Shown: piece by piece, positions 1 to 64,000 of the stretch
How positions within the stretch are numbered: position 1 is the stretch's first letter
Layout of the letters: the number at the start of each line of letters is the position of its first letter
NCBI RefSeq assembly: GCF_000717715.1
Contig: NZ_JOAI01000014.1
Span: 62,001-126,000 of the forward strand
DNA: 64,000 nucleotides
Direction: 5' to 3'
From: Streptomyces sp. NRRL B-24484
GTDB lineage: Bacteria > Actinomycetota > Actinomycetes > Streptomycetales > Streptomycetaceae
Translations under genes and position numbers: made by a program
Notes under the pieces: model-generated
Database searches by the model: none
What the model was told of the DNA's origin: nothing
What the model saw: the letters and a program-made list of their open reading frames with translations, nothing else

Positions 1-2
1 GC

Positions 3-1001
3 GGCAAGCTGAGGATCGAGTCCCGGCTGCAGATGCCGAACGTCACCGGCGCCGCCGCCAAGGGCTACTGGCCGGCCTTCTGGGCGCTCGGCGAGCCGTT
101 CCGCGGCAACTGGTGGAACTGGCCGGGCATCGGCGAGATCGACATCATGGAGAACGTCCAGGGCCTCAACAACGTGTGGGCCACCCTGCACTGCGGCACC
201 AGCCCCGGCGGCCCGTGCAACGAGACCACCGGTATCGGCGGCCAGCGCGCCTGCACGCCCGCCTGCCAGAACGGCTTCCACACCTACGCCGTCGAGTGGG
301 ACCGCTCCACCAGCCCGCAGCAGCTGCGCTGGTACCTGGACGGCGTGCAGTTCCACACCGTCAACTCCGACCAGGTGGACGCGACGACCTGGAACAACGC
401 CACCGACCACGGCTTCTTCGTGATCCTCAACGTGGCCATGGGCGGCGGCTTCCCCGGCGCCTTCGGCGGCGGGCCGGACGGCGGCACCGTCTCCGGCGTG
501 CCGATGGTGGTCGACTACGTGAGCGTCTCGCAGTCCGGCGGCGGCAGCACGCCCACCCCGACCCCGACACCCACGCCCACCGCGCCGCCCGGCAACCGGG
601 ACGCCTACAACCCGATCCAGGCCGAGTCCTTCGACGCCCAGTCCGGCACCGCCACCGAGACCTGCAGCGAGGGCGGCCAGGACATCGGATGGCTCGCCAA
701 CGGCGACTGGGCGCAGTACAAGGGCGTCAACTTCGGCTCCACCCCGGCCCGCCAGTTCCTCGCCCGGGTCGCCTCCGGTGCCGGCGGCGGGGTCAGCGGC
801 CTGGTGGAGGTCCGACTCGACAGCCGCGGCAACGCACCGATCGGCTCCTTCGCGATCGGCGGCACCGGCGGCTGGCAGACCTGGCGCACCGTCCCCGCCA
901 ACATCTCCGCGGTGACCGGCACCCACGACGTCTACCTCACGTTCACCAGCGGCCAGCCGGCCGACTTCGTCAACGTCAACTGGTTCGACTTCGGGCACTG
1001 A
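3..1001 (+). CDS. Secreted GH16 beta-glucanase with C-terminal CBM6-like domain (5' end outside window)
   Basis: The reading frame is already open at the window edge, so the N-terminus and any signal peptide lie upstream. The GH16 catalytic signature GEIDIMENV supplies the two glutamates and the aspartate of endo-beta-1,3(4)-glucanases. A Thr-Pro linker (around bases 548-594) leads to a C-terminal module of about 130 residues with the CBM6 pattern ending in VNWFDF. Such enzymes are exported and hydrolyse beta-1,3- or mixed-linkage glucans. The methionine at base 33 sits inside the GH16 fold and is not the start. A strong hairpin follows the stop. Confidence 0.9.
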   Translation, partial: GKLRIESRLQMPNVTGAAAKGYWPAFWALGEPFRGNWWNWPGIGEIDIMENVQGLNNVWATLHCGTSPGGPCNETTGIGGQRACTPACQNGFHTYAVEWDRSTSPQQLRWYLDGVQFHTVNSDQVDATTWNNATDHGFFVILNVAMGGGFPGAFGGGPDGGTVSGVPMVVDYVSVSQSGGGSTPTPTPTPTPTAPPGNRDAYNPIQAESFDAQSGTATETCSEGGQDIGWLANGDWAQYKGVNFGSTPARQFLARVASGAGGGVSGLVEVRLDSRGNAPIGSFAIGGTGGWQTWRTVPANISAVTGTHDVYLTFTSGQPADFVNVNWFDFGH

Positions 1002-1029
1002 CCCCCGGCCCACGGCCGCGCCCCGGCCC

Positions 1030-1059
1030 GCCGGTCCCCGCCCCGCAGCGGGGACCGGC
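1030..1059 (+). terminator. Hairpin after the GH16 gene
   Basis: A perfect 12-bp stem (GCCGGTCCCCGC with GCGGGGACCGGC) closes a 6-nt loop 29 nt after the GH16 stop. There is no T-run, as is common in high-GC actinomycetes. Confidence 0.6.
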
Positions 1060-1122
1060 GCCGTTCCACGGAACACCGGACCGGCGGCCGGGGCGTTCGC
1101 GGTCATGGGGCCGGGGCCCTGG

Positions 1123-1353
1123 TCACTCGTCGTGCGAGTGCCGGTAGCACGGCACCGGGCCGTCGGGGTCGAAGCGGTAGACGCTGGTGGTGGGCCAGTA
1201 CTCGCCCGCCTCGGCGGCGGGCAGGTCGGCGCGCAGGACCATGCGTAGCGAGGGCGGGGGCGCGGAGGCGTGGACGCGCATCGGATGGCCGTCCCAGCGG
1301 CCGCCGCACAGTTCGAGGTCCAGGATCGCGAAGGTGGTGGGGGTTGTGGTCAC
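1123..1353 (-). CDS. Small conserved-type protein with GGxWDG motif (76 aa)
   Basis: GTG start giving VTTTPTTFAILDLELCGG..., 76 residues. No catalytic domain is recognised. The pattern CGGRWDGHPMRV, then EYWPTTSVYRF and a C-terminal CYRH, resembles the small actinobacterial 'GGPxDG' proteins and matches the general plan of the 70-residue protein at 48203-48415. No signal peptide or membrane segment. It stands alone between the converging GH16 gene and the amylase terminator. The start is chosen because upstream codons run into the amylase hairpin. Function unknown. Confidence 0.55.
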   Translation of the reverse strand: MTTTPTTFAILDLELCGGRWDGHPMRVHASAPPPSLRMVLRADLPAAEAGEYWPTTSVYRFDPDGPVPCYRHSHDE

Positions 1354-1440
1354 ACCGGCGATGCTGGCAGCCGGGGCCGGGGCAGAGCGCCGGGACGGCC
1401 CGTACTCCACTCCTTCGGGGGGTTTCGCCGCGGCAACCGT

Positions 1441-1475
1441 GACGGCCGCCGCACCACGGGGGTGCGGCGGCCGTC
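1441..1475 (-). terminator. Hairpin after the alpha-amylase gene
   Basis: A perfect 15-bp stem (GACGGCCGCCGCACC with GGTGCGGCGGCCGTC, 5-nt loop) lies 27 nt beyond the amylase stop on the minus strand. Confidence 0.65.
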
Positions 1476-1502
1476 CGGTCGGGGCCGTCGGATCGGGAGG
1501 GG

Positions 1503-3599
1503 TCAGCTGCGGAAGGTGTCGCTCAGGGCGACCGGGCCGCTCGCCGGGACGGTGGCCGTCCGGTTCGCGCCGCTCTCCCAGGTGACGTTTCCGCTCGCGT
1601 CCTTGCGGATGTACTTGTACTCGAAGGCGGTGCCGGCGGCCATCGCCACGTCCAGCTTCCAGACCGGGTAGCTCGCCGAGGAGAGCAGCAGGGCGGAGCC
1701 GGTGTTCCAGTTGCCGAGGGCGGCGTTGTTGCCGACCACGTAGATGTTCTGGCCGGTCACGGTGGTGGCGTTGACCGCGAACGAGGCCCCGGTGGTGGAG
1801 GAGGTCGGGGTGCTGGTCGGGGTCGCCGTCGGGGTGCTGGTGGCGCACGGGTCGCCGCTGCCGACCGCGCCGTCCTTGACGGTCACGTTGCCGGTGCCGA
1901 GCGCGTAGTTGGCGCTGTTGTTGTTGTCCCAGGTGCCGGAGCCGTTGTTGAAGGTGGCGGCGAGGCCGGCGGCGGTGCCGAGGTCGGCGGTGTACTTGAC
2001 CCAGCCGGTGCAGGCCGCGGTCATCGCGACGCCGGGGGAGGTCGTCCAGGTGCCGCCGGTGGGCGCGTAGTGCAGGTAGTAGGCCGACCAGTTCTTGTTC
2101 GTGGAGTAGAAGACGGTCGCGCTGCTGCTGCCGGTGGGCGTGGCGGTCGGGGTCGGGGTGGAGGTGGGCTGGCCGCCCGCGCCGACGTAGAGGGCGACGG
2201 CGTCACCGGCGGCGACGGTGGCGGTGAACTTGCCGTCGGAGCCGACGGTGTAGGTGGTGCCGGTGCAACCGCCGGAGACCGGGTCGCCGTGCTGGACGTC
2301 GCAGTAGGTGCCGGCGGGCAGCGAGGTCTGGAAGGTCTGGGTGATCGAGCCGGACTCGCGGTTGATCGCGACGAAGCCCTTGCTGCCGCGGCCGAAGGCG
2401 ATCGCGTTGTTTCCGTTGGACCACCAGTTGGTCATCGCGGTGCCGGAGACGGCGTTGCGGAAGCCGACCATGTTGGCGACCTGGCGCCAGGCGTGGGTGC
2501 AGTTCCAGCCGTCGCTGTAGCAGGCGTTGACGGTGCCGCCGTTCGGCGGGCCGTCGTCGTTGCCGGTGAAGGCGTAGCCGGAGTAGACGTTCGGCGAGCC
2601 GTACGGGTGGGCCAGCATGAAGACGTTGGCCAGCGTGTAGGCGGAGCCGTACTTGTAGTTGAGGGTCGAGCCGTTGCGCTCGGTGTCCCAGTTGTCGACG
2701 AAGGTGCGGGCCTGGCCGCTCGCGAGCAGGCCGTTGCCCCAGGTGGAGAGGTCGGAGATCCTCCCGCCGTTGAAGGCGCTCTTCAGCCAGGTGCCGGAAC
2801 GGAACTCGTCGACGTCGCCGAGTCCGGTGTACTCGGAGGGCTGGATCGGCTCGCCGGCGCCGTAGATGACCTCGGTCACCCAGTAGGCGTTCGGGTTGCT
2901 CATCTTCGCCTTGATGGCGGACAGGTCGGAGGCGGCGATGTGCTTGGCGGCGTCGATCCGGAAGCCGTCCACGCCGAGGGTGAGCAGGTCGCTCAGGTAG
3001 TTGGCGATGGTCTGCTGGACGTAACCGGAGCCGGTGTCCAGGTCGGAGAGGTTGACCAGTTCGCAGTTCTGCACGTTGGAGCGGTCGCCGTAGTTGCTGA
3101 TCGCCTGGCGGCAGGAGTGGAAGTCCTGGTCCTGGTAGTAGCCCGGGTAGTTGTACTTGGTGTAGACGGTGCCGCCGGTGCCCGTCCCGGAGCCGGCCGA
3201 CATGTGGTTGACCACCGAGTCGGCGATCACCTTGACGCCCGCCGCGTGACAGGTGGTCACCATGGACTGGAAGGCGGCGCGGTCGCCGAGCCGTCCGGCG
3301 ATCTTGTAACTGACCGGCTGGTAGGACGTCCACCACTGGGCGCCCTGGATGTGCTCCTGGGGCGGCGAGACCTCGACGAAGCCGTAGCCCTTGGGGCCGA
3401 GCGTGTCGGTGCAGGCCTTGGCGACGGAGTCGAACTTCCACTCGAAGAGGGTGGCGGTGACGTCCTTGGTGCTGGGCGGGGTGGCCTCGGCGGTGGGGGC
3501 GATCGAAAGACCGGCACCGATCGAGAGGGCCAGGGCGGCGGACGCGGTGAGTGCGCCGATCGCGCGGCCTCTGCGGCCCGCGCTGACGGTGGTGACCAC
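1503..3599 (-). CDS. Secreted modular alpha-amylase (GH13, CBM25-like and CBM20)
   Basis: About 698 residues from a GTG start preceded by CAGGAG six bases upstream; longer in-frame readings lack a signal sequence. A twin-arginine-containing signal region is followed by an exported GH13 barrel with [10 protein letters not shown] (nucleophile Asp, around residue 210), TEVIYG (acid Glu) and the FVDNWD region (transition-state Asp). A Thr-Pro linker leads to a CBM25-like starch-binding module (around 490-585), and a second linker to a C-terminal CBM20 (around 600-698, [11 protein letters not shown]). The enzyme endo-hydrolyses starch outside the cell. Its promoter carries MalR/Reg1-type repeats, consistent with maltodextrin induction and glucose repression. 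Confidence 0.93.
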
Positions 3600-3738
3600 G
3601 GTGTCTCCTGGGGCTGGGTGGGGGTGAGCCTGGCCGCCCGCGACGCAGGGGGGTGGCGGGCGGTGGTGCAGGAGTGCTGCGGAGGGTGGGGGGCGCGACC
3701 GCGATACGCCGTCTGCGCGGAACCGACCGTGCGGGTTT

Positions 3739-3773
3739 CTGCAAGACCATTGAAACTTGCAGGAAACTTGCAA
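3739..3773 (-). promoter_or_regulatory. MalR/Reg1-type operator repeats upstream of alpha-amylase
   Basis: Three heptamers, CTGCAAG (3739-3745), CTTGCAG (3756-3762) and CTTGCAA (3767-3773), sit about 140-175 bp upstream of the amylase start. Direct and inverted repeats of this type are known in Streptomyces amylase promoters as targets of the LacI-family repressor MalR/Reg1. Assignment is by motif and context. The rest of 3600-3940 shows no gene. Confidence 0.6.
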
Positions 3774-3940
3774 CGCGCTGAACCTACGGCCGCCGTGAAC
3801 GGAGCGTCAAGGGAGTCGACGGCAACGAATCGGACTCACCGGTAACATCCGCGAACCCCCGTGATACCTCGCCCGCGGCACACCGCGTCTAAGAGGGGGA
3901 CGCCAACACACCGACATCGGACGCACCGGGGGACGACGGC

Positions 3941-4450
3941 ATGGAGAGAGCACTCGAATTCGAGGAGTTCGCGAGCTCCCGCACGCGCAGGCTCTTCCAG
4001 GTCGCGTACCTCATGTGCGGGGACTGGCACCAGGCCCAGGACCTCGTGCAGACGGCGCTGGCCAAGATGTTCGCCGTCTGGCCGCGACTGCGCCGACGGG
4101 AGGACGAACCGGGCCTCGACGCCTACGCCCGGACCGTCCTGCTGCGCACCTACCTCTCGCAGCGCCGCCTCAAGCGCTCCACCGAGGTCGTGCTCGCCGA
4201 GATGCCGGACAGTCCGCAGGCCGCCGCCCACGGCAGTGACCTGAAACTGACCCTCGCCGCCGCACTCGGCCAACTCCCGCCCCGCAACCGGGCGGTGGTT
4301 GTTCTGCGGTACCTGGAGGACCACAGCATCGAGGCGGTCGCCGACATGATGGGCATCTCCGCCGGCGCGGTGAAGAGCCTCAACACCCGTTCCCTGGCCC
4401 GGCTGCGGGAGATCCTCGGCGAGGACCGCGAACTCCTCTTCCGGCTCTGA
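3941..4450 (+). CDS. SigE-family ECF RNA polymerase sigma factor
   Basis: 169 residues, the normal size for the actinobacterial SigE-family ECF group. Region 2 includes LFQVAYLMCGDWHQAQDLVQ and region 4 is the helix-turn-helix around SIEAVADMMGISAGAVKSLNTR. It should direct RNA polymerase to a small regulon. The ATG follows GGGGGA at suitable spacing. The next gene, 50 bp downstream on the same strand, encodes an Arg-rich membrane protein that may act as its partner or anti-sigma factor. Confidence 0.88.
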   Translation: MERALEFEEFASSRTRRLFQVAYLMCGDWHQAQDLVQTALAKMFAVWPRLRRREDEPGLDAYARTVLLRTYLSQRRLKRSTEVVLAEMPDSPQAAAHGSDLKLTLAAALGQLPPRNRAVVVLRYLEDHSIEAVADMMGISAGAVKSLNTRSLARLREILGEDRELLFRL

Positions 4451-4500
4451 TTCAGGCTCAGATCCCTCCCCGCCCCTTCACAGCTCCCGGAGTGCGCACC

Positions 4501-5313
4501 ATGGACATCGAAGACGACCTCAGCAGGCTGCTCGGCGCGGGCGCCGACCAGATCCACGTTCCCGTTCAGAGCATCGTCGCCGAGGCGACGAGCCGCGGCC
4601 GCCGACTGCGCCGCCGGCGGCGGATCACCCGGGCGGTCGGAGCGGCCGCCGCCGTGGCCCTGCTCACCGGCGGGGTGGCCGCGTTCGGCCCCGACGGATC
4701 CGGCCGCAGCCAGGCACCCGCGACCGAAGCGCCCAGCGCCTCGGCCGTGTCCGTCCTCGGCCCGACCGATCCCCCGGTGAACGGCAAGGTCGCCACCAGC
4801 GGGGCCGGGCTGCTCGGCATCCTCGCCGAACTGCTGCCCGGCTCGACCCGGTTCACCTCGTACTCCGGCAACGGCCACCCGGACGATTCCGCCATGCTGC
4901 GGGTCGACGTGGACTTCGGCGACCACCTGCCCAGCACCGTCACCGTGGAACTCAGGAAGGACTGGGTGAAGGACGTCTGCCCCCAGGGCGACAGCCCGCA
5001 GGCCCACGCCTGCATCGACCTGCCCGTCGGGGAGCACCTGTACCAGGACTCCGTCCCCGGCGACACGCCCTCCCGGAGCTACCGGATCCATGTCAGGCGG
5101 AAGGACGGCTCGGCGGTCGAGCTGCACGTCTACAGCGGGCAGCTCGACATCGGCACCCGCGAGAATCCCCTCACCCTCAACCGCACCCGGCAGGAGCCGC
5201 CGCAGACGTCGACGTTCTGGGTCGACGTCGCCAAGTCCCCGCTGTGGAGCCTGCGGGTCCCGGTCGACACCGCCAAGGACGGTGCCACCCGGGCCTTCGC
5301 CGCCCAGCAGTGA
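4501..5313 (+). CDS. Single-pass membrane protein downstream of the sigma factor
   Basis: 270 residues from the ATG, chosen because GGAG lies eight bases upstream; an in-frame GTG lies 9 bp earlier. A cytoplasmic N-terminus of about 45 residues ends in an Arg cluster (GRRLRRRRR). One hydrophobic segment (around 46-62) and an extracytoplasmic domain of about 200 residues of unknown fold follow. The order sigma factor then membrane protein is common for ECF/anti-sigma pairs, but no zinc-finger anti-sigma motif is visible, so that role is only an inference from context. Confidence 0.75.
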   Translation: MDIEDDLSRLLGAGADQIHVPVQSIVAEATSRGRRLRRRRRITRAVGAAAAVALLTGGVAAFGPDGSGRSQAPATEAPSASAVSVLGPTDPPVNGKVATSGAGLLGILAELLPGSTRFTSYSGNGHPDDSAMLRVDVDFGDHLPSTVTVELRKDWVKDVCPQGDSPQAHACIDLPVGEHLYQDSVPGDTPSRSYRIHVRRKDGSAVELHVYSGQLDIGTRENPLTLNRTRQEPPQTSTFWVDVAKSPLWSLRVPVDTAKDGATRAFAAQQ

Positions 5314-5330
5314 GGCGCGGCCGGGCGGGG

Positions 5331-6985
<1,655 letters not shown>

Positions 6986-7078
6986 GCGGAACCTTCCCGT
7001 GCGGCGCGCCTGCGGGTGGTGGGGGCGCGCCGGTCGGGAGAGTCTGTCCGGGCCGTATTTCCCGCTGCGGACACCCGT

Positions 7079-7123
7079 GTTTCCGCGGTGTTTCGTGTTG
7101 CGCGGGGGTTTCCGGAGTCTCAC
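7079..7123 (-). promoter_or_regulatory. GlnR-box-like repeats upstream of amtB
   Basis: Read on the minus strand: GTGAG, 6 nt, GAAAC, 6 nt, GCAAC, and then two further GAAAC copies. The Streptomyces GlnR consensus is two gTnAc-n6-GaAAc pairs spaced by 6 nt, and the first three half-sites keep that exact spacing. Known amtB-glnK operons are GlnR targets. The array lies about 95-140 bp upstream of the amtB start. Confidence 0.55.
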
Positions 7124-7147
7124 ACCGCGAGACGGCGGCGGGGATGC

Positions 7148-7183
7148 GCGAGGGCCCGGCGGCCGTGGCCGCCGGGCCCTCGC
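7148..7183 (-). terminator. Hairpin after the M4 peptidase gene
   Basis: Perfect 17-bp arms (7148-7164 and 7167-7183) 18 nt past the peptidase stop on the minus strand. Confidence 0.7.
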
Positions 7184-7200
7184 TCACTGCCGGATCAGGC

Positions 7201-9531
7201 TCAGCTCGTCTGGATCGAGGTGTCGTCGATCACGAAGCTGGTCTGCAGCGAGGAGTCCTCCACGCCGTTGAACTTCAGGGTGACCGACTGGCCCGCGTAG
7301 GCCGACAGGTCGATCGTCTTCTGGCTGTAGCCGGTCGCCTTGTTGAGGTTCGAGTACGAGGCGACGGTGGTGCCGTTGACCGTGACGGTCAGCTTGTCGT
7401 ACGCGGTGGAGGTGGTGGTCTCCGCCGTGTCGATGTGCAGCCAGTAGCTCAGGGTGGCCTTGCAGCCGGCCGGGATGCTCACCGTCTGCGAGATGCTGTC
7501 CGTGTGGCTGGAGCCGTAGCCGTCCAGCCAGGCCTTCCAGGTGCCGCTGTGCGAGGCCTGGGAGGTGGAGCTGTCGATGACGCCGCTGGTGGAGGTCCAG
7601 GTGGTGCTGCCGGACTCGAAGCCGGCGTTGCCGAGCAGCTGCGCCGGGGTGCAGCTGCCGCCGCCGCCGGAGTTGACCGTCCAGGTGAAGCTGGTGGTGC
7701 CGGTCTTGTTCGCGGCGTCCTTGGCGGTCACGGTCACGTTGTAGGTGCCCGCGGTGGTGGCGGTGCCGGTGATCAGGCCGCCGGAGCTGATCGACAGGCC
7801 GGTCGGCAGGCCGGTGGCGCTGAAGGTCAGCGGGGCGGTGCCGCCACTGGCCTGGATCTGCAGGTTGGCGGTGCCGTTGAGGGCGGTGGTCTGGTTGCCC
7901 GGGTTGGTGACGGTGACGGTGCCGCTCGGCAGCGAGCCGACGTTGACCGCGGCCCAGGCGGTGGCGACCGCGTTGTACTCGGCGCTGCCGTTGCCGTACA
8001 GGTCGGTGGCGGCGTTCAGGGTCGCGGTGCGGGCGGCCGCGTAGTTGGTGGTCGAGGTCATGTAGACGCTCAGCGCGCGGTACCAGATCTTCGCGGCCTT
8101 GTCCCGGTTGATGCCGGTGACGGCGATGTTGTTGACCGTCGGCGAGTTGTAGCTGACGCCGTTGATGACCTTGGCACCGCTGCCCTCGGCCAGCAGGTAG
8201 AAGAAGTGGTTGGCGACGCCGGACGAGTAGTGCACGTCCAGGTTGCCGACGCCCGAGTACCAGGAGTCGGCGGAGCTGCCGTCCTTGGAGGGCTTGTCCA
8301 TGTACCGCAGCGGCGTGCCGTCGCCGTTGATGTTGATGAGCTCGCCGATGAGGTAGTCGGGGTTGTCCGACGGGATGTTGGCGTTGAACTCGACCATGCT
8401 GCCGAAGATGTCGGAGGTGGCCTCGTTGAGGCCGCCCGACTCGCCCGAGTAGTTCAGGTTGGCGGTGTTCGAGGTGACGCCGTGGCTCATCTCGTGGCCG
8501 GCGACGTCGAGTTCGGTCAGCGGGGCGTTGTTGCCCGAGCCGTCGCCGTAGGTCATGCAGAAGCAGCCGTCGTCCCAGAACGCGTTCACGTAGTTGTTGC
8601 CGTAGTGCACGCGGCTGTAGGCACCGACGCCGTCGCCCTTGATGCCGCTGCGGCCGTGGACGTTCTTGAAGTAGTCCCAGGTGGCCGCGACGCCGAAGTG
8701 GGCGTCGACCGCGGCGGACTCCGAGTTGGAGGCCGAGCCGTTGCCCCAGGTGTCGGTGGACTTGGTGTACAGGGTGCCGGCGCCGGAGGTGCCGTGGTTC
8801 AGGTTGGTGGTGTAGCCGTTGCCGCGGCCGCCGTCCTTCATCTGGTACGTCGAGCCCGACAGCGTGGTGCCGATGGTGACGTTGCCGACGAAGACGCCGG
8901 TGCCGGTGCCGGTCTTGATGCCCTCGGCCTTCTGGATCACGTTGCCGGTGGTGGCGTCGGTGATCACGTGCAGCTTGCTCGGGGTGCCGTCCGACTCGGT
9001 GCCGGAGACGACCGTCTCCCAGGCGAGGCGCGGGGCGCCGTCGGCGGCCCAGACGACCAGCCGCGGGGCGGTGTCCAGGGCGGAGCCCGACTCGGCCGCC
9101 AGCGCGGTGGCCTGGGCCTTCGGCGCGGCCAGCTTGGGCGTGGTGTTCACGCCGGTCAGAACGGCCTGGCTGGCCTTGTCCACGCTCTTGGTCGCACCGG
9201 CCGCGGTCTGGTGCACGACCAGGTCGCCGCCGAGCACGGGGAGTCCGGCGTAGGTGCGCTCGTACCGCAGGTGGCGGGTGCCGTCCGCGTCCACGATCGC
9301 GTCCTTGACGACGAGCTTCTCCTGCGCGCCGAGGCCGAGCGTCTGGGCGACGGCGGCGCTGCGCTGGCCGGCGTCGGACAGCAGCTGGGCGCGGTTCGCG
9401 GCCGCCTGCGGGGCCACGGCGGAGGGCGTGGTGGGTGCGGCGTTGGCCACGACCGGGATGCCGGTCACCAGCAGGGCAGTGGTGGCCGCCAGCGCGGCCA
9501 TACTCACCCGGGCAGGGGTGTAGCGGGACAT
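7201..9531 (-). CDS. Secreted M4 (thermolysin-type) zinc metallopeptidase with Ig-like and C-terminal binding domains
   Basis: 776 residues from an ATG with a strong AAAGGAG site. A signal peptide ending near VVANAAP is followed by an FTP/PepSY-type propeptide. The catalytic domain carries HEMSH (zinc ligands and catalytic Glu, about residue 345) and downstream NEATSD supplying the third ligand Glu. After the peptidase C-terminal helices come a putative Ig domain (GTAPLTFSATGLPTG..., around 545-617), a Gly linker and a roughly 150-residue carbohydrate-binding-like domain. It is a secreted neutral protease matured by propeptide cleavage, with its own promoter and terminator. Confidence 0.92.
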   Translation of the reverse strand: MSRYTPARVSMAALAATTALLVTGIPVVANAAPTTPSAVAPQAAANRAQLLSDAGQRSAAVAQTLGLGAQEKLVVKDAIVDADGTRHLRYERTYAGLPVLGGDLVVHQTAAGATKSVDKASQAVLTGVNTTPKLAAPKAQATALAAESGSALDTAPRLVVWAADGAPRLAWETVVSGTESDGTPSKLHVITDATTGNVIQKAEGIKTGTGTGVFVGNVTIGTTLSGSTYQMKDGGRGNGYTTNLNHGTSGAGTLYTKSTDTWGNGSASNSESAAVDAHFGVAATWDYFKNVHGRSGIKGDGVGAYSRVHYGNNYVNAFWDDGCFCMTYGDGSGNNAPLTELDVAGHEMSHGVTSNTANLNYSGESGGLNEATSDIFGSMVEFNANIPSDNPDYLIGELININGDGTPLRYMDKPSKDGSSADSWYSGVGNLDVHYSSGVANHFFYLLAEGSGAKVINGVSYNSPTVNNIAVTGINRDKAAKIWYRALSVYMTSTTNYAAARTATLNAATDLYGNGSAEYNAVATAWAAVNVGSLPSGTVTVTNPGNQTTALNGTANLQIQASGGTAPLTFSATGLPTGLSISSGGLITGTATTAGTYNVTVTAKDAANKTGTTSFTWTVNSGGGGSCTPAQLLGNAGFESGSTTWTSTSGVIDSSTSQASHSGTWKAWLDGYGSSHTDSISQTVSIPAGCKATLSYWLHIDTAETTTSTAYDKLTVTVNGTTVASYSNLNKATGYSQKTIDLSAYAGQSVTLKFNGVEDSSLQTSFVIDDTSIQTS

Positions 9532-9993
9532 GCGGACTCCTTTTCCGACCGGTCGCGGGGTCACGAGCGGTGGAGAGAACCTGGGCCGCGGGGTTGCGGC
9601 GCAGCGGGGGCCCGGGCCGGTGGGTGCGCGGCTCGGGTGCGGTGCAAGCAGAGGCGGTGCAGGTGGAGCGGCGGCGCTGGACCTGTCGTTGGTACGGCCG
9701 CACCGGGGGTGGGGGACCAGCCCGTCTGCGGCCGGAGGAATCGTGGCAGCAAACGGCCGATGAATGACAGATGCATGCCACCAGATTGGCCAAGAAACGC
9801 CAACGGGCGTTAACGCCTGACGGGAAGTCGCCTCGGGGGGCGCGGCGGACCTCCGCCGCGGCGCCGCTTGGGCCGCCGGCGGCCGGATCGGCCCCTACCG
9901 GCCCGGCGGTGGGGCCGGTGGGTGCGCGAACCTGTTGCCGCGCACCTGACATGACGCACCATCGCGCCGCCGGGGATCGGTTTTCGGCCAAAA

Positions 9994-10027
9994 CGAAGGG
10001 GCTCCGCATGGCTGCGGAGCCCCTTCG
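9994..10027 (-). terminator. Intrinsic terminator of the amylopullulanase gene
   Basis: A perfect 15-bp stem (CGAAGGGGCTCCGCA) with loop TGGC lies 17 nt after the stop on the minus strand and is followed by TTTT, a classical rho-independent form. The rest of 9532-9993 is the peptidase upstream region, with no further gene seen. Confidence 0.85.
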
Positions 10028-10043
10028 TCCTACGGACGTTCCG

Positions 10044-13000
10044 TCAGTGCTGGACGAACACCGCCACCGTGCGGCCCGGCACCGTGAAGGTGCCGGTGGC
10101 CGGGTCGAAGGCGGACTGCTTCACCACCGCGTCCGCACCGTCGGCCTGCGCCGCGTGCAGCGCCTGGCCGGTGCCCTTGAGGGCGGCCAGGGTCTGCTGC
10201 CGGGCGGTGGGCGTGGCGTTGAAGACCACGGTGATGCCCTTCTCCGCACCGGGCAGGCCGGTGCCGTCCAGGTGCATGGTGATCACACCGGGAGCCTCCC
10301 CGGCGGTGCCGGAGAGCGGGAAGGACAGCCGCTTCTGCACCTCCGCGGCGGTGCTCAGCGAGAACAGCGGCGAGGACTGCCGGATCCGCAGGAACTGCTG
10401 GTACATCGAGGTCGAGGCCTTGGTCTCGTTGCAGCCGACGGCCAGCTTCGGGTCGGCGAGCAGCGACTTGGCGGTCGGCCACATCGACTTGTTGTCGGCG
10501 GCCATCGGCAGGCCGCGGCCCCAGCCGTTGCCCTGGGTGCAGTCCCAGTGGATGGCGTTGAACCAGTCGCCGGAGTCGAAGGCGTTGGCGTCCAGCGACT
10601 TGGAGCGCAGCAGGTCGCTGCCGGCCTGGGCGAAGCCGGGGCCCTGGCCCAGCGCGGTCAGCGACAGGCCGAGCGCCTGCATCCGGGCGCGGTCGGCCGG
10701 CGAGGTGCCGGTCGGCAGCTTGTAGGCGAGGGCGTCGAACAGGTCGGCGTTGTCGTGGGCGTCGAGGTACTCGACGGCCTCGCCGGGCTGGGCGGCGTAG
10801 CCGGTGGGGGCGCCGTTGTAGTCGACGGCCTTGCCGGTGACGGTCTTCCCGTTGGTGTCGGTGAAGGAGTAGCCGGCCAGGTTGCCGGTGAGACCGACCT
10901 TGACCTGGTCCATCTGGTGCAGCAGGCGGGCCTTCTGCTCGGCCGGGGTGCCGTTGTCCGCCGAGCCGTTGGGGTCGGTGAACAGGCCGGAGGCGAAGCC
11001 CTGCTGGGGCGCCGAGGAGAGCATGAAGTTGCCGCCGCGGGCGGCGTCGCGGATCCGGTCGTTGAAGGTCGCGATGCCGGTTCCGGCCATGTTGGTCTGG
11101 GTGGCCTGGACGAAGCGGGCGTCGTTGGCGACGACGCCGAAGTTCCAGCCCTCGCCGTACAGAAAGACGCTCGATCCGTCGACGCCGTCCTTCTGCGGGG
11201 TCAGCGCGCGCAGCGCGGACTGCACGTCCAGCATGGTCGACTTCGGGTCGATGCCCATCAGGTCGAAGCGGAAGCCGTCGACGCGGTACTGCCGGGCCCA
11301 GGTGACGACCGAGTCGACGACCAGCTTGTTCATCATGGCGTGCTCGGGCGCGGTGTCGGCGCAGCAGCTGTCCGTGGTGACCTTGCCGGTGTCGCTGAGC
11401 CGCTGGTAGTAGCCGGGGACGATCTTGTCGAGCACGGAGTGCTCGGCCTGTCCCGCGGCGGCGGTGTGGTTGTAGACCACGTCGAGGACGACCCGCAGGC
11501 CGGCGTCGTGCATGGCCTGCACCATCTGCCGGAACTGCACGGTGCGGGCGGTGCCGTTGGGGTCGGTGGCGTACGAGCCCTCGGGCACCGTGTAGTGCAG
11601 CGGGTCGTAGCCCCAGTTGTAGGCGTCGTCGGCCTGGACGGCGGCGACGCACTCCTGCTGCTTGTCGCTGTCGGCGGCGAGCGAGGCGAGGTCGCAGGCG
11701 GGCAGCTTCTGGTCGACGCGGTTCTCGCGGATGGTGGCGATGTCGAAGGTCGGCAGCAGGTGGATCGTGGTGACGCCGGCCTTGGCGAGGTCGCGCAGGT
11801 GCTGCATGCCGGCCGAGGCGGACCGGGTGAACGCCAGGTAGGTGCCGCGCTCGTCGGCCGGCACGGTGGTGTCGGCGCTGGAGAAGTCGCGGACGTGCAG
11901 CTCCTGGATCTGCTGCTTGGTGGCGGGGATCGCGGCCGGGCTGCGGTGCGCGTCCCAGCCCTTGGGCTTGGTGCCCGGCGCGGAGAGGTCGGCGACCAGG
12001 CTGCGGGTCGAGTCGGTGGAGAGCGCGACGGCGTACGGGTCGGTGACGGTGTTGGTCACCACCTGCTGGACGCTGGGCGCCCAGACCTTGACCTCGTACG
12101 TGTAGTACTTGCCGTCCAGGTCGTCCCGGTCGCGGGTGAGCGACCAGACGCCGGTGGCGTCGTCCCGCTTGAGCGGCACCTTCTTCGGGGTGCCGCCGGT
12201 GGCCTTGTCGTACAGGTCGACGGAGACCTCGGTGGCGGTCGGCGCCCAGAGCGAGAGGGTGACCCTGCGGGTGTCGTCGCCGAACCAGCCGCCCTCCTTG
12301 CGGCCGCTGTAGACCGGGCCGAGCTGGGCCTTGGCGGCCTTGGCGCCGTACAGGTCGTCGAGGGCGCCGGGGATCTGCACGCCGGTGGCGGCCAGCGCGG
12401 CACCGTTCGGCAGGTGCTCGGTGAAAACCAGCTGGCTGCGCAGGGCGTCGGTGATCCGGCCGGTGTCGCGGCCGTCGACGGTGAAGGCGCGGTAGCCGGC
12501 GAGGTGCGGGAAGGCGGCCTTCTGGGCGTCGGTGAGGGTGCCGGGGTTGAGCCGGATCCAGCGGCCGGGCTTGCTGAGCACGCCCTTGTCGACGGTGATG
12601 CCGCCGGCCGGGTCGAAGATCAGCTGGGCGCTGGTGCCGCCCTTGAGCGCGGCGTCGCCGGCGCCGTAGTTGGCGGGCACCACGACGGTCTTCGCGTCGA
12701 TCCACTGGGCGCGCGAGGAGGTGAGGTCGAGCTGCGAGGAGGTGCCGGCGGCCTGCGGCAGCAGGTAGCCCTCCTGGCCGCCGACGATCCAGATCTCGCG
12801 GCCGCTGGTGGCGAAGTTCAGCGACTGGTCCTGCGGGAGGTCCTTGTCGTTGCCGTTGTGGAGGATGTAGCTGAGGCTGGTCGCGCCCGCGGCGAGCGGC
12901 ACCTCGAAGACCGCGCCGTACGCGTCCTTGCGGGCCGGCATCAGCGGGCTGCCCCAGTCGGTGGGGTTGGCGGCGCCCGTCCAGTCGTGCAGGCCCCAGC

Positions 13001-15578
13001 CGTCGTAGTTGCCGTCCGCGCGGTGGTAGTGGATGACCGCGGTGTTCTCCTTCACCGGCACGGCCGGGTCCGGGTCGGCGGTGCGGACGGTCGGGTCGCC
13101 CTCCTTGATCCACACCTCGCCGGTGGTGCCGAGGTCGATGTGGCGGTCGGAGTCGACGTCCTTGGTGCCGTTGTTCTCCACGACGAAGCCGACGTCGGAG
13201 GCACCGGACTTCAGCTTGACGTAGGCGAAGGCGCCGTAGGCGTCGCGGCCGACGAAGCCGTGCCCGTCGGGCCAGGTGGTGGACTCGCCGTCGGCGAGGT
13301 CGCCCCAGGCGTAGAGGTTCCAGCCGTCGTAGTCGTTGTTCTTGCGCTGGTAGTGCACGACCGCGTACGGGCGGGAGGTGGAGCTCGGGGCCTGCTGCGG
13401 CACCGGGGCGCCGGTGGTGAAGGAGCTGGTGGTGGAGGCGAGCCGGCCGGCCGAGTCCTGGACGACGGCCTTGTAGCGGACGACGGTGCCGGGAGCGGCG
13501 GCCGAAACGTCCTGGGTGACCTTGAAGGCGCCGTTGTCGGCGGTGCCGAGGACCTGCCACGGGCCGGTGCCGACCTGCGCGGCGAAGGTGACCCGGTTGA
13601 AGCCGGTGCCGGGCACCCGGGCGCCGACGGTGACGGTGCCGGTGGAGCCGTCGCTGGGCGCCTGCAGGGTGATCTGCGGGCCGGCGGCGGGCTTGGCGAG
13701 CTTGCCGGCCGCCCTGTAGACCACCGAGGACATCGGCGGCACGGTGACGGTGAGCTTGCGGTCGGCGCCGGTGGTGCTCTTGGCGCCGGCGGCCGGGTAG
13801 ACCGGACGGAAGTCCATGCCGACGGAGTAGGTGTCCAGGGCGACGGTCTTCGGCTCGGCCGCATTGTTCACCGCGACGAGGTACTCGACCTGCTGCTTGG
13901 CGTCGATCCGGGAGAAGGCGTACACGCCCGGGCCGTCGGCGGCGTACCGCTCGATCTGGGCGCCGTCGGCGAGCGCCGGGTGGGCCTCGCGCAGCGAGGC
14001 GAGGTCGGAGATGCCCTCGTAGAGCGCGCCGTGCTTGCCGTACCGGTCGGCGGAGCCCTTGCTGCCGCCGATCACGTTGTCGGCGTTGTACGAGGGGGTC
14101 TTGGACGCGAACATGTCCTGCCGGGCGTCCTTGTCGCCGCCCGCGCCGGTGAAGCCCTGCTCGTCGCCGTAGTAGACGACCGGCTGGCCGCGGGTGAGGA
14201 ACTGCAGCTCGTTGGCGAGCAGGTCCTTCTTCAGCAGCAGGTCCTGGCCCGCGCCCGGGTTGTCGCTCTGCAGGAAGCTGCCGAAGCGGCCCATGTCGTG
14301 GTTGCCGAGGAAGGTCGGCAGCTCGTAGGCGTCGGTGGCGCCGGTGGTGTAGCGGTAGTCCTGCGCGTACAGCTCGGCGAGGGACTTGGCGGAGCCGTTC
14401 TGCGAGACGAACCGGCGGGCCGCGTCCTGGAAGGCGAAGTCCAGGGTGGCCTGCAGCTTGCCCTTGGTGACGTACGGCGCGGTGACGGACGGGTCGGCGG
14501 AGTAGACCTCGCCGAACATGAAGAAGTCCTTGTTGCCGCGCTGGGCGGCGAACTGCTTGAGCGCGGGCGCCCAGTTCTGCCAGAACGCCATGTTGACGTG
14601 CTTGACGGTGTCGATCCGGAAGCCGTCCACGCCGGCCTCGGAGACCCAGGTCTGGTAGATCTTCTTGAAACCCTCGACGACCTTGGGGTTCTGAGTGTCC
14701 AGGTCGTCCAGGCCGGAGAAGTCGCCCTCGGTGGCGGACTCGCCGACGAAGGTCGAGTTGCCGCGGTTGTGGTAGAGCGAGGGGTCGTTCAGCCAGGACG
14801 GCACCTTGGCGTTCGCGTCGGCCGGGGTGCGCAGCACCGGGCTGTAGGGGAACGAGTCCTTGGTGATCTTCGGCCAGGCGGCGCCGGCGTCGGCGACGGC
14901 GGTCTCGTCGACCGGGTTGCCGTCCGCGTCCAGGGTCGGGTAGGCGCCGGCGGAGCGGTAGTCGTAGCTGTGCTCGGCGAAGTCGACGACGTCGGCGGTG
15001 TGGTTGGTGATGACGTCGAAGAAGACCTTGATGCCCTTGTCGTGCGCCTTGCGGATCAGCTCCTTGAGCTGGTCGTTGGTGCCGAAGTGCGGGTCGACCT
15101 GGGTGAAGTCGGTGATCCAGTAGCCGTGGTAGCCGGCCGAGGCGTCGGCCCCGGTGCCCTGCACGGGCTTGTTCTTGAAGATCGGCGCCATCCAGATGGC
15201 GGTGGTGCCGAGGTCCTCGATGTAGTCCAGCTTGTCGATCAGGCCCTGCAGGTCGCCGCCGTGGTAGAAGCCCTTGTCGGCGGGGTCGAAGCCGTTGTCG
15301 AGGCGGCCGCCGGTGATGCCCCCGGTGTCGTTCGCGGTGTTTCCGTCGGCGAAGCGGTCGGGAAGGACGAAGTAGAACTGCTCCCGCGTGAGGTCGTGCC
15401 GGGCCGCGGTGGCGGCGAGCGCGGCGTCGGAGGGCGGGGCGGGCGGGGCCGCGGCGGCGGCCAGCGGAGCCGAACCGAGGGTGGCGGAGATCAGGGACGC
15501 GGCCAGCAGGACGGCTGCTCGGCGGGGTCTGCGGTACGGGGTGGTGCTCCGAGAACGGCGGGGCTGAGCATCGGCCAC
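10044..15578 (-). CDS. Giant secreted bifunctional alpha-amylase/pullulanase
   Basis: 1,844 residues from a GTG with AAGGGAG upstream. Order: signal peptide; first GH13 barrel (FVLPDRFADG; DGFRIDTVKH near 316; GEVYSADP; FLGNHDMGRFG); Ig-like segment (around 635-727); two CBM41/PUD-type modules (VHYQRKNNDYDGWNLYAWG and IHYHRADGNYDGWGLHDW, around 733-940); CBM48-like region; second GH13 domain of pullulanase type with the YNWGYDP signature (about 1318), DGFRFDLMGID (about 1435) and GEGWNF. It should cleave both alpha-1,4 and alpha-1,6 bonds of starch or pullulan outside the cell. Streptomyces coelicolor has a comparable amylase/dextrinase. Both barrels keep catalytic Asp and Glu. The antisense strand is open throughout but is a composition artefact. 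Confidence 0.93.
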   Translation of the reverse strand: MADAQPRRSRSTTPYRRPRRAAVLLAASLISATLGSAPLAAAAAPPAPPSDAALAATAARHDLTREQFYFVLPDRFADGNTANDTGGITGGRLDNGFDPADKGFYHGGDLQGLIDKLDYIEDLGTTAIWMAPIFKNKPVQGTGADASAGYHGYWITDFTQVDPHFGTNDQLKELIRKAHDKGIKVFFDVITNHTADVVDFAEHSYDYRSAGAYPTLDADGNPVDETAVADAGAAWPKITKDSFPYSPVLRTPADANAKVPSWLNDPSLYHNRGNSTFVGESATEGDFSGLDDLDTQNPKVVEGFKKIYQTWVSEAGVDGFRIDTVKHVNMAFWQNWAPALKQFAAQRGNKDFFMFGEVYSADPSVTAPYVTKGKLQATLDFAFQDAARRFVSQNGSAKSLAELYAQDYRYTTGATDAYELPTFLGNHDMGRFGSFLQSDNPGAGQDLLLKKDLLANELQFLTRGQPVVYYGDEQGFTGAGGDKDARQDMFASKTPSYNADNVIGGSKGSADRYGKHGALYEGISDLASLREAHPALADGAQIERYAADGPGVYAFSRIDAKQQVEYLVAVNNAAEPKTVALDTYSVGMDFRPVYPAAGAKSTTGADRKLTVTVPPMSSVVYRAAGKLAKPAAGPQITLQAPSDGSTGTVTVGARVPGTGFNRVTFAAQVGTGPWQVLGTADNGAFKVTQDVSAAAPGTVVRYKAVVQDSAGRLASTTSSFTTGAPVPQQAPSSTSRPYAVVHYQRKNNDYDGWNLYAWGDLADGESTTWPDGHGFVGRDAYGAFAYVKLKSGASDVGFVVENNGTKDVDSDRHIDLGTTGEVWIKEGDPTVRTADPDPAVPVKENTAVIHYHRADGNYDGWGLHDWTGAANPTDWGSPLMPARKDAYGAVFEVPLAAGATSLSYILHNGNDKDLPQDQSLNFATSGREIWIVGGQEGYLLPQAAGTSSQLDLTSSRAQWIDAKTVVVPANYGAGDAALKGGTSAQLIFDPAGGITVDKGVLSKPGRWIRLNPGTLTDAQKAAFPHLAGYRAFTVDGRDTGRITDALRSQLVFTEHLPNGAALAATGVQIPGALDDLYGAKAAKAQLGPVYSGRKEGGWFGDDTRRVTLSLWAPTATEVSVDLYDKATGGTPKKVPLKRDDATGVWSLTRDRDDLDGKYYTYEVKVWAPSVQQVVTNTVTDPYAVALSTDSTRSLVADLSAPGTKPKGWDAHRSPAAIPATKQQIQELHVRDFSSADTTVPADERGTYLAFTRSASAGMQHLRDLAKAGVTTIHLLPTFDIATIRENRVDQKLPACDLASLAADSDKQQECVAAVQADDAYNWGYDPLHYTVPEGSYATDPNGTARTVQFRQMVQAMHDAGLRVVLDVVYNHTAAAGQAEHSVLDKIVPGYYQRLSDTGKVTTDSCCADTAPEHAMMNKLVVDSVVTWARQYRVDGFRFDLMGIDPKSTMLDVQSALRALTPQKDGVDGSSVFLYGEGWNFGVVANDARFVQATQTNMAGTGIATFNDRIRDAARGGNFMLSSAPQQGFASGLFTDPNGSADNGTPAEQKARLLHQMDQVKVGLTGNLAGYSFTDTNGKTVTGKAVDYNGAPTGYAAQPGEAVEYLDAHDNADLFDALAYKLPTGTSPADRARMQALGLSLTALGQGPGFAQAGSDLLRSKSLDANAFDSGDWFNAIHWDCTQGNGWGRGLPMAADNKSMWPTAKSLLADPKLAVGCNETKASTSMYQQFLRIRQSSPLFSLSTAAEVQKRLSFPLSGTAGEAPGVITMHLDGTGLPGAEKGITVVFNATPTARQQTLAALKGTGQALHAAQADGADAVVKQSAFDPATGTFTVPGRTVAVFVQH

Positions 15579-15639
15579 AGCGGGCTCCCTTGGGGCGGCT
15601 CGTTCGTCATTGAGTTGAGGTGGCGTGGACGCTAGCGCG

Positions 15640-15677
15640 CTGCAAGATGTTTCAGCAAGATGCAGAAAATGTTGCAA
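15640..15677 (-). promoter_or_regulatory. MalR/Reg1-type repeats upstream of amylopullulanase
   Basis: CTGCAAG (15640-15646), a second AGCAAGATGCAG element (15654-15665) and GTTGCAA (15671-15677), 60-100 bp upstream of the start. They match the heptamers in the alpha-amylase promoter, supporting co-regulation by a maltose-responsive repressor. The rest of 15579-15948 holds no gene I can support. Confidence 0.6.
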
Positions 15678-15948
15678 CCAACCTCTTGACCGAACCGTTG
15701 CGAAGGCCGCACAGTCGTACGTACGCCCGGGTTGTACCGCCGGATGCCGGGCGCGTTCCACGGGGCCGCCCGTCGGGTCCGGACGACCCGGTCCGGTGCC
15801 TGACAGCACCCGACGGGCTCCCCCGTGGGCCGCACCGCGCCCGGGCGCCGGGGCCTCCCCGGTTCGACCCCTGTGCTGCGCACACGCAACAATGGATTGC
15901 ATGCGTCCCCCCAGGCCCACTCCCCCTCCGTCCACAGGGGGACAGCCG

Positions 15949-16977
15949 GTGAAGAATCCCCGACCAGAGGATGAGCGGACGGCCACGGGACGTCTGGCAG
16001 ACTTCTCGTCCATGGGGGAACCGACCGAGATCCACGCAGCCGACGCCGACCGCGCCGGTACGGCGTCCACCGGCGGTTCCGTCCCGGGCGAGGACGGGCA
16101 CCACGGGACCTCGCTGCCGGACGGAGCCACCAGCGCCGCCCGTACGCGCTCCGCCGCGCTCCGCGCGCGGGTCCGCACCCAGCGCCGCTCCCCCGCCCGG
16201 CCCCGGCTCTGGTTCGAGCTGGCGCTGATCGGCATCAGCTACTGGCTGTACTCACTGGTGCGCAACGCCGTCCCCGAGCAGGCCGCGATCGCCCAGAAGC
16301 ACGCCGACTGGGTGTGGCGCTTCGAACGCACCCTCGGCGTCGGCATAGAGCGGGCGGTCAACCACACCGTCGACCGGGCCGAGTGGTTGATCGTCGGTAT
16401 GAACTACTACTACGCGACCCTGCACTTCATCGTCACGATCGGGGTGCTGGTCTGGCTGTACCGCAGGCATCCCGGCCGCTACGCGGCCACCCGCACCGTC
16501 CTGTTCGTGACCACCGGCATCGCCCTGGTCGGCTTCTACTGCTTCCCCCTGGCACCGCCCCGCCTGATGACCGGCGGCAACTTCATCGACACCGTCGCCG
16601 CCCACCACACCTGGGGATCGATGGCCTCCGGCCCGGCGGCGCACGTCTCCAACCAGTACGCGGCGATGCCCTCGATGCACATCGGCTGGTCGCTCTGGTG
16701 CGGTCTGACGATCTTCTTCCTGGCCCGCCGCACCTGGGTGCGGGTGCTCGGCCTGCTCTACCCGGCCGCCACCCTGGTCGTGATCATCTCGACCGCCAAC
16801 CACTTCTGGATGGACGCCGTCGGCGGCGTCCTCTGCCTCGCGGTCGGCTTCCTGGCCGCCCGGCTGCTCTACCACGTCTGGTCGTACCAGCTGCCCAGGG
16901 TGCCGGGCGGGCCCCGCCCGCAGCCGGTCACCGTCCCGGTGCACTGGACGACCCCGGTCGGCGCCGGGCGCCACTGA
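15949..16977 (+). CDS. PAP2-superfamily membrane phosphatase/phosphotransferase
   Basis: About 342 residues from a GTG with AGGGGGA upstream; an ATG at 16012 is a plausible shorter start. A low-complexity hydrophilic N-terminus of about 85 residues precedes six or so membrane helices. The PAP2/Aur1-Ipt1-type motif residues are visible in SMHIGWSLW and NHFWMDAVGG (active-site His pair and Asp). Such proteins dephosphorylate or transfer phosphoryl head groups of membrane lipids. It converges on glnE, with no operon partner on its strand. Confidence 0.82.
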   Translation: MKNPRPEDERTATGRLADFSSMGEPTEIHAADADRAGTASTGGSVPGEDGHHGTSLPDGATSAARTRSAALRARVRTQRRSPARPRLWFELALIGISYWLYSLVRNAVPEQAAIAQKHADWVWRFERTLGVGIERAVNHTVDRAEWLIVGMNYYYATLHFIVTIGVLVWLYRRHPGRYAATRTVLFVTTGIALVGFYCFPLAPPRLMTGGNFIDTVAAHHTWGSMASGPAAHVSNQYAAMPSMHIGWSLWCGLTIFFLARRTWVRVLGLLYPAATLVVIISTANHFWMDAVGGVLCLAVGFLAARLLYHVWSYQLPRVPGGPRPQPVTVPVHWTTPVGAGRH

Positions 16978-17017
16978 GCCCGGCCGGCACCCGGCGGCGC
17001 GCCCCGGAGGGCGGCCG

Positions 17018-20000
17018 TCACGGACCGTAGAACAGCCGCTCCACCACCGCACGGGCCCGCCGGGTGGTGCGCCGGTAGTCGTCCACCAGCTCCCCGGAGT
17101 GGCCGGCCCCGTAGTCCAGGTAGCGGGCGACGCCGGACAGCTCCCTGGCGTCCCCGGGGAAGCTGTCCCCCGGCCGGCCGCGCACCAGCATCACCGCGCT
17201 GCGCACCCGGGAGGCGAGCACCCAGGCGGCGTCCAGCACCATCGCGTCGTCGTGCGAGACCAGCCCGGCCCGGGCGGCCTCCGCGAGCGCCGCCCGCGTC
17301 CGGGTGGTGCGCAGCCCCGGCAGTTCGTGGCCGTGCTGGAGCTGGAGGAGCTGCACCACCCACTCGACGTCGGCGAGCCCGCCCCGGCCGATCTTGGTGT
17401 GGGTGGTGGGGTCGGCTCCCCGCGGCAGCCGCTCGGACTCGATCCGGGCCTTGATCCGCCGGATCTCCGTCAGGTCCCGCTCCGGCACGCCGCCGCCCGG
17501 GTAGCGCATCGGGTCGATCAGCGCCCGGAAGCGCTCCCCCAGCTCGGCGTCGCCGGCGACCGGCTCGGCCCGCAGCAGCGCCTGGCTCTCCCATGCGTGC
17601 GACCACCGCCGGTAGTAGGCGGCGTACGAGGCGAGGGTGCGCACCAGCGGGCCGTTGCGGCCCTCCGGACGCAGGTCGGCGTCGACCAGCAGCGGCGGCT
17701 CGGTGGAGGGGGCGGCGAGCAGGGTGCGCAGTTCGTGGCAGACGGCGTGGGCGGCCCTGGCGGCGTCCTCGTCGAGGGCCTCCAGCACCGGCTCGTGGAC
17801 GAGCAGGACGTCCGCGTCGGAGCCGTAGCCGAGCTCGTGACCGCCGAACCGGCCCATCGCGATGACGGCGATCCTGGTCGGCAGCTCGCCGTTGCGGGCC
17901 TCCCAGCCGGCGATGCAGGCGCGCAGGGCGCCCTGCAGGGTGGCGGCGTTGAGGGCGGTGAGCGCCTCGGCCGCGGTGTCGAGGGCCTCGGCCGGGTCGT
18001 CGCCGAGGCGGCCGAGCACGTCGGCGGCGGAGGTCCGGAACAGTTCGCGGCGACGGACCGCCCGGGCCGCGGCGACACCCGCGGCGGCGCCGTCGGCCCG
18101 GCCGACCGCGGCGAGGATCTCCTGCTCCAGGGCGGCCCGGCCGCGCGGCACCAGGCCCTGCGGGTCGCCGAGCATGGCGACCGCCTCGGGGGCGCGCAGC
18201 AGCAGGTCCGGGGCGAGCCGCCCGGCCGACAGCACCCGGGCGAGCTGCTCGGCGGCCGCGCCCTCGTCGCGCAGCAGCCGCAGGTACCAGGGGGTGCGGC
18301 CGAGCGCGTCGGAGACCTGCCGGAAGTTGAGCAGTCCGGCGTCCGGGTCGGCGGAGTCGGCGAACCAGCCGAGCAGGACGGGCAGCAGGGTGCGCTGGAT
18401 GGCCGCCTTGCGGCTGACGCCCGAGGCGAGGGCGGACAGGTGGCGCAGCGCGGCCGCGGGGTCGGCGTAGCCGAGCGCCTCCAGCCGGGCCTTGGCGGCG
18501 TCGGCGCGCAGGCCCGCCGCGCCGACGGGCAGCTCCGCGACGGCGTCCAGCAGCGGCCGGTAGAACAGCCGCTCGTGCAGGCGGCGGACCTCGACGGCGT
18601 GCCGCCGCCATTCGCGGTGCAGGGCGGCGACCGGGTCGGCCCGGGTGTCGTCGTTGATCAGGGCGGAGAGCGAGCGGGCCAGCCGGCGCTGGTCGGCCTC
18701 GCCGGTCGGCATCAGGTGGGTGCGGCGCAGCCGGTACAGCTGGATGCGGTGCTCCATGGCGCGCAGGAAGCGGTACGCGGTGTCGAGGGAGGCCGCGTCG
18801 GCGCGGCCGACGTACCCGCCCGCGCTGAGCGCCTGCAGCGCCTGCAGGGTGTTGCCGCTGCGCAGCGAGGGGTCGGTGCGGCCGTGCACCAGCTGGAGCA
18901 GCTGGACGGCGAACTCGACGTCGCGCAGGCCGCCGGGGCCGAGCTTGAGCTGCCGGTCGAGCTCGGTGGCGGGGATCGCGTCGACCACTCGGCGGCGCAT
19001 CTGCTGGACGTCGGCGACGAAGTTCTCGCGCGCGGCGGCCTGCCAGACCAGCGGGGCGATGGCCTCGGTGTAGGCGGCGCCGAGCTCGGTGTCGCCGGCC
19101 ACCGGGCGGGCCTTGAGCAGGGCCTGGAACTCCCAGGTCTTGGCCCAGCGCTGGTAGTAGGCGAGGTGGCTGGCGAGGGTGCGCACCAGCGGGCCGTTGC
19201 GGCCCTCGGGGCGGAGGTTGGCGTCGACCGGCCAGATCACGCCCTCGCCGGTGGTGTCGGAGCAGATCCGCATCAGCCGGGCGGCGAGGCGGGTGGCGGC
19301 CTGCATCGCCCGGTGCTCCTCGACCTCCTCGCGCGGCTCGGCGACGAAGATCACGTCCACGTCGGAGACGTAGTTGAGTTCGCCGCCGCCGCACTTGCCC
19401 ATGCCGATCACGGCGAGCCGGCAGGCGGCCGCGGCGTCCGGGTCCTCGTCGCCGGCGATGTCCAGGGCGGTCTGCAGGGTGGCGCCGGCGAGGTCGGCGA
19501 GTTCGGCGGAGGCCTGCGACAGGTCGGTGGTGCCGGTGAGGTCGCGGGCGGCGATGGCGAGCAGGCAGCGCCGGTAGGCGGTGCGCAGGACGTCGGGGCG
19601 GCGCTGCGGGTCGGCGGCCCAGACGCGCTCGGCGAGGGCGCGGCGGAACTCGGCGGCGCCGGGGTGGATGTCGTGCTGCTCGAAGCTGACCAGCGCGTGC
19701 CAGTCCTCCGGGTGGCGGGCCAGGTGGTCGCCGAGGGAGGCGGAGGCGCCGAGGACGGCGAGCAGGCGGTCACGCAGCGGCTTGGCGGTGGTGAGGGTGT
19801 CGCGCAGGGTGTGCCGCTCGGGCTCGTCGAGGGCCTCCAGCAGACGGGCGAGGCCGAGCAGGGCGAGGTCGGGGTCGGCGGTGGAGCCGAGCGAGTCCAG
19901 CAGCAGGGAGTCGCCGGCGAGGCCGGTGAGCGCCGGTTCGGCGAGGCGCGCCACGGCCGCGTCCGGGTCCTCGAAGCCGCGCCTGACCAGGCGTACCTCC

Positions 20001-20041
20001 AGGCGGCTGGTCCGGCCGCCGGTCCGTTCCTCCACCGACAT
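17018..20041 (-). CDS. glnE: Glutamine synthetase adenylyltransferase/deadenylase
   Basis: 1,007 residues from an ATG with GGGAGG upstream. Duplicated nucleotidyltransferase architecture: the N-terminal half carries GMGKCGGGELNYVSDVDVIF and DANLRPEGRNGPLVR, the C-terminal half AMGRFGGHELGYGSDADVL and DADLRPEGRNGPLVR. One half adds and the other removes AMP from the GlnA tyrosine under PII control. In actinobacteria glnE lies near glnA2, as here (about 4.4 kb away). Length and motifs are complete. Confidence 0.96.
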   Translation of the reverse strand: MSVEERTGGRTSRLEVRLVRRGFEDPDAAVARLAEPALTGLAGDSLLLDSLGSTADPDLALLGLARLLEALDEPERHTLRDTLTTAKPLRDRLLAVLGASASLGDHLARHPEDWHALVSFEQHDIHPGAAEFRRALAERVWAADPQRRPDVLRTAYRRCLLAIAARDLTGTTDLSQASAELADLAGATLQTALDIAGDEDPDAAAACRLAVIGMGKCGGGELNYVSDVDVIFVAEPREEVEEHRAMQAATRLAARLMRICSDTTGEGVIWPVDANLRPEGRNGPLVRTLASHLAYYQRWAKTWEFQALLKARPVAGDTELGAAYTEAIAPLVWQAAARENFVADVQQMRRRVVDAIPATELDRQLKLGPGGLRDVEFAVQLLQLVHGRTDPSLRSGNTLQALQALSAGGYVGRADAASLDTAYRFLRAMEHRIQLYRLRRTHLMPTGEADQRRLARSLSALINDDTRADPVAALHREWRRHAVEVRRLHERLFYRPLLDAVAELPVGAAGLRADAAKARLEALGYADPAAALRHLSALASGVSRKAAIQRTLLPVLLGWFADSADPDAGLLNFRQVSDALGRTPWYLRLLRDEGAAAEQLARVLSAGRLAPDLLLRAPEAVAMLGDPQGLVPRGRAALEQEILAAVGRADGAAAGVAAARAVRRRELFRTSAADVLGRLGDDPAEALDTAAEALTALNAATLQGALRACIAGWEARNGELPTRIAVIAMGRFGGHELGYGSDADVLLVHEPVLEALDEDAARAAHAVCHELRTLLAAPSTEPPLLVDADLRPEGRNGPLVRTLASYAAYYRRWSHAWESQALLRAEPVAGDAELGERFRALIDPMRYPGGGVPERDLTEIRRIKARIESERLPRGADPTTHTKIGRGGLADVEWVVQLLQLQHGHELPGLRTTRTRAALAEAARAGLVSHDDAMVLDAAWVLASRVRSAVMLVRGRPGDSFPGDARELSGVARYLDYGAGHSGELVDDYRRTTRRARAVVERLFYGP

Positions 20042-20130
20042 CGCCCCTCCCGGTGTTCGCGGCCCGTCCGACGGGTGCGCGTCTACGAGCCTACGGGCCG
20101 CGGTGGGCCGCGGCCCGTCCGGCCCACGGC

Positions 20131-20215
20131 AGTTGTCCTCACGACGGACGCCGCACGGGAGTGCGCGGGGGCACCTCCCACGCGCCCCCGAATCGACCAC
20201 CCGCGCGAGGACAAC
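20131..20215. repeat. Inverted repeat between the glycosyltransferase and glnE
   Basis: GTTGTCCTC (20132-20140) and GAGGACAAC (20207-20215) flank an inner CGGGGGC/GCCCCCG-type hairpin. It lies immediately after the glycosyltransferase stop, so a transcription terminator is the simplest reading. Confidence 0.4.
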
Positions 20216-20217
20216 CG

Positions 20218-21444
20218 CTAGGCGAGCAGCAGGGTCCGCCGGATCCGGCGCCAGGGGAGGGCGGCGAGCGGCACCGCGACGGCCAGGGCGATCCCGGCGG
20301 CGGCGAGGGCGGTGTCACCGCGGACGGCCCCAAGCAGGGCGGTGGCCCAGCCGGCGCCGGAGCCGAGCAGGCCGAGGGCGCGGCGGCGACGGTCGGTGAT
20401 CGGGGTGACGACGGTGCGGCGGCGCTGGCGGCCCGTCCAGGAGACCAGGTGCCGGCCCAGGACCCATTCGCGGAACATCACCCAGAGCGCGAAACCGGTG
20501 CCGAGGGTGCCGACCAGCAGGTAGGCGGGGTAGCAGGCGAGCGCCCGCCGCACGCCGAGCTGGAGGCTCGCGGTGGTGAGGGTGACCGCCGCCATGACCA
20601 GGAACCACGAGCCGAACCAGCGCACCGCGTCGAACTCGGTGAAGCCGGTGACGAGGTGGTACAGCAGCGAGACGTAGCCCGCGGCGAGCAGGGCGCTGTC
20701 GACCATCATGGCGCCGAAGACCTTGGTGAAGCCCCAGCTGCGGAAGAACAGGCCCTTGTGCTTGTCGATGGCCTGGGCCCAGCCGGAGGCCCAGCGGTGG
20801 GTCTGGGCCCAGTACTCGCGCCAGCCGCGCGGGTCGCGGACGGCGACGAACTCGCCGCGCACGAAGCCGGCCGGGCGTCCGTGGCGGTTCATCTTGAGGG
20901 CGAGTTCGACGTCCTCGCAGAGGCTGTCGGTGGACCAGCCGCCGACCGCGCGCAGGTCGTCGACCCGGTACAGGCCGGCCGAGCCGGAGAGCACCGCGAC
21001 CCAGCCGTGCCAGGTCTCGACGATCCGGGAGATCCGGTGCGCCGAGGCCCACTCGACGGCCCGGGAGCGCTGGAAGAGCCCGGTGCTGCTGTGCGGGGTG
21101 ACGGACAGGCAGACGCCGCCGTAGGCGTGCTCGTCCATCACCCGCAGGCAGGTCTCGAAGACCTGCGGGGAGGCGAAGTAACCGTCGGCGTCGAGCAGCG
21201 CGACGTGGCTGGTGGTGACCTGCTCCAGGGCGTGGTTCAGCGAGCGGGGCTTGCTCGCGAAGCCGACCTCGATCACCTCGGCGCCGCATTCCGCGGCGAT
21301 CCGCGCCGTGCCGTCCGTACACGAATCCGCAATGACGAGAACTTTCTGCGGCGGCACGCTCTGAGAAAAGGCGGATTCCACCGCGGTCGCGATGAAATCC
21401 GCCTCGTCGTGTGCCGGAATCAGCACGGTGACCGAATGCGTCAC
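20218..21444 (-). CDS. Membrane family-2 glycosyltransferase
   Basis: 408 residues from GTG (VTHSVTVLIPAHDEADF). GT2 features: the N-terminal Rossmann-like strand, LLDADGYF (DxD-type metal site), then a region resembling the ED motif (SLCEDVELALKM) and a QTHRWASGWAQ segment equivalent to the Q/RxxRW motif of processive synthases. Several membrane helices fill the C-terminal half. It probably transfers sugar from a nucleotide donor to a surface polysaccharide. The start overlaps the stop of the 34-codon gene upstream (GTGA) and has no Shine-Dalgarno site of its own, indicating coupled translation. Confidence 0.85.
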   Translation of the reverse strand: MTHSVTVLIPAHDEADFIATAVESAFSQSVPPQKVLVIADSCTDGTARIAAECGAEVIEVGFASKPRSLNHALEQVTTSHVALLDADGYFASPQVFETCLRVMDEHAYGGVCLSVTPHSSTGLFQRSRAVEWASAHRISRIVETWHGWVAVLSGSAGLYRVDDLRAVGGWSTDSLCEDVELALKMNRHGRPAGFVRGEFVAVRDPRGWREYWAQTHRWASGWAQAIDKHKGLFFRSWGFTKVFGAMMVDSALLAAGYVSLLYHLVTGFTEFDAVRWFGSWFLVMAAVTLTTASLQLGVRRALACYPAYLLVGTLGTGFALWVMFREWVLGRHLVSWTGRQRRRTVVTPITDRRRRALGLLGSGAGWATALLGAVRGDTALAAAGIALAVAVPLAALPWRRIRRTLLLA

Positions 21445-21545
21445 CGGCGTGCGAACCACTTCACTGCCGCGCCGACCGCGGTGGTCGCACCCCCGATGGC
21501 CAGCATGGCGAGCGAGGCGACACCGGTATGAGCGAGTCCGTACAT
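21441..21545 (-). CDS. 34-residue LAxTG-like membrane peptide coupled to the glycosyltransferase
   Basis: ATG preceded by a near-perfect AAGGAGG eight bases upstream. The product starts MYGLAHTG, then has about 20 hydrophobic residues and ends KWFARR. LAHTG followed by a hydrophobic stretch and a basic tail is the layout of a class E sortase (LAxTG) signal, here with no passenger domain. Its TGA overlaps the glycosyltransferase GTG by four bases. It could be a leader peptide for coupling, a one-pass membrane subunit, or an actual sortase substrate. The gene is certain as a reading frame; the function is inference. Confidence 0.65.
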   Translation of the reverse strand: MYGLAHTGVASLAMLAIGGATTAVGAAVKWFARR

Positions 21546-21807
21546 TCCCTCTGCCTCCTTTTTCCTTCCGCCCGTCGGCGGATCTCGTCCGACGGAGCCG
21601 GCCGACCTGGGAGATGGTGCGGTCCGGTGAATGCACCAGATGTATCACGCGGCCGCGGACTGTCAGCTCATCACACAGCGCAGCCGCCGCGACTCTCCGT
21701 CAATTCATCCGGTCAGCTCTGGATGCGGGCATTCGCCGGGCCGACCGCGCATCGTGAAACCACCGGAGTCCCGCCGTCATCCGGACGGCCGCCGGTCGAG
21801 GAGGGAC

Positions 21808-22614
21808 ATGCACCCGCTCAATCTGCTGCTGGCGGCCGCGCTCGCCGCAGCCCCGGGCGGCGGCGCCCACCGCGCCGCCCCCGCGCCGAGCCGCACCGTG
21901 TTCATAGACACCTTCGCCACCCTGGACGTCGGTCCGGGCCGCACCTGGGGCTGGCAGACCGCCGCCTACTCCCGGTGCACCGACAGCAGCGACAACCCGA
22001 ACGCCTGGAAGCTCGACCGGCTCACCACCGCCGCGCTCTCCGCCGCCTCCGGCCACCTCGTCATGACCGCCACCCCGCGGCCGGACGGCGCCTGGAACAC
22101 CGGGCTGCTCACCACCGGCGACTCCTGCAGCTCCGGCGGCAACGGCGTGCAGGTCCGCACCGGGGACTTCCTGCTCGCCCACATACGCCTGCCGCAGGCC
22201 GACACCGGCACCTGGCCCGGACTGTGGACCTGGCGCGACGGCCACAACGAGGTCGACGTCTTCGAGTGGCACGCCGACCGGCCGGAGAACATCGAGTTCG
22301 TCAACCACGTCCGCAGCGGCGACACCGTCTTCACCGCGCCGTACGTCGGCGCCGGGAAGTGGATCTACATCGGCGCCCGATTCGGCGCCGACAACACCAC
22401 CTGGTACATCGGCACCGACCGCAACCGGCTCACCGCCGCCTTCGCCGACCACACCGGCGTCGGCCCCGACTTCGCCGCCTATCCGATCCTCAACCTCTCG
22501 GTCAGCGACGGCGCCTTCCACTCCCGCCCGCCGGGCAGCACCCCGGCCACCCTGGAGTCCGACCTGGTGATGATCCAGCGGCCGGCGCCGGTCACCCTGC
22601 CCGACGCACCCTGA
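21808..22614 (+). CDS. Secreted GH16-type glycoside hydrolase
   Basis: 268 residues from ATG with GAGGAGGGAC immediately upstream. A short signal peptide (HPLNLLLAAALAAAPGGGAHRAA) precedes a concanavalin-like fold with the GH16 catalytic sequence EVDVFEWH (nucleophile and acid/base Glu). It is shorter than the GH16 enzyme at the left edge and lacks binding modules. It diverges from the peptide/glycosyltransferase unit across a 262-bp intergenic region, so synthesis and trimming of one surface glycan is possible but unproved. Confidence 0.82.
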   Translation: MHPLNLLLAAALAAAPGGGAHRAAPAPSRTVFIDTFATLDVGPGRTWGWQTAAYSRCTDSSDNPNAWKLDRLTTAALSAASGHLVMTATPRPDGAWNTGLLTTGDSCSSGGNGVQVRTGDFLLAHIRLPQADTGTWPGLWTWRDGHNEVDVFEWHADRPENIEFVNHVRSGDTVFTAPYVGAGKWIYIGARFGADNTTWYIGTDRNRLTAAFADHTGVGPDFAAYPILNLSVSDGAFHSRPPGSTPATLESDLVMIQRPAPVTLPDAP

Positions 22615-22627
22615 CCGGCCGCGGCGC

Positions 22628-23110
22628 CTACGCCACCTGCAGGCAGGCGCGCCCCGACGTGCCGGCGCTCGACAGGTACGTCCCGGCGGATCCGCCCCCG
22701 GCCACGCTCAGCAGCTCCATCCCGTGCCGGCCGCCCGGACCGTAGCCCAACTCGGTGAGCCTGCGGCAGAGTTCCGAGGCCTGCGTCTGGTCGGCGCCCG
22801 CCACCGCGCTCACCATCAGCGAGCGCCGCGGCAGCCCGGACGGCGAGGGCTGCACCAGCACCGCCCCGTGGGCCACGCCCGGCAGGCAGCGGACCTCCTC
22901 CGGGACGTCCTCCTGCACCGCACCGGCCTCCGTCTCGGCGGCCGGCTCCTCCGAAGCACCCGACGAGACCTTCGGCGCGCACGAGGGCCGCACCGGGACG
23001 AGGGCCGGCCGCCCGGCGTCCGCCGTGGCCTCCCCGTCCGCCCGACACCCCGTCACCGCCACCAGCCCGGCAGCAGCCACGGCCGCCCACGCCAGTCCCC
23101 GCACGCGCAT
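22628..23110 (-). CDS. Small secreted lipoprotein
   Basis: 160 residues from ATG with GGGGGCGGGGA upstream. Signal peptide ends in the lipobox VTGC, giving a lipid-anchored protein with five further cysteines and an acidic central linker. No enzymatic domain is recognised. It converges on the GH16 gene with 13 bp between stops. Function unknown. Confidence 0.7.
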   Translation of the reverse strand: MRVRGLAWAAVAAAGLVAVTGCRADGEATADAGRPALVPVRPSCAPKVSSGASEEPAAETEAGAVQEDVPEEVRCLPGVAHGAVLVQPSPSGLPRRSLMVSAVAGADQTQASELCRRLTELGYGPGGRHGMELLSVAGGGSAGTYLSSAGTSGRACLQVA

Positions 23111-23207
23111 TCCCCGCCCCCGAGCCCGTTCGAACCAGCGATGATCATATCGACGCCACTGCCCCCGCCGCCTGCCACCGGCCGCCCGCAGCCACCCGTA
23201 GCCGCCC

Positions 23208-23234
23208 GGGGCGCACGGGGCGCACGGGGCGCAC
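23208..23234. repeat. Three tandem GGGGCGCAC units
   Basis: Exact 9-bp triplication inside the 343-bp gap between the lipoprotein and the 45-codon gene. No gene seen around it; probably slippage. Confidence 0.6.
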
Positions 23235-23453
23235 GGCGGGAACGTCGGAGGCGACACCCCGTCAGTCCCTCGAACGAACCCCGCGGGGCCACTACTCTCC
23301 GTGAATATTCGACATGCCTGCGTCAGCCGTCCGGAGTAACGTGGCCGGTGGCGGCCCCGCGAATACCCACAGACGGACGCCCCTGCCGAGGAACCCACCC
23401 CAGCCGGGGGACACCCCTGCGCGCCGGCTGCCCGACGGCAACCGAGGAATCCC

Positions 23454-23591
23454 ATGTCAAGCGAACTGCTCTTCTACCGCCCCGACAACGGCCACATCGC
23501 CACCGGCCGGCTCGAATCCAACGGCAACTTCACCGGCCTGGCCCAGGGCGGCCCGTCCAGCAACTGGCTGGCGGTCACACCCGTCTCCTGA
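23454..23591 (+). CDS. 45-residue single-repeat protein
   Basis: ATG preceded by GAGGAA. The product contains LLFYRPDNGHIATGRL, ESNGNFTGL and SSNWLAVTP. This is one blade of the 'FYRxxxGxxATGRLxxxGNF...GW' repeat found in secreted actinobacterial beta-propeller-like proteins. It has no signal peptide and only one repeat. It may be a small structural protein or the remnant of a larger repeat protein; the ribosome site and clean stop favour a real gene. Confidence 0.55.
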   Translation: MSSELLFYRPDNGHIATGRLESNGNFTGLAQGGPSSNWLAVTPVS

Positions 23592-23650
23592 CCGCACCGC
23601 AGACACCGCACCGGGACCGCACCGAGCGAGCCGACGGCCCCGGTGCGGGG

Positions 23651-23851
23651 CTACCCGCCGACGTGGGGCGGGTACTGCGGCGGCTGCGGCGCGGCTCCCG
23701 CATGACGGCCGGCGACGGCCGCGGCGAGCGCCAACAGAGCCTCCACCTGGGCCGCCTGAATGCGAATCTCGCTGGTGGAGTTGAGGCCAGTGATCTTGGT
23801 CCGCGCGAGGATGTCGATCGCGGCCTGGGCGTGCACCTCGTAGTCGGCCAT
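23651..23851 (-). CDS. Small hypothetical protein (66 aa)
   Basis: ATG with CAGGAG upstream. The product starts MADYEVHAQAAIDILARTKITG, mostly helical, then a Pro-rich tail (APQPPQYPPHVGG). No known domain, no signal peptide. It is followed by a 62-bp space to the converging 45-codon gene. Function unknown. Confidence 0.6.
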   Translation of the reverse strand: MADYEVHAQAAIDILARTKITGLNSTSEIRIQAAQVEALLALAAAVAGRHAGAAPQPPQYPPHVGG

Positions 23852-23975
23852 GCCTGACTCCTGTCTGTGCGATGGGACGGTGTGACCTCGAACTACGTCG
23901 ACGGTAGGTCGCGGCGGCGGCACCGGCACCCCGTGCGAACACCCCACTCCGGGAGGGGCTCCGGGGCCCGCGGCG

Positions 23976-24263
23976 TCAGTCGCGCCGCTGCCCGCCCGCC
24001 TCTTCCACGGCCGCGGCGCCGGCGCGGCGGCGGCTCAGCACAGTGCAGCCCAGGACCACCAGACCGACGGCAACGAGCCTGGCCGCCCGGTGGTAGCCGG
24101 ACGCCCAGTTCTCCGGGGCGCCGGGCAGCTCGAAGGTGACCCAGACCGCCGCCACTCCACCGAGCACGATCAGCCCGACGGCCCCCCGCGTCCCGAGCCC
24201 CGCCCACCAGGGCCCCGAGCCGGAACCCTGCTCGTCGTCCTGCTCAACGTCCTTGCCTGCCAT
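23976..24263 (-). CDS. Small two-helix membrane protein downstream of glnA2
   Basis: 95 residues from ATG with GGGGAGAA upstream. An acidic N-terminus (KDVEQDDEQGSGSG) is followed by two hydrophobic segments (around 28-46 and 62-78) and a hydrophilic tail. Conserved-looking but unassigned. A terminator separates it from glnA2, so read-through would be needed for co-transcription. Confidence 0.65.
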   Translation of the reverse strand: MAGKDVEQDDEQGSGSGPWWAGLGTRGAVGLIVLGGVAAVWVTFELPGAPENWASGYHRAARLVAVGLVVLGCTVLSRRRAGAAAVEEAGGQRRD

Positions 24264-24344
24264 GCCTGTTCTCCCCGACACGTAGCGGTCGAGAAGAAGG
24301 ACGCCCGGCAGGCCCGGAAGGTTCACCGACCGCCCGACAGAACG

Positions 24345-24381
24345 CCCTCGGGCCGGCGGATCGCATCCACCGGCCCGAGGG
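24345..24381 (-). terminator. Hairpin after glnA2
   Basis: 12-bp perfect stem CCCTCGGGCCGG/CCGGCCCGAGGG with a 13-nt loop, about 35 nt past the glnA2 stop. Confidence 0.65.
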
Positions 24382-24415
24382 GCTTCTTGCGTTTCGTACC
24401 TACTCTGACCTGCGG

Positions 24416-25777
24416 TTACAGCACCTGCAGGTTCTTCCGCAGCTCGAACGGCGTCACCTCGGAGCGGTACTCCTCCCACTCCTGGCGCTTGTTGCGCAGG
24501 AAGAAGTCGAAGACGTGCTCGCCCAGGGTCTCGGCGACGAGTTCGCTGCGCTGCATCAGGTCGATGGCCTCGCCGAGGTTCTGCGGCATGGGCTGGATCC
24601 CCAGCGCACGGCGCTCGGCGTCGGAGAGGGCCCACACGTCGTCGTCGGCGCCGGGCGGGAGTTCGTAGCCCTCCTCGATGCCCTTGAGGCCGGCGGCGAG
24701 GGTGACGGCGTAGGCGAGGTAGGGGTTGCAGCCGGTGTCGAGGGAGCGGACCTCGATGCGGGTGGAGCCCTGCTTGCCGGGCTTGTACATCGGGACCCGG
24801 ATCAGCGCGGAGCGGTTGTTGTGGCCCCAGCAGATGTACGAGGGGGCCTCGCCGCCGGCGCCGGCGGTCCGCTGCGAACCGCCCCAGATGCGCTTGTAGG
24901 AGTTGACCCACTGGTTGGTGACGGCGGCGATCTCGGCGGCGTGCTTGAGCAGGCCGGCGATGAACGAGCGGCCCACCTTGGAGAGCTGGTACTCGGCCCC
25001 CGACTCGTGGAAGGCGTTGCGGTCGCCCTCGAAGAGCGAGACGTGGGTGTGCATGCCCGAACCGGGGTGGTTGGAGAACGGCTTGGGCATGAAGCTGGCG
25101 TGCACGCCCTGCTCCAGCGCGACCTCCTTCATGACCAGGCGGAAGGTCATGATGTTGTCGGCGGTGGAGAGCGCGTCCGCGTACCGGAGGTCGATCTCCT
25201 GCTGGCCCGGGGCACCCTCGTGGTGGGAGAACTCCACCGAGATGCCCATCGACTCCAGCATGGTGATGGCCTGTCGGCGGAAGTCGTGGCCGACGCCGCG
25301 CGGGGTGTGGTCGAAGTAACCGGACTGGTCGGCCGGGATCGGCGCGGTGCCGTCGCCGGGGAGGTTCTTCAGGAGGAAGAACTCGATCTCGGGGTGGGTG
25401 TAGAAGGTGAAGCCCTGTGCGGACGCCTTCTCCAGGGTGCGCTTGAGCACGTACCGCGGATCGGCGAACGACGGCGAGCCGTCCGGCATGAGGATGTCGC
25501 AGAACATGCGCGCGGTGCCCGGGGTCTCGGAGCGCCACGGCAGTATCTGGAAGGTGGTCGGGTCCGGCTTGGCGATCATGTCGGACTCGTAGACCCGGGC
25601 GAAGCCCTCGATCGCCGAGCCGTCGAAGCCGATGCCCTCCTCGAAGGCCTGCTCCAGCTCGGCGGGCGCGACTGCGACCGACTTCAGGAACCCGAGGACG
25701 TCGGTGAACCACAGCCGGACAAAACGGATGTCACGCTCTTCGAGCGTGCGAAGCACGAACTCCTGCTGCTTGCCCAT
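24416..25777 (-). CDS. glnA2: Glutamine synthetase type I, GlnA2-like
   Basis: 453 residues, MGKQQEFVLRTLEERDIRF to the C-terminus; the size of GSI-alpha enzymes, which lack the extra loop of the GSI-beta form. The catalytic regions are present: FDGSAIEGF, the metal ligands in HPEIEFF, the ammonia and glutamate site NPGSGMHTH-like HPGSGMHTHVSLF, and RIEVRSLD. The adenylylation motif NLYDLPPEE is not canonical; the corresponding segment reads GYELPPGAD, which still has a Tyr. Proximity to glnE supports the glnA2 assignment. It forms glutamine from glutamate, ammonia and ATP, or acts as an accessory paralogue. Confidence 0.9.
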   Translation of the reverse strand: MGKQQEFVLRTLEERDIRFVRLWFTDVLGFLKSVAVAPAELEQAFEEGIGFDGSAIEGFARVYESDMIAKPDPTTFQILPWRSETPGTARMFCDILMPDGSPSFADPRYVLKRTLEKASAQGFTFYTHPEIEFFLLKNLPGDGTAPIPADQSGYFDHTPRGVGHDFRRQAITMLESMGISVEFSHHEGAPGQQEIDLRYADALSTADNIMTFRLVMKEVALEQGVHASFMPKPFSNHPGSGMHTHVSLFEGDRNAFHESGAEYQLSKVGRSFIAGLLKHAAEIAAVTNQWVNSYKRIWGGSQRTAGAGGEAPSYICWGHNNRSALIRVPMYKPGKQGSTRIEVRSLDTGCNPYLAYAVTLAAGLKGIEEGYELPPGADDDVWALSDAERRALGIQPMPQNLGEAIDLMQRSELVAETLGEHVFDFFLRNKRQEWEEYRSEVTPFELRKNLQVL

Positions 25778-25975
25778 GGGGACAGTCTCACCTCTGCTCT
25801 TTACGTCCGTGTTACGCCCGGCGGCGGCGGGCGGTGGCCGGAGCGGCTCGTGGTCCCGCGACCGATCCCATCATGGCGGATCACCGCCCGCCGTCCACCC
25901 CTGGGTAGCCGTCGGCCGAAGGGTGGACGGCGGCCCCCGGGGGCACCCCCCGCGACATAACGTCAGTTAGACGAT

Positions 25976-25981
25976 TACACT
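25976..25981 (+). promoter_or_regulatory. Extended -10 (TACACT) suggesting a leaderless nadE transcript
   Basis: A TANNNT hexamer ends seven bases before the nadE ATG and there is no Shine-Dalgarno site. In actinobacteria this arrangement marks transcripts that begin at the start codon. Confidence 0.5.
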
Positions 25982-25988
25982 CGTGGCC

Positions 25989-27743
25989 ATGCCGAATCTG
26001 CGTCTCGCCCTGTGCCAGAACGACCCCTGGGTCGGCGACATCACCCGCAACAGCGACGAGGTGGTGCGCTGGACCCGGCAGGCCGCCGACGCGGGCGCCC
26101 AGCTGGTCGCCTTCCCCGAGATGGCCCTGACCGGGTACCCGGTCGAGGACCTCGCCCTGCGCGGCTCCTTCGTGGAGGCCTCGCGCACCGCCCTGGTGGA
26201 GCTCGCCGCCCGGCTGCGGGACGAGGGCCTGGGCGAGGTGCCGGTGGTCGTCGGCTACCTGGGCCGCTCCGACCACGACTCGCCGCGCCTGCACCGCCCG
26301 GCCGGCTCCCCGCAGAACTGCGCCGCGGTGCTGCACCGCGGCGAGGTGGTCACCCGCTTCGCCAAGCACTACCTGCCCAACTACGGCGTCTTCGACGAGT
26401 ACCGCTACTTCGTCCCCGGCGACCAGCTGGTGGTGCTGACCCTGCACGGCGTGGACGTCGCGCTGGCGATCTGCGAGGACATCTGGCAGGACGGCGGCCG
26501 GGCCACCGCCGCGGGCGAGGTCGACGCCGGCCTGCTGCTGGTGGTCAACGGCTCCCCGTACGAGCGGAACAAGGACGACGTCCGGCTGGAGCTGGTGCAG
26601 CGCCGGGCCGCGGAGGCGGGCTGCACCCTCGCCTACCTGAACATGGTCGGCGGCCAGGACGAGCTGGTCTTCGACGGCGACTCGGTCGTGGTCTCGAAGG
26701 ACGGCGAGGTGCTGGCCCGGGCCCCGCAGTTCGAGGAGCGGCTGCTGCTCACCGACCTGGAGCTGCCGGCCGCCCCCGCCGAGCACACCGACGGCCTGAT
26801 CCTCACCGACGGGCTGCACCTGGTGCGGGTGGACCTCGGCGGCGAGGCGCTGCCCGCCCCGGCCGAGCCGGTCGCCGCGGAGATCGCGCCGCGGCTGGAC
26901 GACGAGGCGGAGATCTACGCCGCCCTGGTCGAGGGCACCCGGGCGTACGTCCGCAAGAACGGCTTCAAGTCGGTGCTGATCGGCCTGTCCGGCGGCATCG
27001 ACTCGGCGCTGGTCGCGGCGATCGCGGTGGACGCGGTCGGCGCGGAGAACGTGCACTGCATCTCGATGCCGAGCCGGTACTCCTCGGAGCACTCCAAGGA
27101 CGACGCGGCCGACCTGGCCCGCCGCACCGGCCTCAACTTCCGTACCGTGTCCATCGCCCCGATGTTCGACGCCTACATGGGCTCGCTGGGGCTGACCGGC
27201 CTGGCCGAGGAGAACCTGCAGTCCCGGCTGCGCGGCACCCTGCTGATGGCGGTCTCCAACCAGGAGGGCCACATCGTCCTCGCGCCGGGCAACAAGAGCG
27301 AGCTGGCGGTCGGCTACTCGACGCTGTACGGCGACTCGGTGGGCGCCTACGGCCCCATCAAGGACGTCTACAAGTCGCTGATCTTCCGGCTGGCGAAGTG
27401 GCGCAACGAGGCCGCCGAGGCCCGCGGCGAGGAGCCGCCGATCCCGGAGAACACCATCACCAAGCCGCCGTCCGCGGAGCTGCGGCCGGACCAGGTCGAC
27501 ACCGACTCGCTGCCCGACTACGACCTGCTGGACACCGTGCTCGACCTGTACGTCGAGGGCGACCTCGGCCGGGACGCGATCGTCGCCAGGGGCTTCCCGC
27601 CCGAGGTGGTGGACCGGGTGGTCCGGCTGGTCGACACCGCCGAGTACAAGCGCCGGCAGTACCCGCCGGGCCCGAAGATCTCGGCCAAGGGCTTCGGCCG
27701 GGACCGCCGCCTGCCGATCACCAACCGGTGGCGCCGGGGCTGA
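25989..27743 (+). CDS. nadE: Glutamine-dependent NAD+ synthetase
   Basis: 584 residues from ATG (an in-frame GTG lies 6 bp upstream). The N-terminal nitrilase-type glutaminase domain keeps the catalytic triad Glu44 (FPEMAL), Lys126 (AKHYLPNY) and Cys162 (LAICEDIW). The C-terminal ammonia-dependent synthetase has the PP-loop LSGGIDSAL (about residue 334). It amidates nicotinic acid adenine dinucleotide to NAD+ using glutamine, channelling ammonia between domains. Divergent from glnA2 across 211 bp. Confidence 0.96.
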   Translation: MPNLRLALCQNDPWVGDITRNSDEVVRWTRQAADAGAQLVAFPEMALTGYPVEDLALRGSFVEASRTALVELAARLRDEGLGEVPVVVGYLGRSDHDSPRLHRPAGSPQNCAAVLHRGEVVTRFAKHYLPNYGVFDEYRYFVPGDQLVVLTLHGVDVALAICEDIWQDGGRATAAGEVDAGLLLVVNGSPYERNKDDVRLELVQRRAAEAGCTLAYLNMVGGQDELVFDGDSVVVSKDGEVLARAPQFEERLLLTDLELPAAPAEHTDGLILTDGLHLVRVDLGGEALPAPAEPVAAEIAPRLDDEAEIYAALVEGTRAYVRKNGFKSVLIGLSGGIDSALVAAIAVDAVGAENVHCISMPSRYSSEHSKDDAADLARRTGLNFRTVSIAPMFDAYMGSLGLTGLAEENLQSRLRGTLLMAVSNQEGHIVLAPGNKSELAVGYSTLYGDSVGAYGPIKDVYKSLIFRLAKWRNEAAEARGEEPPIPENTITKPPSAELRPDQVDTDSLPDYDLLDTVLDLYVEGDLGRDAIVARGFPPEVVDRVVRLVDTAEYKRRQYPPGPKISAKGFGRDRRLPITNRWRRG

Positions 27744-27770
27744 CCCGGAGCGGACCGTGCGGCGCCCCGC

Positions 27771-28346
27771 TCAGCCGAGCGAGGCCTGCCAGGTCCAGGA
27801 GGTGCGCCGCGGCCGGCCGCCCAGCGCGGCCCGCCCGGTGCACCAGAGCAGCACGGCGGCCGGCTCGCCGCCCGGCGCGTCCGGGAAGAGCCGGGCCAGG
27901 ACCGCGGCGCAGAGCGAGGCCGGCGGGTGCCACTCGGCCCGCAGGCCCCGGGTGATGTCCCAGGTGTGCAGCAGGGTCTCGGCGACGCCCATGGCCGCGA
28001 AGCCGGACGGGTCGCACGGGCCCCAGTGCCAGGCCCTGGCCTCGGGCCCGCTGACGGCCAGTGCGCCGACCAGCAGCCCGCCGGCGGCCCGGACGACCTG
28101 CAGCACCTCGTCCACCGGGGCCTCCCGGCGGACGACCAGGTCGAAGGGCAGGTAGCTCTCGCGCGGGCGGGCGGCCAACTGGCCGGCGTAGGCCAGCAGG
28201 TCGTGCGCGACGTGCACGGCGGTCTCGCGGCACGTCCAGGTCAGCGGACCGGCCTGGACCGACCAGTCGTCATCCTCGTGGAGGACGAGCACGTCCAGCG
28301 CCGCGGTGAGGGCGCGGTGCACGTCGCGTCCGTTCATGCCAGCCAT
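27771..28346 (-). CDS. Mycothiol-dependent maleylpyruvate isomerase/DinB-family protein
   Basis: 191 residues, from MAGMNGRDV (a second Met three codons on is an alternative; neither has a clear ribosome site). The four-helix DinB-like pattern WTCRETAVHVAHDLLAYAGQL and GVAETLLHTWDITRGL supplies the metal-binding histidines typical of actinobacterial MDMPI-N proteins, many of which are mycothiol-dependent transferases of unknown substrate. Converges on nadE with 27 bp between. Confidence 0.75.
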   Translation of the reverse strand: MAGMNGRDVHRALTAALDVLVLHEDDDWSVQAGPLTWTCRETAVHVAHDLLAYAGQLAARPRESYLPFDLVVRREAPVDEVLQVVRAAGGLLVGALAVSGPEARAWHWGPCDPSGFAAMGVAETLLHTWDITRGLRAEWHPPASLCAAVLARLFPDAPGGEPAAVLLWCTGRAALGGRPRRTSWTWQASLG

Positions 28347-28401
28347 CGTCGCACGGCACGGCCGGACGCCGCCCCCGAACGCCGCCCCCGACGACGGCCA
28401 G

Positions 28402-28458
28402 GGCGGCGACGGCGGCGACGGCGGCGACGGCGGCGACGGCGGCGACGGCGACGGCGAC
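28402..28458. repeat. GGCGGCGAC tandem array
   Basis: Five exact 9-bp units followed by two 6-bp GGCGAC units, ending 7 bp beyond the stop of the next minus-strand gene. A minisatellite-like tract, intergenic, prone to slippage; it could form G-rich structures. Confidence 0.85.
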
Positions 28459-28465
28459 GGACGGG

Positions 28466-29461
28466 TCAGTACCGGTAGGTGGCGGTGACGGCGCGGTGGT
28501 CGCTGCCGTCGGAGGGCAGCACCCGCGAGTCGGTCGGGGTCAGCTTGCCCTTGCTGAGGATCTGGTCGATCCGGGCCATCGGGAAGGCGGACGGCCAGGA
28601 GAAGCCGAAGCCGTCGCCGGCGGCGCCCTGCGCGGAGCGCATCTGCGAGGTGATCGGCGCCAGGCTGCGGTCGTTCATGGTGCCGTTGAGGTCGCCGAGG
28701 AGGATGACCTTCTTCAGCTGCTCGGCCTCGATGGCGTCGCCCAGCGCCTGCGCGCTGTGGTCGCGCCGGCCGGCCGTGAAGCCGCTCTCCGACTTGACCC
28801 GCACCGAGGGCAGGTGGGCGACGTACACGGCGAGCGGGCCCTGCGGCGTGGTGACCTCGGCCCGGAAGGCGCGGGTCCAGCCGATCTTGATGTCGACCTC
28901 GCGGACGTCGTCGATCGGGTAGGTCGACCAGAGGCCGACGGTGCCCCGCACGACGTGGTGCGGGTACCGGGCGGCCAGCCCCTCGGTGTAGACCGCGGCC
29001 GCGCTCGGCGCGATCTCCTCCAGGGCGACGATCTCGGCGCCGGAGCCGTTCAGCAGCTTCAGGGTGCCGGCGGTGTCGCTGTTGGCCGCGGCCACGTTGT
29101 GGGTGAGCACGGTGAAGTCGCCGCGGCCGCCGCCCTTGTCGGTCAGCAGTCCGCCGAACAGGTTCAGCCAGACGATCGCCGGCAGCAGCACCGCGGTCAG
29201 CGCGGTCGCCGAGCGGCGCCACAGGCCGACCGCGAGCAGCACCGGAACGGCCAGGCCCAGCCAGGGCAGGAAGGTCTCCAGCAGGCTGCCCAGGTTGCCC
29301 CAGCGGTTGGGGAGGGCCGCGTGGAAGGCCAGCAGCAGCGCGGTGAGGACGGCGAGGACGGCGGTGACCCACCCGCGGCGCGGGTCCAGCCAGCGGCGGC
29401 CGCCGGCCGGTGGGGCCGGTGCGCCGTCGGCTGCTGCCACTGCCTCGTCCGCCTGCACCAT
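28466..29461 (-). CDS. Membrane-anchored endonuclease/exonuclease/phosphatase-family protein
   Basis: 331 residues from ATG with GGAGGAGCGGGG upstream. Three hydrophobic helices (residues about 35-105) precede an EEP fold domain with LTHNVAAANSD, ALEEIAP (metal Glu), VILLGDLNGT (Asp/Asn catalytic), IDQIL and the final SDHRAV. Members cleave phosphodiesters or phosphoesters; the membrane anchor puts the active domain at the cell surface. Stands alone between intergenic gaps. Confidence 0.85.
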   Translation of the reverse strand: MVQADEAVAAADGAPAPPAGGRRWLDPRRGWVTAVLAVLTALLLAFHAALPNRWGNLGSLLETFLPWLGLAVPVLLAVGLWRRSATALTAVLLPAIVWLNLFGGLLTDKGGGRGDFTVLTHNVAAANSDTAGTLKLLNGSGAEIVALEEIAPSAAAVYTEGLAARYPHHVVRGTVGLWSTYPIDDVREVDIKIGWTRAFRAEVTTPQGPLAVYVAHLPSVRVKSESGFTAGRRDHSAQALGDAIEAEQLKKVILLGDLNGTMNDRSLAPITSQMRSAQGAAGDGFGFSWPSAFPMARIDQILSKGKLTPTDSRVLPSDGSDHRAVTATYRY

Positions 29462-29645
29462 GCGCCCCGCTCCTCCGCATCCGGCCGCTCGTCCGCCGGG
29501 ATGGTCCGTACCCGTTCCGGCCGTGCCGGGCCGGAGTGCGCGGAGGGTCGGTGGGACCCCCGGCACACGCCCGGTCGTATTCTCGGCTCAGCCTATGACG
29601 GCATGGACGCGCGAGTGCCACCGGAAGGTTGCGGCACGCCCCGGA

Positions 29646-30317
29646 TCAGCGGGAACGCCCTCCGGACGGCTGCGCGCCGACCCCGTTGAGGACGGCGTCG
29701 ACCATCTGCTCGGCGAGGTCCGGGTCGTCCAGCGGAGCCTCGTCCCAGAGCACCGAGCGCAGCAGGATCGGGCCGATGATGATCTCGCAGACCAGCTCGA
29801 CGTCGATGTCCGAACGGAGCACGCCCTCGTCGACGCCGCGGCGGACGATGGCGCGGGCCAGCTCGCGGCGGGGCTTGACCACCTGTTCCTGGTAGGCCTC
29901 GCGCAGCTCCGGCCAGGCGTTCATCTGGCTGAGGGCCGACTTGAGCATCCAGCGGGAGCGCTTGGCGAGGCCGCGCTTGCGCATGTAGTCGACCATGCGC
30001 ACGAGTTCCTCGCGGACGGTGCCGCCGCTGGGCTCGGGCAGCGGGGACTCCAGCCGGGCGACGACCTCGACCAGCAGGGCCTCCTTGTTGGGCCAGCGCC
30101 GGTAGATGGTGGCCTTGCCGACGCCCGCCGCGGCCGCGATCCGTTCGACGGACAGCTCGGAGAGGCTCTTGCCGGACTCCATCAGGTCCTCGACGGCGGC
30201 GAAGATCGCCTGCTCCGCGGCCTCGCTGCGCGGGCGGCCCCGGCGCGGGGCGCAGAGCTCCGCGGCGGGGCCGTCCTCGTCGGCGCCGCATGCCGAGACG
30301 GTCGGTTCGGTGTGCAT
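29646..30317 (-). CDS. TetR-family repressor of the adjacent exporter
   Basis: 223 residues from MHTEPTVSAC. After a Cys-containing N-terminal extension of about 25 residues comes the TetR helix-turn-helix, LSVERIAAAAGVGKATIYRRWPNKEAL, then an all-helical ligand-binding domain. It lies 23 bp downstream of the DHA2 exporter on the same strand, so transporter and regulator probably share one autoregulated transcript. A palindrome upstream of the exporter is the candidate operator. Confidence 0.88.
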   Translation of the reverse strand: MHTEPTVSACGADEDGPAAELCAPRRGRPRSEAAEQAIFAAVEDLMESGKSLSELSVERIAAAAGVGKATIYRRWPNKEALLVEVVARLESPLPEPSGGTVREELVRMVDYMRKRGLAKRSRWMLKSALSQMNAWPELREAYQEQVVKPRRELARAIVRRGVDEGVLRSDIDVELVCEIIIGPILLRSVLWDEAPLDDPDLAEQMVDAVLNGVGAQPSGGRSR

Positions 30318-30340
30318 GGCGCCATTCTCTCCTGACGTGC

Positions 30341-31939
30341 TCAGACCCTGGTCGGGCGCGGCTCGGTGTCGGCCGGGGAGCCGTCCGCGGCGGGGCCGGC
30401 GGCCGGCGCGGCGGGGGCCTTGCCGGGCAGCAGCACCAGGGCGAGCACCACGCCGAGGGCGGTGATGGCGGCGGAGAGGCCTGCGACCACGTGCATGGCG
30501 TGCACGAAGGCGTCCTCGGCGGGGGCGACCAGGCCGGGCATCCGGGCGCGGTCGGCGACCGCGAGGGTGGCCTCCAGGGACTCGCCGGCCTTGTCGCGGA
30601 TGCCGGCGGGCAGCTTGTCGAGGTGCTCGCTCATGCCGTCGCGGTACACGGTGGACAGCACCGCGCCGAGCACGGCGACGCCGAGCGAGCCGCCGACCTG
30701 GCGGAAGGTGTTGTTGATGGCGGAGCCGGCGCCGGCCTTCTCGCGGGGCAGCGAGCCCATGATGGCGACGGTGACCGGGGGCATGACGTGGGCCATGCCG
30801 GCGCCCATCACGAAGCCGATGACGATCAGGACCCAGATCGGCGTCGTGGTGCCGAGCAGCAGGTAGCCGAGGAAGCCGACCACGATCAGGGCCATGCCGC
30901 CGGCGCAGGTGGCGCGGACGCCGAAGCGGTCGACGACGAGGCGGGCGCGCGGGGCGAATGCCATCTGGGCGGCGGCCAGCGGGAGCATCAGCATGCCGGA
31001 CTGCAGGGCGCTGTAGCCGCGGACGCTCTGGGTGTAGAAGACGCCGAAGAAGGAGACGCCCATCAGCGCGAAGAAGACCACGCCGATGACGACGACCGAG
31101 GCGGAGAACACCCGGTTGCGGAACCAGGTGACGTCGAGTGCGGGGTGCGCGGTGCGCCGCTCGAAGAGGACGAAGGCGGCGAGCGCGACCACGCCGACGA
31201 GGATCGGCACCCAGGCGCCGGGGGCGGTGAAGTCGGCGAGCTCGCCGCCCTTGATGATGCCGTAGATCAGCGCGACCAGGCCGATGACGGAGAGCACCAC
31301 GCCGATCGGGTCGAGCTTGCCGGGCCTGGGGTCCTTCGAGTTCGGCACCAGGACGGACATGGCGACCAGGGCGAGGACCACGATCGGGACGTTGACCAGG
31401 AAGACCGAGCCCCACCAGAAGTGCTCGATCAGCAGGCCGCCGGTGATCGGGCCGATGGCGATGGCGAGGCCGACCGCGCCGGCCCAGATGCCGATCGCCT
31501 TCGGCTGCTCCTTGCGGTCGAAGACGTTCATGATGATCGCGAGGGTGGCGGGCATCACGAAGGCGCCGCCGAGGCCCATGACCGCGCGGAAGGCGATGAG
31601 CTGGCCGGGGCTGTCGGCGATCGCGGAGAGCAGCGAGCCGAGGCCGAAGACGGCCATGCCGGCGAGCAGGGACCACTTGCGGCCGAGCCGGTCACCGAGC
31701 AGGCCCGCGGTGAAGAGCAGGCCGGCGAAGACCAGGGTGTAGGAGTTGATCGCCCACTCGAGGTCGCTCTGGCTGGCGCCGAGGCCGGTGGGGGCGGGCT
31801 GGGCGATCGTCTTCATCGCCACGTTGAGGATCGAGTTGTCGAGGACGACGACGAGCAGGGCAAGGATCAGCGTGCCCAGGATGGCCCAGCGTCGACGGTG
31901 GACGGCTTCGGACGTGTGCGGTGGCGCAGCGATGGTCAT
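30341..31939 (-). CDS. DHA2-family MFS drug exporter (14 helices)
   Basis: 532 residues from [11 protein letters not shown], with GGGGAA upstream. QacA/EmrB-type features: [27 protein letters not shown] in helix 1, [11 protein letters not shown] (motif A), and about 14 membrane segments. Proton-driven export of small lipophilic or cationic compounds; substrate not deducible. Operon with the downstream TetR gene. Confidence 0.92.
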
Positions 31940-32033
31940 GGTGTGGATTCCCCGTCCGTACGAAAAAGACCTGTGCGGACTTACGAGTCGATGGCGTCTC
32001 GTAACCCGTTCGGCTCAAGCCTAGCCCGTTTTT

Positions 32034-32056
32034 CGATACGAGACGGACCCGTATCG
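32034..32056. promoter_or_regulatory. Operator-like palindrome between exporter and panB
   Basis: CGATACG (32034-32040) and CGTATCG (32050-32056), 9 bp apart, with a related GTCTCGTAAC half-site nearby. Located 95-117 bp upstream of the DHA2 exporter start, a fitting binding site for its TetR. Confidence 0.45.
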
Positions 32057-32216
32057 CAAAGTCTGGGTAAAGGGTTCCGGGCCGGGCGGCGGACGGAGGG
32101 TGACGGACGGCCCGTGCCCCGGGTCTTTGCGGCGGGCGGGCGGCGTGCAAGCATGGGAGCAGATCCGGGGACGCCGTACGGCGCCACGAGACGACAACCC
32201 TTCAGGAGCCTGTTCG

Positions 32217-33083
32217 ATGAACGCTTCTCCGCTTCAGCCTGCCCCGTCGCAGGAAGGCACCGTGCTCTACGGCGGCATCACCAACCGGCGCGTGACCGTG
32301 CGCGACCTCGCCAGGGCCAAGCAGCACGGCGAGCGCTGGGCGATGCTGACCGCCTACGACGCGCTGACCGCCGGTGTCTTCGACGAGGCGGGCATCCCGG
32401 TGCTGCTCGTCGGCGACTCGGCCGGCAACTGCCACCTCGGCTACGAGAACACCGTCCCGGTGACCATGGACCAGATGGTGATGCTCTCCGCGGCCGTCGT
32501 CCGCGGCACCAAGCGGGCCCTCGTCGTCGGTGACATGCCCTTCGGTTCGTACCAGGAGTCGCCGGCCCAGGCGATGCACAACGCCGCCCGCCTGATGAAG
32601 GAGGCCGGCGTCGGCGCGGTGAAGCTGGAGGGCGGCGAGCGCAGCGCCCGTTCGATCGAGCTGCTGGTCGAGGCCGGCATCCCGGTGATGGCGCACATCG
32701 GCCTCACCCCGCAGTCCGTGCACGCCTTCGGCGGCTACCCCGTCCAGGGCCGCGGCGACGAGGCGGCCCACCGGCTGCTGCGCGACGCCAAGGCCGTGCA
32801 GCAGGCCGGCGCCTTCTCCGTGGTGCTGGAGGCGGTGCCCGCCGAGCTCGCCGCCCAGGTCACCGAGCAGCTGGCGATCCCGACCGTCGGCATCGGCGCC
32901 GGTGTGGGTACCGACGCCCAGGTGCTGGTCTGGACGGACATGGCCGGCATGACGGCCGGCCGGGTGCCGAAGTTCGTCAAGCAGTACGCGAACCTGCGGG
33001 CCGTCCTCGGCGACGCCGCCCGGGAGTTCGCGGCCGAGGTCGGCGCGGGCACCTTCCCGGCGCCCGAGCACAGCTTCAGCTGA
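32217..33083 (+). CDS. panB: 3-methyl-2-oxobutanoate hydroxymethyltransferase
   Basis: 288 residues from ATG with CAGGAG ten bases upstream. KPHMT features: [41 protein letters not shown] and TVGIGAG. It condenses methylenetetrahydrofolate with alpha-ketoisovalerate to ketopantoate, the first committed step to pantothenate and CoA. Monocistronic here, ending at a hairpin. Confidence 0.96.
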
Positions 33084-33114
33084 CCCCGGACGGCCACCGG
33101 CCGGCCCGGCAGCA

Positions 33115-33145
33115 CGGCGCACCCGCCCCCGCGGCGGGTGCGCCG
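33115..33145 (+). terminator. Hairpin after panB
   Basis: 13-bp perfect stem CGGCGCACCCGCC/GGCGGGTGCGCCG, 5-nt loop, 31 nt after the panB stop. Confidence 0.65.
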
Positions 33146-33265
33146 TCGGCGTTCCGGGCGCCGGCGGCGGCGTGCAGGCGGCGTGACAGCGGCCGGCGCC
33201 CGGCCGCCCGGCGCTGACAGCCGGACGACAGAGCGGCGACAGCAGGCCCGGGCAGCCTGTGGGAC

Positions 33266-34276
33266 ATGACACCGATCGCCACCGCCCCGAACGACCGGGG
33301 GCCCCGCAACCACGCCGTGGAGGTCCGCGGCATCGTCAAGACCTTCGGCGCCACCCGCGCGCTCGACGGCGTCGACCTGACCGTCCGCGAGGGCACCGTG
33401 CTCGGCCTGCTCGGCCCGAACGGCGCCGGCAAGACCACCCTGGTGCGGATCCTCTCCACCCTGGTCAAGCCCGACGCCGGCACCGCCTTCGTCGGCGGCT
33501 ACGACGTGCTGCGCCAGCCGAAGCAGCTGCGCCGCACCATCGGCCTCACCGGCCAGTACGCCTCGGTGGACGAGCTGCTCTCCGGCTACGAGAACCTCTA
33601 CCTGATCGGCCGGCTGCTCGACCTCTCGGCCAAGGAGTCCAAGACCCGCGCCGCCGAGCTGCTGGAGCGCTTCTCGCTCACCGAGGCGGCCAAGCGGCCC
33701 GCCAAGACCTACTCCGGCGGCATGCGCCGCCGCCTCGACCTCGCCGCCTCGATGATCGGCCGGCCGAAGGTGCTCTACCTGGACGAGCCCACCACCGGCC
33801 TCGACCCGCGCACCCGCAACGAGGTCTGGGACGAGGTCCAGCGGATGGTCGCCGAGGGCTCCACCGTGCTGCTGACCACCCAGTACATGGAGGAGGCCGA
33901 GCAGCTCGCCCACGAGCTCACCGTGATCGACCGCGGCCGGGTGATCGCCGCCGGCGGCATCGAGGAGCTCAAGACCCAGGTCGGCGGCCAGACCCTGCAG
34001 GTCCGCCCGCTGCACCCGGCCGAGCTGCCCGAGATGGCCCGCTGCCTGCACGAGGCCGGCGTCGCCGCCACCTTCTCCGCCGACACCGGGCTGCTCTCCG
34101 TGCAGCTCACCGGCGAGGACCAGCTCACCGCCGTCGTCGGCGTCCTCGGCACCCGCGGCTTCGGCATCGCGGGCATCGACACCAAGCTCCCCAGCCTCGA
34201 CGAGGTCTTCCTCGCCATCACCGGCAAGCCGTCCGCCTCCGCCGCCCCGATCCTCGACAAGGAGCCCGTGGCATGA
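33266..34276 (+). CDS. DrrA-like ABC exporter ATP-binding subunit
   Basis: 336 residues. Walker A GPNGAGKTT, Q-loop region TGQYASVDE, signature YSGGMRRRLDLA, Walker B VLYLDEPTTGLD and the DrrA-type C-terminal regulatory tail. Powers export of hydrophobic compounds (family includes daunorubicin resistance pumps). Ends in an ATGA overlap with the permease gene, so the two are co-translated. Confidence 0.93.
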   Translation: MTPIATAPNDRGPRNHAVEVRGIVKTFGATRALDGVDLTVREGTVLGLLGPNGAGKTTLVRILSTLVKPDAGTAFVGGYDVLRQPKQLRRTIGLTGQYASVDELLSGYENLYLIGRLLDLSAKESKTRAAELLERFSLTEAAKRPAKTYSGGMRRRLDLAASMIGRPKVLYLDEPTTGLDPRTRNEVWDEVQRMVAEGSTVLLTTQYMEEAEQLAHELTVIDRGRVIAAGGIEELKTQVGGQTLQVRPLHPAELPEMARCLHEAGVAATFSADTGLLSVQLTGEDQLTAVVGVLGTRGFGIAGIDTKLPSLDEVFLAITGKPSASAAPILDKEPVA

Positions 34277-35088
34277 CCGCCGCCACCCTCGCCCCCGCCA
34301 CCGCCCACGCGGACGACCCGCGGATCGGCCTCGCCGGACACCTGCGCCACGTCGGCGCGCTGACCCGCCGCAACCTGATGCGGATCAAGGCCGACCCGGA
34401 GTCGATGCTCGACGCGCTGCTGATCCCGATCATCTTCACCGTGCTGTTCGTCTACGTCTTCGGCGGCGCGGTCTCCGGCAGCCAGCACGACTACATCCAG
34501 TACATGATCCCGGGCCTGCTCGGCACCACCGGCCTCAACCTGGCGATGGCCGTCGGCACAGGCCTCAACAGCGACTTCCAGACCGGCGTGATGGACCGCT
34601 TCCGGACCCTGCCGATCGGCCGGGCCTCGGTGCTGCTCTCCAAGATCGTCGCGGAGACCTGCCGCGGCCTGGTCTCCTTCACCATCCTCATCGCCTTCTC
34701 GATGATCCTCGGACTGGAGATCAAGACCGGCTTCCTGCAGCTGCTCGCCGCGGTCGGCCTGTCCCTGCTGTTCGGCATGTCGATCATCTGGATCTCGATG
34801 CTGCTCGGCATGTCGCTGCGCAGCGCCCAGGCCGTGCAGGGCGTCAGCATGCTGGTCATGATGCCGCTGCAGTTCGGCAGCTCGATCTTCGCGCCGACCA
34901 GCACCATGCCGGGCTGGCTGCAGGCCTTCACCGAGTACAACCCGCTGTCCGCACTGGCCGACGCCTGCCGCAACCTGATCAACGGCGGCCCGCTCACCCA
35001 CTCGGTGACGATCGTGGTCGTCTGGTCGGTGGCGATCACCGCCGTCACCGCGCCGATGGCCGTGGCCCGCTTCCGCAAGCGGACCTGA
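34273..35088 (+). CDS. DrrB-like ABC-2 transporter permease
   Basis: 271 residues from the ATG that overlaps the upstream stop by 4 bp; GGAG lies eight bases before it. Six membrane segments and the ABC-2 motif MPLQFGSSIFAPTSTMPGWLQAFTEYNPLS near the C-terminus. Forms the membrane channel for the ATPase encoded just upstream. Substrate unknown. Confidence 0.92.
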   Translation: MTAATLAPATAHADDPRIGLAGHLRHVGALTRRNLMRIKADPESMLDALLIPIIFTVLFVYVFGGAVSGSQHDYIQYMIPGLLGTTGLNLAMAVGTGLNSDFQTGVMDRFRTLPIGRASVLLSKIVAETCRGLVSFTILIAFSMILGLEIKTGFLQLLAAVGLSLLFGMSIIWISMLLGMSLRSAQAVQGVSMLVMMPLQFGSSIFAPTSTMPGWLQAFTEYNPLSALADACRNLINGGPLTHSVTIVVVWSVAITAVTAPMAVARFRKRT

Positions 35089-35110
35089 CGGCACGGATCC
35101 CGACGCGGCG

Positions 35111-38100
35111 TCAGAGGGCGCCGGGGTCGTCCATCAGGGCGGCCGCCTCCGAGAGGGTGAGGCGGCCGCCCTCGGCGTGCCCGGCCGCGTACGAGTCCTC
35201 GCCGAGCAGGCCGGTCAGCACCTGCGCCATCCGGTCGCGCTCCCGGCGCTCCATGTACGAGCCGCGGCTGCCGTGCAGGGCGTCGTGGGCGCCGAGCAGC
35301 ACGGCCGCCCGGCGGGCCGCCGGCCGCGGGTCCTCCTGCTGCTCGGCGAGGGCCAGCACGATGCCGGTGGCCGGCAGCATCAGCATCACGGCCATGTGCT
35401 CGGCGAAGGCGGTCGCCCCGCCGGGCACGCGCTTCATCTCCCGGCGGCCCCCGGCGAGCAGTTCCAGGCCGCGCACCGGGTCGCCGGCCCGCGCGGTGAC
35501 CCAGCCGCGGATGCAGCCGACGATGCCGTCGAACACGCCGGGCACGATCGGCCCGAACGCCTGGTTGTTCATCACCAGCCGGTCGAGCTCGGCCAGCGCC
35601 GGGGCGTACTCCCCGCGCTGGGTGTGGATGTTGCAGAGCACCAGCCGTCCGTAGAGCATCGTGCCGTCGGCCGCGTGGTTGGCGGCCCGGACGGACTCCA
35701 GCGCCTCGCGGATCCGCCGCTCGCCCTCGGCGGCGTCGAACTCGATGAGCGCCTCGCCGAGCCGGACCTCCAGCAGCGGCACCTCCTGCCAGGCCCCGAG
35801 TTCGGTGGCGATCTCGATGGACTGCCGGTAGGCCTCCGCCGCCCGCCGGCCGTCGCCCTGCTTGGCGGCGTTCTCGGCCTGGGCGGAGAGCGCCTCCGAC
35901 ATGCCCCAGCGGTTGCCGAGCCGGGTGAAGATCTCCAGCGCCTCGGCGCTGTCGGCGACGGCCTGGCCGAGGCCGCCCACCCAGTCGTTGAGCAGCCGGG
36001 CGCGCAGCTGCAGGGCGAAGGCGAGGTCCAGCGGGCGGCCGTACCGGCGGCAGCCCTCGACGGCGGTGTCCATCGTCTCGCGCATCCGGTCCAGCTCGCC
36101 GGAGAGGAAGACCGCGAACACCCGCAGCAGCGCCGGGAACCGGTAGGACTGCGGCAGGTCCGGGGTGTAGGTGGCCAGCACCCGGGTGGCCAGCTCGATC
36201 GCGGCCGGATCGCCGATCGCCGCCATGTTGCCGGTGAACTGGTCGATCAGGCGGTGCAGTTGGACCTGCCGGCGGGCCTCGTCCAGCATCTCCTGCGGCA
36301 GCGGCGGCGGCGCGTCCAGCGGGCCGGTCTCCAGCGGCACCGGCGGCGGCGCGTCCTCGGCGAACGCGTCGGGGGCGAAGGCGCAGACCGCGTCGTACCA
36401 CTCGCGGGCCTCCCGCCGGTTGTCGCGCAGCGACCAGAACCAGCTCATGCCGAGCACCAGGACGAGCGACTCCTGCTCGTCCCGGAGCTCGACGGCGGTG
36501 CGCAGCGCGGCCCGGATGTTCTCCTGCTCGCCGTCGAGCTGGGCGAGGCGCTCGACCTGCTCGTGGCCGTGCATGTGGAAGTCGGCGATCCGGACGAGTT
36601 CGCGGTAGTGGCGGACGTGGCGCAGCGCGGCGCCGTCGCCGCCGGACGCGGCGAGCTTCTCGGCGGCGTACTCGTGGATGGTCTCCAGCATCCCGTAGCG
36701 CGGGCCGTTCTCCAGGTCGGCGACGACCAGGGACTTGTCCACCAGGGAGAGCAGCAGGTCGGCGACGTCCTCGCCGCGCACCTGGCTGCCGTCGGCGACG
36801 ACCTGTTCGGCGTCCTCCAGAGTGCAGCCGCCGGCGAAGACGGAGAGCCGGCGGAGCACCGCGCGTTCGCGTTCGCCGAGCAGGTCCCAGCTCCAGTCGA
36901 CGACGGCGCGCAGGGTCTGCTGACGGGGCAGCAGGGTGCGGGAGCCGGCGGTGAGCAGGGCGAACCGGCCGTCGAGGCGGTCGGCGAGCTGGCGCGGGGT
37001 CAGGCCGCGCAGCCGGGCGGCGGCGAGCTCGATGGCGAGCGGCAGGCCGTCCAGCCGGCGGCAGATCTCCGCGCAGGCCTCCGGGTCCTCGGCGGGGTCG
37101 AAGCCTGGCCGGGCGGCGGCGCCGCGTTCGGCGAGCAGCCGCAGCGCGGCCGGGTCGGGCAGCGGTTCGACCGGCAGCACCGCCTCGCCGGGGACGCCGA
37201 GCGGCTCCCGGCTGGTGGCGAGGACGGTGAGCTCGGGGCATTCGGCGAGCAGCCGGTCGGCGAGGTCGGCGGCAGCCTGCACCAGGTGCTCGCAGTTGTC
37301 GAGGACGAGCAGCATCCGGCGCGGGCTGCAGTGCTCGACGAGCCGCCGGACGGGGTCGCTGCGGCGGGCGTCCATCACCTCGGCGACGGCGCCGCCGGTG
37401 TGCAGCACCGTCTCGCGCAGGCCGAGCGCGGCGGCGACGGCGCCGGGGACGGCCAGCGGGTCCTCCAGCGGGGCGAGCTCGACCATCCAGACGCCGTCCG
37501 GCCAGGAGTCGCCGTGCTGGGCGGCGCGGCCGGCCTCCACCGAGAGCCGGGTCTTGCCGGAGCCGCCGGGGCCGGTGAGCGTGGTGAGCCGGCCCACAGT
37601 CAGGGCCCGGCCGAGGGCGGTGAGGTCGCCGTCGCGGCCGACGAAGCTGGTGAGCCGGGGGCGGAGGTTGCCGCCCGGGGCGGTCCGGACCGCCGGTACG
37701 GCGGCGGGTGCGGGCTGGGCCGGTACGGCGGCGGGTGCCGGCGGGGCCGGTGCGGCGGCGGGTGGGGGTGCCAGCAGGTCGGCGTGCAGGGCGCGCAGCT
37801 CGGGGCCGGGGTCGGTGCCGAGCCGGTCGGCCAGGACGCGGCGGGTGTCCTCGTAGCGCTGCAGGGCCTCGGCGGTGCGGCCCTCGGCCCGCAGCGCGCG
37901 GATCGCCAGCGCGTGCAGCTGCTCGTCGAGCGGGTGCAGTTCGCAGAGTTCGGCGAGTTCGGCGGTGAGGTCGGCGGTGTTGCCGAGGGCGAGGTCGGCG
38001 GTGATCCGGTGCCGGCGGGCCTCCTCGCGCCGGGCCTCCAGCCGGACGGCGGGCCCGGCCCGGTCGGGCAGGTCGGCGAGGGCCGGGCCGCGCCACAGGG

Positions 38101-38473
38101 CGAGGGCGCGGTGCAGCCGGTCGGCGGCCTCCTGGTGGTCGCCGGCGACGAGCGCCCGGCGGCCGTCGGCGGCGAGCCGCAGGAAGTCGTCGGCGTCGGT
38201 GCGGCCGGTCAGCCAGTAGCCGGCCGGCCCGGAGCCGATCTCCTCCCGGCCGATGGTGCGGCGCAGCCGGCCGACCAGGGTCTGCAGGGCGGCGGAGGAG
38301 TCCTGCGGCGGATCGTCGCCCCACACCTCGTCCACCAGCAGGTCGGCCGGGACGGGCCGGCCCTGGCGCAGGGCGAGCGCGGCCAGCAGGGCGCGCAACC
38401 GGGCGCCGCCGAGCGGTACCGGGGTGCCGTCGTCGTGGTGGGCGGTGGTGGTGCCGAGGATGCCGTAGTGCAC
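35111..38473 (-). CDS. SARP/AfsR-type regulator with NB-ARC ATPase and TPR region
   Basis: 1,120 residues from GTG (VHYGILGTTTAH). N-terminal OmpR-type winged helix (LRALLAALALRQG...) and bacterial transcriptional activator (BTAD) domain to about 245; Ala/Pro linker; STAND/NB-ARC ATPase with Walker A TGPGGSGKTRL (about 300) and LLVLDNCEHL Walker B; long helical repeat C-terminus. Such proteins integrate signals to activate secondary metabolism or morphological genes. The start has no clear Shine-Dalgarno site. It converges on the ABC operon (22 bp) and diverges from the site-2-protease gene. Confidence 0.88.
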   Translation of the reverse strand: MHYGILGTTTAHHDDGTPVPLGGARLRALLAALALRQGRPVPADLLVDEVWGDDPPQDSSAALQTLVGRLRRTIGREEIGSGPAGYWLTGRTDADDFLRLAADGRRALVAGDHQEAADRLHRALALWRGPALADLPDRAGPAVRLEARREEARRHRITADLALGNTADLTAELAELCELHPLDEQLHALAIRALRAEGRTAEALQRYEDTRRVLADRLGTDPGPELRALHADLLAPPPAAAPAPPAPAAVPAQPAPAAVPAVRTAPGGNLRPRLTSFVGRDGDLTALGRALTVGRLTTLTGPGGSGKTRLSVEAGRAAQHGDSWPDGVWMVELAPLEDPLAVPGAVAAALGLRETVLHTGGAVAEVMDARRSDPVRRLVEHCSPRRMLLVLDNCEHLVQAAADLADRLLAECPELTVLATSREPLGVPGEAVLPVEPLPDPAALRLLAERGAAARPGFDPAEDPEACAEICRRLDGLPLAIELAAARLRGLTPRQLADRLDGRFALLTAGSRTLLPRQQTLRAVVDWSWDLLGERERAVLRRLSVFAGGCTLEDAEQVVADGSQVRGEDVADLLLSLVDKSLVVADLENGPRYGMLETIHEYAAEKLAASGGDGAALRHVRHYRELVRIADFHMHGHEQVERLAQLDGEQENIRAALRTAVELRDEQESLVLVLGMSWFWSLRDNRREAREWYDAVCAFAPDAFAEDAPPPVPLETGPLDAPPPLPQEMLDEARRQVQLHRLIDQFTGNMAAIGDPAAIELATRVLATYTPDLPQSYRFPALLRVFAVFLSGELDRMRETMDTAVEGCRRYGRPLDLAFALQLRARLLNDWVGGLGQAVADSAEALEIFTRLGNRWGMSEALSAQAENAAKQGDGRRAAEAYRQSIEIATELGAWQEVPLLEVRLGEALIEFDAAEGERRIREALESVRAANHAADGTMLYGRLVLCNIHTQRGEYAPALAELDRLVMNNQAFGPIVPGVFDGIVGCIRGWVTARAGDPVRGLELLAGGRREMKRVPGGATAFAEHMAVMLMLPATGIVLALAEQQEDPRPAARRAAVLLGAHDALHGSRGSYMERRERDRMAQVLTGLLGEDSYAAGHAEGGRLTLSEAAALMDDPGAL

Positions 38474-38638
38474 GGGCCCATTCTGGTCGACGGGCAGCGT
38501 GGCGGGCGCACGGATATTCGCACCGGTGGAACCGTGGGCCGGTGCGGTGCGTTCTTCCGTGACGGCTTGTCGCGGTCGCGAGCCGCGCGGCATGATCGTC
38601 CCCTGCCCGCCCCCGGCCATCCACGGAGCATTCGCACC

Positions 38639-39448
38639 ATGACCTTCGCCACCACGCAGCGCCGCAGCGAGGAGAGCCGGATCAGCCCGGTCTTCTGGGT
38701 GCTGCTCGCGACCCTGGTCACCTCCGCGTGGGCGGTGGTGAGCGGTTTCGGCAATCCCCGCTTCGGGGTGTTCCTGTTCGTGGTGGCGGGCTGGATGGTC
38801 TCGCTCTGCCTGCACGAGTACGCGCACGCCCGCACCGCCCTGCACAGCGGCGACATCACCATCGGCGCCAAGGGCTACCTGACGCTCAACCCGTTCAAGT
38901 ACGCGCACGCGCTGCTGAGCTTCGTGCTGCCGGTGATCTTCGTGATCATGGGCGGCATCGGCCTGCCCGGCGGTGCGGTGTACATCGAGCGGCACCGGAT
39001 CAACGGCCGGCTCAAGCACAGCCTGATCTCCGCGGCCGGCCCGCTGGTGAACGTGCTGTTCGGCATCGGCCTGCTCGTCCTGGTCAGCTCCGGGGTGTTC
39101 GACGACCCGGCCCACCCGGCGGTGCTGGACGGCCAGGAGCTGATCGTCTCGGCCTTCCCCGCCGCCCTCGGGTTCCTGGCGTTCCTGCAGGTCAGCGCGG
39201 CACTGCTGAACCTGCTGCCGGTGCCGGGGCTGGACGGCTACGGCATCGTCGAGCCCTGGCTGTCGCTGAAGACCCGCCGCGCGATCGAGCCCTTCGCGCC
39301 GTACGGCATGCTCGCGGTGTTCGTGATCTTCTGGCAGACCGCGGCCAGCCGCTGGTTCTCCGAGCTGGTCTTCGCGATCACCGACCTGTTCGGCGTCTCC
39401 AAGGCCTACCCGGTGGTCGGGCAGTTCCTGTTCCGCTTCTGGGAGTGA
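38639..39448 (+). CDS. Site-2-protease-type M50 membrane metalloprotease
   Basis: 269 residues from ATG with GGAG ten bases upstream. Zinc motif HEYAH in an early membrane helix (CLHEYAHARTALHSGD) and the downstream third ligand segment NLLPVPGLDGYG; six or so helices, no PDZ or CBS domain. Members cut membrane-embedded substrates. Substrate unknown; divergent from the large SARP regulator. Confidence 0.88.
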   Translation: MTFATTQRRSEESRISPVFWVLLATLVTSAWAVVSGFGNPRFGVFLFVVAGWMVSLCLHEYAHARTALHSGDITIGAKGYLTLNPFKYAHALLSFVLPVIFVIMGGIGLPGGAVYIERHRINGRLKHSLISAAGPLVNVLFGIGLLVLVSSGVFDDPAHPAVLDGQELIVSAFPAALGFLAFLQVSAALLNLLPVPGLDGYGIVEPWLSLKTRRAIEPFAPYGMLAVFVIFWQTAASRWFSELVFAITDLFGVSKAYPVVGQFLFRFWE

Positions 39449-39458
39449 TCCCGCGGGC

Positions 39459-39656
39459 TCAGAGCTGCTGCTCGGCCCGGGCGGCCGCGGCGCGCTCCTG
39501 GCGGTCCTTGCGGATGTAGTACCAGGCCATGTTCGAGGCGACGCCGGCCATCAGCACCCAGATCACGCCGAACCAGTTGCCCTCGACGAAGGAGACGACG
39601 GCGGCCGTCACCGCGAGCACGAGGACGATCGAGGCGAGCAGGGCGTTGCGGGGCAT
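39459..39656 (-). CDS. Small membrane protein (65 aa)
   Basis: ATG with CAGGAG upstream. Two hydrophobic segments (SIVLVLAVTAAVVSFVEG and WFGVIWVLMAGVASNMAWYY) and a charged C-terminal tail RKDRQERAAAARAEQ. Recognisable as a conserved type of actinobacterial small membrane protein; function unknown. Converges on the M50 gene with 10 bp between stops. Confidence 0.7.
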   Translation of the reverse strand: MPRNALLASIVLVLAVTAAVVSFVEGNWFGVIWVLMAGVASNMAWYYIRKDRQERAAAARAEQQL

Positions 39657-39845
39657 GGCGGGACTCTCCTGGGTGGGGGCACCACCGGCCTGGGCCGGCG
39701 GCAGCGGACACCCCATTCTCACCGACCGGGCGCCGCGCCGGGGCCGAGGCCCCCTCCTGCGGGTCGTTCGGCCCTGCGGGAGGGGACCTGTGGCGGCCGT
39801 GGGTCCCCTCCCGCGGACGGCGCGGCGGGCGGTGCGGCGGGCGGC

Positions 39846-40547
39846 TCAGACGTCGGTGATCCGCAGCCCGGCGTGCGCCTTGTAGCGGCGGTTCACCGAG
39901 ATCAGGTTGGCGACCAGCGACTCCACCTGGTGGGCGTTGCGCAGCCGTCCGGCGAAGACGCCGCGCATGCCGGGGATCCGCTCGGCCAGCGCCTGCACGG
40001 TGTCGGTGGCGGCGCGGTCCTCGCCGAGCACCATCACGTCGGTGTCGATCTCCTCGATCGAGGCGTCCTGCAGCAGCACCGCCGACAGGTGGTGGAAGGC
40101 CGCGGTCACCCGGGAGTCCGGCAGCAGGGCGGCGGCCTGCTGGGCGGCGCTGCCCTCCTCCGGCTTGAGCGCGTAGGCGCCCTGCTTGTCGAAGCCGAGC
40201 GGGTTGACGCAGTCCACCACGATCTTGCCGGCGAGTTCCTCGCGCAGGGCCGCGAGGGTGGCGGCGTGGCCGTCCCACGGCACGGCGACGATCACGACGT
40301 CGCTCTCCCGGGCGCAGGCCGTGTTGTCCGCGCCGCGGACGCCGAGGCCGATCTCCTCGGCGGCGGCCTCGGCCCGTTCGGCCGTCCGGGAGCCGATGAT
40401 GACCTGCTGGCCGGCCTTGGCCAGCCGGTAGGCCAGGCCGCGGCCCTGGTCGCCGGTGCCGCCGAGGACACCCACGACGAGCGCGGACACGTCGAGCGGA
40501 GCGGGGGCCGCCGCGGCGGCGGGATTCACCGATTCGGGTTGCGTCAT
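39846..40547 (-). CDS. npdG: F420H2:NADP+ oxidoreductase (reductase of F420 pool)
   Basis: 233 residues. Rossmann start VGVLGGTGDQGRGLAYRLAKAGQQVIIGSR, then VIVAVPWDGH, DCVNPLGFDKQG and the C-terminal GLRI. This matches NpdG/Fno enzymes that exchange hydride between NADPH and coenzyme F420, a cofactor common in actinomycetes. The N-terminal 25 residues are Ala/Pro-rich and may be untranslated if a later start is used. Divergent from the next gene across 47 bp. Confidence 0.88.
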   Translation of the reverse strand: MTQPESVNPAAAAAPAPLDVSALVVGVLGGTGDQGRGLAYRLAKAGQQVIIGSRTAERAEAAAEEIGLGVRGADNTACARESDVVIVAVPWDGHAATLAALREELAGKIVVDCVNPLGFDKQGAYALKPEEGSAAQQAAALLPDSRVTAAFHHLSAVLLQDASIEEIDTDVMVLGEDRAATDTVQALAERIPGMRGVFAGRLRNAHQVESLVANLISVNRRYKAHAGLRITDV

Positions 40548-40594
40548 GGACAAGATCCTGCCAAAGCACCGGCCGCTCCTCCATGCTGTGCCGC

Positions 40595-41182
40595 ATGGAC
40601 GCGGTGAGACTTTCCGCACTGAGCGCGACCTTGGCCGGCACCGGCCTGCTGGACGTCACCCGGGCCTTCGGCGGGGCCCTGCACCGATCGGTCACCCGGC
40701 GCACCGCGGCGGGCCTGCTGCTGGTCGGCACCGAGCGCTACGAGCCGTGGCACCTGGCCGCGCACCTGGACGAGGAGGCGGCCTGCTCCGGCGTGGCCGG
40801 GCTGGCCCCGGTGCTGGTGCGGCACGAGGTCCCGGCGGCGGCCCCGGCGCACCTGGCGCACGGGCTGCGGCGGCTCGGCGAGGCGCCGCGCGGCAGCACG
40901 GTGCTGGTGGTGGCGCCGCACGAGCCGGGCGAGGGGCTGCTGGAGCGGGTCGAGGACGCCCGCCGCGGCGGCGCGACCGTGCTCGCCCTGGACGCCGGCG
41001 ACGCCGAGCTGGGCGCGCTCGCGCACGAGCGGCTGGCGGTGCCGGTGGCCGGCGAGGGCCCGTTCGACCTGGTGCAGCACCTGGTCGGCGCGGCCGCCTC
41101 GGCGCGGCCCGCCCTCGGGCTGCGCAGCCGGCTGGCCGGGCTCGCCGAACGCCTGGTCGCCCCGCCGGTGCTGCGCTGGTGA
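40595..41182 (+). CDS. Conserved-type hypothetical protein, divergent from npdG
   Basis: 195 residues from MDAVRLSAL (an in-frame Met 12 bp earlier is possible). Alpha/beta pattern with strands LLLVGTERYEPW, STVLVVAPHEPG and GATVLALDAGD, reminiscent of a SIS-like sugar-phosphate-binding fold, but no signature is decisive. No signal or membrane segments. Function unknown. Confidence 0.65.
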   Translation: MDAVRLSALSATLAGTGLLDVTRAFGGALHRSVTRRTAAGLLLVGTERYEPWHLAAHLDEEAACSGVAGLAPVLVRHEVPAAAPAHLAHGLRRLGEAPRGSTVLVVAPHEPGEGLLERVEDARRGGATVLALDAGDAELGALAHERLAVPVAGEGPFDLVQHLVGAAASARPALGLRSRLAGLAERLVAPPVLRW

Positions 41183-41290
41183 TCCCGCCGCGCCGGTCCT
41201 CGGCGTGAGGGCCGGTGCGGCCGGAGATCATCGGTGTACGCCGGAAAATTCGGTTGCCGGGCGCGCCGGGCCGACCGAGGATGGCCGACC

Positions 41291-42631
41291 GTGACTTCCG
41301 AACCACCTGCGCAGCCGGCGAAACGGCTGCGCACCGCCCTGCGCGGGCTGCTCCCCGACACCACGCCCTGGCGCAGCTCCCGGGACTTCCGGCTGCTCTG
41401 GAGCTCGGGCTGCGTGAGCAGCCTGGGCAGCTTCCTCACCTACGTCGCGGTGCCGCTGCAGATCAAGGACCTCACCGGCTCCTCCTTCCAGGTGGGTCTG
41501 GTCGGCGCGGTCGAGCTGGTGCCGCTGGTGGTGTTCGGCCTGTGGGGCGGCGCGCTCGCCGACGCCATGGACCGCCGCCGGCTGGTGCTGCTCGCCGAGG
41601 CCGGGCTCGGCCTGCTGAGCGCGCTGCTGCTGCTCAACGCCCTGCTGCCGCAGCCGCTGCTCTGGCCGATCTACCTGGTGGCCGCGCTGGTCGCGGCGGT
41701 GGACGGGCTGCAGCGTCCGGCGCTGGACTCGCTCACCCCGCGGATCGTGCCGCACGATCAGCTGACGGCCGCGTTCGCCCTCAACTCGCTCTACCGGAAC
41801 GTCGGTTCGGTGGCCGGGCCGGCGCTCGCGGGGGTGATCGTGGCGGTCGCCGGAGTGCAGACCGCGTTCGCGCTGGACGTCGCCAGCTTCGCCGTCTCGC
41901 TGCTGCTGCTCGCCCGGATCCGGGCGGTGCCGCCGCCGTCCGGCGCCGACCGCCCCTCGCTGCGGGCGGTCGCGACCGGTGTCCGGTACGCGTGGAGCCG
42001 CAAGGACCTGCTCGGCACCTACGCGATCGACGTCTGCGCGATGCTGTTCGCCTTCCCGGTGGCGATCTTCCCGTTCCTGGCCGCCGAGTTGGACGCCGGC
42101 TGGGCCCTCGGCCTGCTGTACGGCGCCTCGGCGGCCGGTGCGCTGGCCGTCTCGGCGACCAGCGGCTGGACCTCCCGGATCCACCGGCACGGGCGGATGC
42201 TCGTCCTCGCCGCACTCGGCTGGGGCGCCGCGATGACGCTCGCCGGCCTGAGCGGCCACATCTGGCTGGTGCTGCTCTGCCTGGCCGCGGCCGGCGGCGC
42301 CGACCAGATCAGCGGCATCGCCCGCTCCACCATGTGGAACCAGTCGATCCCGGACGAACTGCGCGGCCGGCTCGCCGGGGTGGAGCTGCTCAGCTACTCC
42401 GTCGGCCCGCAGCTCGGCCAGGTCCGGGCGGGCGGCGCGGCCGGGCTGGTCGGCGTGCGCGGCGCGATCTGGAGCGGCGGCGCGATCTGCGTGCTCGGCG
42501 TCGCCCTGCTGGCCGTGGCGCTGCCGAGCCTGCTCGCCTACGACGAGCGGACGGACCCCAACGCGGCGGCCGTGCGGGCCGCGGCCGAGAACCGCGACGC
42601 CGGCGGGCGGGAGCCGGTGCCCGCGGCCTGA
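41291..42631 (+). CDS. MFS transporter of the EntS-like (MFS_3) type
   Basis: 446 residues from GTG, preferred because GAGG lies ten bases upstream; an ATG 57 bp earlier adds a Trp/Arg-rich non-membrane stretch. WRSSRDFRLLWSSGCVSSLGSF is the typical opening, followed by GALADAMDRRRLVLL (motif A) and about 12 helices. Likely exporter of a small molecule or siderophore-like compound; substrate not deducible. Confidence 0.88.
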   Translation: MTSEPPAQPAKRLRTALRGLLPDTTPWRSSRDFRLLWSSGCVSSLGSFLTYVAVPLQIKDLTGSSFQVGLVGAVELVPLVVFGLWGGALADAMDRRRLVLLAEAGLGLLSALLLLNALLPQPLLWPIYLVAALVAAVDGLQRPALDSLTPRIVPHDQLTAAFALNSLYRNVGSVAGPALAGVIVAVAGVQTAFALDVASFAVSLLLLARIRAVPPPSGADRPSLRAVATGVRYAWSRKDLLGTYAIDVCAMLFAFPVAIFPFLAAELDAGWALGLLYGASAAGALAVSATSGWTSRIHRHGRMLVLAALGWGAAMTLAGLSGHIWLVLLCLAAAGGADQISGIARSTMWNQSIPDELRGRLAGVELLSYSVGPQLGQVRAGGAAGLVGVRGAIWSGGAICVLGVALLAVALPSLLAYDERTDPNAAAVRAAAENRDAGGREPVPAA

Positions 42632-42661
42632 CGGCGGATCGGCCGCGGCGGGCCCGCCCGC

Positions 42662-42895
42662 TCAGTCCTCGTCGGCGTCCTTCGGCGGGCCGTCGTGCCA
42701 GCGCGGGTCGTTCTGCCACTCCCGGTTGCGCTCCGCCGCGGTCTCCAGCGCCGCGGCGGCCTCACCGGGGGTGGCGTACGGGCCCAGCCGGTCCTTGGCC
42801 GGGCACTCCGGGCCCTCCTCGACCTTGCCGTGCTTGATGCAGTAGAACCACTCGCCGGGCTTCCCGGTGGCCTTGCGGCCGAATCCCATGGGCAT
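42662..42895 (-). CDS. Small conserved hypothetical protein (77 aa)
   Basis: ATG MPMGFGRK with CAGGAG upstream. Features a Cys pair (YCIKHGKVEEGPECPAK), then YATPGEAAAALETAAERNREW and a charged tail. The Gly-Pro-Tyr-x-Thr pattern recalls SPOR-like small proteins that sit beside map in streptomycetes. It diverges from map by 135 bp. No firm function. Confidence 0.7.
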   Translation of the reverse strand: MPMGFGRKATGKPGEWFYCIKHGKVEEGPECPAKDRLGPYATPGEAAAALETAAERNREWQNDPRWHDGPPKDADED

Positions 42896-43018
42896 GAGAA
42901 CTGCTCCTGTTCGCTTCGTCGTCCCGGGGTGATCCTTTCCCGGCGCGGCGACCGTACACACGGTGCCCCACCCGCCCGGCAGCCGCCCGCACGGCCGGGT
43001 CGGAAGGGGCCCGACGGA

Positions 43019-43024
43019 TAGACT
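43019..43024 (+). promoter_or_regulatory. TAGACT -10 box for a leaderless map transcript
   Basis: TANNNT ending six bases before the map ATG, with no Shine-Dalgarno sequence. The same layout occurs before nadE, the GGxxDG gene (48203) and the ACT-domain gene (54939). Confidence 0.5.
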
Positions 43025-43030
43025 CGCGGC

Positions 43031-43876
43031 ATGGCTCTCGTACCCGGCACCGTGTCCCCCACCCGCAAGGTTCCCGCGCACATCGCGCGCCCGGAGTACG
43101 TGGGCAGGCCCGCGCCCGCGCCGTACACCGGCCCGGAGGTGCAGAGCGACGAGACGGTCGAGAAGATGCGGATCGCCGGCGGGATCGCCGCCCGGGCGAT
43201 GGAGGAGGCGGCCAAGCTCATCGCCCCGGGCGTCACCACCGACGAGCTGGACGCGGTCGCGCACGCCTACATGTGCGACCACGGCGCCTACCCGTCCGAC
43301 CTCGGCTACCGCGGCTTCCCGAAGTCGATCTGCACCTCGATCAACGAGGTGATCTGCCACGGCATCCCGGACTCGACGGTCCTTCAGGACGGCGACATCG
43401 TCAACATCGACGCCACCGCCTACATCCACGGCGTGCACGGCGACCTGAACGCGACCTACCTGTGCGGCAACGTCGACGAGGAGTCCAAGCTGCTCGTCGA
43501 GCGGACCCGGGAGGCGCTCGCCCGGGCGATCAAGGCGGTCAGGCCGGGCCGCCAGATCAACGTCATCGGCCGGGTCATCGAGTCCTACGCGAAGCGCTTC
43601 GGCTACGGCGTCGTCCGGGACTTCACCGGACACGGCATCAACACCTCGTTCCACTCCGGCCTGATCGTCCCGCACTACGACAGCGAGCGGGCCACCGAGG
43701 TGATCAAGCCCGGCATGACCTTCACCATCGAGCCGATGCTCACCCTGGGCTCGTACGACTACGACATCTGGGAGGACGGCTGGACGGTCGTCACCAAGGA
43801 CCGCAAGCGGACCGCCCAGTTCGAGCACACCCTGGTGGTCACCGCCGACGGCGCGGAGATCCTCACGCTGCCGTAG
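43031..43876 (+). CDS. map: Methionine aminopeptidase type I
   Basis: 281 residues. Metal ligands in [21 protein letters not shown] (two Asp), [12 protein letters not shown] (His), FTIEPML (Glu) and FEHTLVV (Glu); substrate-binding His in ICHGIP. The N-terminal 40-residue extension is typical of the actinobacterial long form. Removes initiator methionine from nascent proteins. No ribosome site; see the -10 element. Confidence 0.96.
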
Positions 43877-43893
43877 CGGGCACCGGGACGGAC

Positions 43894-43924
43894 GGGGCCG
43901 CGGATTTCCGTTATCCGCGGCCCC
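43894..43924 (+). terminator. Hairpin after map
   Basis: 12-bp perfect stem GGGGCCGCGGAT/ATCCGCGGCCCC, 7-nt loop, 18 nt after the map stop. Confidence 0.7.
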
Positions 43925-44024
43925 CGGTGCGGTCTCCCAGGGCACAGAGCACCACCCACCCTCGCGCCGCCCGCCCGGCCCTCCCCCGGGCCTCCGGGCG
44001 GCACTGCCCCCGGGAGCACCGTCC

Positions 44025-44672
44025 ATGACCCTCGACCGCAGATCCCTCGGAGCCGTCCTCGCCGCGCTGACCGCCGCCGCCTCGCTGGCCGCCTGCGGAC
44101 CGGCCGACTCCTCCGGCGGCACGGCGGCCGCCGCCGCCCCCGCGAGCGCCCCCGCGGCCGCCCTGGACCTGCCTTCGCCGCCGCCGAGCCCGACCCCGGC
44201 CGCACCGGCCACCGCGAGCCCCTCCGCGAGCCCGGCCCCCGCCCGTTCGGCCACCGCGTCCCCCTCCGCCGCCGCGACCAGGCGCGTCTCGCTGGCCGGC
44301 TACAACCCGTCCGCGAACGCGCAGAAGGAGATCGACGGGGCCCTCGCCCAGGCGAAGTCCGACGGCAGGCGGGTGCTGCTCGACTTCGGCACCAACGAGT
44401 GCGGCGTCTGCCGGGCCGTCGACGGACTCTTCGCCAAGTCCCGGATCCGCAGCACCCTGGACGCCTCCTACCACGTGGTGAAGATCGACCTGGAGAACAA
44501 CCGGACGAACATGGCGATCCTCGGCCGGTACGACAGTTCGCACGGCTTCAGCACCCCCGTGATCATCGTCGTCGACGCCAGGAACACGGTCGTCACCAAC
44601 ACCAACCGGACGGGCCTGCCGAAGCTCACCGAGACCGGCCTCGACGGCTTCCTCCGCCAGTGGGCGAAGTGA
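44025..44672 (+). CDS. Thioredoxin-like lipoprotein
   Basis: 215 residues from ATG with GGGAGC upstream. Lipobox LAAC after a short signal peptide, then a long Ala/Ser/Pro linker (about 70 residues) and a thioredoxin fold with redox motif CGVC in FGTNECGVCRAVDGLF and cis-Pro in STPVIIVVD. A membrane-tethered disulfide reductase or oxidase outside the cytoplasmic membrane. GTGA overlap couples it to the next gene, encoding a DsbD-alpha-like lipoprotein. Confidence 0.85.
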   Translation: MTLDRRSLGAVLAALTAAASLAACGPADSSGGTAAAAAPASAPAAALDLPSPPPSPTPAAPATASPSASPAPARSATASPSAAATRRVSLAGYNPSANAQKEIDGALAQAKSDGRRVLLDFGTNECGVCRAVDGLFAKSRIRSTLDASYHVVKIDLENNRTNMAILGRYDSSHGFSTPVIIVVDARNTVVTNTNRTGLPKLTETGLDGFLRQWAK

Positions 44673-45247
44673 CGGCGCCCCGGCCGGCGGGCCGGGTGCG
44701 GGCGGCGGTGCTCGCGGCCGGGCTGGCCCTCGGCGCGATCGCCGGCTGCGCCTCCACGGCACGTCCGGCGCAGGCCCCGTCCTCGGCGCGCTTCACCGAG
44801 AACGGCGTCACGGTCGACCTCTCCGTCGACCGGTGGGACGGTTCGGCCGGCACCCTGACCGCCGTGTTCACCCCCACCGCGGCGGGCTACCACCTCTACA
44901 GCCTCGACCTGCCGCCGGGCGGCGTCGACGGCATCGGCCGGCCGATCTCGCTGCGGCTGCGCGGCGGCCTGGAACAGACCGCGCGGCCCACCACCGGTGC
45001 CGCCGTGCACGACCTCCGACTGCCCGGCGGGCTGCCGCCGGTGCCGGTCTACCCGGACGGCCCGGTCACCGTGACGCTGCCCGTGCACCGCACCCAGGAG
45101 GGCCCGGCCACCGTGCTGGTCGGGTACGCCGCCTGCAGCGAGACCAAGGGCTGCCTGTTCCCGGTGGACGCCCACCCGGTCGAACTGACCGTCGGCGGCG
45201 GCTCGGTGCGGTTCGCCGCCGCCGGCCCGGCCACGCCGGGCGACTGA
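44669..45247 (+). CDS. DsbD N-terminal-domain-like lipoprotein
   Basis: 192 residues from the GTG overlapping the thioredoxin gene stop by 4 bp. Signal peptide with lipobox IAGC. The mature part is a beta-rich domain whose GYAACSETKGCLFPVD carries a C-x5-C pair, the same spacing as the active-site Cys pair (103/109) of E. coli DsbD-alpha. It would relay electrons between a membrane redox protein and the upstream thioredoxin-like partner. No DsbD/CcdA membrane subunit is encoded nearby. A terminator follows. Confidence 0.75.
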   Translation: MTAPRPAGRVRAAVLAAGLALGAIAGCASTARPAQAPSSARFTENGVTVDLSVDRWDGSAGTLTAVFTPTAAGYHLYSLDLPPGGVDGIGRPISLRLRGGLEQTARPTTGAAVHDLRLPGGLPPVPVYPDGPVTVTLPVHRTQEGPATVLVGYAACSETKGCLFPVDAHPVELTVGGGSVRFAAAGPATPGD

Positions 45248-45264
45248 CCACTCCCCTCCCCTCC

Positions 45265-45300
45265 CGGCGGCCGTACCGGCCCCTTCCGGTACGGCCGCCG
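45265..45300 (+). terminator. Hairpin after the redox lipoprotein pair
   Basis: 15-bp perfect stem CGGCGGCCGTACCGG/CCGGTACGGCCGCCG, 6-nt loop, 18 nt past the stop. Confidence 0.7.
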
Positions 45301-45334
45301 GCCCGAACGACCCAGTACTCGGACGAACGCACCC

Positions 45335-46429
45335 ATGGACAGACCGATGCAGCACGCCCACCGGCCGCCCGCGGACGGCGTGCCCGCCCGCAGTTCCCAC
45401 CGGCCCACCGACCACGTCCGGGCCTCGGTCCTCGGCTACGCGCGCCTGTGCTGCCCGGACGAGGCCACCGCCCGGCGGCTGGTCGACGAGGCCGCCCGCG
45501 GCCTTCCACCGACCGGCACCGCACGGCCGCCCCTGGTGGCCGCCGTCCGGCACACCGCCGCACGGTGGGCCGACACCGGACGGTCGGCCGACCTCGCGGA
45601 CGGATTCCGCGCCTGGCTGCACGCCGTCGCCGCCCGCCACCCCGGGCCGGGCCTCGCCCACGCGCTGGCCGCGGCCGAGCAGGACGCCGCACTGCTGCAG
45701 GCCTTCCGCCGACTGCCCGGGCACCGGCAGGAGGAGCTGTGGCAGGGCCTCGGCCCGGACGGGGACCTGCACCCGCCGGCACCACCCGTCCGGGCCGCGC
45801 TGTTCGACACCTACCTCCAGGTGTACGCGGCCGGCGTCCCGGCCCGGGCCTGCCGCCAGCTGGTCGCCCGGCTCGGCGACACCGTCCGCCGCGGCACGGC
45901 GACGGAGGACGGACTCGCGGACCACCTCGACCGGTGCGGGCAGTGCCGCACGGCCCGCACCGAACTCGGCGCCGTACGGGACTGGCACCGGCCCGTCCTG
46001 CTCCCCGCCCTGCTGCTGTGGACGGGCGGAGCGCCGGTCTCCCTGCCCCCCGGGCCGGTCCCGCCGCCGAGCGCCGCAGCACCGACGGGGCCGGCCCCTC
46101 GGCGCACCGTGGCCGCCGGAGCCGTCGCACTGATCATTTTCCTGGCCCTGGCCGCCGCGGTGGCCGCCCGGCCGGGTCACCCGCCGGCACCGGCCGCCGC
46201 CGTCCCCGTGTCGACCACCGGCGAACCGGCGCCGACGCCGCCCTCCCCGTCCGCGTCCGCACCGCCGTCTCCCGCACCCACCACCGTCCGCCCGGTCGCA
46301 CCGCCGCCGACCAGCCCCGCGCCCATGCCGACACCCACACCTTCACCCTCACCCAGTCGGACCACCCCGCCCCCGGTCCCCACGCCCACCCCGGTGGTCA
46401 CCGTGACCGTCACCCTCGACGAGCCGTGA
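45335..46429 (+). CDS. Membrane protein with sigma-like N-terminus and zinc-finger-like motif
   Basis: 364 residues. The first 200 residues look like a decayed sigma-factor-type helical region (LLQAFRRLPGHRQEELWQGL). ADHLDRCGQCRTAR gives the H-x3-C-x2-C pattern of zinc-binding anti-sigma domains. One membrane helix (VAAGAVALIIFLALAAAVAA) separates it from an extracytoplasmic Pro/Thr/Ser-rich tail. Possibly an anti-sigma-type regulator; no sigma gene is adjacent. An alternative start is the Met at 45347. Confidence 0.7.
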   Translation: MDRPMQHAHRPPADGVPARSSHRPTDHVRASVLGYARLCCPDEATARRLVDEAARGLPPTGTARPPLVAAVRHTAARWADTGRSADLADGFRAWLHAVAARHPGPGLAHALAAAEQDAALLQAFRRLPGHRQEELWQGLGPDGDLHPPAPPVRAALFDTYLQVYAAGVPARACRQLVARLGDTVRRGTATEDGLADHLDRCGQCRTARTELGAVRDWHRPVLLPALLLWTGGAPVSLPPGPVPPPSAAAPTGPAPRRTVAAGAVALIIFLALAAAVAARPGHPPAPAAAVPVSTTGEPAPTPPSPSASAPPSPAPTTVRPVAPPPTSPAPMPTPTPSPSPSRTTPPPVPTPTPVVTVTVTLDEP

Positions 46430-46567
46430 CCCACCCCACGCCCGGCCGCCCGGTCACCCGACCCGCGGTCGCCACCGCCCCGCCCCCGTCGGCACCACCC
46501 GCAGGCGGACCCGCCGGGGCAGCCGCAGGCTGGAGGTGGAACACGGGCCGACGGCGAGGTGTGGTCG

Positions 46568-47008
46568 ATGGACGAGGCGCAGGGACTCGAACGGGTCTCC
46601 GAGCGGGCCGCTCAGGCGGCCCAGCACGTGGAGGCGGTGCGGCAGCAGTCCGGTGAGGAGCTGCGGCAGACCCTGGCGGGGGCGAGGGAGGAGGCCGGCC
46701 GGCGCGGCGGGTCGCCGCGGGAGCCCGCGGCCGACGCCGAGGAGCACGCGGGCCCGACCTGGCACCACCTCCGCGAGAGCTGGCACCGGCACGTCGGCTC
46801 GGCACGGGAGCGGGCGTCGGAGCGCGAGGCCCGGCACGACGTCGGAGTGGCCCGGCGGGAGGCCGACTACGCCGAGCGCTACGCACTGGAGGCCGTCGAC
46901 TTCGCCCTGGAGGCGGTCGACGAGGCCGAGTACGCGGCGCTGCGCGCGCTGGAGGCCCGGTTGGAGGCCGAGGAGGCGGCGGGCCTGGGCGGCCCGCCCG
47001 AGCCGTAG
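46568..47008 (+). CDS. Highly charged coiled-coil protein
   Basis: 146 residues from ATG with GAGG nine bases upstream. Almost entirely Glu/Arg/Ala-rich helix with heptad-like spacing (ERVSERAAQAAQHVEAVRQ and ERYALEAVDFALEAVDEAE). No catalytic motif or membrane segment. Could be a scaffold or stress protein. Function unknown; reading-frame bias and ribosome site support a real gene. Confidence 0.6.
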   Translation: MDEAQGLERVSERAAQAAQHVEAVRQQSGEELRQTLAGAREEAGRRGGSPREPAADAEEHAGPTWHHLRESWHRHVGSARERASEREARHDVGVARREADYAERYALEAVDFALEAVDEAEYAALRALEARLEAEEAAGLGGPPEP

Positions 47009-47082
47009 GCGCACCGCACCGCGCGGCCTGCCGGGAGGGTCGACCCGTCCGGGAGGTCGGCCCGTGCGGTGTGATCGGCCCG

Positions 47083-47781
47083 CTAGCCGATCAGCCACTG
47101 CTCCTCGGCGACGGCGCCGACCTCGGTGCAGGCGTCGGTCAGCACGTCCAGCACCCGCAGCGGGTCCGGCAGCGGCTGGTCCGGGCCGCACAGCCAGCGC
47201 ACCTCGGAGCCGTCCGGCAGGGCGGCGGGCGGCAGCAGCGTGTAGGAGCCGCGGCAGTGCCAACGCAGGCCGGGGTGTTCGGACATGGTGTCCGGGGTGG
47301 AGTCGAGGGCGCTCGTCCACCACTCGTCCTCGTCGGCGGGGGTGCCGCGGGTGGCGGTGAAGAACAGGTACCGGTCGTCGCCGACCGCTGCGACGGGGCC
47401 GCGGACGCCGCGCTCCTCCAGCCGCTCCAGCGCGAGTCTGCCCGCCTCGGCGGGGACGTCGAGCACGTCGTGGGCGCGGCCGGTGGCGGTGACGAAGTTG
47501 GCCTGCGGGTCGCGGGCGAGCCAGCGTGCCAGCTGCTCGGCGTCGGTGGTCGCCTGGGTCTGCCAGGCGAAGGACACGGGGTGCTGCGCCGGCGCCGGAC
47601 AGCCGACCCGGTCGCAGGAGCACCGGTGTCCCGCCGGGTGGGCCGCGGGTGCCAGCGGGAAGCCCGCGCGCACCGCGCCCAGCAGCAGATCCAGCCTCGC
47701 GGCCGCCTCCCCGCCCGTGACCGGACGGTCCTGCCGCCGCTCACGCCGCCACCAGGTCGTCCACCTGCTGCTGGCTTCCAT
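47083..47781 (-). CDS. Bifunctional DNA primase/polymerase N-terminal-domain protein
   Basis: 232 residues from ATG with GGAAGGAG five bases upstream. Pattern CSCDRVGCPAPAQHPVSFAWQTQATTD and LLPPAALPDGSEVRWLCGP resembles the stand-alone PrimPol-N proteins found in several copies per streptomycete genome. The catalytic Asp-x-Asp of true PrimPol is replaced by DVLDVP, so activity is doubtful. Its first 41 bases overlap a longer upstream frame on the same strand. Confidence 0.75.
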   Translation of the reverse strand: MEASSRWTTWWRRERRQDRPVTGGEAAARLDLLLGAVRAGFPLAPAAHPAGHRCSCDRVGCPAPAQHPVSFAWQTQATTDAEQLARWLARDPQANFVTATGRAHDVLDVPAEAGRLALERLEERGVRGPVAAVGDDRYLFFTATRGTPADEDEWWTSALDSTPDTMSEHPGLRWHCRGSYTLLPPAALPDGSEVRWLCGPDQPLPDPLRVLDVLTDACTEVGAVAEEQWLIG

Positions 47782-47995
47782 CGGGCTCCTTCCGCTCTGC
47801 CGTGACCTGCCGTGCCTGGTGCGGCACGGCGAACGACGCACCGTCCGACGCAACAACGGCAGGTGCCCACTGCTTCCCGGGGCGCCCGTCGGTCGCATCC
47901 GCCGCGGCCGCGGCCGGGATCGCCGGGGCGGCCAACGCCCGGGGCACGATACGGAGTTCGAGAAGGTACGACTCGGCGGACGGGCGCGACGACAC
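47741..47995 (-). CDS. Possible small upstream protein overlapping the PrimPol-like gene
   Basis: 84 residues, GTG start (SSRPSAESYLLELRIVPRAL...), GC-rich third codon positions consistent with coding. The last 41 bases contain the ribosome site and start of the PrimPol-like gene, so it could be a coupled leader protein. No domain recognised. Could equally be a chance frame. Confidence 0.35.
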   Translation of the reverse strand: MSSRPSAESYLLELRIVPRALAAPAIPAAAAADATDGRPGKQWAPAVVASDGASFAVPHQARQVTAERKEPDGSQQQVDDLVAA

Positions 47996-48189
47996 GCGCC
48001 TCGCCCGGCCCGTGCGGGCCCGCGGACCCGGGCCGAACCCGGAGGCGTACAGAGCAGGATAAGGGTGCGGACGGCCCCCGAATGACCGGGGGCGGTGCTG
48101 CGCCGGTCACACCGGCTCCACACCGCCTCTGCCCAACCTGCACGCCGGGGCCGCCGACCTGCGCACGCGAGCGCCGGGAGCATCGCGCG

Positions 48190-48195
48190 TACCCT
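48190..48195 (+). promoter_or_regulatory. TACCCT -10 box before a leaderless small gene
   Basis: TANNNT followed by seven bases and ATG, no Shine-Dalgarno. Confidence 0.45.
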
Positions 48196-48202
48196 GGAAC
48201 GC

Positions 48203-48415
48203 ATGAAGAGCGCGGAGACCGAATTCGTCGGCGGGCCCCTGGACGGCAGGGTGCTGCCGATCATGCTGGGCTCGTTCTGGACGATCCCGAAGGTCTACCG
48301 CGTGCCCGTCCCCGCCCAGGCGGGCCTGCCCGCAGTGACGTTGGTCTACCGGCGGTCGAAGGTGGCCGGCCCGAAGGGCTGGCGCTGGCGCTACGAGTAC
48401 GACGCCGAGGCCTGA
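48203..48415 (+). CDS. Small GGPxDG protein (70 aa)
   Basis: MKSAETEFVGGPLDGRVLPIMLG..., then FWTIPKVYRVPV and WRWRYEYDAEA. Shares its plan with the 76-residue protein at 1123-1353 (GGxxDG near the N-terminus, an aromatic-Trp-x-x-x-x-Val-Tyr-Arg core, Tyr/Arg-rich end). Leaderless by sequence. Function unknown. Confidence 0.65.
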   Translation: MKSAETEFVGGPLDGRVLPIMLGSFWTIPKVYRVPVPAQAGLPAVTLVYRRSKVAGPKGWRWRYEYDAEA

Positions 48416-48462
48416 GTCCCCCCGGGCGCGCCCCCGGACCCGGAACACGCCCCCGGACGCGC

Positions 48463-48500
48463 CACCGCCCCGCCGCGGCGGGTGCCGCGACGGGGCGGTG
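48463..48500. terminator. Hairpin between converging genes
   Basis: 10-bp stem CACCGCCCCG/CGGGGCGGTG enclosing a GC-rich loop; serves the GGPxDG gene and the PadR gene. Confidence 0.5.
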
Positions 48501-48518
48501 CGGTCGACGGCGGGCCGG

Positions 48519-49232
48519 TCAGACCTGCTCGTCGGCGAGGATGAGGTACAGCTTGCGCTTGGCCTCGTTGAGAACGGCGAGGCCCTTGGCCCGCTGCTCC
48601 TCCGTACCGGTCAGCATGACCTGGCGGATCGCGTGGTCGACGGCGCCCATCGCCGCACCGACCTCCTGGATCGCCTCCCAGTCGACGCCCCGGCCGGCCT
48701 CCTCCCACGGGGAATCCGCCCCCGCTTCGGCCTCCGCCCGGCCTGCCTCGGTGAGCTCGAACAGCTTCTTGCCCGAGGACTCCTGAGCGACGATCAGCCC
48801 CTCCTCCTCCAGCAACTGGAGGGTCGGGTACACCGATCCGGGGCTGGGCCGCCACGCACCGCCGGTGCGCTCGCCGATCTCGGTGATCATCTCGTACCCG
48901 TGCATCGGCCGCTCCTTGAGCAGCGCGAGCAGTGAGGCACGGACGTCGCCACGGCGCGCCCGGCCGCCCCGGCGGCCCGGACCGCGGCCCCAGCCGCCGC
49001 CCCGCGGGCCCCGGCCGCCGTGGCCGTGCCCGCCGTGACCGGGGAAGTGCCCCGGCCCGCCGAAGCCGTGCCCGAAGGGACCGGCCCCCGGCATCCCGGG
49101 GCCGCCCGGCGGCACCCCGGGCGGGCCGAACGGCCCGAACGCGAACCGCCTCTCGAAGCCCTCGCCCGGCATTCCCTCGCCGGGCACCGGCCCGCGGCGG
49201 CGTTCCCCTCGGTTTCGCCTTCCTTCACGCAT
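48519..49232 (-). CDS. PadR-family transcriptional regulator with Gly/Pro-rich N-terminus
   Basis: 237 residues from ATG with AAGGGTGG upstream. The PadR winged helix (RASLLALLKERPMHGYEMITEI, then PSPGSVYPTLQLLEEEGLI) starts only near residue 98; before it lies a long Gly/His/Pro/Arg-rich low-complexity region of unknown role. The C-terminal helical part mediates dimerisation. A palindrome upstream is the likely self-operator. Confidence 0.87.
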   Translation of the reverse strand: MREGRRNRGERRRGPVPGEGMPGEGFERRFAFGPFGPPGVPPGGPGMPGAGPFGHGFGGPGHFPGHGGHGHGGRGPRGGGWGRGPGRRGGRARRGDVRASLLALLKERPMHGYEMITEIGERTGGAWRPSPGSVYPTLQLLEEEGLIVAQESSGKKLFELTEAGRAEAEAGADSPWEEAGRGVDWEAIQEVGAAMGAVDHAIRQVMLTGTEEQRAKGLAVLNEAKRKLYLILADEQV

Positions 49233-49288
49233 GATGCACACCACCCTTCGTCCGTGATGCCTCCCCCGAAGCATCTCGATAACTCGAC

Positions 49289-49298
49289 GATATATCGG
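49289..49298. promoter_or_regulatory. CGATATATCG palindrome upstream of padR
   Basis: Perfect 10-bp AT-rich palindrome about 57 bp upstream of the PadR start, standing out in GC-rich DNA. PadR operators often contain ATAT cores, so autoregulation is likely. Confidence 0.55.
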
Positions 49299-49533
49299 TG
49301 ACTGTCGCCCGTCAACGGTTTCCGATACTCGCCCGATGTCCTGCGGCAGGCGACCCGGACCGACTGCCGCCGAAGTCGGACCGGGAGTCGTTCGTGGCAG
49401 CGAAGCCGGACCGCCGCAGGTCAGGTCCCGGGACGGTGGCTCACCGGGGGCCAAGGGGACACGCAAGGGCAGTGGGAAGGGCAACAGCTCACGACGCGCC
49501 GATTCGGGGCACCCCAAGGCGGAGGAGAGCCCC

Positions 49534-50325
49534 GTGGGCACAGTGGTCATGTACAGATCGGCATCCGTGGACGGCTTCATCGCGGACGAGGACGACCAGC
49601 CCGGACCGCTGTTCGACTGGTTGTCCGGAGGTGACATCCCGTTGGACGAGAGCGGCGTGCCGAAGGTGTCGCAGACGTCCTACGACTACACCCGGCCGTA
49701 CCGGGACCGGACCGGAGTCACGATCGTCGGCCGCCACGTCTTCGACCTGACGGACGGCCGGGACGGGAAGCCGCCGGGCGGGATCGACCACGTGGTCGTC
49801 GTGACGCACCGCCCGGAGCCTGAAGGCCGGGACCCCGAGGCGCCGTTCCACTTCGTCGACGGCGTCGAGGCGGCGGCGGCCAAGGCACAGGAGCTTGCGG
49901 GTGACCGCACGGTCGAGGTCGCCGCCGGCGACGTCGGTGGCCGAGTGCTTGCCGCGGGCCTGATCGACGAGGTGCGCATGGACGTCGTACCCGTCGTGTT
50001 CGGTTCGGGCGAGCGCTGCTTCGGGTCGGTCCACGCGCAGCACCTGCTGGAGGATCCCGACGTCGCGATCCAGGGCAACCGGGTGCTCCACCTGCGCTGT
50101 CGGGTGCGCCGTCGACCGGTGACGGGGCGTCACCAGTGCCGGACCGATGAGCCTGTGCGCGTCGCTCGTGCGGGAGCGGGGCCGGTTCAGGCCGGCCGCG
50201 GGTCCAGTCGCTCGGGCCGGAACTCCGGCCGGTGCAGACGCTCTTCCGCCGGCTTCCGCGTCAGGGTGATCAGGCCGGCCCACCGCGCCGTCTGCGCGTG
50301 GCGGTCGGGCCGGCGCTCGTGGTGA
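49534..50325 (+). CDS. RibD-C/dihydrofolate-reductase-like protein with odd C-terminal extension
   Basis: 263 residues from GTG with GGAGGAG six bases upstream. VVMYRSASVDGFIAD and VGRHVFDLTDGRDGKPPGG are typical, and the normal family ending is around IQGNRVLHLRCRVRR at about residue 193. Here the frame runs 70 residues further as Arg-rich, shadow-like sequence with no domain. A TGA sits just beyond that point in another frame, suggesting a one-base indel removed the stop. Members reduce pterin- or flavin-type substrates with NADPH. Confidence 0.8.
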   Translation: MGTVVMYRSASVDGFIADEDDQPGPLFDWLSGGDIPLDESGVPKVSQTSYDYTRPYRDRTGVTIVGRHVFDLTDGRDGKPPGGIDHVVVVTHRPEPEGRDPEAPFHFVDGVEAAAAKAQELAGDRTVEVAAGDVGGRVLAAGLIDEVRMDVVPVVFGSGERCFGSVHAQHLLEDPDVAIQGNRVLHLRCRVRRRPVTGRHQCRTDEPVRVARAGAGPVQAGRGSSRSGRNSGRCRRSSAGFRVRVIRPAHRAVCAWRSGRRSW

Positions 50326-50384
50326 CGGTCCGGCTGCCGGTCACGGGGACCGGCGGCCGGCGCTCGCCACGATCGGCGGACGGG

Positions 50385-50810
50385 TCAGGCAGCGTCCTCC
50401 CGCTTCCAGCCCGAGCACGAGTTCATGTCGTACGTCTGGGCGGCGTAGTCACCGAGGCAGACCCGGTACTCGACCCAACCGGACTCCGGAAGGTCCATGT
50501 TGATGTCGAGCCGGGATCCCGCCTTGTAGTGGTTCCAGTCCTTGATCAGCGTGTCGCCGCGGTCGGACCGGTAGTACATGACCATCACCGAGTAGCCGTC
50601 GGAGTTGTTGTCCCAGACCAGCAGATGGTCGCCGTCATGGACGAACGACGCCGATCCGTCACAGTAGTTCGGCTCATCGGTGCACAGATCGCCGGCGTGG
50701 GGGCCGGGGTAGGTGACGGTGTAGGTGGCGGCGGAGGCGGGGGTGGCCACCGCGAGCACGGCCAACATGCCTGCGGCAGCGGCGCCTACGAGCTTGGAGT
50801 GCTTCTTCAT
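50385..50810 (-). CDS. Small secreted protein with two Cys pairs
   Basis: 141 residues from MKKHSKLVGAAAAGMLAVLAVATPASA, a Sec signal peptide with AxA cleavage site. The roughly 115-residue mature protein has Cys in LCTDEPNYC and VCLGDYAAQTYDMNSC, suggesting two disulfides. Gene preceded by CGAGGA. No family recognised; may be an extracellular inhibitor, toxin or structural protein. Confidence 0.7.
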   Translation of the reverse strand: MKKHSKLVGAAAAGMLAVLAVATPASAATYTVTYPGPHAGDLCTDEPNYCDGSASFVHDGDHLLVWDNNSDGYSVMVMYYRSDRGDTLIKDWNHYKAGSRLDINMDLPESGWVEYRVCLGDYAAQTYDMNSCSGWKREDAA

Positions 50811-51041
50811 GCTGGCGATCCTCGGATTGACGGCGTCGCACCTGCGGCCGGCGAATGCAACGGCACGGCCGCCGGTGAATCGGGAGTGAACGGATGCTAG
50901 CGAAGGAGTTGATCTCTGGCGAGGGTCTGGAGTCGATTCCTGATCATTCTTCATCGCCGGCGCGGACGGGTGCGCGCCAGGGCGCCCCGGCGACGACCGT
51001 GGACGCGGAGGAGCAGCAACGGCTCTGACGGACCGTCGGGA

Positions 51042-53027
51042 TCAGCGGCGCGGCTTGAGCATCCGCAGGGTCCAGCCCTCGCCGGCCGGGTCGAGCGGGC
51101 GGGTGGCCAGCTTGAAGAGGTGCTCGGCGCGCTCGTACGAGAGTCGCGCGCGGCCGGTCTCCGGGCAGAGGTCGGCGGGTGCGGGTGTGCGGCCGGGGCC
51201 CGGTCGGCGGTCGGTGAGGAAGAGCGGGCCCCGGGTGCGTCCGGCGAGCAGGTCGGGCAGCAGGCGGGCCGTGCCGGAGCGCCACAGCACCCCGGGGTCG
51301 CCGTGGTGGGTGCTGCGGTCGTCGAGGTCGAGGTCCTGGACGTCCAGCGCCAGGACGGTCCGGACGGGCGCGGCGGACTCGTGCAGCAGCCGCCAGAGGG
51401 TGCGTTCCCGCACGGAGGGACCGGGCAGCGTCCAGAGCCGTTCGAGCTGGTCGGGGGCGAGGCCTGCGGTACGGCCGGGCGGTTCGGGGCGGCGTTCGAG
51501 GCCCGCCGCCAGGTCGTCCAGCGCGGCCCAGGCGGCGAAGGAGCGGACGGCCGCGCGGTGCCGGTTCCAGGTCCGCGGCGCGGCGGTGCCCCAGGCGGTG
51601 GCGAAGACCTCGGCGACCCGGTCGGCGGTGAGCGAGCCGAGCGGCAGTTCGTCGCCGAGCGCCAGCCGCAGCCGCCGCAGGGTCTGCCCGTACGAGCGGA
51701 CGGTCGCCGCGTCCAGGCCGTCCCGGTCGAGGAACGCCCGGGCGGTGGTGCCGAGGACGGCGGCCGGCGGTCCGGCGGGCGCTGCGGGCCCGGCCGGCAG
51801 CGCGGCGGCGCGGCGGTCCAGGAAGGCGCGTTCCGCGGCGTTGTGGGTGAGGGCGGCGGCCCGCCGGAACTCCAGGCGGGCCTCGCCGGTGCGGCCGAGC
51901 CGTTCCAGCAGGTCGCCGCGGACCCCGGGCAGCAGGTGGTAGTCGCGCAGCGCCGGGTCGGCGGTCAGCTCGTCGACGAGGTCCAGCCCGGCCTGCGGCC
52001 CGTACGCCCTGCCCACCGCCACGGCCCGGTTGAGCCGGACGACCGGGGTGGGCAGCAGCCGTTCCAGGGCCGTGTAGAGGGTCGCGATCTGCCGCCAGTC
52101 GGTGGCCTCCGCGGTGGGCGCCTGTGCGTGGCAGACCGCGATCGCCGCCTGCAGCACGTACGGGCCGGGCGGGCCGCCGCACTCCCGGGCGCGCAGCATC
52201 GCGGTGAAGCCGCGACGGATCAGCAGCCGGTCCCAGCGGCCGCGGTTCTGCTCGTGCAGTTGGACGGGCTCGCCGGACGGCCCGGTGCGCGCGGCCGAGC
52301 GGGACGCCTGGATCTCCATCAGGGCGACGAGGCCGTGCACTTCGGCCTCGTGCGGGGCGACCGTGGCGAGCAGCCGCCCGAGCCTCAGCGCCTCCAGGCA
52401 GAGGCCCGGCCGCATGAGGTCGTCGCCGCCGGTGGCCGCGTACCCCTCGTTGAAGACCAGGTAGACGACCTCCAGCACCGAGGAGAGCCGGTCCGCGAGC
52501 CGGTCCCCGGCCGGCAGTTCGAACGGCACCTGCTGCTCGGCGAGCGTGCGCTTGGCGGCGGCGATGCGCTTCGCCACCACCGGCTCCGGAACGAGGAAGG
52601 CGCGGGCGATCTCGGCGGCCGTCAGACCGCCGAGCAGACGCAGCGTCAGCGCGACCCGCGCCTCGGTCGACAGGACGGGGTGGCAGGAGACGAACATCAG
52701 GCGCAGCACGTCGTCCCGGTCGTCCTCGGGCGCGGCCTCGCCCGACTGCCTGAGTTCGTGGGCGAGTTGCTCGTGTCGCCGTTCCAGCCGGCCGTCGCGG
52801 CGGATGCGGTCGACGGCCCGGCGCCTGGCGATGGCGGTCAGCCAGGCGCCGGGGTTGTCGGGGACGCCCGACTCCGGCCACTGTTCGAGGGCGGCGACCA
52901 GCGCGTCCTGGGCCAACTCCTCGGCGAGGCCGACGTCGCGCACGATGCCGGTGAGCGCGGCGATGATCCTCGCCGACTCGAGTTTCCAGACCGCGTCGAT
53001 CGTGCGGTGGACATCCGGCACGGCCAC
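51042..53027 (-). CDS. ECF42-type sigma factor fused to a truncated tyrosine-recombinase-like domain
   Basis: 661 residues. Residues 1-405 form a complete ECF42 sigma factor: region 2 (GLAEELAQDALVAALEQWP, then DNPGAWLTAIARRRAVDRIRR), region 4 (GLTAAEIARAFLVPEPVVAKRI) and the long helical extension (LIRRGFTAMLRARE..., RLNRAVAVGRAYGP). A Pro/Ala linker (406-425) leads without a stop to a core-binding SAM-like segment (ATVRSYGQTLRRL, WNRHRAAVRSFAAW), box-I-like PVRTVLALDVQDLDLDDR (Arg556), and LSYERAEHLFKLATR. The frame ends at TLRMLKPRR, where catalytic HxxR and Tyr should follow. Regulates transcription; the recombinase part is presumably inactive. Lies 78 bp behind a YCII-family gene, the usual ECF42 partner. 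Confidence 0.85.
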   Translation of the reverse strand: MAVPDVHRTIDAVWKLESARIIAALTGIVRDVGLAEELAQDALVAALEQWPESGVPDNPGAWLTAIARRRAVDRIRRDGRLERRHEQLAHELRQSGEAAPEDDRDDVLRLMFVSCHPVLSTEARVALTLRLLGGLTAAEIARAFLVPEPVVAKRIAAAKRTLAEQQVPFELPAGDRLADRLSSVLEVVYLVFNEGYAATGGDDLMRPGLCLEALRLGRLLATVAPHEAEVHGLVALMEIQASRSAARTGPSGEPVQLHEQNRGRWDRLLIRRGFTAMLRARECGGPPGPYVLQAAIAVCHAQAPTAEATDWRQIATLYTALERLLPTPVVRLNRAVAVGRAYGPQAGLDLVDELTADPALRDYHLLPGVRGDLLERLGRTGEARLEFRRAAALTHNAAERAFLDRRAAALPAGPAAPAGPPAAVLGTTARAFLDRDGLDAATVRSYGQTLRRLRLALGDELPLGSLTADRVAEVFATAWGTAAPRTWNRHRAAVRSFAAWAALDDLAAGLERRPEPPGRTAGLAPDQLERLWTLPGPSVRERTLWRLLHESAAPVRTVLALDVQDLDLDDRSTHHGDPGVLWRSGTARLLPDLLAGRTRGPLFLTDRRPGPGRTPAPADLCPETGRARLSYERAEHLFKLATRPLDPAGEGWTLRMLKPRR

Positions 53028-53105
53028 GATGACAGCATCCGCCCCGGCCCGTCCGCAAACCGGGACGGGCCGGGGGGCGGCCGGCCGGGCGGTCGGGCCC
53101 GGCGG

Positions 53106-53429
53106 TCAGGGGCCGAAGACCTGCTGGACGACGCTCTCTCCGTCGCCGACGATCCGGCGGAAGCGGCGGGCCATCTCGATCGCCTCCTCCTTGGAACGGA
53201 CCTCGACCAGCGCGAAGCCGGCCACGGCCTCCTTCGCCTCGGTGAAGGGCCCGTCGGTGACGGTGATCTCGTCGCCGGAGGAAACCAGGCGGACGCCGCC
53301 CGGCTCCAGGCCGCCGGTCGCCAGCAGCACGCCGGCCGCGGTCAGCTCCTCGATGAACGCGCCCATCTCGGCGAAGAGCTTCTCGTCGGGGGCGGCGTCG
53401 GTCGGCTTGGTGGTCATCAGAAAACGCAC
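53106..53429 (-). CDS. YCII/DGPF-domain protein
   Basis: 107 residues from GTG with GAGGAGACAAGCC upstream. Features DGPFTEAKEAVAGFALVEVRSKEEAIEMARRF, the DGPF motif of YCII-like proteins. These are the standard neighbours of ECF42 sigma factors and are thought to be part of the same response. First gene of the YCII-sigma unit, downstream of the nested inverted repeat. Confidence 0.9.
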   Translation of the reverse strand: MRFLMTTKPTDAAPDEKLFAEMGAFIEELTAAGVLLATGGLEPGGVRLVSSGDEITVTDGPFTEAKEAVAGFALVEVRSKEEAIEMARRFRRIVGDGESVVQQVFGP

Positions 53430-53477
53430 GGCTTGTCTCCTCGGTCCGGCGGTGCCCGGTGTGCACCGCGATCTTCT

Positions 53478-53558
53478 GCTGCCCTCACGTCGAACGGAGT
53501 GATGTGACAGGGAGCAGCGCCATTCCCTGTCACATCGGCCGGTCGACGTGAGGGCAGC
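53478..53558. promoter_or_regulatory. 81-bp nested inverted repeat between divergent units
   Basis: Outer arms GCTGCCCTCACGTCGA (53478-53493) and TCGACGTGAGGGCAGC (53543-53558) are perfect 16-mers. Inner arms GATGTGACAGGGA (53501-53513) and TCCCTGTCACATC (53524-53536) are perfect 13-mers. Both outgoing strands read CCCTGTCACATC, 11-12 nt, then CGACGTGAGGGCAGC. Between divergent genes this cannot be a terminator; it most resembles two mirror-image promoters or operators, or a cruciform. Confidence 0.6.
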
Positions 53559-53604
53559 ACCGCCCGGCACCGCCCCGCACCCCCACCGCCCAGGAGGACC
53601 CACC

Positions 53605-54318
53605 ATGACCGCCGCACCCGCCACCGCCACCCACTCCCCCGCCACACACTCCCCCGCCGCACCCGTCCGCACCGGCCCCGCCGGCGGCGCGACCACGGCC
53701 GCGCCGGGCACCCGCACCCTGCTGCTCTGCGGTGCGGTCGCCGGCCCGCTCTGGGCCGCGGTCGCTCTGGCCCAGGCCGCCACCCGGACGGGCTTCGACC
53801 TCACCCGCCACCCGCTGAGCGCACTGAGCAACGGCGACCTCGGCCCGCTGCAGATCGCGAACTTCCTGCTCGCCGGCCTCCTCACCGTCCTCGGCGCCAC
53901 CGGCCTGCACCGCACCCTGGCCGGAACGCCCGGCGGCCGCTGGGCACCCCGGCTCGTCCGCACCTACGGCCTGGGCATGATCGCCGCCGGTGTCCTGGTC
54001 ATGGACCCGGCCGACGGGTTCCCGGTCGGCACCCCGGACGGCATGCCGCCGAGCCTGAGCTGGCACGCCGTCGGACACCTGCTGTCCGGCGCGGTCTCCT
54101 TCACCGCCCTGATCGCCGCCTGCTACGTCCTCGGCCGCCACTTCGCCCGGACCGGCCACCGCGGCCGGGCCCTCGCCTCCCGCGCCGCGGGCACGGCCCT
54201 GCTGCTCGGCGACGGCTGGGCCATGACCGGCGGCCCGGCCGGGTCGCTCACCCTCGCCATCGGTGCGATCACCGCAATGGTCTGGGTCTCCGCCGTCGCC
54301 GCCGACCGCCTCCGCTGA
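53605..54318 (+). CDS. DUF998-family membrane protein
   Basis: 237 residues from ATG with AGGAGGACCCACC. Six or so membrane helices with the DUF998 opening GAVAGPLWAAVALAQAATRTGFDLTRHPLSALSNG. Members are found next to ECF42 sigma factors and DUF1801 genes. Function unknown; first gene to the right of the nested repeat. Confidence 0.85.
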   Translation: MTAAPATATHSPATHSPAAPVRTGPAGGATTAAPGTRTLLLCGAVAGPLWAAVALAQAATRTGFDLTRHPLSALSNGDLGPLQIANFLLAGLLTVLGATGLHRTLAGTPGGRWAPRLVRTYGLGMIAAGVLVMDPADGFPVGTPDGMPPSLSWHAVGHLLSGAVSFTALIAACYVLGRHFARTGHRGRALASRAAGTALLLGDGWAMTGGPAGSLTLAIGAITAMVWVSAVAADRLR

Positions 54319-54372
54319 CCGCTCCCGCACCGGCCGACCCCCTCCCGTCACCGCACCCGAAGGACGATCGAC

Positions 54373-54738
54373 ATGCCCGCCACCACCGTCACCCAGTACC
54401 TCGACTCCGTCCCCGCCGCCCAGCGCGAGATCGCCGACCTGCTGCTGCCGCTCGTCGAGGCGGCCCTGCCCGGCGCCGGTGCCGTCTGGCACGGCCACCC
54501 CGTCTGGAGCCTGGGCGCAGCCCCCGGCAAGGCCCCGGTCTGCTTCCTGAAGTCGTACGGCAGCCACCTGGCCTTCGGCTTCTGGCGCGGCCAGGAGATC
54601 GCCGACCCGTCCGGCCGGCTCGCCCCCGGCTCGCGGGCGATGGCCTCGGTCAAGCTCCGCACCGCCGCCGACGTCGACACCGCACTGTTCGCCGACTGGC
54701 TGGACCGGGCCCGCGACCTGGAGCGGACCGCGGCGTGA
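54373..54738 (+). CDS. DUF1801-domain protein
   Basis: 121 residues from ATG. Fold marker LDSVPAAQREIADLLLPLVEAALPGAGAVWHGHPVWSLG, with the C-terminal SVKLRTAADVD. Similar to YdhG/YyaQ-type small proteins that may bind metals or small ligands; follows the DUF998 gene by 54 bp and probably shares its transcript. Such genes often travel with ECF42 sigma factors. Confidence 0.82.
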   Translation: MPATTVTQYLDSVPAAQREIADLLLPLVEAALPGAGAVWHGHPVWSLGAAPGKAPVCFLKSYGSHLAFGFWRGQEIADPSGRLAPGSRAMASVKLRTAADVDTALFADWLDRARDLERTAA

Positions 54739-54926
54739 GGCCGGCGGCCGGACCCCACCCGGTGCGCCGGGCGGACGGGCAGGACCGCACCCCGGGTGCG
54801 CCGCCGCCGCCCGGCGCAGCCGCGTCCCCGATGCCGCCGTCCCCGCCCTGACCTGCCGTCATCCCTGCTGCCCGCACGGCGACACACCGGCGGCCGGCGG
54901 GGCGCCCCGCGGGCCCGGCCACGCAC

Positions 54927-54932
54927 TACGGT
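54927..54932 (+). promoter_or_regulatory. TACGGT -10 box, leaderless ACT-domain gene
   Basis: TANNNT six bases before the ATG at 54939, without a ribosome site. Confidence 0.4.
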
Positions 54933-54938
54933 GGCGCC

Positions 54939-55337
54939 ATGGCCGCCGAACGAGACCTCGCCGCCCTGCTCACCGGGCTGCGTCCCGCGCTGAACCCGGG
55001 GCGGTACGTGTACTGCACCCTGCCCGGCAGGGTGCCGACCGGCCTGCGGCCGGTGGTCACCGTCGCCGAGGAGGAGGGCGTCACGGTCGTGGTGCCGCAG
55101 GAGGAGGCGGACTCGCTCGGGCTGGGCTACGAGTTCGTCGCCGGGTGGATCACCCTGCGGATCCACTCCGCACTGGAGGCGATCGGTCTCACGGCCTCGG
55201 TCGCCGCCACGCTCGCCGGCCACGGCATCAGCTGCAACGTCGCCGCCGGCTTCCACCACGACCACCTGTTCGTGCCGGTGGCGGACGCCGAGCGGGCCCT
55301 GCGCGTCCTGGAGGAGCTGTCGGCCGGTCAGGGATGA
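54939..55337 (+). CDS. ACT-domain protein
   Basis: 132 residues. RPVVTVAEEEGVTVVVPQEEAD and a C-terminal ACT-like half (ALEAIGLTASVAATLAGHGISCNVAAGFHHDHLFVPVADAERAL). ACT proteins of this size bind amino acids and sense or regulate metabolism. Likely leaderless, with no operon partner. Confidence 0.8.
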   Translation: MAAERDLAALLTGLRPALNPGRYVYCTLPGRVPTGLRPVVTVAEEEGVTVVVPQEEADSLGLGYEFVAGWITLRIHSALEAIGLTASVAATLAGHGISCNVAAGFHHDHLFVPVADAERALRVLEELSAGQG

Positions 55338-55441
55338 CCCCCGCGCGCCGTGATCGGGGAGTGATCGGGGAGCGGACGCCCGTGCGCGGGTAGGTACCAC
55401 CCGTACGACCCGATCCGCTCCACCGGGAACGGAGGACGCAC

Positions 55442-56464
55442 GTGACCACCACCCCCTGGACACCCGCGGCCGCGGCCGCGCTCGCCGACGCCCTCGACCA
55501 CGCCGTCCTGGACCGCGGTGTCCCCGGCGGCGTCCTCGTCCTCGGCACCGCCGGCACCACGGAGGCGGCGGGCCGCACCGTGACCGCCCGCGGCGCCGTC
55601 GCCCCCGAGTGCGGCCGCGCCGCACCCGACGAGCGCACCCGCTACGACCTCGCCTCACTCACCAAGATCACCGCCACCTGGGCGCTCACCGGCCGGGCCC
55701 TGGCCGGTGGCCTGCTCGACCTGGACGAGCCCCTGCGCGCCCGCTTCCCGCACCTCCCCTCCCCCGGCGGCTGGCTGACCGTACGGCAGCTGCTCGCGCA
55801 CAGCGCCGGTCTGCAGCCCGAGACCCGGCTGGACCGCTACCTGCACCTCGACCGCCCGCTCGCCGAACTCCTCTGCGCCGAACAGCTGGTGGCCACCCCC
55901 GGCACCGAACACCGTTACATCAACCGCGGTTACGTGCTGCTCGGCCTGCTGCTCGCCGATGCCCACGGCACTCCGCTGGACGCCCTCGGCGACCGCTACT
56001 GGAACGAACTCGGCATGCGGGACACCGAGTTCGGCCCCGTCCGGCGCTCGCCCGCGGTGGCGCCGACCGAGCAGCGGCTGCGCGGCGCACCGCGCACCTG
56101 GGGGATCCCGCACGACCCCAACGCGGCGCTGCTGAACGGGATCGCCGGTCACGCCGGGGTGTTCTCCACCGCCGCCGACCTCGCCGCCTTCGCCGAGCAT
56201 CTGCTGACGGCCGACGACCCCTGGCTCACCGCCAGCCTGCGCCCGCAGATCGCGGTCGAGGCCGGCCGCTCGCGCGGGCTCGGCTGGCTGGTCACCGACA
56301 CCGGCGCCGCCTACCACCACGGCTACACCGGGACGAGCCTCTACCTCTGCCCCGCCCTCGGCCGCTACGCCGTGCTGCTCACCAATGCGGTCTACCACGG
56401 CTTCAGCGGCAGTCGGCTGACCCCGCTGCGCGACCGCATCCTCGCGGCGGTCACCGCACCCTGA
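55442..56464 (+). CDS. Serine hydrolase, class C beta-lactamase/esterase fold
   Basis: 340 residues from GTG with GGAGGACGC upstream. Catalytic SLTK (SxxK) in YDLASLTKITATWAL, YINRGY at the position of the YxN motif and HHGYTG where KTG would lie. No signal peptide is visible, so likely a cytoplasmic esterase or D-aminopeptidase-type enzyme rather than a resistance lactamase. Confidence 0.87.
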   Translation: MTTTPWTPAAAAALADALDHAVLDRGVPGGVLVLGTAGTTEAAGRTVTARGAVAPECGRAAPDERTRYDLASLTKITATWALTGRALAGGLLDLDEPLRARFPHLPSPGGWLTVRQLLAHSAGLQPETRLDRYLHLDRPLAELLCAEQLVATPGTEHRYINRGYVLLGLLLADAHGTPLDALGDRYWNELGMRDTEFGPVRRSPAVAPTEQRLRGAPRTWGIPHDPNAALLNGIAGHAGVFSTAADLAAFAEHLLTADDPWLTASLRPQIAVEAGRSRGLGWLVTDTGAAYHHGYTGTSLYLCPALGRYAVLLTNAVYHGFSGSRLTPLRDRILAAVTAP

Positions 56465-56536
56465 GCGGGCGCGCCCCGAGCCCGCGCGTCCGCAGCCGGA
56501 CGTGCGGAGCCGGACGCACGGAGCCGGACGCACGGA

Positions 56537-56568
56537 TGCCCGCACCGGCACAACGGCCGGTGCGGGCA
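56537..56568. terminator. Bidirectional hairpin between hydrolase and lipase genes
   Basis: 13-bp perfect stem TGCCCGCACCGGC/GCCGGTGCGGGCA. A preceding GAGCCGGACGCACG repeat occurs twice. Confidence 0.7.
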
Positions 56569-56606
56569 CCGCGGGCGGACCGGTGGGGCGGACCGCCGCG
56601 GACGGC

Positions 56607-57548
56607 TCAGCCGCAGCCCACCCAGGTGGCGTGGGCCGGGTCGAGCGCGTTGGTCACGTGGTGCAGCGAGGTCGGGTCGAAGGCGATCAGGACGTGCTCC
56701 GAGAGGTCGATCAGGCAGCTGTCCTGGATGGTGATGTTGTCGACGTCCGGCCCGCCGAGGAACTGCGTCCGGTACGGGGTGACCACCTCGTCGAAGACGG
56801 TGGAGATCACCGTGTAGTGCACGCCGGGCACGGTGTCCGGCAGCGAGGAGAGCTTCCGGTTGAACGCCGAGCCGACCACCTGGTCCTTGCAGGCCGGGCA
56901 GGCGGTGTAGATCAGGTCGGCGACCCCGGGCAGGTAGGGGGCGAGGTTGGCGATGCCGGAGAGCGTGGTGCCGTGGTTGGACGGTGCGAGCGCCACCAGC
57001 TTGTCCACCTTGGACGCGCCGCCGAGGAACTTCAGGTAGTAGTTCGGGATCATGCCGCCCTGCGAGTGGCCGACGATGTCGACCTTGGCGGCGCCGGTGT
57101 ACGACCTCACCAGGTCGACGAAGCGGCCGAGTTGGGCCGCGGACTCGGCGGCCGGGCCGAGCCCGCCGATCGGCAGCAGCACACCGCTGCCGGAGGAGGT
57201 GACGCCGGGGACGGTGCCGTAGTCGAGGGCGAAGACGCAGTAGCCCTTGCTCTTCAGCAGCGGCGAGAGCACCAGCCAGTTCTCGAAGCGGTTGGCGAAG
57301 GTGCCGTGCACCAGGACGACGGGGTTGGGGTGGGCTGCCGTGGGGCGGCAGTTCCAGTCGTTGGCGCCGGGCGGGGAGGCGACGGTGTCGCCGTCGGGCG
57401 GGGCCGCCGCCGCGGCTGCGGTCTCGGCGGCGACGGCGGCGGACGTCCCCCCGCCGAGCAGTGCGGCGGCCAGCAGGGCGGAGCCGAGGGCGCCGACGAG
57501 CCTGCGGCGGAGGGTTCTTGCGGAGAAGCAGAGAAGTGGGGTTCTCAA
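56607..57548 (-). CDS. Secreted lipase/esterase, probable TTG start
   Basis: 313 residues from TTG, chosen because GGAGG lies six bases upstream and the signal peptide (RRRLVGALGSALLAAALLGG) follows at once. An upstream ATG (57602) would put the palindrome 57573-57588 inside the coding region. Alpha/beta hydrolase with oxyanion PVVLVHGTFAN, nucleophile GHSQGG, and His in SLHHV. Several Cys (CPACKDQ). Resembles streptomycete secreted triacylglycerol lipases. The neighbouring PucR-type gene may regulate it. Confidence 0.87.
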   Translation of the reverse strand: MRTPLLCFSARTLRRRLVGALGSALLAAALLGGGTSAAVAAETAAAAAAPPDGDTVASPPGANDWNCRPTAAHPNPVVLVHGTFANRFENWLVLSPLLKSKGYCVFALDYGTVPGVTSSGSGVLLPIGGLGPAAESAAQLGRFVDLVRSYTGAAKVDIVGHSQGGMIPNYYLKFLGGASKVDKLVALAPSNHGTTLSGIANLAPYLPGVADLIYTACPACKDQVVGSAFNRKLSSLPDTVPGVHYTVISTVFDEVVTPYRTQFLGGPDVDNITIQDSCLIDLSEHVLIAFDPTSLHHVTNALDPAHATWVGCG

Positions 57549-57572
57549 CTGTTGCCTCCACACCAGAAGTTT

Positions 57573-57588
57573 GTTACCAACAGGTAAC
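57573..57588. promoter_or_regulatory. GTTACC-4-GGTAAC palindrome upstream of the lipase
   Basis: Perfect 6-bp arms with AACA loop in the 105-bp divergent promoter region between lipase and PucR-type gene. Candidate operator; locally AT-rich. Confidence 0.5.
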
Positions 57589-57653
57589 CGGAGTGCCTCC
57601 ATGATGGGGTCGCCGCACCGGTCCTGCCCTCGGGCGTTCCCCAGACCTGGACG

Positions 57654-58928
57654 GTGATTTCTGTGAGCAGTCACAACTCCCCGGTGCAGGTCGCGGGGTG
57701 GAGCGTCCCGACGATCGGCGGCGTCCCCGCGGACCAACGACTGCTGGCCGCGATGCCGGAGCTCGTCCGGGCGGTGCTCGCGGCGCTCCTCGACGCCCTG
57801 CCCACCTACCGGCGGCTGCCGCGCGAACAGGTAGACGGCGAACTCGCCCGCACCACCGAACGCCGCGTCCGCGCGCTCGCCCGGGCCGTCCGCACCGGAG
57901 AGCCCGCCCCGGACGAGGAGTTCACCACCGTGCGGCAGACCGCCGCCCGCCGCGCCGAGGAGGGACTGCCGCTGGACGCCGTCCTGCTCGCCCACCACAT
58001 CGGCCTGGAGGTCTGCTGGGAGTGGATGACCCGGCAGGCCGGGGACGGCGACAGCCCGGGACTGCTCGTGCTCCACCGGCTGCTGCTCGACCACCTCCGC
58101 CAGGTCACCGCCGCGGCCGGCGCCGGCTACTTCGAGGAGCGCCGCACCATGGTCGACGAGCGGCACGCCGCGCGGAACGCGCTGCTCGGCGCCCTGCTCG
58201 ACGGCACCCCCGCCGACGAGGCCGCCGCCCGCGCCGGCCTGCGGCTGGCACCCGGCTACGCGGTCCTCGTCCTCGCCGTCGCCGAGCACCCCGACGAGCA
58301 CGCCGACGGCGTCGACCGGACGGTGGCCGGCCGCCGCAAGCTCCGCCGACTGCGCGCCGAACTCGACCACCGCACCCGGCACTCGGCCCTCTCGGTGCTC
58401 GCCGCCGACGGCGGTGTGGTGCTCGTCCCGCTCGACACCCGACCCGCCGTCCTGCCCGCCGCCGACTGGCACCGCCTCGCGGACACCGTCGCCGCGACCG
58501 CGCGGGCCGCCGGCGCCCCGGTGCTCGCCGCGGGCGCCGCCGCGGAACCGGCGGGCGTCGCCGCGGCCGCCGCCCTCGCCTACGAAGTCCTGGACGTGGC
58601 CCGCACCTTCGGCCGGCCGCCCGGCCTCTACCGGCTCGACGACCTCCTGCTGGAGTACCAGCTCAGCCGCCCCGGCCAGGCCAGACCGCGGCTCGCCGCC
58701 CTGATCGAACCCCTCCACGGGGCGGGCGAGTTGCTCACCACCCTGCGCACCCACCTGGCCGGCGGCCTCAACCGCCGGCACACCGCGACCGCGCTCCACC
58801 TCCACCCCAACACCGTCGACTACCGGCTGCGGCGCATCGCCGCCCTCACCGGCCTCGACCCGGCCCGCCCCGCCGACCTGCTGCGCCTCACCGCCGCCGT
58901 CGCTGCCCACGACGCCGAACGGGCATGA
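57654..58928 (+). CDS. PucR-family transcriptional regulator
   Basis: 424 residues from GTG 57654 (a GTG three codons later is equally possible). N-terminal helical GGDEF-like/RsbT-type region and C-terminal PucR winged helix-turn-helix (LAGGLNRRHTATALHLHPNTVDYRLRRIAALTGLD). Divergent from the lipase across 105 bp containing a palindrome, suggesting local control. Inducer unknown. Confidence 0.85.
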   Translation: MISVSSHNSPVQVAGWSVPTIGGVPADQRLLAAMPELVRAVLAALLDALPTYRRLPREQVDGELARTTERRVRALARAVRTGEPAPDEEFTTVRQTAARRAEEGLPLDAVLLAHHIGLEVCWEWMTRQAGDGDSPGLLVLHRLLLDHLRQVTAAAGAGYFEERRTMVDERHAARNALLGALLDGTPADEAAARAGLRLAPGYAVLVLAVAEHPDEHADGVDRTVAGRRKLRRLRAELDHRTRHSALSVLAADGGVVLVPLDTRPAVLPAADWHRLADTVAATARAAGAPVLAAGAAAEPAGVAAAAALAYEVLDVARTFGRPPGLYRLDDLLLEYQLSRPGQARPRLAALIEPLHGAGELLTTLRTHLAGGLNRRHTATALHLHPNTVDYRLRRIAALTGLDPARPADLLRLTAAVAAHDAERA

Positions 58929-59021
58929 CCGCCGTCCCGCCGGTCACAACTCCGTCCCCGCCTTGATCCACCGGCACCGGCGCTGGCAGGGTGCTGACAC
59001 AGCACCGACAGAGGGGGGCAC

Positions 59022-59285
59022 ATGGGCTTCATCAACCAGGCCAAGGGGAACAACGCGGGCAAGGAGGCGGCCGACGCCTACAACCGCGGCGACTCCGTCT
59101 TCGTCTGGAAGGCCATCGAGGCCAACAAGAACAGCCTCACCACCGGTCCCATGGCCGGCATGGCCGAGCAGATCCAGGCCATCGAGGCCTCCGGCTGGAC
59201 CCTCGCCAACTTCGCCGTCGGCGAGGGCAAGGCACTCGGCGGGGAACGCATCGCCCTCGTCATGCTCTTCCGCCGCCGCGCCTGA
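59022..59285 (+). CDS. Small conserved-type hypothetical protein (87 aa)
   Basis: ATG with GAGGGGGGC immediately upstream. Product MGFINQAKGNNAGKEAADAYNRGDSVFVWK... has an amphipathic N-terminus and a hydrophilic body; ends GERIALVMLFRRRA. No signal or membrane segment. This type recurs in Streptomyces. Function unknown. Confidence 0.7.
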   Translation: MGFINQAKGNNAGKEAADAYNRGDSVFVWKAIEANKNSLTTGPMAGMAEQIQAIEASGWTLANFAVGEGKALGGERIALVMLFRRRA

Positions 59286-59296
59286 GCGAAGCAGTG

Positions 59297-59341
59297 GGCG
59301 GCGGTGGCCGCGCGGCCGTGGCCGCGCGTCCCACCGCCGCC
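59297..59341. terminator. Hairpin between converging small genes
   Basis: 11-bp stem GGCGGCGGTGG/CCACCGCCGCC; serves the 87-residue gene and the Xre gene. Confidence 0.5.
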
Positions 59342-59584
59342 TCACACCCGCTCGGGGTCCGCCTCGGCCGCCGCGAGATCCTCGGACTCCCAGCGCAGCA
59401 GGTCGCCCGGCTGGCAGGAGAGCGCCTCGCAGAGGGCGGCGAGCGTCGCGAAGCGGACGGCCTTGGCCCGGCCGTTCTTGAGGACGGCGAGGTTGGCCGG
59501 CGTGATCCCCACGCGGTCGGCGAGCTCGCCCACGGACATCTTCCGCCGGGCCAGCATCACGTCGATGTCGACGACGATGGGCAT
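59342..59584 (-). CDS. Xre-type helix-turn-helix regulator (YozG-like)
   Basis: 80 residues from ATG, overlapping the upstream DUF2975 stop by one base (TGATG). MSVGELADRVGITPANLAVLKNGRAKAVRFATLAALCEALSCQPGDLL is the YozG-like HTH. Normal partner of DUF2975 membrane proteins; probably autoregulates through the palindrome upstream of the operon. Confidence 0.9.
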   Translation of the reverse strand: MPIVVDIDVMLARRKMSVGELADRVGITPANLAVLKNGRAKAVRFATLAALCEALSCQPGDLLRWESEDLAAAEADPERV

Positions 59585-60075
59585 CAGATCACCTCGTCCA
59601 GCTCGGCCTTCAGCTCGGTCGCCTCGACGTCGCGCGCGACGGCCTGGACGAGCAGCATCCGCAGCACGAGCACGATGAGCGCGACCCCCAGGATCGCCAA
59701 GCCGATCCCGGCCATGATGACGGTGACGCCCGGGTCCTCCCGCTGGCCCGGCGCGTTGATCGCGGTGACCGCGAACCAGACGAGGGCGGCCGCCACGATC
59801 GCACCGATCACGCCGTCCACGTAGCGGAAGGCGGCGTGCGAGAACACCGTCCCGCGCCGCACCATCGCCACCAGCCGCCACACACAGACCAGGGCCACCT
59901 GCGCCGTCACCAGGCCCACGATCGTGACCACGCGGAACGCCGTCAGCGGCAGCGTCCCGTCCTCCGGGTCGCTCCCGCTGACCAGCACCCACACCATCAG
60001 GACCTGCACCAGCACGGTGCCGACGAACACCACCGCGAGCACCGCGCGCAGCGCGCCCACCGTCAACTTCCCCAT
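59584..60075 (-). CDS. DUF2975 membrane protein
   Basis: 163 residues from ATG with GGAGGGACGATTC. Four membrane helices; the conserved RGTVFSHAAFRYVDGVIG stretch marks DUF2975. Unknown function; coupled to the Xre gene by a one-base overlap, so regulator and membrane protein act together, possibly as a sensor pair. Confidence 0.88.
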   Translation of the reverse strand: MGKLTVGALRAVLAVVFVGTVLVQVLMVWVLVSGSDPEDGTLPLTAFRVVTIVGLVTAQVALVCVWRLVAMVRRGTVFSHAAFRYVDGVIGAIVAAALVWFAVTAINAPGQREDPGVTVIMAGIGLAILGVALIVLVLRMLLVQAVARDVEATELKAELDEVI

Positions 60076-60103
60076 GAATCGTCCCTCCATCGAATCGCGA
60101 TGG

Positions 60104-60128
60104 GAATCTATCGATTTTCGATAGATTC
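60104..60128. promoter_or_regulatory. Perfect palindrome upstream of DUF2975-Xre
   Basis: GAATCTATCGA, TTT, TCGATAGATTC: 11-bp arms starting 29 bp upstream of the DUF2975 ATG. The most AT-rich spot in the area; expected operator of the Xre regulator. The rest of 60129-60686 is the halogenase upstream region, with no gene seen and patches of lower GC. Confidence 0.7.
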
Positions 60129-60686
60129 GGCAAGAGGGACCGGCCCCGCGCGCCGCGGCCTGCCGACAGGTGGGCGGCCGACCGCCGGATGCGACCGGGC
60201 GTCCGCGTCGCGACCCGGCCGGGCCGGGCCGGGCCGTCACGCCGGCAGCACCGCGCCCGCCGGCAGGCGTCACTGCCGGATCCACGGGCCCGGGCGTCCC
60301 CGTGCACGGCAATTGCGTCGACGGCCGACTTCGAACTCGCGGCCTGCGCATTCGCACGTCCGGAGCGAGCACATTTTCTGCCGACACAATCGGGCGGCCG
60401 ACCGCCCGGAGTTAGCGTTCGCGCGCCGCGACCTAGTGAAAACGTAGAATTCCGCGGCTTGAACTTCACCGGAGTTCCGAAGAGGCTGTTGGACGACATC
60501 CGGTGAAGTGGTCGTGAACGGAACGAGGAACACCGCGACAGCCGGGCACGGCGGCGGCGCAGCCCGGTGTTCGGCTGATCGGCCACCCCGCGCCCGGCAT
60601 GCGGGAGCGGCGCGAACTCGACTCGAACGCCGCTCGGCCGGCGCCGTCACACCAGCACGCCACTTGGATTGACGAAAGGTGAGTTC

Positions 60687-62180
60687 GTGACTCAGGTAAT
60701 CGTGGTCGGCGGCGGTCCGGCTGGTTCGACCGCTGCCGGACTGCTGGCCAGGGCAGGGATATCGGTCACCCTGCTGGAGCGCGCCACATTCCCGCGCTAT
60801 CACATCGGGGAGTCCTTCTCGACCTCCTGCCGCGTGGTTCTCGACTATCTCGGGGCACTCGAAAAGGTCGACGCACGCGGATATACGTCGAAGACGGGTC
60901 TGCTGGTGCGATGGGGGCAGGAGAAGGACTGGGCCATCGACTGGACGGAACAGTTCGGCCCCGACGTGCGGTCCTGGCAGGTCGACCGCGACGACTTCGA
61001 CACCGTGCTGCTGGAGCACGCGAGCGAGAGCGGCGTCGAGGTCGTGCAGGGCGCGCACGTCCACCGGGTCCTCTTCGACGGCGACCGCGCGACCGGCGTG
61101 GAGTGGACGGCGCCCGGCGACACGGTCAAGCAGGTCTCGCGGGCCGACTTCGTCCTCGACGCCTCGGGCCGGGCCGGCCTCATCAGCGCTCAGCACTTCA
61201 ACAACCGGCGCCCCCACGAGATCTTCCGCAACGTGGCGATCTGGGGGTACTGGGAGGGCGGCGAGCTGCTGGCCGGCAGCCCGTCCGGCGGCATCAACGT
61301 CATCTCCTCGGACGACGGCTGGTACTGGGTCATCCCGCTGCGGGACAACCGCTTCAGCGTCGGGTTCGTCGCCCACAAGTCGGTCTTCGTCGAGCGCCGG
61401 AAGGAGTTCGGCTCGACGGACGAGATGCTCCTGAAGGTGGTCGACGAGTCGCCCGCCGTCCGGGAGATCCTGGCCAAGGGCACCTTCCGGCCCGGTGCCC
61501 GGGTGGAACAGGACTTCTCCTACTCCGCCGACAGCTTCTGCGGCCCCGGCCACTTCCTGCTGGGAGACGCGGCCTGCTTCCTCGACCCGCTGCTCTCCAC
61601 CGGTGTCCACCTCGGCATGTACAGCGGACTGCTCGCGGCGGCCTCGGTCGTGGCGATCACCGACGGCGAGGTCGGCGAGCGCGAGGCACTCGCCTTCTAC
61701 GAGTCGCTGTTCCGCAACGCGTACCAGCGCCTCTTCACCCTCGTCGCCGGGTTCTACCAGAAGCACGCCGGCAAGGACCGCTACTTCGCGCTGGCCGAGA
61801 CCCTGGCCCGGCAGGAGCCGGAGCACTGGCACTCCTCGGCCCAGTCGTTCGGTGAGATCACCGCGGGCCTGACCGACATGCGTGAGGCTGCGGACGCTGC
61901 GGGCCGGGGCGGGCGACCGATCCACGAGATCATCGAGAAGGCGGCGGCCGGAGAGCCCACACCGGTGCAGCAGCTGCTCATCGCCGCGGCTCTGGCGCAG
62001 GCGCGGGCGCAGGGTGACACCGCGCCCGGCGAGCGCCTCACCGCGGCGCCGGGGGTCATCGACGCCAATGACCTGTACGACGCCGTGAGCGGCCTGCACC
62101 TGGTCATGCGGCCGCGGCTGGGGATCCGGTCCGTGACGTCCCTGAAGCACGGCGAGGAAGCTGAGCCGGCGCTCCCGTAG
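60687..62180 (+). CDS. Flavin-dependent halogenase-like enzyme
   Basis: 497 residues from GTG with AAGGTGAG upstream (a TTG 18 bp earlier is less likely). FAD-binding GGGPAG (8-13), GYTSKTGLLVRWG with a Lys (69) at the place of the halogenase catalytic lysine, GWYWVIP (211-217, the halogenase WxWxIP) and FLDPLLSTG (298-306, the FxPxxSxG motif). These define non-tryptophan flavin halogenases, which oxidise chloride or bromide via FADH2. Substrate unknown; no carrier protein gene lies nearby. A terminator follows. Confidence 0.83.
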   Translation: MTQVIVVGGGPAGSTAAGLLARAGISVTLLERATFPRYHIGESFSTSCRVVLDYLGALEKVDARGYTSKTGLLVRWGQEKDWAIDWTEQFGPDVRSWQVDRDDFDTVLLEHASESGVEVVQGAHVHRVLFDGDRATGVEWTAPGDTVKQVSRADFVLDASGRAGLISAQHFNNRRPHEIFRNVAIWGYWEGGELLAGSPSGGINVISSDDGWYWVIPLRDNRFSVGFVAHKSVFVERRKEFGSTDEMLLKVVDESPAVREILAKGTFRPGARVEQDFSYSADSFCGPGHFLLGDAACFLDPLLSTGVHLGMYSGLLAAASVVAITDGEVGEREALAFYESLFRNAYQRLFTLVAGFYQKHAGKDRYFALAETLARQEPEHWHSSAQSFGEITAGLTDMREAADAAGRGGRPIHEIIEKAAAGEPTPVQQLLIAAALAQARAQGDTAPGERLTAAPGVIDANDLYDAVSGLHLVMRPRLGIRSVTSLKHGEEAEPALP

Positions 62181-62214
62181 CCGGCCACCGGGCCCTCCCT
62201 GGCACCGATCCGCC

Positions 62215-62253
62215 CGCTGCCCTCCGCCCCCGACCCGGGTGCGGAGGGCAGCG
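62215..62253 (+). terminator. Hairpin after the halogenase gene
   Basis: 13-bp perfect stem CGCTGCCCTCCGC/GCGGAGGGCAGCG, 13-nt loop, 35 nt after the stop. Confidence 0.7.
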
Positions 62254-62363
62254 GCGTGGGACCCGGGGCACGGCGGAGCGGCGGCCGCTCGCCGCGGCCT
62301 CCTCCACCGGCGTCCTCGGGACGGCGGGGTCCGCGGTGCCGGTCGGCACGCACTCCCACATCC

Positions 62364-62466
62364 ACACGGGCCCCGGCGGTCTTCGAACGCGCCGGCTTCG
62401 CGGACGTGTCGCCCGAAGGGCGCACCCGTGCGGTCGTGCGCCCGCCGGTGCGGGGCCCCACCATCC
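62364..62466 (+). pseudogene. Possible remnant of a GNAT acetyltransferase C-terminus
   Basis: In one frame the gap between halogenase and antiporter reads TRAPAVFERAGFADVSPEG, TRAVVRP, close to the usual GNAT ending (AVFxRAGFxEVxxxxxxRxVMR). No upstream GNAT body or start remains. Weak evidence: only about 25 residues. Confidence 0.25.
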
Positions 62467-62496
62467 TGACGACCGCTCAAGAGGGGCCAGCAGACC

Positions 62497-63738
62497 GTGA
62501 CCAGTTTCCAAGTCCAGTTGGTCTTCATCGACCTGGCACTGATCTTCGTCCTCGCACGAGGACTCGGCCGTCTCGCGGCGCTGCTGCGACAGCCGCCCGT
62601 GGTCGGCGAGATCATCGCGGGAATCCTCCTCGGCCCGACGCTCTTCCACGGCGAGCTCGCCGCAACGCTCTTCCCGGCCGACATCCGACCGCTGCTGACC
62701 GGTGTGTCGTACGTCGGCGTCGCCCTGTTCATGTTCCTCGTCGGCCTGGAACTGGACGCCGGCGCCCTCCGCGGCACGGGAAGGATCACCGCCGGTGCCG
62801 TCGTGGGGTCCACCCTCGTCCCCTTCGCCCTGGGGATCCTGCTGGCGCTCAGCGCACTCCGCTCCCACGAGGGGAAGCACGGCACCGCCTTCGCGGTCTT
62901 CATCGGCCTGTCGGTCTCGGTCACCGCGTTCCCCGTCCTGGCCCGCGTCCTGGCCGACCGGAACCTGGCCCGGACGGCGCTCGGCGGCATCGCCCTGTCC
63001 ACGGCAGCGGTCGTCGACGTACTGGCGTGGGTGGCGCTGGCCGCGGTCCAGGCGGTGGTGAGCGGTGGCAGCCACCACTGGCGCGTTCTGCTCTTCCTCC
63101 CCTACCTGCTGGCGATGTTCCTGGTGGTCAGGCCGCTGCTGCGCCGCCTGCCCGGGCCCGTTCCCTTCGTCGCCGCGGTGGCCGGCACCCTGGTCTCGGC
63201 CGCGGCCACCGAGGCGATGGGCATGCACTTCATCTTCGGCGCCTTCCTCTTCGGCGCGGTGATCCCCCGCCGCACGCCCGCCTCGCGCGTCGCGCTCCAC
63301 GAGCGCACCGGCCAGATCACCGCGCTGCTGATGCCCGTCTACTTCGTGGTCGCCGGCCTCCAGGTCGACCTGGGCGGTCTCGACCTCGCCCAGCTCGGAA
63401 TCCTCGGGCTCATCCTCCTCACCGCCGTCCTGGGCAAGGTCGGCGGAACCTACCTCGGTGTGCGCACCCAGCGCCTGCCGGCGAGGCCCGCCGTCGCCCT
63501 CGCCGTCCTGATGAACACCCGGGGTCTCACCGAACTGGTCGTCCTGGGAGTCGGTCTCCAGCTCGGACTGCTCGACCGGGACCTCTACTCCCTGATGGTC
63601 GTCATGGCCCTGGTGACCACGGCGGCGACCGGCCCGCTGATCGCCCGCATCCACAGGGGCCTCATGGAGATCCCGCTCCCCGAGGCCCCGGCCGACAGCC
63701 GGCGGGTCGAGCCGTCCCCGGTGCGCGGCGGGCGTTGA
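62497..63738 (+). CDS. CPA2-family cation/proton antiporter
   Basis: 413 residues from GTG with AGAGGGG upstream. About 12 helices; KefB/NapA-type features LRQPPVVGEIIAGILLGPT, VALFMFLVGLELD, the substrate-site Asp in STAAVVDVLAWVALA and MGMHFIFGAFLFGAVIPRR; no C-terminal TrkA-N domain. Exchanges Na+ or K+ for protons. Follows the halogenase gene on the same strand but after a terminator. Ionophore or toxic-metabolite self-protection is one possibility, pH homeostasis another. Confidence 0.9.
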   Translation: MTSFQVQLVFIDLALIFVLARGLGRLAALLRQPPVVGEIIAGILLGPTLFHGELAATLFPADIRPLLTGVSYVGVALFMFLVGLELDAGALRGTGRITAGAVVGSTLVPFALGILLALSALRSHEGKHGTAFAVFIGLSVSVTAFPVLARVLADRNLARTALGGIALSTAAVVDVLAWVALAAVQAVVSGGSHHWRVLLFLPYLLAMFLVVRPLLRRLPGPVPFVAAVAGTLVSAAATEAMGMHFIFGAFLFGAVIPRRTPASRVALHERTGQITALLMPVYFVVAGLQVDLGGLDLAQLGILGLILLTAVLGKVGGTYLGVRTQRLPARPAVALAVLMNTRGLTELVVLGVGLQLGLLDRDLYSLMVVMALVTTAATGPLIARIHRGLMEIPLPEAPADSRRVEPSPVRGGR

Positions 63739-63814
63739 TCACCCGGTCGCATCGGCGGTGCCCCCGCGACCGGCGCGTGGCGTTCTCCGAGGGCCGCCCG
63801 CGGGCGACGGCCTG

Positions 63815-64000
63815 TCAGGCGAGCCGGGCGAGGCTGGCCGCGATGCTGTCCAGCACCCGGGTGAGGCCGTCCCGGAAGCGCGCGTCCGGTTCCATGTGCG
63901 GAGCCATGGTCTCGGTGAGTACCCGGGTGAACATCGGGTACTCACCGGTGGCGACCAGCTGCTGCGCGTACGGCCTGCTCTGCCGCATCCACTCCGCCAT
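63815..64000 (-). CDS. TetR/AcrR-family regulator, C-terminal part (5' end outside window)
   Basis: 61 residues visible up to the right edge, ending ASLARLA with stop at 63815. The segment (SRPYAQQLVATGEYPMFTRVL..., FRDGLTRVLDSIAASL) matches TetR C-terminal ligand domains of the TetR_C actinobacterial type. The HTH lies beyond the window. Converges on the antiporter gene with 76 bp between. Confidence 0.6.
   Translation of the reverse strand: MAEWMRQSRPYAQQLVATGEYPMFTRVLTETMAPHMEPDARFRDGLTRVLDSIAASLARLA

Follow-up and report, generated by a model that had tools for sequence, protein, structure and literature searches.

In the 64,000-nt stretch of DNA analysed here (the window), a single frame of 661 codons at 51042–53027 encodes an ECF42 sigma factor followed by part of a tyrosine recombinase. 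The initial annotation had proposed this in-frame fusion; we confirmed it and place it on the (−) strand. A YCII/DGPF-type gene lies upstream of the fused gene, and two inverted boxes are located in the interval that separates the YCII gene from a divergent DUF998 gene. The features are as follows, with HR denoting the half-recombinase module.

51042..53027 (−): fused gene, ECF42 sigma factor plus half a tyrosine recombinase; 661 aa, start codon GTG, stop codon TGA
52788..52967 (−): sigma region 2 (sigma2), residues 21–80, expected −10 reader; PF04542 (Sigma70_r2), E 6e-10
52542..52694 (−): sigma region 4 (sigma4), residues 112–162; PF08281 (Sigma70_r4_2)
52188..52490 (−): DUF6596, the ECF42 C-terminal extension, residues 180–280; PF20239, E 6e-34
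51045..51752 (−): HR, residues 426–661; PF02899, profile match to XerD (1a0p), Foldseek
51366..51368 (−): codon for Pro554, which in the alignment with intact relatives takes the place of their catalytic Arg in box I
51045..51071 (−): TLRMLKPRR at the C-terminus, the end of the protein; its counterpart in intact relatives is TLHRLRHS (box II)
53106..53429 (−): gene of the YCII/DGPF type with a GTG start, lying upstream of the sigma gene; PF03795, E 1e-12
53488..53496 (−): −10-like CGTTCGACG, shared with the promoters of unfused ECF42 loci
53502..53514 (−): half-site of recombinase type, CTCCCTGTCACAT, where the YCII-sigma promoter would have its −35
53523..53535 (+): inverted second half-site TTCCCTGTCACAT, separated from the first by 8 nt
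53539..53548 (+): −10-like CCGGTCGACG of the divergent promoter
53605..54318 (+): divergent DUF998 gene, predicted second target; PF06197, E 5e-34

The amino-terminal part has the layout of an ECF42 factor, with sigma2 and sigma4 (PF04542, PF08281) in the absence of sigma3, followed by the ECF42-type C-terminal extension of ~200 residues (DUF6596, TPR-like; the TPR_2 match is weak, E 0.14). This extension is helical in the AlphaFold2 model, where the helices run on to about residue 409 (mean pLDDT 88.5 for the full protein and 92.8 for HR alone). The known ECF42 factors Sven_0747, Sven_4377, Sven_7131 and P. putida ECF-10 likewise combine sigma2, sigma4 and DUF6596 as a TPR-like C-terminal extension with an adjacent YCII/DGPF gene and the same −10, CGTTCGACG. 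Unlike these, the fused protein carries a half-recombinase after the extension, and most fused members lack both the −35 TGTCGA and sigma4 Arg157 and have a recombinase half-site at −35.

HR comprises the core-binding domain and the first half of the catalytic domain of a tyrosine recombinase. A Pfam search with the whole 661-aa protein found Phage_int_SAM_1 (PF02899) at residues 440–502 (E 5e-5) and did not find PF00589. In a Foldseek search with the HR model, all 32 PDB chains at E <= 0.001 were tyrosine recombinases; the matches were to XerA, phage Brujita integrase, Tn1549 Int, archaeal Xer, integron IntI4, XerD, lambda Int, Cre and Tre. The full-length model gave no PDB match at 0.001, the best being XerA at E 0.002, and a profile of HR and its relatives matched XerD (1a0p) at E 4e-11. 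PF02899 and Foldseek thus both identify the core-binding domain. HR has this domain and the first half of the catalytic fold in common with XerA/XerD, integron IntI, lambda Int and Cre, but it lacks their box I Arg, HxxR, nucleophilic Tyr and second catalytic half.

A recombinase fold that has lost its catalytic residues

Intact relatives of HR have an Arg in box I (for example in ESAARADEVL), an HxxR motif (LHRLRHS) and a Tyr. The protein in the window ends at box II and has no nucleophilic Tyr; it also has Pro for the box I Arg, which inactivates the recombinase part at this position too; alignment and Foldseek together describe a recombinase fold without catalysis. The initial annotation had the recombinase part ending before HxxR. 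HxxR and the Tyr are indeed missing, but the protein stops on the motif rather than before it: TLRMLKP aligns with TLHRLRHS, with Arg for His and Lys for Arg. Box I, which had been listed as present, is there as fold but not as catalytic residue.

A search with residues 420–661 scored the 7993 candidates that had most words in common with the query and recovered 613 proteins at E <= 0.001; the fusion is thus not a unique curiosity. Among the best 120 of the 613, which were listed, 119 are at least 540 aa long and have DUF6596 (PF20239), and they come from Kitasatospora, Streptomyces, Streptosporangium, Planomonospora, Amycolatopsis, Saccharopolyspora, Thermomonospora and other genera. By a crude pattern, 119 of these 120 end no more than 45 aa past a TL-x-x-L motif, with YTLRQLKPR-like ends, and the final 150 aa of all 120 lack an RHS/RHT motif. 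The box I residue, also located by a crude pattern and placeable in 110 of the 120, is Gly, Ala, Pro or another residue in place of Arg, which was retained in one of the 110.

We read 41 fused loci (28, 12 and the window), all with the same fused frame. The absence of a stop codon at the sigma/recombinase junction of 51042..53027, as first described, therefore holds beyond this genome: none of the homologous genomes read splits the frame into separate genes by a stop near 51780, and the fused frame occurs in many species. Because it recurs in all 41 loci, an overlooked stop or frameshift at the junction can be rejected. The fusion is present in 13 of 70 genomes of the window's genus, including one (G022) with a frame change inside HR, and in 15 of 394 genomes of a class-wide sample, all 15 of which were read as loci. 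Two further open frames in the class sample, of 715 and 600 codons (G714, G178), have no ECF42 part and were rejected, so the count stays at 15; G199 gave a partial match only. A frame change within the recombinase part of the fused gene was also found in G170. A scan of genome contigs gave two loci.

Trimming at box II is not universal in the fused family. In five loci of one genus (L224–L228), the recombinase part runs through HxxR to its natural end, and PF00589 was found in L224. All five have Pro in box I, with Phe (four loci) or Leu (one) in place of the Tyr, so that these lost catalysis without being halved. A sixth locus, L231, is trimmed yet groups with these untrimmed ones, and trimming in the fused clade may therefore have been repeated. 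HR is under constraint, with pN/pS of 0.24–0.55 in ten pairs, and pN/pS is higher in HR than in the sigma part in 10/10 pairs (crude nucleotide values).

In a tree of the sigma part, 41/41 fused proteins form one clade (support 98.5/100). The HR tree likewise recovered the fused proteins as monophyletic, 40/40 with support 93.7/95; L099 is missing from it because it was left out of the HR alignment, as were L090, L098, L102 and L105. The clade of intact recombinases L206–L210 is not sister to fused HR in this midpoint-rooted tree.

A recombinase-type box in the promoter and changes in sigma4

Unfused ECF42 operons have the promoter TGTCGA-N13-CGTTCGACG, a consensus that we derived in this analysis and that we take to be the published ECF42 promoter motif. 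We tested 22 of 25 unfused promoters (L116 was left out, and L146 and L147 have no YCII match). In 20/22, an exact TGTCGA is found 13 nt upstream of the −10, the other two having 1 and 2 mismatches, and the −10 matches CGTTCGACG at 0–1 mismatches in 16/22. The sequence TTCCCTGTCACAT is absent from 22/22 of these promoters, where the best match has 5–7 mismatches.

The fused loci differ. All 41 have a YCII gene upstream of the fusion, and a TTCCCTGTCACAT box at 0–2 mismatches lies upstream of the YCII gene in each of them. In 35 loci, including the window, we did not find TGTCGA (<=1 mismatch) at 12–14 nt from a good −10 (<=2 mismatches). Here, TTCCCTGTCACAT replaces TGTCGA, and its end is 9 nt (29 loci) or 8 nt (6 loci) from the CGACG of the −10; we call these loci rewired. 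In the window, accordingly, CGTTCGACG is kept whereas TGTCGA is absent, and the promoter is not of the full ECF42 type. The remaining six fused loci (L224–L228 and L231) keep the ECF42 promoter, with TGTCGA at 0–2 mismatches, and their boxes, one in L224 and two in the others, are located further upstream, the nearest box end being 28–41 nt from the −35. A second, inverted box 8–10 nt from the first is present in 25 of the 41 fused loci. Of the 35 rewired loci, the remaining 10 either have no inverted partner at <=3 mismatches (7 loci) or have one at a distance of 16, 22 or 55 nt (3 loci).

The box co-occurs with the fusion. In the window's genus, TCCCTGTCACAT-N4-10-CGACG was found in 12/13 fusion-bearing genomes and in 0/57 others; in the remaining fusion-bearing genome, G062, the box (locus L091) differs at 2 positions. 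At <=1 mismatch, the 12-mer TCCCTGTCACAT has three sites in the 8.86-Mb genome of the window, and two of them are those in the window's promoter region. In the class sample, the exact 13-mer TTCCCTGTCACAT is present in 14/15 fusion-bearing and 6/379 other genomes (Fisher p about 3e-20), and the fifteenth fusion-bearing genome (G560) has a 1-mismatch box (L222). The reversed 13-mer, used as a control, is present in 6/394. Two of the six other box-bearing genomes are not plain background: G679 carries an element remnant, and G672 carries an intact relative (L209) on another contig.

The promoter change is accompanied by changes in the recognition helix of sigma4. In the alignment, residue 157 is Arg in 25/25 unfused proteins, in 6/6 fused proteins that keep TGTCGA and in 3/35 rewired ones (L058, L067 and L223). 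Residue 156 is Val, Ser or Thr in unfused proteins, Val in the TGTCGA-keeping fused proteins and Ala in 35/35 rewired ones; residues 156/157 in the window are Ala/Ala. The 35 rewired loci form one clade inside the fused clade of the sigma-part tree (95.7/100), and the other six fused loci are its sister clade. As the promoter change and the sigma4 change each fall on one branch, their co-variation may be a single event. The proposed hand-over of promoter reading is thus probably one event kept since, rather than 35 independent observations.

By comparison with intact relatives, the box matches a recombinase half-site in its sequence and arrangement. The half-sites of XerA/XerD, IntI, lambda Int and Cre are inverted repeats, and the intact recombinases of the present family also have inverted repeats near their genes: CCGCAGTAAAT-ACCGG-ATTTACTGCGG for intact B (L084), CCGCAGATAAC-ACCCT-GTTATCTGCGG for intact A (L080) and TGTGACAGAGAA-TGACATA-TTCTCTGTCACA for L210. 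The exact inverted pair ATGTGACAGGGAA-TAGCCAA-TTCCCTGTCACAT, in a 13-7-13 arrangement, is found about 0.9 kb upstream of L205, which is the closest intact recombinase (54% identity) and retains every catalytic motif. This pair is situated just before a gene of 116 aa in the same direction, which is perhaps the head of the L205 operon; within 330 bp upstream of L205 we did not find a box (best match, 6 mismatches). In the same 330-bp interval, the best match has 1 mismatch for L208 and L210, 2 for L209 and 3 for L206 and L207. The more distant intact L073 and L080 also have matches at 3 mismatches, with the same sequence, and the other 18 of the 25 loci scanned as intact, two of which (L214 and L220) have a damaged C-terminus, have 4–6. 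Among 500 null windows, 2.6% reached <=3 mismatches and one reached <=2, that one being L205's own exact pair. The intact integrase A of the window's own genome (L076) is not a candidate source, its boxes being TTATCTGTGG/TTATCTGCGG-like, with 5 mismatches in the best match. In G679, remnants of an element with a TTCCCTGTCACAT-type site lie inside an ECF42 gene. In the window, the half-site sequence and the inverted arrangement are both present, and their recognition by HR is putative.

Proposed promoter recognition by a domesticated recombinase

Sigma factors are thought to read promoters through sigma2 and sigma4. We propose, with a probability of roughly 65%, that in this ECF42 factor promoter reading has partly been handed to a domesticated recombinase, so that HR would read the −35 side and sigma2 the −10. 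HR would bind the ancestral half-site TTCCCTGTCACAT, clamping the box as one recombinase subunit would, and could thereby fix the holoenzyme on the promoter while sigma2 opens the −10 and transcription is activated. In most of the family, the half-site takes the place of the −35, 8–9 nt before the CGACG of the −10, and this fixed spacing argues for contacts within one complex. The predicted target is the sigma factor's own locus, that is, the YCII-sigma operon and the divergent DUF998 gene. The two half-sites there point towards one another, as in a recombinase core site, and such inverted pairs may let two molecules meet. A non-cutting, DNA-binding recombinase module that adds to promoter recognition had already been suggested in the initial annotation; the match between box and half-site, the co-occurrence and the sigma4 change lend that suggestion support, with binding as the presumed step.

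The living relatives suggest an order of events. A recombinase that was already inactive, or on the way to becoming so, would have been joined to the end of an ECF42 extension on a single occasion, its half-site being close to the promoter; it would then have been trimmed at box II in most of the family, leaving the core-binding domain and half a catalytic domain. In one branch, the half-site would have moved into the −35 position, and sigma4 would have lost its specificity contacts. The loci with a dead, full-length recombinase fused and the old −35 in place may be surviving intermediates, with the box still upstream of an ordinary promoter, and would document the hand-over.

Of the other readings, the one that we consider a real if clearly lesser contender is that HR binds the box as an autoregulatory domain and that −35 reading is not its main task; for example, two molecules could pair across the inverted boxes and repress or gate both divergent promoters until a signal arrives. 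The second box 8–10 nt away in 25/41 loci is much like a recombinase core site, and the place of the nearest box in the six TGTCGA-keeping loci, 28–41 nt upstream of the −35, is activator- or operator-like. There is also a precedent in MrpR (YopR), the master repressor of phage SPbeta, which, in the consulted portion of PMC10516654, is a tyrosine-recombinase fold that has lost catalysis and acts as a specific DNA-binding regulator of transcription, as is predicted for HR. The match of HR to the MrpR structure 8a0a is weak, however (Foldseek, E 0.023), and MrpR is a free-standing, full-length prophage repressor whereas HR is decapitated and fused to a sigma factor. Autoregulation is harder to reconcile with the 10 of 35 rewired loci that lack a close inverted partner and yet keep the box 8–9 nt from CGACG, as do 35/35, and a pure operator need not entail the loss of TGTCGA and of the sigma4 residues in the same clade. 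It is improbable that sigma4 itself gained a new specificity for the box, with HR serving off the DNA as a protein-interaction or stability module. Recognition-helix residues did change in the same clade as the box, and ECF42 models, in the parts of PMC8999054 and PMC9023288 consulted, point to protein contacts of the TPR extension. But the box, at 13 bp, exceeds the 6-bp −35 that it replaces, it matches half-sites near intact HR relatives (exactly for the closest), and it is also present, upstream, where sigma4 is canonical.

We give very little weight to the idea that the boxes are an attachment site for an intact recombinase acting in trans, which the fusion protects or senses. The exact inverted core-like site upstream of L205 and the element remnants in G679 would fit it; the fixed spacing of box to −10 speaks against it, as does the fact that 10/15 fusion-bearing class genomes have no further listed recombinase relative at E <= 1e-20. 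We find it hardly credible that the fusion results from faulty annotation or assembly, or that it is a read-through tail in decay: the frame changes in G022 and G170 and the weaker constraint on HR would fit such a view, but the fused frame and the promoter box occur together in 41 loci, and 119 of the 120 listed homologues have the same architecture and end point.

Under the hand-over reading, a foreign DNA-reading module from a mobile-element-type enzyme has apparently been plugged into a sigma factor. Phage T4 provides a parallel in sigma appropriation by MotA/AsiA, where a separate DNA-reading protein replaces the sigma4 contacts at the −35 side. MotA/AsiA is a phage pair acting in trans, whereas here the reader is recombinase-derived and fused to the sigma factor. 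If domain capture is correct, sigma4 mutation alone would not explain the rewritten promoter specificity. Relatives at different stages would make the evolution of promoter specificity directly testable, and the architecture suggests a modular route to orthogonal promoters. In the main texts of PMC8999054, PMC8103513, PMC9205884, PMC11256431, PMC9023288 and PMC11119718, the word 'integrase' is absent, and 'recombinase' is confined to PMC9205884, where it refers to an unrelated gene. We found no description of an ECF42-recombinase fusion in the literature searched, outside of which lies key ECF42 classification work that may mention it. On balance we lean towards a broader view in which the decapitated recombinase is a third DNA-reading domain in a sigma factor, −35 recognition was rewritten by domain capture with intermediates surviving, and the half-recombinase is a recurrent, ready-made DNA-binding module.

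Recurrence is suggested by free-standing half-recombinases (solos), of which we counted 18 after excluding L082 (an intact-B gene with a stop), L090 and L098 (frame-broken fusion pieces) and L102 (partial); 17 of the 18 were aligned. A single decapitation common to fused and solo half-recombinases is disfavoured: in a tree that left out L101 and L113, the forced grouping costs 36.7 lnL, with AU p 0.006, KH 0.060 and SH 0.061. Because KH and SH are ~0.06, the case for independent halving of the solos rests on the AU test, on the 100/100 clade of solos with intact B and on a common insertion. From these, the halving of the solos at box II looks independent of that in the fused family. Exact TTTACTGCG/CGCAGTAAA boxes are present in 16/18 solo upstream regions, with inverted arms tens of bases apart; half-site arrays thus survive halving in a second lineage, including L077 in the genome of the window.

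Fusions with a full-length recombinase

At loci L224-L228, ECF42 is joined to a full-length tyrosine recombinase rather than to half of one. The recombinase part has Pro at box I and Phe or Leu in place of the nucleophilic Tyr, and these fusions are apparently evolutionary intermediates. At L225-L228 and at L231, a fused locus whose recombinase part is trimmed, two recombinase-type half-sites (boxes) form direct repeats 5′ of the YCII gene, with a start-to-start distance of 17-18 nt, and stand upstream of an ordinary ECF42 promoter.

Free-standing half-recombinases and an intact integrase

Half-recombinases also occur as free-standing genes at 18 loci, one of them in the genome from which the window comes:

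Own genome, contig C49, 5053-5892: free-standing half-recombinase (L077)

Like the half-recombinase of the fused gene, these proteins have their C-terminus near box II, and they lack the box I Arg in an alignment that took in 17 of the 18. Boxes of sequence TTTACTGCG lie 5′ of the gene at 16 of the 18 loci. The free-standing proteins apparently represent a second decapitated lineage, independent of the fused one. PF00589 matches at 13 places in the own genome, among them:

Own genome, contig C70: intact integrase A (L076)

The boxes upstream of this integrase are TTATCTGTGG/ATATCTGCGG-like.

Interrupted ECF42 and fused genes

One ECF42 gene was found in two parts:

G679:C50, 2829-3650 and 8534-8926: split ECF42 gene (L233)

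The break falls inside the sigma4 helix-turn-helix. In the ~4.9 kb between the two parts, a pair of inverted TTCCCTGTCACAT-type boxes lies at one junction, and the other junction has a truncated relative of the fused gene's recombinase. This single case hints that ECF42 genes can be targets for such elements, and insertions of this kind may have led to the ECF42-recombinase fusion. In two other genomes, the fused gene changes frame inside the half-recombinase, which may reflect sequencing error or decay:

G022:C1:7741860-7742584: frame-broken fused gene
G170:C186:21137-21860: frame-broken fused gene
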